In this document: positions 1 through 26,587 of the stretch, piece by piece
How the letters are laid out: the number at the start of each line of letters is the position of its first letter
How positions within the stretch are numbered: position 1 is the stretch's first letter
DNA from: a virus
Length of the DNA stretch: 26,587 bases
IMG/VR virus record: IMGVR_UViG_3300032282_001845
Location: 1-26,587 of that record
Reading direction: 5' to 3' (one strand)
Notes under the pieces: generated by a model
What the model was told of the DNA's origin: nothing
Database searches by the model: none
What the model saw: only the letters and a program-made list of their open reading frames with translations
Program-made: the position numbers and the translations under genes

Positions 1-45
1 CTGAACAGTAGAGAATCTTCTGCGCCACCCCACCTAGTCGTTTGG
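1..45 (-). CDS. Partial -1 frameshift extension of the tail chaperone (gpT-like)
   Basis: After a -1 slip at CCCAAAC the ribosome would read CGA CTA GGT GGG and continue with no stop to the left edge, giving the visible peptide RLGGVAQKILYCS and more outside the window. This is the arrangement of the lambda G-T fusion. The rest of the extension is not visible, so its length and identity are unknown. The interpretation depends on the slippery site; an ordinary intergenic region is the alternative. Confidence 0.4.
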
Positions 46-411
46 GACTTCGTCCACAGCCAGCTCGATGTCAATCGGGAATGCCTTTGCGAACTCTCCG
101 ACCACGTAGAGGTAAATGTCGGAACGGTCACGAGCGAGCTGTGCAAACCTTCGCGCTGGATTGATTTCGCCATCACCTGGCTGAACCACATAACAACGCG
201 CCATGATCATGAGAATCTGGAGCATCTGAGCGGGAAACTCAGGGAATGCAATCTTCAGCATTTTCTCGACTTCAGGTCTCGGAAACAGGTCCGCTGCCTT
301 TGGTTCACGGAATGTGATTGAACCTGGCGCCCCGATGAAGCGCTCGATGTCAACTACATGATTCGGTCGACCTTCAGCCTTTGGAATATTATCGAAGATT
401 GATTGACTCAT
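34..411 (-). CDS. Tail assembly chaperone (gpG-like), zero-frame product
   Basis: A 125-residue protein encoded directly after the major tail protein, the usual place of the tail assembly chaperone, which in siphophages binds the tape measure protein during tail assembly. I see no diagnostic domain motif; the call rests on size, position and the frameshift signal. The start ATG overlaps the stop of the tail tube gene (TAATG) and has an AGGA site 5 bases upstream. Two codons before the final GAC and TAG stop is a CCCAAAC heptamer in the phase needed for -1 slippage, as expected for a G/GT pair. The protein contains an acidic C-terminus ending in DEVPND. Confidence is good for the role by context, moderate from sequence alone. 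Confidence 0.7.
   Translation of the reverse strand: MSQSIFDNIPKAEGRPNHVVDIERFIGAPGSITFREPKAADLFPRPEVEKMLKIAFPEFPAQMLQILMIMARCYVVQPGDGEINPARRFAQLARDRSDIYLYVVGEFAKAFPIDIELAVDEVPND
40..46 (-). promoter_or_regulatory. Candidate -1 ribosomal frameshift slippery heptamer CCCAAAC
   Basis: Read on the minus strand, the codons GTC CCA AAC GAC TAG contain C CCA AAC, a canonical X XXY YYZ heptamer in the correct zero-frame phase, next to the stop codon of the chaperone gene. Tail chaperone genes of many siphophages use such a site to make a longer fusion. Confidence 0.6.
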
Positions 412-863
412 TATGATCCTGACAGACCAGTTATTCCGCTTACACCAAGTTTGATGGTCGCAGTCTCGGTCTGTGTCTCCTCTGGGGTTAGAGATAGTCC
501 TGTTTCCGTGACCATACCAAAGTACTTAAGCACAGCGCCTGCCACCGAACCAGCACCATCTAAGTCTACATCAATTTCGCATCCATACCCGAGCTTGCTT
601 GTAAAGAGAGGGCCAAGAGCGCTATCTACATACAGTTCAAGGTTTACTGTTCCTGTTTGTGTCGTTGGTAGTGATGCTTCGTAGACAGCGCAAAGTGCTG
701 TAGCGTTGACCATATTCTGGCTAATTGTGGTCGAGAATGACTTTGCCAAACAAACCACCGATGTTGCGGTGGTGCTCGGGAGTGCAATCGTGTCACCCGT
801 CAAAACGGCAGCGGTGAACGTGATGGTGAGTGTTACATCTTTGGCGAGAAGCGGACGGGACAT
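411..863 (-). CDS. Major tail (tube) protein
   Basis: A 150-residue protein rich in Thr, Ser, Val and Ala, with alternating beta-strand-like segments typical of siphovirus tail tube subunits, which polymerise as hexameric rings around the tape measure. It lies between the tail completion gene and the chaperone gene, the standard position. The start ATG has AGAGG 9 bases upstream; the start follows the previous stop by 4 bases. Its C-terminus (TATIKLGVSGITGLSGS) is short, with no Ig-like decoration domain. The family is inferred from position and composition; no invariant motif is claimed. Confidence 0.65.
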   Translation of the reverse strand: MSRPLLAKDVTLTITFTAAVLTGDTIALPSTTATSVVCLAKSFSTTISQNMVNATALCAVYEASLPTTQTGTVNLELYVDSALGPLFTSKLGYGCEIDVDLDGAGSVAGAVLKYFGMVTETGLSLTPEETQTETATIKLGVSGITGLSGS

Positions 864-867
864 GTGG

Positions 868-1350
868 TTATACCTCTGGAGTTATTGTGGCAACGTATGT
901 CTGAGCGATGCCATTATCGACGCGACCATCCTGACTGACGTCCACAGATGATGAAACCGATGTACGATTCAGGAAGAAGACAGGAGTCGTGGAATTCACG
1001 GTCTGTCGGTTTAGTAGTGTATCGATTCGGTCGACGATGGCCTTGACACGCGCCATCGAGACTGCACCGCTTTGCGTATCCCAGCACCACACCTGATGGA
1101 CAGATGTGGTCATAATGCGACCGCCACACAAAGGCTTTGTGTCTTCTTGGCCACCATCAGTATGACGCACCACGATGTACGGAACCTGTGGCTGTCGCAG
1201 ACTGATCGGGTCCTTCTCCGGAGCTATATACAGGTATATGCCCTGCTGGTAGTTCGGTGCGCGATTGTCGACCGCCATCAGGTCCTGAAGCGTAGCGTCA
1301 GCTGTGAGCGTGTCATAGATCCACTCATCGACGACTAATGACTCAACCAT
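868..1350 (-). CDS. Tail completion / tail terminator-like protein
   Basis: A 160-residue protein beginning with a helical stretch (MVESLVVDEWIYDTL) and continuing with mixed strands, including VPYIVVRHTDGGQ and a helix around VKAIVDRIDTLLNRQ. This pattern resembles the gpU/DUF3168-type tail terminators that cap the tail tube at the head end. It sits between the HK97 gp10-like gene and the tail tube gene, as expected. The start ATG overlaps the preceding stop by 8 bases, suggesting coupled translation. The call is contextual plus fold-pattern recognition. Confidence 0.6.
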   Translation of the reverse strand: MVESLVVDEWIYDTLTADATLQDLMAVDNRAPNYQQGIYLYIAPEKDPISLRQPQVPYIVVRHTDGGQEDTKPLCGGRIMTTSVHQVWCWDTQSGAVSMARVKAIVDRIDTLLNRQTVNSTTPVFFLNRTSVSSSVDVSQDGRVDNGIAQTYVATITPEV

Positions 1351-1726
1351 TGAAGTACTTCCTCACCACGCCTGTGAAAACATTCCATGCCTTCGTGGAT
1401 GCTGGTATCGCAAACGGTCTATTTTTCTGAAACTCCAAGATCTTGCCATAAGGAGCTGCGATGCTGATGAAATACTCGTAATTGGTGACCTTATTGATAG
1501 TAATCGATGTCCGAAGAAATCCAGTTCGCACAGCTGGTGCTTGTCCTGGCGCGGATGATTGATAGACTGTCCCGCCGACCTTGTACTTTCGTCCTGACTT
1601 TGCGCCTGTCATGAGCGCGATCATGCCAGTGTACGAAGCGCTCACTGCATTCTGGAGAAATACAGATAGCATGCGAAAACGCTCCTCTGCGTCGTCAAAG
1701 CCTGATAGGTCGACCTTGACGGTCAC
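1343..1726 (-). CDS. HK97 gp10-like tail-completion protein
   Basis: A 127-residue protein that starts with GTG, overlapping the preceding TGA as GTGA. A GAGG lies about 10 bases upstream. The sequence has the features of the HK97-gp10-like family: a helical N-terminus, a central segment with TGAKSGRKYKVGG, a basic stretch with SAPGQAPAVRTGFLRTS and a C-terminal PYGKILEFQ. The 'APAVRTGxLRxS' and 'YGKxLEFG' type motifs are typical of this family, which helps join heads to tails. Neighbours (tail terminator downstream) agree. No catalytic role is expected. Confidence 0.75.
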   Translation of the reverse strand: MTVKVDLSGFDDAEERFRMLSVFLQNAVSASYTGMIALMTGAKSGRKYKVGGTVYQSSAPGQAPAVRTGFLRTSITINKVTNYEYFISIAAPYGKILEFQKNRPFAIPASTKAWNVFTGVVRKYFNG

Positions 1727-2079
1727 GGTGCCATGACCTCGATGAGCAGTGGACCGAAGCGGCGCACGGTAGTCGAGACAGTGAAGGACAAAGTCAAGCG
1801 CACGACAGCTGCTGTTGGATAGGCAGCAGGGTTAAGGACCGTCACAATCCCCTGTGAGCTGAGAGACTTCGTGAGTGTGGCTGTTCCTGTCACGAAACTA
1901 TACGCGACGCCTGTGGCAGCATTCGTGTATGTCGCCGCGAGAGTGCCTGTCGTGATGTCAATCGGAGACCCGTTGTCATCGACCAGGCGCACCACGTACG
2001 TGTGCCAGTCTCCGGTCCAGGCCGCGATCTGCATGACCTGTTCCGGATCTTCGGTTATCTGAAGGATGTTCACACTCAT
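1723..2079 (-). CDS. Small BppU-like beta-sandwich structural protein
   Basis: A 118-residue protein, start ATG overlapping the stop of the beta-helix fibre gene (ATGA). It is recognisably similar to the last ~110 residues of that fibre: both share a V.D.NG..IDIT segment, a GTAT segment and a final FGPL.(I/L).V.P. The pattern resembles the N-terminal beta-sandwich domain of phage receptor-binding or baseplate upper proteins (BppU/DUF2479-like). Its position beside connector genes suggests a structural attachment role, perhaps at the neck. The duplication is seen directly; the function is inferred. Confidence 0.55.
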   Translation of the reverse strand: MSVNILQITEDPEQVMQIAAWTGDWHTYVVRLVDDNGSPIDITTGTLAATYTNAATGVAYSFVTGTATLTKSLSSQGIVTVLNPAAYPTAAVVRLTLSFTVSTTVRRFGPLLIEVMAP

Positions 2080-4148
2080 ACTGGCCTCACATAAAGTCGA
2101 AGTGGTCCAAAGATCTGCGTGTCGGTCGCGCCTGTTGTCCTGGTCACAGTCACAGTGTACGTGCCAGACGTGTTTGTGACCGTAGTCGTCAAGCCGAATG
2201 ATAACCGACCATTGTCCGCATACGTCGCAGTGCCGCTGTATGTCGCCACGAGTGTCCCCGTTGAACTGTAGACCTTAGCCGATGTTGTCGCACCTGTGAT
2301 GTCGATGCCAGTGCCATTCGCGTCAGTGACCTGAACATCGATGCTCGTGGCAGTGCCCACATTGACATCGAGCGGCTGATCTGCTCCGAGGCCATCAGCG
2401 AGGAGTTGATAAGGTCCGATGTGAACGCTGGTCGCAGCTGACACTGGCGTCAACAGCTCCGCGCTGATGTAGTCTGTCCCGTTGTGAAGTAGAGCGCCAG
2501 ACAACTCGGACGCAGCTGCTGTGCTGTCTACAATCGCGTGGACGTTAGCCTGTATGTGGTTTGATGTCCCGACATCCGCTGGCCGATTGTCGACCGTTGT
2601 TTTTAGTGTTCGTGCTCCAAACGTGCTTGCTGTTGTGTGCGAGGTGTACGGCTCATCCCATACCGCTGCGGCTGTCTGCGCTGAGGTCAAGCCACCAGAT
2701 GACAATTTGACCGTCATCACCGCACCGTTCGTGCCAGAGGCACCTCTGACCACAATCGTGACATCGTCAGCACCAGCAGCCAAAGCAGCATCAGGCAAGT
2801 CGAGGCGATACACGCCCGGCATGTTGGTTGCGTCTACCTCCGCAAAGCCACCAGATGTCCACGCCTGAGCGATTGTACGGGCTACTAGAGGGATGCTTAC
2901 AGATGCAGTCCTTGTGCGGTTGTAGCGGGCTGACAGACCGCTTGTGGAGGCTGTAAGACCTGTAGCACCGAGGTAGAGTTCGATGCTTTGTGATGTTGAG
3001 CCGGGAGCGATTGTGATGGCTGACGCGTTGCGCTCGGTTGGAAGGTATGGACTAACAGACGCAATGTTTCTGAATGTAACAGCACCTGCATCAGGCGTTG
3101 CGCCTGTCCACGTTACACCATAAGCATCAGTAGCAGGAGCCGATGTCGCAATACCAAAGGCTGTATTTCGACTGTTCTGTAACGTACCAAACGGAGCCAA
3201 ACTACCAAAACCTTGCAATAGGTTTTGACCCAAATCAATCCCAATAAAATCGGAAGTAATCGTCGTTGCATCAGAAGCTACGTTTGTAAGTTGAGTTACG
3301 CAGTTGATGATGTTATTGCGCTGTGTTACTTGAAGGTTTGTTGATGCTTGTATACCTGTTGTGCAATAAGACAGTATGTTATTTTGCACTATGTGTTTAT
3401 CGGTTGTATTCCCGTTAGCAAACAATAAAGCGACATCAGCACTAAGGATAACATTATTCGAAAATAATATTGATGCTATATTTGTACCACTTTGAGCATA
3501 ACAATAGGCTCCATAAGACCCACCGGGCTGCAATACAAACCTATTATTTGTAAGTTCTACCCCACTAGTCCCAGTGGCACTGCTCGGAAGATAGACGTAT
3601 ACGCCGACCTTACTTCCGTATATAAAAGTATTCTTTATAGAAATTGCATTACCAGTAGCAGATGCAGGTTGAATGTTAATTGCACTTCCGATTGTGCTTG
3701 CAAGGTGTATACAGCTGAAAACACACTTGTCAACCGTTACGTTGTTGCCACGAATGTCAAGACCAAAAGTCAAGGAATCTGTTACAGATTCAATGACAAC
3801 ATTCTGTATTGTCGTATATGTTTTACTACCAAGATTTACACGAGTTCCGCCAGCACTTCTGGCAGAATCTGATGTCGCTCCAGTAATACGAACCTGTCCG
3901 GCGGTGATTCCACTAAACTGAGCAGCGGATGGATCGCCAGCAATCAAAAGAGTGTTTGTTACACTCGGAGTAACGGTCAAGGTAGGAGACTCACGATAAA
4001 CGCCGGGGGCAATATACAAAGTATTTGTACCAGCAGTAAGTGTCATGTTTGCAAACGCATACGCAATCGTTTGCCACGCTTGATTTGTGGCTGGCCCAGT
4101 TCCTGCGTTTGTATTACTACCGTCAGTACGAACGTAATAAGTCGCCAT
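2076..4148 (-). CDS. Right-handed beta-helix fibre/tailspike-like protein
   Basis: A 690-residue protein. Residues 1 to about 350 begin with YYVRTDGSNTNAGTG and contain repeating strand-turn units with many Asn, Ile and Val (VELTNNRF, ILFSNNVIL, IVQNNILSY), typical of a pectate-lyase-like parallel beta-helix (DUF1565-type start). Residues ~385-480 hold a segment with TSGGFAEVDATNMPGVYR, common in phage fibre proteins. Residues ~578-690 form a beta-sandwich similar to the next gene product. The N-terminal coding region (about 3100-4148) is clearly richer in A+T than the rest. Likely a virion fibre or depolymerase; no catalytic residues are assigned. TAATG junction with the upstream gene. Confidence 0.7.
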   Translation of the reverse strand: MATYYVRTDGSNTNAGTGPATNQAWQTIAYAFANMTLTAGTNTLYIAPGVYRESPTLTVTPSVTNTLLIAGDPSAAQFSGITAGQVRITGATSDSARSAGGTRVNLGSKTYTTIQNVVIESVTDSLTFGLDIRGNNVTVDKCVFSCIHLASTIGSAINIQPASATGNAISIKNTFIYGSKVGVYVYLPSSATGTSGVELTNNRFVLQPGGSYGAYCYAQSGTNIASILFSNNVILSADVALLFANGNTTDKHIVQNNILSYCTTGIQASTNLQVTQRNNIINCVTQLTNVASDATTITSDFIGIDLGQNLLQGFGSLAPFGTLQNSRNTAFGIATSAPATDAYGVTWTGATPDAGAVTFRNIASVSPYLPTERNASAITIAPGSTSQSIELYLGATGLTASTSGLSARYNRTRTASVSIPLVARTIAQAWTSGGFAEVDATNMPGVYRLDLPDAALAAGADDVTIVVRGASGTNGAVMTVKLSSGGLTSAQTAAAVWDEPYTSHTTASTFGARTLKTTVDNRPADVGTSNHIQANVHAIVDSTAAASELSGALLHNGTDYISAELLTPVSAATSVHIGPYQLLADGLGADQPLDVNVGTATSIDVQVTDANGTGIDITGATTSAKVYSSTGTLVATYSGTATYADNGRLSFGLTTTVTNTSGTYTVTVTRTTGATDTQIFGPLRLYVRPV

Positions 4149-4375
4149 TATTCGGCATCTCCACTAGCAATCTGTTGAGCCATAATCACTGCAAACTGAT
4201 TGACGATACCAGTCTGAAATGTTTGATCCTGCTGAACCCACCAATTGTTGACCGATGTTCCATTAGGCCCAAACGTTCCAAGGATGTTCCCGTTGTCATC
4301 TTCGATGTCACCAAAGACACGCCAGTCTGTAGACGGTGCTGGTTCCTTCTGAATGTAGAAGTTTTGCAGGTTCAT
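4148..4375 (-). CDS. Small hypothetical structural-cassette protein
   Basis: A 75-residue soluble protein beginning MNLQNFYIQKEPAPSTDWRV, with a motif GDIEDDNGNILGTFGPNG and a C-terminal helix. I do not recognise the family. It is translationally coupled on both sides (ATGA with the upstream gene, TAATG with the fibre gene), so it is probably made with the fibre and the two membrane proteins. It might be a small accessory or fibre-chaperone protein, but nothing in the sequence proves this. Confidence 0.5.
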   Translation of the reverse strand: MNLQNFYIQKEPAPSTDWRVFGDIEDDNGNILGTFGPNGTSVNNWWVQQDQTFQTGIVNQFAVIMAQQIASGDAE

Positions 4376-4623
4376 TTGCCCACCTTCAGCGCATTTATGC
4401 CCACACCCTTGAACGGCATCGTAAGGAACGCCAGCACACTAGACACCGCAGCGGAGACACCCGCCGCTACCGCCTTCGAGCCGTAGAGTGCAAGCACTGC
4501 GCCGAGCTCGGCGAGGTCGTGTGCTTCGCTTGTGCGGATGCCATCACCGAATACCGATGTGAAGGAAGCCACGAAAGCCACGATCACAACGACCACTAAC
4601 CGCTTGATTGATATGCTGTTCAT
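4372..4623 (-). CDS. Small membrane protein, holin candidate
   Basis: An 83-residue protein with a basic N-terminus (ISIKRL) followed by a hydrophobic segment at residues 8-24 (VVVVIVAFVASFTSVFG) and a second one at about 50-70 (AVAAGVSAAVSSVLAFLTMPF). Two membrane segments, small size and a lysine at the C-terminus fit a holin, which permeabilises the inner membrane to release endolysin. It overlaps the next membrane protein gene upstream (ATGA). The endolysin gene is far away in this window, so the holin role is an inference. Confidence 0.5.
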   Translation of the reverse strand: MNSISIKRLVVVVIVAFVASFTSVFGDGIRTSEAHDLAELGAVLALYGSKAVAAGVSAAVSSVLAFLTMPFKGVGINALKVGK

Positions 4624-4847
4624 CGGTTTATCACTGCCTCCAACGCTGAAACCTTGTTTTCAAGTTTACCGAGTCGCTGTTCTATGCGGCGTACTTCCTG
4701 CTGTTGTCCATCGAGCGTCGAGATGATGTGTGCCACCTGAGTCTCCAGTCGCGTCAACCTGACCTGCAATGCCACCCAAGCAGCACCAATACTAACCGTC
4801 GTAATAAAAGCTTGGATACCGATTTGGACCCACATCTCAGGACTCAT
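4620..4847 (-). CDS. Membrane-anchored coiled-coil protein, holin or spanin-like accessory
   Basis: A 75-residue protein with one hydrophobic segment at residues 6-28 (WVQIGIQAFITTVSIGAAWV) followed by a heptad-patterned coiled coil from about residue 30 to 75 (LTRLETQ, VRRIEQRLGKLENKVSALE). Such short one-TM plus coiled-coil proteins often sit beside holin genes as holin partners or XhlA-like proteins, though XhlA has the coil first. It starts the three-gene cluster of small proteins upstream of the fibre gene. The architecture is clear, the function is not. Confidence 0.5.
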   Translation of the reverse strand: MSPEMWVQIGIQAFITTVSIGAAWVALQVRLTRLETQVAHIISTLDGQQQEVRRIEQRLGKLENKVSALEAVINR

Positions 4848-4922
4848 ACATACACCCCATCAATAACTTCACTCATATCATGGTGCGATTACAGCGAAGC
4901 TTGCACCACGCAGTGGATACAC

Positions 4923-5303
4923 TTAACCGTTTGTCCTGGCGCGAAGCGCGATGGTTTGACTGACTGCGTCCGTGTGACCGTAGTCTGATCCGATGACTTC
5001 GTAGTATGGCGCCAAGTTCTGAGGATTCCCGGATGTGTAGATTCTGTCATCGGCACGAACTTCGACGTCTGGTGAGCATGTAAGCGTCCATGTACCAGAC
5101 TGCTCGATCATGCCACCGACCACGCCTTCGGTGTCGCCTGTGTTACTTATGGTGCCACGGATCTCAGCAACCTGTATCCAGTGCTGTGCCACGCCACCGA
5201 TGCCATCCGCTTGATTGACTGTCCGCCAGATCGCGACACGATCAGAGTACGAATACGCCTGGATCGCGTTCTTGAGCGCCGTGGAATAAGCTGCTGGAAT
5301 CAT
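4923..5303 (-). CDS. Head closure / head-tail joining protein
   Basis: A 126-residue protein with the pattern of the phage head-tail joining family (SPP1 gp16 / HK97 gp7-like, PF05521): RVAIWRTVNQADGIGG followed by a beta-barrel, WTLTCSPDVEVRADDRI and a C-terminal YEVIGSDYG segment typical of this family. The protein plugs the connector after DNA packaging. Its ATG overlaps the stop of the adaptor gene (ATGA). Downstream, instead of gp10-like and terminator genes, there are 75 bases and then the fibre/membrane cassette, which interrupts the usual connector order. Confidence 0.75.
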   Translation of the reverse strand: MIPAAYSTALKNAIQAYSYSDRVAIWRTVNQADGIGGVAQHWIQVAEIRGTISNTGDTEGVVGGMIEQSGTWTLTCSPDVEVRADDRIYTSGNPQNLAPYYEVIGSDYGHTDAVSQTIALRARTNG

Positions 5304-5788
5304 ACGAACACCATCGGGCTAAAGCGCTTCGCCTGGTCGAGACAATGCTCACGGAGTCCAGCCATCTTCGCATCCACTTGACCGTCCTTTACGTCAATGA
5401 GGTGCGTGATGCTCGATGCTTTGCGAATCCATCCCTGTCGTGCAGCTGCGCGGATGTCATATCGTTCCACGTTCGCCGGTCCGATGTCCTGCCATTGCAG
5501 GTCTCCTGAGCCATCATTGATGGTGTAGAGGCTGTTGTATGCAAGTTGCGGAAACTCCGGCTCAGTCGTGTCTGATGTACCAGCGATGATGCACTTGTAG
5601 AGTCTGCCATTTGCGACTGTCGGAATGATGATGTCGCCATACACATAGGCTGTCGACGCAGTCCAGACAGTCCAGCGAGCGTGGTCATCCACGAGCTGCT
5701 GTAGTGCTGTGCTGTCCAGGAACGGGTACTGGTCAGATGCGACCATCCATGCGAGGCGTTCGAGTGCTTGAGTCCTAGTGAGTGACAT
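5300..5788 (-). CDS. Head-tail adaptor protein with inserted CBM-like domain
   Basis: A 162-residue protein. Residues 1-38 and about 105-162 are helical and look like the connector adaptor family (HK97 gp6 / SPP1 gp15-like) that binds beneath the portal. Between them, residues ~40-100 have W.A.TAY.YGDI, GRLYKCIIAGTSD.TEPEFP and DGSGDLQWQDIG, the layout of a small carbohydrate-binding-like module seen in many phage structural proteins. The start has AGGA 7 bases upstream and lies just after the terminator behind the capsid gene. The adaptor role is inferred from position and helices; the insert is seen directly. Confidence 0.65.
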   Translation of the reverse strand: MSLTRTQALERLAWMVASDQYPFLDSTALQQLVDDHARWTVWTASTAYVYGDIIIPTVANGRLYKCIIAGTSDTTEPEFPQLAYNSLYTINDGSGDLQWQDIGPANVERYDIRAAARQGWIRKASSITHLIDVKDGQVDAKMAGLREHCLDQAKRFSPMVFV

Positions 5789-5799
5789 GTGTACTTCCT

Positions 5800-5833
5800 A
5801 AAAGAAAAAGAGGAACGGGATACCCCGCTCCCC
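5800..5833 (-). terminator. Rho-independent terminator after the major capsid gene
   Basis: On the minus strand GGGGAGCGGG, a GTAT loop and CCCGTTCCTC form a 10-bp stem (two G-U pairs) followed by TTTTTCTTTT. It begins 24 bases after the capsid stop and lies before the adaptor gene's ribosome binding site. It probably terminates part of the transcripts, leaving capsid mRNA in excess over connector and tail mRNA. Confidence 0.85.
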
Positions 5834-5856
5834 TTTGTGGACGAGAGTCCTACAGA

Positions 5857-7152
5857 CTAGCTAGCAGCAGCCTGAAGGACGATGATGGAACCAGGAACCT
5901 GATCGGCAACGGTTGCGGTGACATTCCCAACGTCGAAGCAGTTGAACGCATAGCGCTCGGTGGCCTTGAACGTGAGAGCATCCTCGACAAACTTTACCTG
6001 ATCGGAAACTTCCACACTGACGCCACGGCGGTCACCAAAGGCCACACCCTTAGAGAGGTCTCCAAGAACTGCGAGCGTTTTGCTTACACCAGTGGCAGAT
6101 GGCATGTTCTGAACGAACGAGATCGGAATACCGAACAGTGTTGGTTCAGGACCATATGCATTTTGCAGGTCCATGATAGAGTTGCCACCCAAAGCGATAA
6201 GCTTATCGGCGACACCGTTGTAGAACACCTGCTTGTGCATATACCAGCGTGGCTGATTTGCATATGGCTGAAGCTTCGCGACCATGCTCTGGAAGTTCGC
6301 CAACGTGAAGCTCGAGAGGTTTGTCTGTGATCCAGAAGGACCGACGACCATCGAGGCGATGCTGGAGAATGTTCCAGAGAGTGCCTTAATGCGAGGCATG
6401 ATTCCAGTGATGGAACCATACGTGCTGGTGCCGTCGCCCTGGAATGCAGCTGCATCCTCAGCCAGTGCGAGACCGTATGCGAAATCCTGTGCCAAAGCAG
6501 CACCGAAGTCGATGACGGTGTCCTCGTTAAGTTCCTTGGAGACGATGGTCAGGATGGCAAGTTTCTTCGCCAACAGTTGAACCTGTGAGAAGGTGATGTC
6601 GCTCGCGGTGATTGCAGTTGCTTCACCAGGGTAATAAGTCGTGGTGCTGGTCGATGCATTTGGCACGTTGAGCGTGTCAGATGTCATCGGATAGATGCGG
6701 CTGTACTTGCGAGCGATTCCGTATTCGTTACGGAGCCAGATCAGACTGGAAGAAACGATCTCAGGGACGGTGTATCCACCGACGTTGTCTGTGCCTTCGA
6801 CCTGTGACTTGACGCCATGCTCGTTGCACCACTTAGCCGCGGAAGCATTGCCGAGGACCGTGCCACGAACCCACTGTCCAAATGCATAGGCCTTAAAGTT
6901 TGCTTCGTCCCTGGTACCAGGGAACGGGTTACGTGTTACTCCGCCAGACTTCCATGGCTCATGCTTTGGTGCTTCGGATGCGACAGGAGCAGGTACGGAA
7001 CCGAACTCCTTGAGCATGTCGATGCGCTCAGAGAGAGACTTTGCGGATGCGTGAAGGCGATTGGCTTCGGCCATATCTCCGCCGTTGATGAGGACTTCCT
7101 TAGCAGCTGCGATAGTAGACTGTCGCTGTGCTTCGAGTTGTTCGATTGTCAT
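5857..7152 (-). CDS. Major capsid protein, HK97 fold
   Basis: A 431-residue protein of the HK97 major capsid family (PF05065). The first ~70 residues (MTIEQLEAQRQSTIAAAKEV...) are helical and resemble the delta/scaffold domain removed by the prohead protease. The mature part has family-typical segments: VEGTDNVGGYTVPEIV, KKLAILTIVSKELNEDT, AAAFQGDGTSTYG and the C-terminal VSVEVSDQVKFVEDALTFKATER. The ATG overlaps the protease stop as ATGA. A strong terminator follows. It forms the icosahedral shell. Confidence 0.93.
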   Translation of the reverse strand: MTIEQLEAQRQSTIAAAKEVLINGGDMAEANRLHASAKSLSERIDMLKEFGSVPAPVASEAPKHEPWKSGGVTRNPFPGTRDEANFKAYAFGQWVRGTVLGNASAAKWCNEHGVKSQVEGTDNVGGYTVPEIVSSSLIWLRNEYGIARKYSRIYPMTSDTLNVPNASTSTTTYYPGEATAITASDITFSQVQLLAKKLAILTIVSKELNEDTVIDFGAALAQDFAYGLALAEDAAAFQGDGTSTYGSITGIMPRIKALSGTFSSIASMVVGPSGSQTNLSSFTLANFQSMVAKLQPYANQPRWYMHKQVFYNGVADKLIALGGNSIMDLQNAYGPEPTLFGIPISFVQNMPSATGVSKTLAVLGDLSKGVAFGDRRGVSVEVSDQVKFVEDALTFKATERYAFNCFDVGNVTATVADQVPGSIIVLQAAAS

Positions 7153-8138
7153 TGAGTTAACTCCAAGATCATGAGTTCGCGGAGGAGAGCGTTCTTCGCT
7201 TCGTCCACGTTACTCGGTTTGTCGACGATGGAAACATCTTCGCTCGATGCTTCGTCTCGAAGCTCAGCCCAGATGGTTTTGGCGAATCTTGTCGATTCAG
7301 CCCTGGAGAGATGTACTGCATCCCGCAGACGTCGCTCCACTTCTCGAATGGATGTCGGTCGCTCGTGCTTTGATTTCATCGATTGCACTTCCGCTACCGG
7401 ATCCTTTAGGTTTGCTGTCAGTTCTTTAGCCTTCGATGCAAACGCATCGATTATTGCATCGACGTGTCCTCTACCGAGTCCTGCATCGAATGCGGCCATC
7501 ATGCCTGCACACAGTCGGTCATAGAGTGCCTCAACGCCTTCATGAACCATCTCCTGGTCCAGTTCACCATAGACAGACTCGACGAAGGTTGCGACATCCT
7601 CACCAGGCGTGACAGGGATAATCATCTCTTCTTCTTCCATACCATCCTCCATCTCGCCATACATGTCCTTGAGACTCTTGACCATATTCATTGGCTCCGC
7701 TGGTGTCGGTGTGAGCGATGCCTCACCGATTGGCCAGCGTGTGATTTCGTAGCGACCATCAGCACTCTTGCGACGCTCGACCATGTGACCTGTTGCGCCG
7801 GAGGAATATCCAAGTTTGCCAGACTTTGCGAGGTCGGCAATCATCTTCTGGTATTCGTCAGCCATCTGAATCTGAGCTTCGTACCATAGACCCTTGTCAT
7901 CCATGGTGATGTAGCCACTACCGATGGTAGACTTCCCGATGTTTTTGTCCTGGCCATGATGGTAATACAGGTTCATCGGAACACGATCGCCAGACTTCAT
8001 AGGTCGACCGAAATCAGTGCTAGACGTGAAGTAGTCGCCCTCGAGGTCAGCGCCACCGAAGCGCACCAGGTAACCACGAACACGGCCCTTGTCATCGGCC
8101 TTGATTGCATCACCAAAGGACACCAGAGTCTGCATCAT
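7149..8138 (-). CDS. HK97-type prohead protease
   Basis: A 329-residue serine protease of the HK97 prohead family (S78/U35) that matures the capsid by cutting the capsid N-terminal domain and scaffold. Visible motifs: RGYLVRFGGADLEGDYF near the N-terminus, the His in LYYHHGQ (residues 58-63), the Ser in GYSSGATGH (110-118) and GEASLTPTPAEP (138-149). After residue ~155 there is an acidic region (MEDGMEEEEMI) and a long helical tail, possibly a fused scaffold. I chose the ATG at 8138 because AAGGA precedes it by a few bases and it overlaps the upstream stop as ATGATG. A start at 8177 would overlap the minor head gene further without need. Confidence 0.9.
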   Translation of the reverse strand: MMQTLVSFGDAIKADDKGRVRGYLVRFGGADLEGDYFTSSTDFGRPMKSGDRVPMNLYYHHGQDKNIGKSTIGSGYITMDDKGLWYEAQIQMADEYQKMIADLAKSGKLGYSSGATGHMVERRKSADGRYEITRWPIGEASLTPTPAEPMNMVKSLKDMYGEMEDGMEEEEMIIPVTPGEDVATFVESVYGELDQEMVHEGVEALYDRLCAGMMAAFDAGLGRGHVDAIIDAFASKAKELTANLKDPVAEVQSMKSKHERPTSIREVERRLRDAVHLSRAESTRFAKTIWAELRDEASSEDVSIVDKPSNVDEAKNALLRELMILELTQ

Positions 8139-9160
8139 AAATCCTTCACTGGTACGACCACAGCCTGTGGTCCCCACTGTTCATTCGGAACTACTTTACC
8201 GAATGCTGAGAGTGGTGTACCTGTCTCATACAAACGATATCGCGAAGGTCCTAAGACCTGCCGACGATCCGCCTCGCTCAACATACGAAACTGCTCTTCT
8301 TTGTCCGGCATTTCTTCCGGTTCATCGAAACTCCCTGGCGGAAGTCCTGCGAGTTCAGCGTACGTCGGCGTGATTGGAATCACCGTACATCTACAGTTTG
8401 GATGCGAAGGTACAACATCTGCAACTGGATTCGGGTCACCGTGAAGCGACCAGCACACAGGACACACGTTCACATCCCCCGCTGAGATGCGACGCCAGCC
8501 ACGCACAATGGACAGATTCGCCTCGAACGTCTGGCGCTGTGCTTCTCGGTTTGCACGAATCATCTCTGTTCGTGCGATGGTAGCAGCTCGTGATGGTGCG
8601 AGAGTTTCGTACGTCCGCGCCATGCGTCGTGCGACCTGTAGAGGGTTCAAGCCCTGTGCAATGCCGATAGTCACATGGTCAGCGGAGAATGGACCGATGG
8701 CATCAAACAATGCGCCGAGCGGTGAACCGTCAGCGGCGAAGCCGACGACGTTCGTAATGGCCTCGACTGGTAGTCGGTTCCACATCAGATCAGCAGTGAG
8801 CGAGACCGAATCAGGGATACCAGCGACTGCTCGCACAAGGTCCTCCTGGATGTCGAGCGACAGCTGTATTGCGCGTCGTTGTCCGCCTGTCGCGATGTCG
8901 GTCGCTTGTGGCGCCCAGCGCGTGACCTGCTCAGCCATCTGAGTGTTGAGAGCCTCGAGGCGAAGCATGTACTCGCTGAGGCCACTGATGTCCTCACCTG
9001 CTGCCTGTGCTTCCTCTATGGCGGTTGTCACCGCTTCGAGGCGCTGAAGGTTGTCAGCCTGGAGAACACCGTATGTTCGGCGCATCTCCGCAAGTGCTTC
9101 GTTCTCACGGAATCTGAGCCGGTTACGGTAGCTCTCGTTTACTTGGTAGATATCAGGCAT
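8135..9160 (-). CDS. Phage Mu F-like minor head protein
   Basis: A 341-residue protein of the MuF / SPP1 gp7 head morphogenesis family (PF04233), a minor capsid protein that binds the portal and may be ejected with DNA. The C-terminal domain carries the family signature: ARTEMIRANREAQRQ, RGWRRISAGDVNVCPVC, LHGDPNPV and SHPNCRCTVIPI, with Cys and His residues likely binding zinc. The N-terminal ~150 residues are helical. Its ATG overlaps the portal stop (ATGCCTGA). The C-terminus is ordinary, with no toxin domain fused. Confidence 0.9.
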   Translation of the reverse strand: MPDIYQVNESYRNRLRFRENEALAEMRRTYGVLQADNLQRLEAVTTAIEEAQAAGEDISGLSEYMLRLEALNTQMAEQVTRWAPQATDIATGGQRRAIQLSLDIQEDLVRAVAGIPDSVSLTADLMWNRLPVEAITNVVGFAADGSPLGALFDAIGPFSADHVTIGIAQGLNPLQVARRMARTYETLAPSRAATIARTEMIRANREAQRQTFEANLSIVRGWRRISAGDVNVCPVCWSLHGDPNPVADVVPSHPNCRCTVIPITPTYAELAGLPPGSFDEPEEMPDKEEQFRMLSEADRRQVLGPSRYRLYETGTPLSAFGKVVPNEQWGPQAVVVPVKDL

Positions 9161-11039
9161 CGGCGTCTGTCAACTCGTAACCATAGTACGGATGATATGA
9201 CTTGCCGTTTTCCTTCGGCGCCATGCGCTTGAGAATCTCTTTACGCGCAGCTGTAGCCCAGCGATATCCAGCATCGCCACCCCATGCAGCCCATGCCACA
9301 CGACCAGCGGATGGATAACCATCCTCACCTGGTCGGAAACCTTCGGCCTGCTTGTCTACTTCGTGTCTGCGGAAAAAGGAATACATCCGAAGGACAGTTG
9401 ACTCGGATAACTTCTCACCATTGATGATCTGATTTGCCCTGGCCCATGCCACGGCTGTCCCGCCATCACGACCAGCATCACGCCACTCGATGGCGCGCTG
9501 TGCTTCTTCCTTCATGTCCTTCGACGGTATGAACTTCAGTCCTGGCTCATCTCGATCGTCGAATGCCTTCGTCTCTTCACGCACCGTGACAGGCAACAGG
9601 CCGAGGTGCTGGATAGAGTTGAGACCGACAGCCTGGAGTGCAGCCTCTGGCTCGAAGCCAGCACGAATCAAAGCACCGGCAGCACCGACCAGCTTCGCAG
9701 TCTCATCGGCAGTTCGTGCTGTCGAGACTGGCGCAGCATCAGGGACCAAGAGTTCCTGCGCGCCGATCTGAACAGGTACAGCAGTCGGGTGATAATAGCC
9801 GAGGTCATCGTCCGATGGCGTCACACCAGCGACACGCTTCGCGGTTGCGAGATCCACGATGCCACTCTTGTATAGTCGCTCCGCTCTCTCTGCGTCCTCG
9901 TTCAGATCAGCCTGAAGCGCCGGCACATTCGTCACATCGAACTCGAGATAATCACCAGGCTGAGTTTCCTCATAGTCTGGAAGGAGTGCGATGGTCAAAG
10001 CTTCGGCCATCTGACGCATCAACGGAATCATTCCGTCGGTCCATGCCGAACGTGTGGCTTGCTCGAGGTTGCTGTACGTGGCTCTCTCGAGACCGCTGCC
10101 GAGTTGAAGGACCAACGGATTAAGACCGATGGCAGCACAGACACGCTCCTCCGGTTTACGACGAATCTCATCGAACGCCATCTCACTCGGTTTGTGGCTT
10201 ACCTTCTCGACCTTGAATGGTCCGGTCATCACCAGGACAGAACCTGCACTGTCGCCAGTGAAGTCCTGCTGTAGTTTCGCCTTCGTCTGTCGTGCGTCGT
10301 CTTCGCTTAGATCTTCGACACCGCCCTTGTAGTCTGGTCCAACCATCATCGATGGCATGCCACCGTGTCGCACCATACCGAATGCAGCTGATGCAGCGAC
10401 GTTGTCTGTCGCGATCTCGCGAAGAACAGATGTCACAGGAGAGCGACCGAATCTTGAATCCTGTGGATCTCGACCGTATCGGATGTGAATCATGTCCTCG
10501 AGCGCGACGTTATAGGACGTGCCATCGACGGTGTACTGGTAATACAGTAACGGATTGACCTTATTGCCAACAGGACGCACCATGTCAGCCGCCAAGTATT
10601 GCAGACCAACGACACGACCAGAAACACGCACCTTCCGGAAATAGGCATTTCCCAGGAGTTGATAATCGGGAATAATCCACGACCATACGAGCGATGGTGG
10701 AACATTAGGCGTCGGTTGCGAGAGCAGCTGTAGGACCGGATGGTCTGCGATATTCTCGACCTGTCCATCTGGCATCGGTCTTCTGACAACAGGAACACCT
10801 TGACTCCAGTTACGGATGTACCAGTCCATGCCGATGGCCACGATGCTGTTGAGCATCAGGTCGCCAGCCTGGTTGCGCCAGTTGTAGTTTGAGCCTGGGA
10901 GGTTACGTGTCAGGAGACTCCAAAAGTCACCATTTCCAGTGCCAGTGAAGTAGGACGTCTGTCGCTGTATCAGCGGAGGCGGAAGCAGTGCAGAAGGTGA
11001 GGCTGTTGCTTTTCCGAGAAAGCGGTCAAAGAGTCCCAT
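9153..11039 (-). CDS. Portal protein, HK97-like, with C-terminal extension
   Basis: A 628-residue portal protein (PF04860-type). The N-terminus MGLFDRFLGKAT and later segments NSIVAIGMDWYIRNWSQ, LLGNAYFRKVR and PLVLQLGSGLERATYSN (stem/wing region) match the family. The portal forms the dodecameric DNA channel at one capsid vertex. The usual family length is ~400-450; here ~120 additional residues follow, including EWRDAGRDGGTAVAWARA, LRMYSFFRRHEVDK and AWAAWGGDAGYRWA, a module also met as an extension of other phage head proteins. An AAGGA lies ~12 bases before the start. TerL ends 25 bases upstream. Confidence 0.92.
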   Translation of the reverse strand: MGLFDRFLGKATASPSALLPPPLIQRQTSYFTGTGNGDFWSLLTRNLPGSNYNWRNQAGDLMLNSIVAIGMDWYIRNWSQGVPVVRRPMPDGQVENIADHPVLQLLSQPTPNVPPSLVWSWIIPDYQLLGNAYFRKVRVSGRVVGLQYLAADMVRPVGNKVNPLLYYQYTVDGTSYNVALEDMIHIRYGRDPQDSRFGRSPVTSVLREIATDNVAASAAFGMVRHGGMPSMMVGPDYKGGVEDLSEDDARQTKAKLQQDFTGDSAGSVLVMTGPFKVEKVSHKPSEMAFDEIRRKPEERVCAAIGLNPLVLQLGSGLERATYSNLEQATRSAWTDGMIPLMRQMAEALTIALLPDYEETQPGDYLEFDVTNVPALQADLNEDAERAERLYKSGIVDLATAKRVAGVTPSDDDLGYYHPTAVPVQIGAQELLVPDAAPVSTARTADETAKLVGAAGALIRAGFEPEAALQAVGLNSIQHLGLLPVTVREETKAFDDRDEPGLKFIPSKDMKEEAQRAIEWRDAGRDGGTAVAWARANQIINGEKLSESTVLRMYSFFRRHEVDKQAEGFRPGEDGYPSAGRVAWAAWGGDAGYRWATAARKEILKRMAPKENGKSYHPYYGYELTDADA

Positions 11040-11064
11040 ACTTGTATTGTGTCCTTATCATCAA

Positions 11065-12495
11065 TCAGACTGCACCCCATCCACCTACACGGCTGACCAG
11101 CTCGTCATATGCATCGGTCAAAGCATCGACGATGTCGTCGTTTTTGCCGAGCGGAAACACGCGAAGTTCATCAAGCAGTTCGCGGTTCCACGAAGCTGTG
11201 ACCATGTACACGTTTCCACCAGCGACCTGCGATGCGAACGGTTCCGCTCGAACATCCTTCGCACCAGTGACCGGCAGGATGTTCACAGCACTACCATGCA
11301 GGAGCCTGAGCATGTGCCTCGCTTGACTCTTGCCAGCCTGCCCCGGGTCCTGTGGCAATCTCACTCTCACTGATCTGCCATCAAGTGCAGCTGTCTGCTG
11401 TATGAGTTTATCCCGCTGGTCAGTGTCAAACTGTCCACGCACGACATCGAGAATCCAGATACGACCATCAGTATCACGGCCCATCTTTACGCCGACGGTA
11501 TAGTCTCCACTCCCTGCTGTGGCTGCTAGGTCCCAGGCGCGAGACATCTTCTGGATGTTCGGTGTCGCCTGCTCGATGACCAGACGTTCAGTCTTGAAGA
11601 AACTTCCCTCCCGAGGTGTCGGATGTTGTTGGTACAAAGCACTCCAGCCATAATCCCCACTGTTCGCGACCATGACCTCCTTGATGCGTCCGAGTTCCTT
11701 GACGTCATAGCGTTCTGGCCACAAAGCTTCACCAGGCATTCGACCAATCTGGTCAGACTCCTCGGCGATGGCCGGCAAGTTTAGGACTGTCCATCGATGT
11801 GGCTCAGATGATATTGCGCGAGCGGTGATGTCATCATGGTGCCAGCGTGTCGAGACGATGATGAGAGCGCCCTTCGGTTCCAACCTCGTGTATAAATCGT
11901 CGGTATACCAGTCCCACGCTTTGTCCCTGAACAGCGCAGATTCGGCATCCTCACGACTCCTGATCGGGTCATCGATGATGATGCGCCTGAAGCCCACACC
12001 AGTCGGAGGAGAGCCAACACCACGCGCCATGAAGGTTCCGCCTTCAGGCATTGACCATTCGTCCTGTGCGGCGTTGTCCTTCGAGAGTTTTGTCCTGGAT
12101 GAAACGATCTGTCGTGACTTCCGACTGAAGCGTCTCGCGATGCGTTCGTTGTAAGCAGTGACCAACACGTTCGCGCCCGGGTCTCGCTCGATGCAATAGG
12201 CGCCATAACGAACGGTGACTGTCTCAGTCTTCCCGTGACGTGGAGGCATGTGAATCGCGAGTCTGTCGATCTCACCACGCTCCACAGCGTCAAGGTGTGA
12301 CGCGATGGCGATGAGATGACGCGCAGTGTAAGACCATCCAGCCGGGAGCGTGTCTCGGAGGTAGTCGAGATAACAGGTCGATGTTTGAGCGCTAGTTTTG
12401 GTCTTCGGCTGGTTCTGCTGCGGCGGAGAGAAGTTGAATCGAGAAGTTCGCAATGCGCTCATGGAGAGCTGCAATTTGGGCAGCTGATTGACCAT
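11065..12495 (-). CDS. terL: Terminase large subunit
   Basis: A 476-residue terminase ATPase-nuclease that pumps DNA into proheads. The Walker A segment is MPPRHGKTETV (residues ~83-93); Walker B is RRIIIDDP (~170-177); the C-terminal RNase H-like nuclease begins with SRAWDLAATAGSGDYT and includes ILDVVRGQ and DIVDALTDAY. I chose the ATG at 12495 because GAGAGG lies 7 bases upstream; a GTG at 12510 is possible but poorly placed. The gene overlaps the small terminase end by 104 bases, long for this genome, so its first 30 residues are less certain. Confidence 0.93.
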   Translation of the reverse strand: MVNQLPKLQLSMSALRTSRFNFSPPQQNQPKTKTSAQTSTCYLDYLRDTLPAGWSYTARHLIAIASHLDAVERGEIDRLAIHMPPRHGKTETVTVRYGAYCIERDPGANVLVTAYNERIARRFSRKSRQIVSSRTKLSKDNAAQDEWSMPEGGTFMARGVGSPPTGVGFRRIIIDDPIRSREDAESALFRDKAWDWYTDDLYTRLEPKGALIIVSTRWHHDDITARAISSEPHRWTVLNLPAIAEESDQIGRMPGEALWPERYDVKELGRIKEVMVANSGDYGWSALYQQHPTPREGSFFKTERLVIEQATPNIQKMSRAWDLAATAGSGDYTVGVKMGRDTDGRIWILDVVRGQFDTDQRDKLIQQTAALDGRSVRVRLPQDPGQAGKSQARHMLRLLHGSAVNILPVTGAKDVRAEPFASQVAGGNVYMVTASWNRELLDELRVFPLGKNDDIVDALTDAYDELVSRVGGWGAV

Positions 12496-12781
12496 TGATG
12501 TACCTCTCACTTTGCGCCGTTCGTGCTATAGCCTGGAGCGCCTTCAGGCTGTCCTCGAGTACCGAGGTCAGAAGGTCATCAAGGGACTTTGTCGGAAGTA
12601 TCGTCGAGCTGATATCGTGTCGACTTCCTTCGACAGGAGCCTTCATTCTGTCCCTGATGGAAATGATGGTCGTGCGTGGTAGACCACACGACCGTGCAAT
12701 AACAGATGGACTTTGACCGGCGATGAGCGCTGATTCTACCTGTGCAAGAATCTCCGGATCTGTAGTGTTACCTCGTGCCAT
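12392..12781 (-). CDS. terS: Terminase small subunit
   Basis: About 129 residues. A helix-turn-helix at the N-terminus (residues ~8-45: EILAQVESALIAGQSPSVIA then SCGLPRTTIISIRDRM) fits DNA recognition by a TerS, followed by helices suited to oligomerisation (SLDDLLTSVLEDSLKALQAI). It lies immediately upstream of TerL. The ATG at 12781 is 5 bases after the HNH stop but has a poor Shine-Dalgarno; an ATG at 12799 would overlap HNH. A longer reading frame back to 12862 is an antisense-like extension in HNH and is not used. Confidence 0.75.
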   Translation of the reverse strand: MARGNTTDPEILAQVESALIAGQSPSVIARSCGLPRTTIISIRDRMKAPVEGSRHDISSTILPTKSLDDLLTSVLEDSLKALQAIARTAQSERYINGQSAAQIAALHERIANFSIQLLSAAAEPAEDQN

Positions 12782-12785
12782 GTGT

Positions 12786-13142
12786 CTATTCTGGCGCATC
12801 CTGACGCACTTTGCGCCTGTAGTGCATTTGTCCATGGCACATGTAGCACAGAACCTGGACATCTTCCATCAACTCACCGCCGAGTCGAATGTATGTCACA
12901 TGATGCACATCGAGCTTGTAGCCGTCATCCTGTCGACGGCCACACTGCTCACATGTCCTACAGCTGCGTTCGAGTGCTTTGGTGCGGATGTCTTGCCATC
13001 GCTGTGAGCGCATGTATTTGCGACGGTAGTCGCGCCACGTCTCATCGATGACCTGACTCGATGCCCCGATTGCTTTGAGTAGGCTGTAGGTGTTTGCCCA
13101 TGGCTTCGCCATGATGCTCCTTACGACTTTATCTGTGTCCAT
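12786..13142 (-). CDS. HNH endonuclease next to terminase
   Basis: A 118-residue HNH nuclease. Helical N-terminus, then YMRSQRWQDIRTKALER, a Cys pair (C64, C67 in CEQCG), LDVHHVTYIRLGGE (His80-His81) and a second Cys pair (C99, C102 in LCYMCHGQ). These are zinc-ribbon plus HNH metal-binding features. HNH proteins beside terminases take part in DNA packaging in cos phages such as HK97 (gp74), so a role in end cleavage is likely. Start ATG has AAGGA 9 bases upstream and lies inside the end of the preceding Tad2-like gene (22-base overlap). Confidence 0.88.
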   Translation of the reverse strand: MDTDKVVRSIMAKPWANTYSLLKAIGASSQVIDETWRDYRRKYMRSQRWQDIRTKALERSCRTCEQCGRRQDDGYKLDVHHVTYIRLGGELMEDVQVLCYMCHGQMHYRRKVRQDAPE

Positions 13143-13366
13143 TTGATTTCGTCCTTTACAGGATGGAACTCACCATGCATCCAGTCATCCGCGAACATGG
13201 ATTCAGGATCCAGTGTGAGACCTTGTAAGGTCTTCGACTCACCACCCGTATGCATCACGAATGCCTCGAAAATGTCGGCATACCGAATGTATAACTCATG
13301 GTCCCACGATGCGCGAGTGATTGGCTTGCCATGCATCAATGGCTGTATTACTTCTTCAAATTTCAT
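13121..13366 (-). CDS. Tad2/DUF2829-like small protein
   Basis: An 81-residue protein. The start MKFEEVIQPLMHGKPITRASW matches the pattern F..a...L..GK.i.R..W at the beginning of DUF2829 proteins, the family that includes Thoeris anti-defence protein Tad2, which sequesters cyclic ADP-ribose signalling molecules. Near the end, FADDW (residues 58-62) matches the conserved L(A/x)(D/E)DW. About 20 residues follow. The ATG overlaps the stop of the HTH-Tad2-like gene by 11 bases. The family call is pattern-based; anti-defence activity is an inference. Confidence 0.6.
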   Translation of the reverse strand: MKFEEVIQPLMHGKPITRASWDHELYIRYADIFEAFVMHTGGESKTLQGLTLDPESMFADDWMHGEFHPVKDEIKWTQIKS

Positions 13367-13940
13367 CGATTATTGTCCAATCTTTAGCCAGAACATCAGG
13401 ACCACTGAATGTGGCGAATCCTTTACAGCGCCATGAATTTGCGCCATCGAGTTCGTAGCGCATCAGCGCACTGTCTACGATTTGCACCTTCCATCTGGCA
13501 CCATCACGCTGTACCGCTTTGCCATCGCGAATGTGTTCCAGGACAAAGTCGAATCCTTTGCGTGTATGCGAATTCGGTGTATTGCCAATATTTGGCGATT
13601 TGCCACAATGGACGTGAAATTCCACTCGAAGTGATGGCTCACTTGTCAACCACTTCATAAAGCGTTTGTGATCGATGCCGCTTAATGCGATTGCTTCCCT
13701 GCGACCTACGCCATCGGCAATCTGTTCTGCCACATCGATGATGATTGATTTCTTCTCGTCGTATGTGTATGCGATTTCACTTGGAAACTGATGTCCACCT
13801 TGACCAGCTTCATTGAGCCAGCGGGATATCGTTGCCCTGGTGCAATTCACCAGTCGTGCAGCTTCACTGATGCTTTTCCCCGATGCTCGCAACTGAGCGA
13901 CCCGATCGAGGATTTGTGCGCGTTCGTCTTCTTTTACCAT
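13356..13940 (-). CDS. Helix-turn-helix protein with C-terminal Tad2/DUF2829-like domain
   Basis: A 194-residue protein in three parts. Residues ~5-45 form a resolvase-like HTH (LRASGKSISEAARLVNCTRA then TISRWLNEAG). Residues ~62-100 look like a second HTH (DVAEQIADGVGRREAIALSG). Residues ~129-194 are Tad2/DUF2829-like: FDFVLEHIRDGKAVQRDGARW at the start of the domain and DVLAKDWTIIDEI at the end. DNA binding plus possible ligand binding suggests a regulator that senses a small molecule, but this is inference. The start has AGGGAG 7 bases upstream. It heads the cluster leading to HNH, TerS and TerL. Confidence 0.65.
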   Translation of the reverse strand: MVKEDERAQILDRVAQLRASGKSISEAARLVNCTRATISRWLNEAGQGGHQFPSEIAYTYDEKKSIIIDVAEQIADGVGRREAIALSGIDHKRFMKWLTSEPSLRVEFHVHCGKSPNIGNTPNSHTRKGFDFVLEHIRDGKAVQRDGARWKVQIVDSALMRYELDGANSWRCKGFATFSGPDVLAKDWTIIDEI

Positions 13941-13957
13941 CGTTTATCTCCCTACAA

Positions 13958-14000
13958 AGTAAAAACACCAGGCACACCCCATGCGTATGAGTGTGCCTGG
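13958..14000 (-). terminator. Rho-independent terminator after the SSB-like gene
   Basis: A perfect 10-bp inverted repeat CCAGGCACAC / GTGTGCCTGG (13968-13977 and 13991-14000) with a 13-base loop. On the minus strand it is followed by TGTTTTTACTTTG, so it ends the helicase/SSB transcript before the HTH-Tad2-like gene. Confidence 0.85.
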
Positions 14001-14033
14001 CTGTCAGCGAGTGTCGGCAACCGGGAGACTTGG

Positions 14034-14534
14034 TTACTCGCTGGCATCCTCACCGAAGGGGTCTTCGATGTCATCAGCCTTGATGGTTGGCTGTGCAATC
14101 TTTGTCAGCTTTTTCTTGGCTGTCACAGGACTCACAGAAACAATGGCATTCGTCATGTAGCCACGCGTGTTGAGCTTCGCGTCGACTGCAACCATCCACT
14201 CCTTCGCCGTGAGCGTGTCAATGTCAAGTGCGTGAAACTCGGCCTGTGTGAGACGACGTCCGAGCATGCCATCAAGCAGGATGGTCAATGCTTGCTTGTC
14301 GTTGCCATATCCCTGGCGGGTGAACTTCACGAAGCGGAAGGCGTTGCCGTTGGTGTCGCCATACTCAGTGGTCTCGAACGTGAACTTGAAGTTCGGAAGC
14401 ATAACATTCGGATCATCATACGATGGTCGGTCGATGCTCTCGACGTTTGCGAGACGGCAGACATAGGCGCCTGCGGCAGCTGCTTCAAACTGTGCTGTGC
14501 CATCGTTGAACGTGGCGGAAGAAAAGAACCCCAT
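14034..14534 (-). CDS. Probable single-stranded DNA-binding protein (SSB-like)
   Basis: A 166-residue protein. The beginning (MGFFSSATFNDGTAQFEAA) and strands with VCRLANVE, NFKFTFETTEYGDTNGNA and NAIVSVSPVTAKKKL fit an OB-fold-like beta protein, and the C-terminus is strongly acidic (DDIEDPFGEDASE), resembling the SSB tail that binds partner proteins. It follows the primase and helicase, so a replication role is likely. I chose the ATG at 14534: AAAGGAG lies ~10 bases upstream, whereas the ATG at 14543 is only one base after it. A weak promoter-like pair lies ~95-125 bases upstream. A DUF669-type replication protein is an alternative. Confidence 0.55.
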   Translation of the reverse strand: MGFFSSATFNDGTAQFEAAAAGAYVCRLANVESIDRPSYDDPNVMLPNFKFTFETTEYGDTNGNAFRFVKFTRQGYGNDKQALTILLDGMLGRRLTQAEFHALDIDTLTAKEWMVAVDAKLNTRGYMTNAIVSVSPVTAKKKLTKIAQPTIKADDIEDPFGEDASE

Positions 14535-14627
14535 AACTCTCATACTCCTTTGGCCATAGGCCACTCGTTTGATGTTGGTGATGGTCTCAATTACCAATCC
14601 AAGGTTATTACCACCACCAACGTGTCA

Positions 14628-14657
14628 ACGATACCAAACATCAAACCATCCTGTCAA
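14628..14657 (-). promoter_or_regulatory. Candidate promoter for the SSB-like gene
   Basis: On the minus strand, TTGACA (14657-14652) is followed after 18 bases by TATCGT (14633-14628). The -35 is consensus, the -10 matches 4 of 6. A second TTGACA (14627-14622 region) lies just downstream and shares GTTGACAC with the operator at 19021, so regulation by the same repressor is possible. Confidence 0.4.
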
Positions 14658-14786
14658 GAAGAAGTTGATGCTGTTCCGTGGGCCAGCGTAAGCGCCCGGC
14701 CCGCAGGAACAGTTTCAACTCATACACCCTTAGCCAGCATCATTCAAACATGCTGGCAGGGGGGATTCCAAAGGGGGGATTTTCCT

Positions 14787-14851
14787 GACCTGTTCCCGTT
14801 TCTTTATCCTTAAGGGCGGAACAGGTCGGGAACAGGTCGCGGGAACAGGTC
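14787..14851. repeat. Iteron-like direct repeats GGAACAGGTC with inverted copy
   Basis: Three direct copies spaced 11 and 13 bases apart plus an inverted copy 20 bases upstream across an A+T-rich stretch (TTTCTTTATCCTTAA). The inverted and last direct copies could pair over 12 bases (GACCTGTTCCCG with CGGGAACAGGTC). No T-run follows, so a terminator is unlikely. Confidence 0.75.
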
Positions 14852-14857
14852 AAACGC

Positions 14858-16165
14858 CTATAAAAGACCAGTCGGACGGTACAGTTTTGCGTTCCTGGGA
14901 CCCTTGTCAAATGCCACGATTCGACTGGCCTCAAGGTCCGCAAGTGTAGCTGCGACGACCGATTTTCGACCGCCACACAACTCCGCCAGACGTGCCTGAG
15001 AAATACCTGGTGTTTCACTGATCAGTTCAATGAGCTTCGAGCGAATCTCTTGTGTGATGGCTTCACTTCGTGCGCCAGCATCGAGCGTCCTGACCTTCGT
15101 GAGGCCATCCTCATCGCGAATCTCGAAGGTCACATCGATGGCGTCATCATCACTGATGAGACGGCCCTTAGTCACGTACATGCGGTAGAGGCCGTTTGCT
15201 TGCTTCTCGACCGAATAGGCCATGTCAGCAGCTGCGACAATCTCGGCTGCACCTCGCATACCTTCGTGCTTGACGGTTGAGTCCGTGCCACCTTTGCGGT
15301 TATGGTGAGCGATCAGGACAGTGATTCCGACGTCCAGAAGTTTCTTGAACGCGTCGTAGAGTTTACGCATCTGGGAGTTGTCATTTTCATCCATGCCATG
15401 GATGCGGACCAGCGAGTCAATCATTACGAGACCGACACCTGTGGTTTGACAGTGCTTGACAACGCGTTCGACGTCGAGCGTATTGTCGAACCTGATGCCG
15501 ACTCGGTTCAGGTAGCCCATTCCTTCAGCCGAACGCATTCCGAGCTTCCTGAGCCGTTGTAGGACCTTCTGGACGCCCATCTCCTCATCGACGTAAAGGA
15601 CTCGCGTCTGTGGAATCTCAAACTCGTTGAGCCATGAGCCACCAAAGCAACAGGCGCGAATGAGATCGCAAATGACCCAAGTCTTGCCACTTCCTGGCGG
15701 AGACGAAAGATAATGCAGACCACCAGTAGACAACACGTTCGGAATCAACCAGGACTGTTCGCCGAGTTTTGCTTCCTCGGTCTCCATTCTGGTCCAATCC
15801 CACACTTCCCACGGTGCGACTGTCTGTCCGCCTGGAAGGTCATCAGGCACAGAACCCGCTGCCCATTGACTCCAGAACCGTCCGACGGTCTCGAGGATGA
15901 CTTCGCGCTCGAGTGGCGGGTCACAGTAAGTGTCACTCCACCACACCGCTTGAAGCTGTGCGACATCGATGCTGTAGCGCTTTGCCCTGAAGAATCCTAA
16001 GAGCGTGACCAGTGCATTGTTTCGGCCACCGAAGGCGCCACCAGATGCAGGATGCGGTTGCCACAGTTTGTCCCAGTGATGCTCGCCATGCGCAATGATG
16101 CGAGCATGAGTTTCCATGTCTCCGGCCACCATGAGCCGGAGATCGTCCAGTGAAAGTTCGTCCAT
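14858..16165 (-). CDS. RepA-like replicative helicase with N-terminal PriCT-like segment
   Basis: A 435-residue ATPase of the RepA/RecA-like AAA_25 hexameric helicase type. Walker A is SSPPGSGKTW (residues ~154-163), an acidic strand VLYVDEE follows (189-195), Walker B is GLVMIDSLVRI (245-255), and a sensor-like LIAHHNRKGG near 287-296. Residues ~35-105 include SGGAFGGRNNALVTLLGFFR, reminiscent of primase C-terminal (PriCT) domains. The C-terminus (~375-435) looks like a winged helix (SQARLAELCGGRKSVVAATL). It lies 10 bases after the primase gene, so the two act as a primase-helicase pair. It probably unwinds DNA at the replication fork. Confidence 0.85.
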   Translation of the reverse strand: MDELSLDDLRLMVAGDMETHARIIAHGEHHWDKLWQPHPASGGAFGGRNNALVTLLGFFRAKRYSIDVAQLQAVWWSDTYCDPPLEREVILETVGRFWSQWAAGSVPDDLPGGQTVAPWEVWDWTRMETEEAKLGEQSWLIPNVLSTGGLHYLSSPPGSGKTWVICDLIRACCFGGSWLNEFEIPQTRVLYVDEEMGVQKVLQRLRKLGMRSAEGMGYLNRVGIRFDNTLDVERVVKHCQTTGVGLVMIDSLVRIHGMDENDNSQMRKLYDAFKKLLDVGITVLIAHHNRKGGTDSTVKHEGMRGAAEIVAAADMAYSVEKQANGLYRMYVTKGRLISDDDAIDVTFEIRDEDGLTKVRTLDAGARSEAITQEIRSKLIELISETPGISQARLAELCGGRKSVVAATLADLEASRIVAFDKGPRNAKLYRPTGLL

Positions 16166-16175
16166 TCCTATCCCT

Positions 16176-17012
16176 TCAAACTGTTAGGTCCTGCGTGTCC
16201 AGCGCAGTGGTTACCAATATACGACACTCCTCGGCATGTGCGACCATCCCCATTGTCCGCATCTGCTCGATGCCGATGATGGCATGATTGAAACAATACA
16301 GCAGGTATCGACCATGCTTGTATTGTCCGATGTCCCAGTTTCCACGCTCGCGTGTTGGAAGGTCTCCCGCTTTGGCTGATATCAACAGTCGAGACCACTC
16401 ATCACCCCATGGATGCGCGGATGTTGTCTCCTTGACGATTATGGAGGCTTCTGGCGGGTACTTTGCGAGTTCGACCAACCGAGGCAGTTCTCGGTTTTTC
16501 CAGTTTAGAGTTCCAGGAACTCGTAAGATTCTTGACGGGTTCTTGCACTTGATGTCTGCGGATGAACTGAGCGAGAGCATCCATCGCTCGAGCAGCTGTA
16601 CGAACTCGCGCTGTTCTGTTGGCTTAGTCCCAATGCCAGCAACCTTGAGCCTTCGGTAGCAGTGGAGACCCTTTCCCGAGCGTACCGCGACTGTGACCTT
16701 ATCAAGTGTTGCAGTCTGATCCAGACCAGTAAGGTCATCGATGTCACACCAAAGTACGCCAGCAGTATGGACGTCATTGTCTCTTCCTCCTTTACGCCAG
16801 CGTGGAAGTACGCCGACGTACACGTCATTTCCCTCGTCACTCCACTGGACGCATGCATGGGCGAGTCCAGTCCAATCGTCTTCCGTCCTTGGAAGCTCAT
16901 AAAATCGCATCTGATTTCGTCCTTGATTCAGACATCGAATCTCGACGAAGCCATCTGGATATGGCTCAAACAGCCATGACAGAAATGTCACGGCCTGTGA
17001 TACACGGTTCAT
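16176..17012 (-). CDS. PrimPol-type DNA primase
   Basis: A 278-residue protein with features of archaeo-eukaryotic primase/PrimPol or RepB-like primases: acidic catalytic motif LWCDIDD (residues 87-93), the SGKGLHCYRRL motif with His117 (112-122), and NPSRILRVPGTLNWKN (158-173). It would synthesise primers, possibly also extend them. The PriCT-like part is absent here and appears at the N-terminus of the next gene, so a primase-helicase fusion seems split in two. Start ATG has AAGGGG 5 bases upstream. A rightward gene begins only 21 bases away, so promoter elements must lie inside neighbouring genes. Confidence 0.85.
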   Translation of the reverse strand: MNRVSQAVTFLSWLFEPYPDGFVEIRCLNQGRNQMRFYELPRTEDDWTGLAHACVQWSDEGNDVYVGVLPRWRKGGRDNDVHTAGVLWCDIDDLTGLDQTATLDKVTVAVRSGKGLHCYRRLKVAGIGTKPTEQREFVQLLERWMLSLSSSADIKCKNPSRILRVPGTLNWKNRELPRLVELAKYPPEASIIVKETTSAHPWGDEWSRLLISAKAGDLPTRERGNWDIGQYKHGRYLLYCFNHAIIGIEQMRTMGMVAHAEECRILVTTALDTQDLTV

Positions 17013-17033
17013 TATTTCCCCTTACAATCCTGT

Positions 17034-17327
17034 ATGTCCAAACAGGTTCCGACACATTACCGCACAAAGTCTATTCAGCCAATCGACGTGATTTCCGCAT
17101 ACAGCCTCGACTTCTCACGAGGCAATGCGTTGAAGTATTTACTCCGAGCAGGCACAAAAGACAGCGAAGATAAAACCGACGATCTCCTCAAAGCAATCTG
17201 GTACCTGGTGTATGAACTTCACGGTGTCGAGCTGGCGGATGAAATCAACGAATCACTCAGTGCTGCCACGCATGCCACTCGAGATGCCAAGATAATCACA
17301 TGTGACCTCAACTGCTTCGTGCCATGA
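17034..17327 (+). CDS. DUF3310 protein
   Basis: A 97-residue protein of the DUF3310 family: HYRTKSIQPIDVISAYSLDF then GNALKYLLRAGTKDSEDKTD and DLLKAIWYLVYEL. The family is common in phages, often annotated as nucleotide kinase without firm proof. It is alone on the plus strand within leftward genes. Its 3' end overlaps the VRR-NUC gene on the opposite strand by 75 bases, so its last ~25 residues are antisense to that gene. There is no Shine-Dalgarno; TACAAT at 17023-17028 would put a transcript start almost on the ATG, hinting at a leaderless message. The family call is firm, the expression idea weak. Confidence 0.85.
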   Translation: MSKQVPTHYRTKSIQPIDVISAYSLDFSRGNALKYLLRAGTKDSEDKTDDLLKAIWYLVYELHGVELADEINESLSAATHATRDAKIITCDLNCFVP

Positions 17328-17627
17328 ATAGCACACGGCCCACGAATATGACTCACCGACAGCTGCGCGAAACGCATTTTGTCCGACAGTCAGTTTGTTC
17401 GTTCCAGCCTTCATTTCAATCCACAGGCCACAATGCTGTCCCATCTGGACAGGGACAAAGATGTCCCATACGCCAGATCTGACACCTTCAGCCTTCAAAC
17501 GACCGGCAGTCGCCTTCGTACGGTATCCACCGTTTGGCACGGCGAAGATGACATCGAGACGCTGGTCACGGCCACCCATCATGTGACACCAACGGAAATA
17601 AGCAATCTGATGTTCTGACTCGTTCAA
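17253..17627 (-). CDS. VRR-NUC domain nuclease
   Basis: A 124-residue nuclease of the VRR-NUC family (PD-(D/E)XK superfamily, PF08774), found in phages as stand-alone proteins and linked to Holliday-junction or flap processing. Motifs: ESEHQIAYFRW with Glu5, FAVPNGG (28-34), GVRSGVWDIFVP with Asp55, LWIEMKAGTNKLT with Glu71 and Lys73, and Gln83. The start is TTG at 17627, overlapping the sigma factor TGA (TTGA), with GAGAGGA 7 bases upstream. The 3' end overlaps DUF3310 convergently. Confidence 0.88.
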   Translation of the reverse strand: MNESEHQIAYFRWCHMMGGRDQRLDVIFAVPNGGYRTKATAGRLKAEGVRSGVWDIFVPVQMGQHCGLWIEMKAGTNKLTVGQNAFRAAVGESYSWAVCYSWHEAVEVTCDYLGISSGMRGSTE

Positions 17628-18532
17628 AGTTCCATCCTCTCGAAAATCTGCGCCAGGATATCGGCGCCGGCATTGACGCGAAGTTTCGCAATTGCGCGGA
17701 CCTGTATCTGTCTGATGCGCTCGCGACTGTAACCGATCAGGAGACCGACGTCCTCGAGTGAGCGACCATCACATAAACCATCGAAGCCAAATCGAAGGCG
17801 AAGACATGCGACCTCACGGTCGGTGAGTATTGCCATCATGCTTCGCAGCTGTGCATAGAGTTCCTCCTTGTCTAGACTGTCCTGCACAGGTTTGTCAGCC
17901 GACGGGATGAAGTCGTACTTGCTTTGACCATAGGTGTTGACCTCATCAAAGCTCGACACAATCTTGGTGTCGTGTCTGAGGATTTCGGCTAGGTATTCAA
18001 CGTCAAGTGAATCGATTTGTTTGTGAAGGTATTTCGGGTAAGTATGCTTGACTTCGCGAACGTACTCGAGAAGTTCCGCCGGAGTCGGTGGTTGTCCATG
18101 CTTGAACGTGTACTCATGGCGTGAAACTCTGATGTGCGACAGCTTCGCAATGGCGTGAGACGGTAGACGAATGTCGCGACCACGACTCTCGACACCGCGA
18201 CCGATAGCCTGGCGAATCCAGTTGGTGGCGTATGTGCTGAAGCGATGACCGAGTGACCAGTCGTACCGCTGGACTGCATGATGCAGGCCTAGCATTCCGT
18301 CCGTCATCATGTCCTCGTGTTCGCACCCACGGCCACGGAACTTCTTGGCGATGGCGCTGACCATCCTGACATTGTGTTCAATCAGCTCAGCGGTTGCTTT
18401 GTCTTTGTCCTTTTGGCTCCCTGCTTGCACCATGCGACCGAGGAAGAACTCCTCCTCCTTCGTGAGGAGTCCATCTGTGCTGGCGCGTCTACTTATGCGG
18501 TACTGAGACCAAGTCTTGATGGTGTCAGTCAC
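17624..18532 (-). CDS. Sigma-70 family RNA polymerase sigma factor
   Basis: A 302-residue sigma factor. Region 1.2/2.1 includes AELIEHNVRMVSAIAKKFRG (~48-67). Regions 2.2-2.4 carry DMMTDGMLGLHHAVQRYDWS and HRFSTYATNWIRQAIGRGVE (~74-115). Region 3 resembles LSHIRVSRHEYTFKHGQPP. Region 4.2 is LTDREVACLRLRFGFDG followed by the helix-turn-helix RSLEDVGLLIGYSRERIRQI. It resembles a primary-like group sigma, shorter at the N-terminus, and not an ECF sigma. It probably redirects host polymerase to phage promoters. The GTG start overlaps the zinc-ribbon gene by 8 bases (CGTGACTGA); Shine-Dalgarno is weak, so translation is probably coupled. Confidence 0.9.
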   Translation of the reverse strand: MTDTIKTWSQYRISRRASTDGLLTKEEEFFLGRMVQAGSQKDKDKATAELIEHNVRMVSAIAKKFRGRGCEHEDMMTDGMLGLHHAVQRYDWSLGHRFSTYATNWIRQAIGRGVESRGRDIRLPSHAIAKLSHIRVSRHEYTFKHGQPPTPAELLEYVREVKHTYPKYLHKQIDSLDVEYLAEILRHDTKIVSSFDEVNTYGQSKYDFIPSADKPVQDSLDKEELYAQLRSMMAILTDREVACLRLRFGFDGLCDGRSLEDVGLLIGYSRERIRQIQVRAIAKLRVNAGADILAQIFERMEL

Positions 18533-18791
18533 GAGCTTGCATAGCCTGATGTACGCGGTGATCTGGACTATTTGGCGTGTTCCAATCGGATGCCATCATG
18601 CATGCGGTCCATACAGCCAGGACAACGATTACGAATCCGCCGAGTGTCTGGATTCGCATCATCATGCGTTGACGTCGCTCGCGACGTAGTTGACGCTGTG
18701 AGCAGATGTGGCAGATTCGATGTCCACGGCCATAAGGCACGATGTTCGGTCGATGGCATTCTATGCAGCTGAGTTTGATATTTGTGTCCAT
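18525..18791 (-). CDS. Membrane-anchored zinc-ribbon protein
   Basis: An 88-residue protein. Two Cys pairs (C9/C12 in CIEC and C27/C30 in CHIC) suggest a zinc ribbon. A basic stretch (QLRRERRQR) and a hydrophobic segment at ~50-67 (LGGFVIVVLAVWTACMMA) indicate a single membrane span with the zinc domain inside by the positive-inside rule. It precedes the sigma factor with an 8-base overlap. ATG chosen because AAGGA lies 8 bases upstream; a longer frame to 19028 overlaps the HTH gene and is rejected. A role as anti-sigma factor is possible by analogy with membrane zinc anti-sigmas, but there is no direct evidence. Confidence 0.65.
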   Translation of the reverse strand: MDTNIKLSCIECHRPNIVPYGRGHRICHICSQRQLRRERRQRMMMRIQTLGGFVIVVLAVWTACMMASDWNTPNSPDHRVHQAMQARD

Positions 18792-18808
18792 AGGGTTCGT
18801 CCTTCTAT

Positions 18809-19030
18809 CTATTCTGGGAGTGATTGGCCTGCACGTTTGCAGTAAAACCATTGTGCTACTTCGTTTTCTGTACGACCAACAGCATCGGCGAGGCGCTTGA
18901 TGGTCGAGTGTCTGACAGCATATGCACCGGAAAGCATCCGACACACTGCTGATCGATTGATGCCGAGTCGCTGTGCGATCTCGACTTGTGTGAATCCATA
19001 CATGCCGACAATATTCCACAGTTGACACAT
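18809..19030 (-). CDS. Small HTH (XRE-like) transcription regulator
   Basis: A 73-residue protein with a Cro/C1-type helix-turn-helix: TQVEIAQRLGINRSAVCRML then TIKRLADAVGRTENEVAQW. It likely represses divergent promoters at 19021-19050. The ATG at 19030 lies inside the palindromic operator and has no Shine-Dalgarno. The internal ATG at 19003 would give 64 residues and suits a promoter with TCGACA and CATAAT separated by 15 bases on the minus strand (CATAAT at 19034-19029). The start is therefore uncertain. It is transcribed together with the zinc-ribbon and sigma genes. Confidence 0.75.
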   Translation of the reverse strand: MCQLWNIVGMYGFTQVEIAQRLGINRSAVCRMLSGAYAVRHSTIKRLADAVGRTENEVAQWFYCKRAGQSLPE

Positions 19031-19039
19031 TATGTCAAC
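19021..19039. promoter_or_regulatory. Palindromic operator GTTGACA-N5-TGTCAAC
   Basis: A 19-base inverted repeat with perfect 7-bp arms around CATTA. It covers the -35 element of the rightward promoter and the start region of the HTH gene, the usual place for the binding site of the divergently encoded repressor. A related half-site GTTGACAC occurs upstream of the SSB-like gene. Confidence 0.7.
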
Positions 19040-19050
19040 AGGGTTATGAT
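19022..19050 (+). promoter_or_regulatory. Sigma-70 promoter of the rightward operon
   Basis: TTGACA (19022-19027), a 17-base spacer and TATGAT (19045-19050) match the bacterial sigma-70 consensus in 11 of 12 positions with ideal spacing. Transcription would begin near 19057, 28 bases before the first ATG at 19085. Confidence 0.8.
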
Positions 19051-19084
19051 GTCGATGTGGTTGGACACCACGAAGGGATAAGAA

Positions 19085-19564
19085 ATGGACGAACGGATTG
19101 AACTGAAGTGGAAGTGTGGTCACACTGCCACTTTCACTTTTGGCTATAGCCATCACGAACTCAAAGCGAAAATGCGCCTCATGGCCTCGACGCTGAACAT
19201 CTGCGATATATGCCAGGCGCAGATTGAAGCAGACCACGCGTGGACTTATGTGCAGCTGATGCTTGAACCTAAACCAGTGACATTGACTGGCAGCGAAAAG
19301 CAGATCGCATGGGCGAGGTCGATTCGCACTGCTAAGTACGAAGCACTGGCGCTTGTCCTAGACTGCCTGCGTGAAGCGCACAGGACACGACAGGACGAAT
19401 GGACGGCCATCGCACAGGCCATCAAGCCAGTGGTCGCAGATGTGTCTATATGGCGGTCGTATACGCAGTCAGGAGCCATCATCGAGCGGCGCAACATCAA
19501 CTGGACGACAGCGTTTAGAAATGCGCTCAGCCGGGCAGGATTACATCTGGGAGGTTTGGTATGA
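19085..19564 (+). CDS. Hypothetical protein with zinc-ribbon-like N-terminus
   Basis: A 159-residue protein, first in the rightward operon. Residues 10-43 contain KCGH (C11, H13) and ICDIC (C40, C43), a likely zinc site. Residues ~68-81 read TGSEKQIAWARSIR, a short motif I have seen in other small bacterial and phage proteins without a known role. The rest is helical with WTAIAQAIK and WTTAFRNALSRAG. The ATG has GAAGGG ~8 bases upstream; the stop overlaps the ERF start. I do not recognise the family. Operon context suggests an early or replication role. Confidence 0.65.
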   Translation: MDERIELKWKCGHTATFTFGYSHHELKAKMRLMASTLNICDICQAQIEADHAWTYVQLMLEPKPVTLTGSEKQIAWARSIRTAKYEALALVLDCLREAHRTRQDEWTAIAQAIKPVVADVSIWRSYTQSGAIIERRNINWTTAFRNALSRAGLHLGGLV

Positions 19565-20109
19565 CAATGTCGGAGACAATCGGTGCAATCGCACCAGCGC
19601 TGGTCAAGGCACAGGCCGAGATCAAACCAATCGTAAAGGATTCCACGAATCCTGCGTTCAGAAGTAAGTACACATCACTCGATGCCATCATGGAGGTTGT
19701 TCGACCAGTGATGGCGAAACATGGTTTGTTCGTCGTGCAGTCGGTGCTTGACACCATCGATGGCGAGCATTCGACCAGCATCACCGTCGAGAGCCGTGTG
19801 ATTCACAGCTCAGGTGAATGGATTGCTGGTGTCGTGCAGGTTCCTGTGATGCAACAGACCAGCCACGGATTCGGATCAGCACTCTCGTATGGTCGACGTT
19901 ACAGCCTCAGTGCGCTTCTGTCGCTGGCATCTGACGAGGATGACGATGGCAATGGCGCGATAGGCCAACAGCCACAAGCACGGCCACAAATCAAGCCAGG
20001 ACCGCCACAGCAGACCACGCTGCGCAAGCTTGCACCACAGGCGAAGCCGATACCTGGTTATCACAACGGTTCACACTTCGTTATCGGTGAAGAGGACCCG
20101 AACGCATGA
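19561..20109 (+). CDS. erf: ERF family single-strand annealing recombinase
   Basis: A 182-residue protein of the ERF superfamily (PF04404), which anneals complementary single DNA strands and promotes recombination or circularisation of phage DNA. Typical segments: ALVKAQAEIKPIVKDSTNPA then FRSKYTSLDAIM (33-44), FGSALSYGRRYSLSALLSLA (104-123) and an acidic SDEDDDGNG. A Pro/Gln-rich linker (QARPQIKPGPPQQ) leads to a short C-terminal segment. GGGAGG lies 6 bases before the ATG. Overlaps with both neighbours suggest coupled translation. Confidence 0.9.
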   Translation: MTMSETIGAIAPALVKAQAEIKPIVKDSTNPAFRSKYTSLDAIMEVVRPVMAKHGLFVVQSVLDTIDGEHSTSITVESRVIHSSGEWIAGVVQVPVMQQTSHGFGSALSYGRRYSLSALLSLASDEDDDGNGAIGQQPQARPQIKPGPPQQTTLRKLAPQAKPIPGYHNGSHFVIGEEDPNA

Positions 20110-20408
20110 CATCTGAATGTTTCTACTGTGGAGTGATGTACTGTCACTCCACAAAGAATCATGGCGATCACATGCCAATACCAGAACGCAACGGAGGCAC
20201 GGACATTGTTCCGTGCTGTTCCGCTTGTCACGACATGAAGGACAGGATTCCACTACACGAATGGCATTCTGTCGCATGGAAAGAAATTAATGCTTCGTGG
20301 CCCTTGTATGGCCGTTACACCAGAATATTCCTGGCGAAGGCATTGTCATTGATGACTGACTTTAATCAAAGAGTTCGAGATGAAGAGGAGGCAAACGATG
20401 AAATTTGA
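20106..20408 (+). CDS. Small HNH/zinc-finger nuclease-like protein
   Basis: A 100-residue protein with C5-x2-C8 (CFYCG), DHMPIPERNGGTDIV (21-35) and CCSACHDMK (37-45), matching the HNH layout in which a DH and a later C-x2-C-H segment bind metal. The remainder is helical and polar. Homing-type or recombination nuclease roles are both possible; location after erf suggests DNA processing. Start overlaps the erf stop, with GAGGA 9 bases upstream. Catalytic competence is likely but unproven. Confidence 0.7.
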   Translation: MTSECFYCGVMYCHSTKNHGDHMPIPERNGGTDIVPCCSACHDMKDRIPLHEWHSVAWKEINASWPLYGRYTRIFLAKALSLMTDFNQRVRDEEEANDEI

Positions 20409-20712
20409 ACTGGCCTTTGAAGCCCTACGCCATGGCTACTGCATCACAGTGCAAGAAAACAAAGCTCTCTGGTACAGATACGATCAGGGGATGCAGGCTG
20501 TACGCGCATATGTGAACAGCCTGTTTATGTCATATAAGCTTGACTTCCCTACTGACCGCATCATGACTGATGGTTGGCAGGTTGGTGTTTACATCGAAGG
20601 CAATACACCACTCTGGCTTGACATTCCAGATGCTTACGACATCGAGCAGATTATGCAGTATGCCGAAATCGCACTGGAAGAACGCGAACAACGATTAGCA
20701 GGCACTCTATGA
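20398..20712 (+). CDS. Tad2/DUF2829-like small protein
   Basis: A 104-residue protein. MKFELAFEALRHGYCITV resembles the DUF2829 N-terminus (F..A...L..G..i) and DRIMTDGWQV (residues 53-62) matches the conserved (D)xLxxDW end. It lacks the usual first Trp of R..W and has a longer helical tail (AYDIEQIMQYAEIALEERE). The ATG at 20398 is preceded by GAGGAGG 6 bases upstream; an upstream ATG at 20380 is unlikely. Family assignment is tentative; the anti-defence role of Tad2 may or may not apply. Confidence 0.5.
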   Translation: MKFELAFEALRHGYCITVQENKALWYRYDQGMQAVRAYVNSLFMSYKLDFPTDRIMTDGWQVGVYIEGNTPLWLDIPDAYDIEQIMQYAEIALEEREQRLAGTL

Positions 20713-20942
20713 CAGGACTTGAAGCATTAATTAGATTGAAGATGCGTTTAAAAGCTCGTCGTAAAGAATGGGAAGAAAAGCAATACGCATATGTCCACAC
20801 AATTACCCGTAAGGATGGAACAGTAATCACAGGCGTTATTATCTATAACGATATACCCAACGGCGGTATTTGCTCTCATGTTCCAGTGCGTTACGTAGAA
20901 GCAAGTGAGCTTCTCAAAGATGACTGGGAGGTTGTTGAATGA
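20709..20942 (+). CDS. Small protein with Tad2/DUF2829-like end motifs
   Basis: A 77-residue protein, ATGA overlap with its neighbour. LEALIRLKMRLKARRKEW at residues ~4-21 resembles the family start (al..Lk...k.rR.eW) and it ends in ELLKDDWEVVE, the DUF2829-like closing motif. The middle is beta-rich (AYVHTITRKDGTVITGVIIY). The family call is tentative because the middle is unlike typical Tad2. It lies between a similar gene and thyX. Confidence 0.45.
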   Translation: MTGLEALIRLKMRLKARRKEWEEKQYAYVHTITRKDGTVITGVIIYNDIPNGGICSHVPVRYVEASELLKDDWEVVE

Positions 20943-21568
20943 CGAAACTTGTATGGATAACGCCAGATGCCGAGAAGGTCATCGGGTATTGCGCTCGAGT
21001 CTCCAACCCATCGAACCAGGACAATCCTGACGTCACGAGGTTGCTTCGGTATTGCGTCGGTCACGGACACTGGTCAATCTTTGAGATGGCATCGATGTGC
21101 GTCGAGATCAAGACCACGAGAGCCATTGCAGCTCAGATTCTTCGACATCGGTCGTTTTCGTTTCAGGAGTTCAGTCAGCGATACGCGACCGTGGTCGAGG
21201 ACATCGATGTCCCAGAGATGCGCCTTGCAGGCTCTAACAATCGGCAATCCAGCCTGCCATTACCTGCCATCGAGGAACTGACAAAAGAACAGCAGGATGC
21301 TCTGTATTTGGTCAATAGCACCATCGAGTTCGCGACCGACGTGTATCGCGATCTCGTCAAGAATGGAATGGCTGCGGAGACTGCTCGCATGGTCCTACCG
21401 CTTTGCACTCCGACCACGATGTACATGAGCGGAAGCATCCGCTCCTGGATACATTATGTCCAACTGCGTACACGCCAGGACACGCAGCTCGAGCATCGCG
21501 ACATCGCGCAAAGCATCCAGAACCTCATGCTGGAACATCTGCCGATAACGATGGAGGCGCTAGGTTAA
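20939..21568 (+). CDS. thyX: Flavin-dependent thymidylate synthase ThyX
   Basis: A 209-residue ThyX, which makes dTMP from dUMP using FAD, NAD(P)H and methylene-tetrahydrofolate, supplying DNA synthesis. The signature RHR.xSxxExSxRY is present as RHRSFSFQEFSQRY (69-82), with HGHWSIFEM (42-50) near the flavin site, ARMVLPLCTPTTMY and RSWIHYVQLRTRQDTQLEHR toward the C-terminus. Length is typical. GGGAGG lies 7 bases before the ATG, which overlaps the previous stop. Confidence 0.95.
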   Translation: MTKLVWITPDAEKVIGYCARVSNPSNQDNPDVTRLLRYCVGHGHWSIFEMASMCVEIKTTRAIAAQILRHRSFSFQEFSQRYATVVEDIDVPEMRLAGSNNRQSSLPLPAIEELTKEQQDALYLVNSTIEFATDVYRDLVKNGMAAETARMVLPLCTPTTMYMSGSIRSWIHYVQLRTRQDTQLEHRDIAQSIQNLMLEHLPITMEALG

Positions 21569-21595
21569 CACCATACTGGTGCGGAGGTATTTTTT

Positions 21596-21814
21596 ATGGC
21601 ACGTAAACCAACAGTTGACAAAGAGATCACACGCGTAGAGGAAAAGCAGGAAGGACTCCTGTGGCTCCTAAAGGCCAGTGAACACGAGATTCTGGAACGC
21701 TTGAATGCTGAGGATGCAATCATCTTCATTCACCCTGCGCTTGATGGCGTCGTGAGTTTCCGAATCGAGGAGAATCCACACCACGAACAAAAAGTGGTGC
21801 ATGTCTGGCGGTAA
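21596..21814 (+). CDS. Small hypothetical protein
   Basis: A 72-residue protein, last in the rightward operon. N-terminal part basic and helical (MARKPTVDKEITRVEEKQEG, then LLWLLKASEHEILERL), C-terminal part beta-like (AIIFIHPALDGVVSFRI). I do not recognise it. GGAGG lies 8 bases before the ATG. A large hairpin follows. Confidence 0.6.
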   Translation: MARKPTVDKEITRVEEKQEGLLWLLKASEHEILERLNAEDAIIFIHPALDGVVSFRIEENPHHEQKVVHVWR

Positions 21815-21866
21815 ATGTATAACAGTCTCGCCAGTCCTCCCAGGCTGGTGATTACTGAACAACCAA

Positions 21867-21940
21867 CCAAACAGAAACCATCTGTCGCATGGCCCCGGTT
21901 ACCGGACGAAGCCCATGTTATACAGATGGTTTTTGGTTTG
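21867..21940. terminator. Bidirectional terminator between convergent units
   Basis: Perfect 11-bp arms AAACCATCTGT (21875-21885) and ACAGATGGTTT (21922-21932) enclose a further GC-rich fold (CATGGCC, CCGGTTACCGG). The plus strand ends in TTTTTGGTTTG and the minus strand in TTTCTGTTTGG, so it can end both the thyX operon and the endolysin transcript. Confidence 0.75.
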
Positions 21941-22498
21941 TCAGAAGTTCACGAAGCCGAAGCCGCCGAACTTCCCGAGTTCCCGCCAGTTTCGTTTCTT
22001 CATGTACAGGCCATCACCATCGCGCTCGACGGAGAGTTCATCCGAAGGTTCTGGGCTGGTGTTGCCTTCGACCGTGTAGACGCCCCACTCCTCGACTTTT
22101 GTCACGATACCGATGTGTGCGATGCGAGAGAGCGCATGGAAAAAGAACAGCGCCACATCGCCACGCCGTGGACGCTTCGTGGTTGTGCCATCGATGATGT
22201 GCTGGACAGGTAGCCACAGTCCTTCGCTCTTATGCCAGCGTGACCAGTCTGGACAATATCCAGATCGAGGATAAGTCTCGTCGTATGTTATGCCGAGCTG
22301 TGTGGCCGCTTGCTTGTGGCGGAAGCGTACATGTGCAGCGCACCACGGTGAGCCAGGAGGAATCACAGGTTTGCAGGATGCCTGATATGCCTCGACTGCT
22401 TGACCTCGATTCTCACCGACTTCCTGGACGCCAATGTTCGCGACAGCCAGATCAGTTGATAGAAGTGCGATTCGTCTTGATGGTGCTGTGTCACTCAT
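21941..22498 (-). CDS. CHAP-like endolysin / peptidoglycan hydrolase
   Basis: A 185-residue protein. N-terminal part GVQEVGENRGQAVEAYQ then PPGSPWCAAHVRF with Cys53, followed by PRRGDVALFF, AHIGIVTKVEEWGVYTVEGN with His128 and Glu144/Asn146, which is the Cys/His catalytic layout of CHAP/NlpC-type hydrolases (TIGR02594-like). It cleaves peptidoglycan for lysis, or during entry if virion-bound. There is no signal peptide and no separate wall-binding domain. The ATG has GGGAG 8 bases upstream. It lies after the fibre gene, with a structured 185-base leader. Confidence 0.8.
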   Translation of the reverse strand: MSDTAPSRRIALLSTDLAVANIGVQEVGENRGQAVEAYQASCKPVIPPGSPWCAAHVRFRHKQAATQLGITYDETYPRSGYCPDWSRWHKSEGLWLPVQHIIDGTTTKRPRRGDVALFFFHALSRIAHIGIVTKVEEWGVYTVEGNTSPEPSDELSVERDGDGLYMKKRNWRELGKFGGFGFVNF

Positions 22499-22542
22499 GA
22501 TGTATACTCCCTCCGTCCAAATAGGTTCATTCCTAATCCTCG

Positions 22543-22579
22543 CACCTCCGGTACCCCTTCACCGGAGGTGTTTTATTTT
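22543..22579 (+). terminator. Rightward rho-independent terminator in the endolysin leader
   Basis: CACCTCCGG (22543-22551) and CCGGAGGTG (22562-22570) form a 9-bp perfect stem followed by TTTTATTTT on the plus strand. It would stop rightward transcription that reads past the operon terminator into the late genes. On the minus strand there is no T-run, so it lets late transcripts pass. Confidence 0.7.
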
Positions 22580-22584
22580 CAGTA

Positions 22585-22655
22585 GTCAAGTAAACCTTGA
22601 CAACTCACAAGGATTCCTTGTCACATCACCAACTTGTAAGAAATCCTTACAAGTT
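22585..22655. repeat. Three tandem inverted repeats between fibre and endolysin genes
   Basis: GTCAAG-N5-CTTGAC (22585-22601), ACAAGG-N3-CCTTGT (22607-22621) and AACTTGTAAG-N5-CTTACAAGTT (22631-22655). Arms share CTTG/CAAG cores. They may be regulator-binding sites or RNA hairpins in the endolysin leader. The 179-185 bases here hold no gene. Confidence 0.6.
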
Positions 22656-22683
22656 CACCATTTTCTTGGCATCACGAAAAAGG

Positions 22684-25623
22684 TCAGGAGAATGTCTCTG
22701 CATCGTCTGAAGACGACACGATGGTGATGCCATTCGTCGTGTGCGTATAGATGATATAGACAACTCCGAGGCGCCAGTAGCAGGCAATTTCATCATCAGA
22801 CACATTGCCTGTTACCACGTTACTTGCAGCTGTGATGACGTTACCCATCGGGTCACGTTTTACGCGCTGGATGTTGCTCGAGCTGGTGCGGAAGAAGATG
22901 TACTCCATTCCGTTTGGCGACACGCAGACAGTGCCATGTGTGCCAGTTCCGATTGTAGTTGCCACGCTGACTGTATTCCCTTCGTCTTCGGTCGTGTACC
23001 GCTTGATGGTCCCGCCTGTGTCGTCCACAATGATGATAAGCGCCATCGAGCCACTGTTCTTTTGATACGCCAGAGATAGACATTCGGCGTTCGTGATTGG
23101 CGTTGTGACCTCATCCCAGTTCGTACCGTTGTGCGCCCTGGCGTGATACAGCTTCACGCCACCACTTGCTGTTATGACTCCGTATGTCGCCTGTTGCGCT
23201 GGACTGACATCAGCGGCTGTGCAGTTTCCTTGAAGGTTTTCCTCACGGAATACAGCTCGCTGACGCTTTGCGCTGTACATAGGATTCACACCGACACTCG
23301 ATGCGCCGATGAGGATTGAATGATTCGCTTTGCCGAGTCCGAACGGTAAGCCAGTCTGGTAATTTCCAAGCGCATCGAAGCTCGAATCGGTTCCTCGTGA
23401 AGATGAGTCGCTCGAGAGTTGAAGTGTTACCGTTCCACTTGTCGCCGGGTCTCCTGATGTATCCAGGACAATACCGTGTGCTGGCCCTCGAAGGATGGCG
23501 CCGAATGGCAGATACAAAGCACTGTCTGTACCGCCATTCACATCGAACGGGTCATACAGATCAGGAATGAAATCACCATTGATGGAATCGAAAAGTGTCT
23601 GTGCTGTGATTGTGCCTGTCGCAATCTCGAAGCCATAAGCAAAGTCGGTTCCTGATGTTGCGTTCGGCGTTGCGAGGATTCCGCCACCATAAAGCCATGT
23701 CGAGATACCAGTGCCACCATTCAGGAAACAGTCTCTCAGTGGAGGCTGTGAGACGCTACAAGCACCACTGCCCGGGTACGCCACGGAGTTCGTCGCGGTC
23801 CAGCCAGGATGTCGGACGATACTCGCATCCGATGCATTGACCTGACCCGCGAGGTCGCTGATCGAGAGCGGTGTGACACTGTATGTTGTGACTCCGGTTG
23901 CACCACCGACAGTCTTTTGCCACCAGTAGTCCGACTCCTCCTCATCGCGACCGTCGTTCTTTTGTTGCCAGAACCGACGTGAATAGTAATAAGTCGTCGT
24001 GTCGACTTCGGCGACGATGGCAGGCGTGATGCGCTCGTGTTCGTAACCGAGACCGGATGGAACATAGTGACTGTTACTGAATCCGTGAGTCGTGTCCTGC
24101 TTGAGTGTCGTGGTTCCGAGGTCAATCGCCCCTGTAGCGATGCGTAGACGCTGGCATGACGTAACACCCCAGTAAGCACTATCGACGCTCTCTGAGCCAG
24201 CGTAGGAGGTGCTGGCGGTATTCTTCCTTGGGTAGGGATTGTCCTTGCCATCGGTGAGTGGAAGTGCGGAGACAGACCACGCATCCGGACTGCACAGGTC
24301 GATGGTCACTGTGTGATAACTGGTATTCGGAGCTGTGATGTTCCACGTTTTTGTATTCCCATGAAAATCGGTAATGACAAAGGTTCCAGCCACACTCGTC
24401 CCGCTTTGTGCCTTGATTTGAATGTCAAGGTATCGGTATCCAGACATGCCTTCGTATGGTGCGAACGAGCGGTCGTTTCCTGTTCCTGCGATGCTTCGTG
24501 TCGTGGCATACGCGAGTGACCAGCCATTGAACCTGAAGCCACGGAACATGCACCGCGTCTCTGTATTCGCTTCACCGACAGCTGTAAGTGATGCACCAGT
24601 AATGGCACACGAGATGCTTGCTGGAACATCATCGAGGGATGTAGTCAGAGTGTTAGACCCGTAGTCCGGATCCGTCAGGACCGTCGTGGTCGCATAGTCC
24701 ACGAAGGTATCTGACCCCGACATCGAGCCTGTTCCAGTTATCGCCCTGGAGGAACCATCGAATCCTGTGACGGTCACTGTGAGTGAGTCCGGGTACGATG
24801 TCGACCACGCCCTGGTTCGACCAATGACAGCGACACTGCGATCTAGACACGAGCTCGTGCTGATGGTGGCCGCAGCAGTCTCGACGATACCTCCTCCACC
24901 TGTCGTGCCGAGAACGCTGAGACTCCACTCCGTGGCGCTCTGCGCGTGAAAGGTGTGTGCATGCGTGATGTCATGTACAGCGACCGTGTTGACCTTGACC
25001 AAGGAAACAGCGAAGTCATGGCGTACATCACCGGAACTGAATCCATTCGCACTCAGGATCGCGGTGTAGTCTGCTGTTCGCCTCGATGTCGCAGCTGCGG
25101 ATACGCTAACACTTCCACCATTCGCGGTAAGACTACAGGCAGCTGTTGCACTAGTCGTGGTCATTTCATGCCAGCGGTACGCAGTTTGTGGAGGGAACAC
25201 CGTCGGCGCCACACTCGAGCTGTAGGCTGTCTCAGTAACATCCCACAGTTTGTCTGTCGATACCGATGCCGTAAACGTGCCAGCACATGTCACACTGACA
25301 TCGACATATGGTGTCGTCCCTGCGGCAGTTCCTGAAGCAAGCACCACGTATCCCGTGTTAGTGCTTCCGTGGCCGTTATTGACCGCGAGGTTTGCACGGA
25401 GTTCCCACGTCCAAGTCGCGAGAGGTGCTGGACAGTTGACCGTCGAAACAATAGCCAGTGAAGCTAAGAAACCGAGGTGTCCCCCAAAAGTAAAGTCAGT
25501 GTAATGCGTGTCGTAGTCTGGCTGTATCGGTTGCAATGCGAACTTATTCCAAACACGCTCCGTGACGTTTTGCGTGTGCGACATCGTGAGCGTAGATGTT
25601 CTCGTGCCATCGATGTACGCCAC
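22684..25623 (-). CDS. Large tail fibre / receptor-binding candidate, Asp-box C-terminus
   Basis: A 979-residue protein, rich in Thr, Ser and Gly, with long beta-strand patterns and no membrane segment. Middle parts such as SGYRYLDIQIKAQSG and VAGTFVITDFHGNTK look like carbohydrate-binding beta-sandwich folds. Near the C-terminus, TEDEGNTV (878-885) and SSDDAETF (971-978) fit the Asp-box pattern S/T-x-D-x-(G/A)-x-T of sialidase-like beta-propellers. The GTG start overlaps the previous TAG (TAGTG). It follows another tail gene, so it is likely part of the tail tip or a fibre. No enzyme activity is claimed. Confidence 0.6.
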   Translation of the reverse strand: MAYIDGTRTSTLTMSHTQNVTERVWNKFALQPIQPDYDTHYTDFTFGGHLGFLASLAIVSTVNCPAPLATWTWELRANLAVNNGHGSTNTGYVVLASGTAAGTTPYVDVSVTCAGTFTASVSTDKLWDVTETAYSSSVAPTVFPPQTAYRWHEMTTTSATAACSLTANGGSVSVSAAATSRRTADYTAILSANGFSSGDVRHDFAVSLVKVNTVAVHDITHAHTFHAQSATEWSLSVLGTTGGGGIVETAAATISTSSCLDRSVAVIGRTRAWSTSYPDSLTVTVTGFDGSSRAITGTGSMSGSDTFVDYATTTVLTDPDYGSNTLTTSLDDVPASISCAITGASLTAVGEANTETRCMFRGFRFNGWSLAYATTRSIAGTGNDRSFAPYEGMSGYRYLDIQIKAQSGTSVAGTFVITDFHGNTKTWNITAPNTSYHTVTIDLCSPDAWSVSALPLTDGKDNPYPRKNTASTSYAGSESVDSAYWGVTSCQRLRIATGAIDLGTTTLKQDTTHGFSNSHYVPSGLGYEHERITPAIVAEVDTTTYYYSRRFWQQKNDGRDEEESDYWWQKTVGGATGVTTYSVTPLSISDLAGQVNASDASIVRHPGWTATNSVAYPGSGACSVSQPPLRDCFLNGGTGISTWLYGGGILATPNATSGTDFAYGFEIATGTITAQTLFDSINGDFIPDLYDPFDVNGGTDSALYLPFGAILRGPAHGIVLDTSGDPATSGTVTLQLSSDSSSRGTDSSFDALGNYQTGLPFGLGKANHSILIGASSVGVNPMYSAKRQRAVFREENLQGNCTAADVSPAQQATYGVITASGGVKLYHARAHNGTNWDEVTTPITNAECLSLAYQKNSGSMALIIIVDDTGGTIKRYTTEDEGNTVSVATTIGTGTHGTVCVSPNGMEYIFFRTSSSNIQRVKRDPMGNVITAASNVVTGNVSDDEIACYWRLGVVYIIYTHTTNGITIVSSSDDAETFS

Positions 25624-26587
25624 TATTCTTCACCAAAGAGGTACTGACCTCTGTAGACCGCTTTGCGGAACTGAACGGTTCCATTCTCCACCACGAACTC
25701 AATGCTAGGAATCGCTACGATTCGATACAGGCCCTTCACTGTCACGCCGTCAGGCTGCATGATGGTCACGATGTCACGCACCCATAAAGGTCTATTCGTG
25801 GTGCTCAGAACCAGAAAGTCACTCTCCCACTCGATGAGGATGCGCCCTTCCATGAGTCGGTTCTGTAGTGAGATTCTCGCCTGATAAGCAACGTCAGCAT
25901 TTGTGATGCTCGGATCAGCGAGGATGTATGGAACTGGTCGCCCCCTCCAGTTGTATGGTCGGTCGGCTGGTAGTGTGGTCGCGTCCTGGCTCGCTGCGTC
26001 TGCATTGTACGAATACAGCAGGTCGCCGTTTCGTGGATCCTGTCCAATGACTGTGATCTGATTGCACTCTGGCGATTCATAGTGCGCGGTCATACGACGC
26101 ACCACGCGCTTCTCACGTAGCGCCGCAGTGACTCCAGCAGCTGTCGCAGCAGGGACACTCTGATACAAAGTCATCACGCTGTCGAATGAGAGGTCGTACG
26201 GATTTGCCCACTGGTATTTATATCCAGTCGTAGTCGGACTCCATCCGGTCACGAACGTCGCAGCATAGTCGGTTTTGAGTTTGTTTAGCATCGATGCGAT
26301 CGTGTCGCCACGCTGAGGAACAAATGACGAATAACCACGAGCGATGTCTGGACTCCGCGAGATGTTGATACCTGTCACATCGGTGTACAACAGATAAGTC
26401 GCTGGAGGATAACCGGCAAGTGTCATCATGTCACCGATGGCGGCCTCCGCCGTGTAGCCGTCGTAGAGCAGCCCATCCTGGAAGTAATACAGCTCAAAGT
26501 CTCGTGAACGGTCCTGTCCTTCGAACTGGAGTTTTGAAAAGTTCTGCGACAGATCTGCTTGCTCATACTGAATCTGCGGAGGCGCCA
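25623..26587 (-). CDS. Partial tail-tip / baseplate-type protein, N-terminus outside window
   Basis: The frame is open to the right edge (321 codons visible), so the ATG at 26429 is internal and the gene begins beyond the window. Visible parts: FELYYFQDGLLYDGYTAEAA, GINISRSPDIARGYSSFVPQ, GDTIASMLNKLKTDY and a long C-terminal beta-rich region with WRGRPVPYILADPSITNAD and RDIVTIMQPDGVTVKGLYRI. This resembles tail-hub or distal tail proteins with adhesion domains, but I cannot name the family. It is coupled to the fibre gene (TAGTG). Confidence 0.55.
   Translation of the reverse strand, partial: APPQIQYEQADLSQNFSKLQFEGQDRSRDFELYYFQDGLLYDGYTAEAAIGDMMTLAGYPPATYLLYTDVTGINISRSPDIARGYSSFVPQRGDTIASMLNKLKTDYAATFVTGWSPTTTGYKYQWANPYDLSFDSVMTLYQSVPAATAAGVTAALREKRVVRRMTAHYESPECNQITVIGQDPRNGDLLYSYNADAASQDATTLPADRPYNWRGRPVPYILADPSITNADVAYQARISLQNRLMEGRILIEWESDFLVLSTTNRPLWVRDIVTIMQPDGVTVKGLYRIVAIPSIEFVVENGTVQFRKAVYRGQYLFGEE

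What the first reader, a model, noticed from the sequence alone, without database searches (positions are those of the whole stretch)
13121..20942. Four divergent Tad2/DUF2829-like proteins in one phage
Proteins at 13121-13366, 13356-13940 (C-terminal part), 20398-20712 and 20709-20942 all have, to varying degree, a start like F..A...L..GK.i.R..W and an end like L..DDW.v. DUF2829 includes Tad2, which sequesters Thoeris and some CBASS signalling molecules. Several copies with different middles in two operons may target different cyclic nucleotides. The first two are clear to my eye, the last two weaker.
Basis: partly seen in the sequence, partly recalled or inferred. Interest (0 to 1): 0.8.

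Follow-up and report, generated by a model that had tools for sequence, protein, structure and literature searches.

The report
Swappable Tad2-fold gene family in freshwater phages
This uncultured phage and its relatives carry up to seven different small proteins related to Tad2, a known viral immune-signal sponge; several of them sit in two gene slots where they are gained, lost and swapped, which looks like a fast-changing toolkit against bacterial immunity, although the known Tad2 ligand-site residues are missing and what they bind is unknown.

Summary
P1 (13121-13366) and P4 (20709-20942) exceed Pfam's PF11195 (Tad2-like) cut-off. The C-terminal part of P2 (13356-13940) falls below it by sequence, but its AlphaFold model has Tad2 crystal structures as the ten best PDB matches (Z 8.0-9.7, 1.7-1.8 A). 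P3 (20398-20712) is probable only: profile evidence supports it, its model was poor.

Related IMG/VR contigs showed more. Reference phages with Tad2 had one clear copy each (13 of 13); this clade has up to seven. P2-P1 is a fixed block in 78 of 78 loci. Other Tad2-like genes come and go between P2 and P1 (slot A) and between ERF and ThyX (slot B); 21 contigs show ten slot B contents. P4 is AT-rich and moves between backbones: its synonymous divergence is lower than adjacent ThyX in 27 of 27 pairs. P2 is an HTH-HTH-Tad2 fusion.

The sponge interpretation is only partly supported: the WNGK and W-x-P/A-S-x-x-D signatures of known Tad2s occur in none of 99 clade proteins. Best reading: a divergent Tad2-fold family used as exchangeable anti-defence cassettes with changed targets, led by a DNA-binding version that may autoregulate. 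New variant of a known kind; function untested.

The parts
13121..13366 (-). P1: 81-aa Tad2-like protein, fixed member of slot A, with an extra conserved C-terminal tail (GEFHPVKDEIKWTQ)
   Evidence: PF11195 30.5 bits over cut-off 25; follows P2 in 78 of 78 loci that reach the HNH gene; dN/dS 0.12
13356..13940 (-). P2: 194-aa fusion: HTH (aa 1-54), second HTH (aa 57-114), Tad2-fold domain (aa 127-192)
   Evidence: HTH_23 41.5 bits; AF2 model with Tad2 PDB chains Z 8.0-9.7 for the C-terminus, HTH chains up to Z 7.4 for 1-54, Sf6 TerS Z 6.7 for 57-114; N-terminal part replaced in L053/L054 while the C-terminus is kept
20398..20712 (+). P3: 104-aa probable Tad2-like protein with an added C-terminal stretch
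   Evidence: profile-profile 79-91%; no Pfam hit; AF2 inconclusive; fused in frame to a P4-type domain in L073/L078
20709..20942 (+). P4: 77-aa Tad2-like protein, accessory cassette
   Evidence: PF11195 28.4 bits over cut-off 25; GC3 0.33 against 0.65 for ThyX; dS lower than ThyX in 27 of 27 pairs; found in slot A in L090
12786..13142 (-). HNH endonuclease next to P1 (edge of slot A)
   Evidence: PF01844 28.6 bits
20106..20408 (+). HNH-like small protein (paired Cys pattern, read by eye) next to P3 (edge of slot B)
   Evidence: sequence pattern only; no Pfam hit
20939..21568 (+). ThyX thymidylate synthase, right edge of slot B; its ATG overlaps P4's stop
   Evidence: PF02511 154 bits
19561..20109 (+). 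ERF recombinase, left edge of slot B
   Evidence: PF04404 98.6 bits
13968..14000 (-). terminator-like hairpin (CCAGGCACACTC / GGGTGTGCCTGG, then a T-run) between the SSB-like gene and P2
   Evidence: both arms change together across contigs
19022..19050 (+). sigma-70-like promoter candidate (TTGACA-17-TATGAT, 11 of 12) ahead of the operon with ERF, P3, P4 and ThyX
   Evidence: consensus scan only; total number of hits not above shuffles

Best explanation
The four proteins belong to a divergent Tad2-fold (PF11195) gene family that has multiplied in one clade of small uncultured phages. Shown: homology or fold (P1, P2 C-terminus, P4; P3 probable), several copies per genome, a fixed P2-P1 block, exchange of other copies in two slots, and recent lateral spread of P4. 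Inferred: the accessory copies (P4 and its alternatives) are anti-defence cassettes that bind immune messengers or defence proteins at sites altered from those of known Tad2s; different middles mean different targets; the phage swaps them by recombination, perhaps helped by HNH endonucleases at the slot edges, by conserved gene ends and by stop/start overlaps. P2 is a Tad2 domain fused to DNA-binding domains and most likely represses or tunes its own operon, like HTH-fused anti-CRISPRs (AcrIIA1, AcrIIA15), possibly in response to a ligand bound by its Tad2 domain.
For: Homology. P2 fold. Copy number: seven Tad2-like genes in a 12-kb contig against one clear copy in each of 13 reference phages (SPO1 has one further sub-threshold match). 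Slot B: ten different contents among 21 contigs while ERF is 92-99% and ThyX 89-99% identical to the window. Paralogue groups C4 and C5 occur in both slots. P4: dS 0.05 against 0.52 for ThyX, lower in 27 of 27 pairs; GC3 0.33 against 0.56-0.65 for most core genes; dN/dS 0.51 against 0.09 for ThyX. Most genes end in ATGA, which can overlap the next start (74 of 108). Precedents: AcrIIA15 represses its own transcription (PMC10901769); a phage homing endonuclease amplifies anti-defence genes (PMC13096335); Tad2s bind different messengers (gcADPR, cyclic dinucleotides, His-ADPR; PMC12043709, PMC13299392).
Against: The ligand-site signatures of known Tad2s are absent from all 99 clade proteins. P1, P2 and P3 are under purifying selection (dN/dS 0.12-0.18) and P2-P1 is universal in the loci examined, unlike a dispensable anti-defence gene. 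P3's fold was not confirmed. The hairpin upstream of P2 does not vary with the type of P2 HTH, so it is not evidence for an operator. The host is unknown, so no cognate defence system can be named. No expression or binding data.
Confidence: 0.5

Rival explanations
1. The family does a core phage job, not anti-defence: P2 is a regulator or packaging-linked DNA-binding protein whose Tad2-fold domain serves oligomerisation or partner binding, and P1 (and P3) are its partners.
For: P2-P1 sits before HNH-TerS-TerL in 78 of 78 loci; P1, P2 and P3 are under purifying selection; P2's middle domain resembles the Sf6 terminase small subunit HTH (Z 6.7; PF20901 weakly in 3 of 15 members); pocket signatures lost.
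Against: Does not explain the gain, loss and lateral spread of P4-type genes or their AT-rich composition; in the distant relatives L077/L078 the P2-type gene lies beside P3 and ThyX.
Confidence: 0.27
2. They are ordinary Tad2 sponges that bind gcADPR, His-ADPR or cyclic dinucleotides as SPO1 Tad2, ModTad2 or HgmTad2 do.
For: Same fold and family; Tad2 relatives bind several messengers (PMC12043709, PMC13299392).
Against: W[ND]GK.[ML] and W.[PA]S..D..A.DW signatures in 0 of 99 clade proteins against 10 and 9 of 13 reference proteins; best clade family score 36 bits against 53-94 bits in reference phages.
Confidence: 0.13
3. They are protein-binding inhibitors such as anti-CRISPRs; the Tad2-like protein AcrIIA7 is named as an inhibitor of type II CRISPR-Cas.
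For: AcrIIA7/HgmTad2 chains are among the matches of the clade profile and of the P2 model; HTH-fused anti-CRISPRs exist (PMC10901769).
Against: No host, CRISPR system or Cas target is known; nothing in the sequences points to Cas binding.
Confidence: 0.07

Closest known systems
Tad2 (SPO1 gp34.65; ModTad2; HgmTad2/AcrIIA7; SptTad2), Pfam PF11195
   Same: Fold (P2 C-terminus Z 8.0-9.7), family profile, conserved N-terminal stretch with R-x(1-3)-W and terminal DW
   Different: Ligand-site signatures absent; multicopy; one type fused to HTH domains; low family scores; ligands unknown
HTH-fused anti-CRISPRs (AcrIIA1, AcrIIA15) and Aca regulators
   Same: A DNA-binding N-terminus joined to a small counter-defence-type domain (P2)
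   Different: P2's C-terminus is a Tad2 fold with two HTH domains before it; neither repression nor inhibition has been tested
Homing-endonuclease-driven amplification of anti-defence genes (SegB, phage T6; PMC13096335)
   Same: Endonuclease genes at the edges of multi-copy candidate anti-defence loci
   Different: HNH rather than SegB; diverged paralogues rather than identical repeats; no experiment

Membership tests
PF11195 Tad2-like (DUF2829) | P1 and P4: score over Pfam's gathering cut-off (25 bits) | tested here: met
   P1 30.5 and P4 28.4 bits
PF11195 Tad2-like (DUF2829) | P2 C-terminal domain: fold of solved Tad2 structures | tested here: met
   8wjd Z 9.7, 1.8 A over 65 residues; 8wje, 9eib and 8kbi Z 9.0; sequence score alone is below the Pfam cut-off
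PF11195 Tad2-like (DUF2829) | P3: score or fold of the family | tested here: inconclusive
   No Pfam hit; profile-profile 79-91%; AF2 pLDDT 61 without a match
Tad2 nucleotide sponge | Signature residues of characterised sponges (WNGK...; W-x-P/A-S-x-x-D) | tested here: not met
   0 of 99 clade proteins; 10 and 9 of 13 reference phages. The signature stands in for contact residues, which were not read from coordinates
Tad2 nucleotide sponge | Binding of gcADPR, His-ADPR or cyclic dinucleotides | not testable with these tools
   needs purified protein
Tad2 nucleotide sponge | Homotetramer of two V-shaped dimers | not tested
   monomer predictions only
HTH-fused anti-CRISPR/Aca-type autoregulator (P2) | DNA-binding HTH domain in the same polypeptide | tested here: met
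   PF13384 41.5 bits, cut-off 24.6; HTH_23 in 15 of 15 family members
HTH-fused anti-CRISPR/Aca-type autoregulator (P2) | Operator in its own promoter region | tested here: inconclusive
   The conserved hairpin upstream is terminator-like and nearly identical between P2 types with different HTHs

The most novel reading that the evidence does not exclude
A phage clade keeps a combinatorial, recombining repertoire of Tad2-fold proteins with altered binding sites, each aimed at a different and perhaps undescribed immune messenger, under a ligand-responsive HTH-Tad2 repressor that senses a host immune signal and switches the repertoire on.
Probability: 0.12. Interest if true: 0.92.

Novelty: new variant of a known kind. 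Interest (0 to 1): 0.62.

Why it matters
Tad2 is known as a sponge that, in the reference phages checked here, occurs once per genome. A clade with up to seven diverged Tad2-fold proteins in a small genome, some of them swapped between backbones and all lacking the known ligand-site signature, points to unexplored ligands or targets for this fold and gives a ready set of natural variants with which to search for immune signals. The HTH-Tad2 fusion raises the testable idea of a phage regulator that reads host immune messengers.

Tried and rejected
Sequence searches of the PDB with P1 or P4 alone, or with the P1 family alone, gave no Tad2 hit; only the diverse clade profile did. The P3 AF2 model was poor and its PDB second look listed no Tad2 chain (best Z 4.0); treated as inconclusive. 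Foldseek against the PDB with the three-domain P2 model listed no Tad2 chain in its top 50; VIA-align resolved this. An alignment of the P3-P4 fusion with single P3 and P4 rows misaligned and was not folded. The hairpin upstream of P2 as its operator: rejected, since it is terminator-like and does not follow HTH type. Host identification by P1 or TerL in 84,980 species genomes: no relatives of P1, only 29-31% TerL matches. P2 and P4 in 50,697 phage records: no match. Column-shuffle controls for the P4 profile gave three anomalously high values of 60 that I could not explain; P4 rests on its Pfam score instead. Excess of identical codons at the 3' ends of cassettes is only moderate (79 of 117, expected 57), so DNA-level homology at gene ends as the recombination handle is a suggestion only. 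No Rfam match or tRNA in the window.

Full report
Setting. The window is an uncultured virus record of 26,587 bases, 53% GC, with portal, TerL, an AAA ATPase, a sigma-70 factor, an ERF recombinase and ThyX. Its relatives are IMG/VR contigs. The host is unknown: P1 has no relative in one genome each of 84,980 species, and TerL only 29-31% matches.

Are the four proteins Tad2-like? P1 and P4 pass PF11195's curated cut-off. P2 does not by sequence, but its family profile matches the Tad2-like profile (96.4%, controls at most 1.6%). AF2 without templates gives a C-terminal helix, four strands, a short helix and a strand, and the ten best PDB matches are all Tad2 or AcrIIA7 chains (Z 8.0-9.7, 1.7-1.8 A, 59-65 residues). 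P2's residues 1-54 and 57-114 resemble HTH folds. P3 has profile support but a poor model. A profile of 22 small clade proteins without any known Tad2 finds all seven Tad2/AcrIIA7 sequences of the PDB and nothing else significant.

Copy number. PF11195 was scanned over 34 related contigs and 13 Tad2-bearing reference phages. Each reference phage has one clear match, even at 250 kb (SPO1 adds one weak sub-threshold match). The clade has several per 10-30 kb; L077 has seven Tad2-like genes in 12 kb. The best clade score is 36 bits, against 53-94 bits in reference phages. The reference phages were chosen by similarity to SPO1 Tad2, so this is a comparison, not a census.

Anatomy and turnover. Slot A lies between P2 and P1, followed by HNH, TerS and TerL. 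P2-P1 is present in 78 of 78 loci, 16 of which hold one or two further Tad2-like genes between them (in two of the 78, P1 was recognised as a diverged variant by reading the sequence). Slot B lies between ERF/HNH2 and ThyX; 21 contigs show ten contents, including none (counted from the map). Groups C4 (P4) and C5 occur in both slots. For P4, dS is lower than in adjacent ThyX and in ERF in 27 of 27 contig pairs (medians 0.05, 0.52, 0.51), and its GC3 is 0.33 against 0.65 for ThyX. I read this as recent lateral exchange of a foreign-looking gene. The pairs share contigs, so 27 is not a count of independent events. dN/dS is 0.12-0.18 for P1, P2 and P3, 0.51 for P4 and 0.09 for ThyX. Most Tad2-like genes end in ATGA, so a stop can overlap the next start. 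In L073/L078 P3 is fused to a P4-type domain.

Ligand site. The W[ND]GK.[ML] and W.[PA]S..D..A.DW signatures occur in 10 and 9 of 13 reference proteins and in none of 99 clade proteins; the R-x-W and terminal DW motifs are mostly kept (66 and 85 of 99). I therefore infer a kept fold with a changed site. Contact residues were not read from coordinates, so this is a signature test.

Function. The accessory members have the genomic behaviour of anti-defence genes, and the fold is that of known sponges; the inference of changed targets follows but is untested. P1 and P2 behave as core genes. P2's HTH-HTH-Tad2 layout resembles AcrIIA1/AcrIIA15; for AcrIIA15 the protein represses its own transcription (PMC10901769). 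Autoregulation by P2 is my best guess. The core-function rival is serious (0.27).

Novelty. I found no report of multicopy Tad2-like repertoires or HTH-Tad2 fusions in the literature searched, which covers open-licence papers only. P2 and P4 have no match in 50,697 phage records. I rate it a new variant of a known kind.

Noticed in passing
13968-14000 (-): Hairpin followed by a T-run between the SSB-like gene and P2, whose arms change together across contigs; terminator-like, just ahead of the P2-P1-HNH-TerS-TerL block.
   Followed up: partly
L086:2664-2948, L080:7246-7524: A further protein (MTDNEEFEIVDGITALQRIKEDPEYWIRPVSWNKESYVVLL...) that by eye looks like another highly diverged Tad2-like member; no Pfam hit for the L086 copy.
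   Followed up: partly
L078:8759-9307: Natural in-frame fusion of P3 with a P4-type Tad2-like domain, suggesting the two neighbours act together.
   Followed up: partly
17624-18532 (-): Phage-encoded sigma-70 family factor with regions 2 and 4.
   Followed up: no
L053, L054, L088: P2's Tad2-like C-terminal domain kept almost unchanged while the HTH part is replaced: domain-level module swapping.
   Followed up: partly
L079:10505-11206, L083:2125-2829, L096:3024-3725: A 233-aa protein lies in slot B in some relatives; no Pfam hit for the L079 copy.
   Followed up: no
L122:184-903: Bacteroides phage BS-TP1 carries a crAss001_48-Tad2-like fusion, another Tad2 domain architecture.
   Followed up: no
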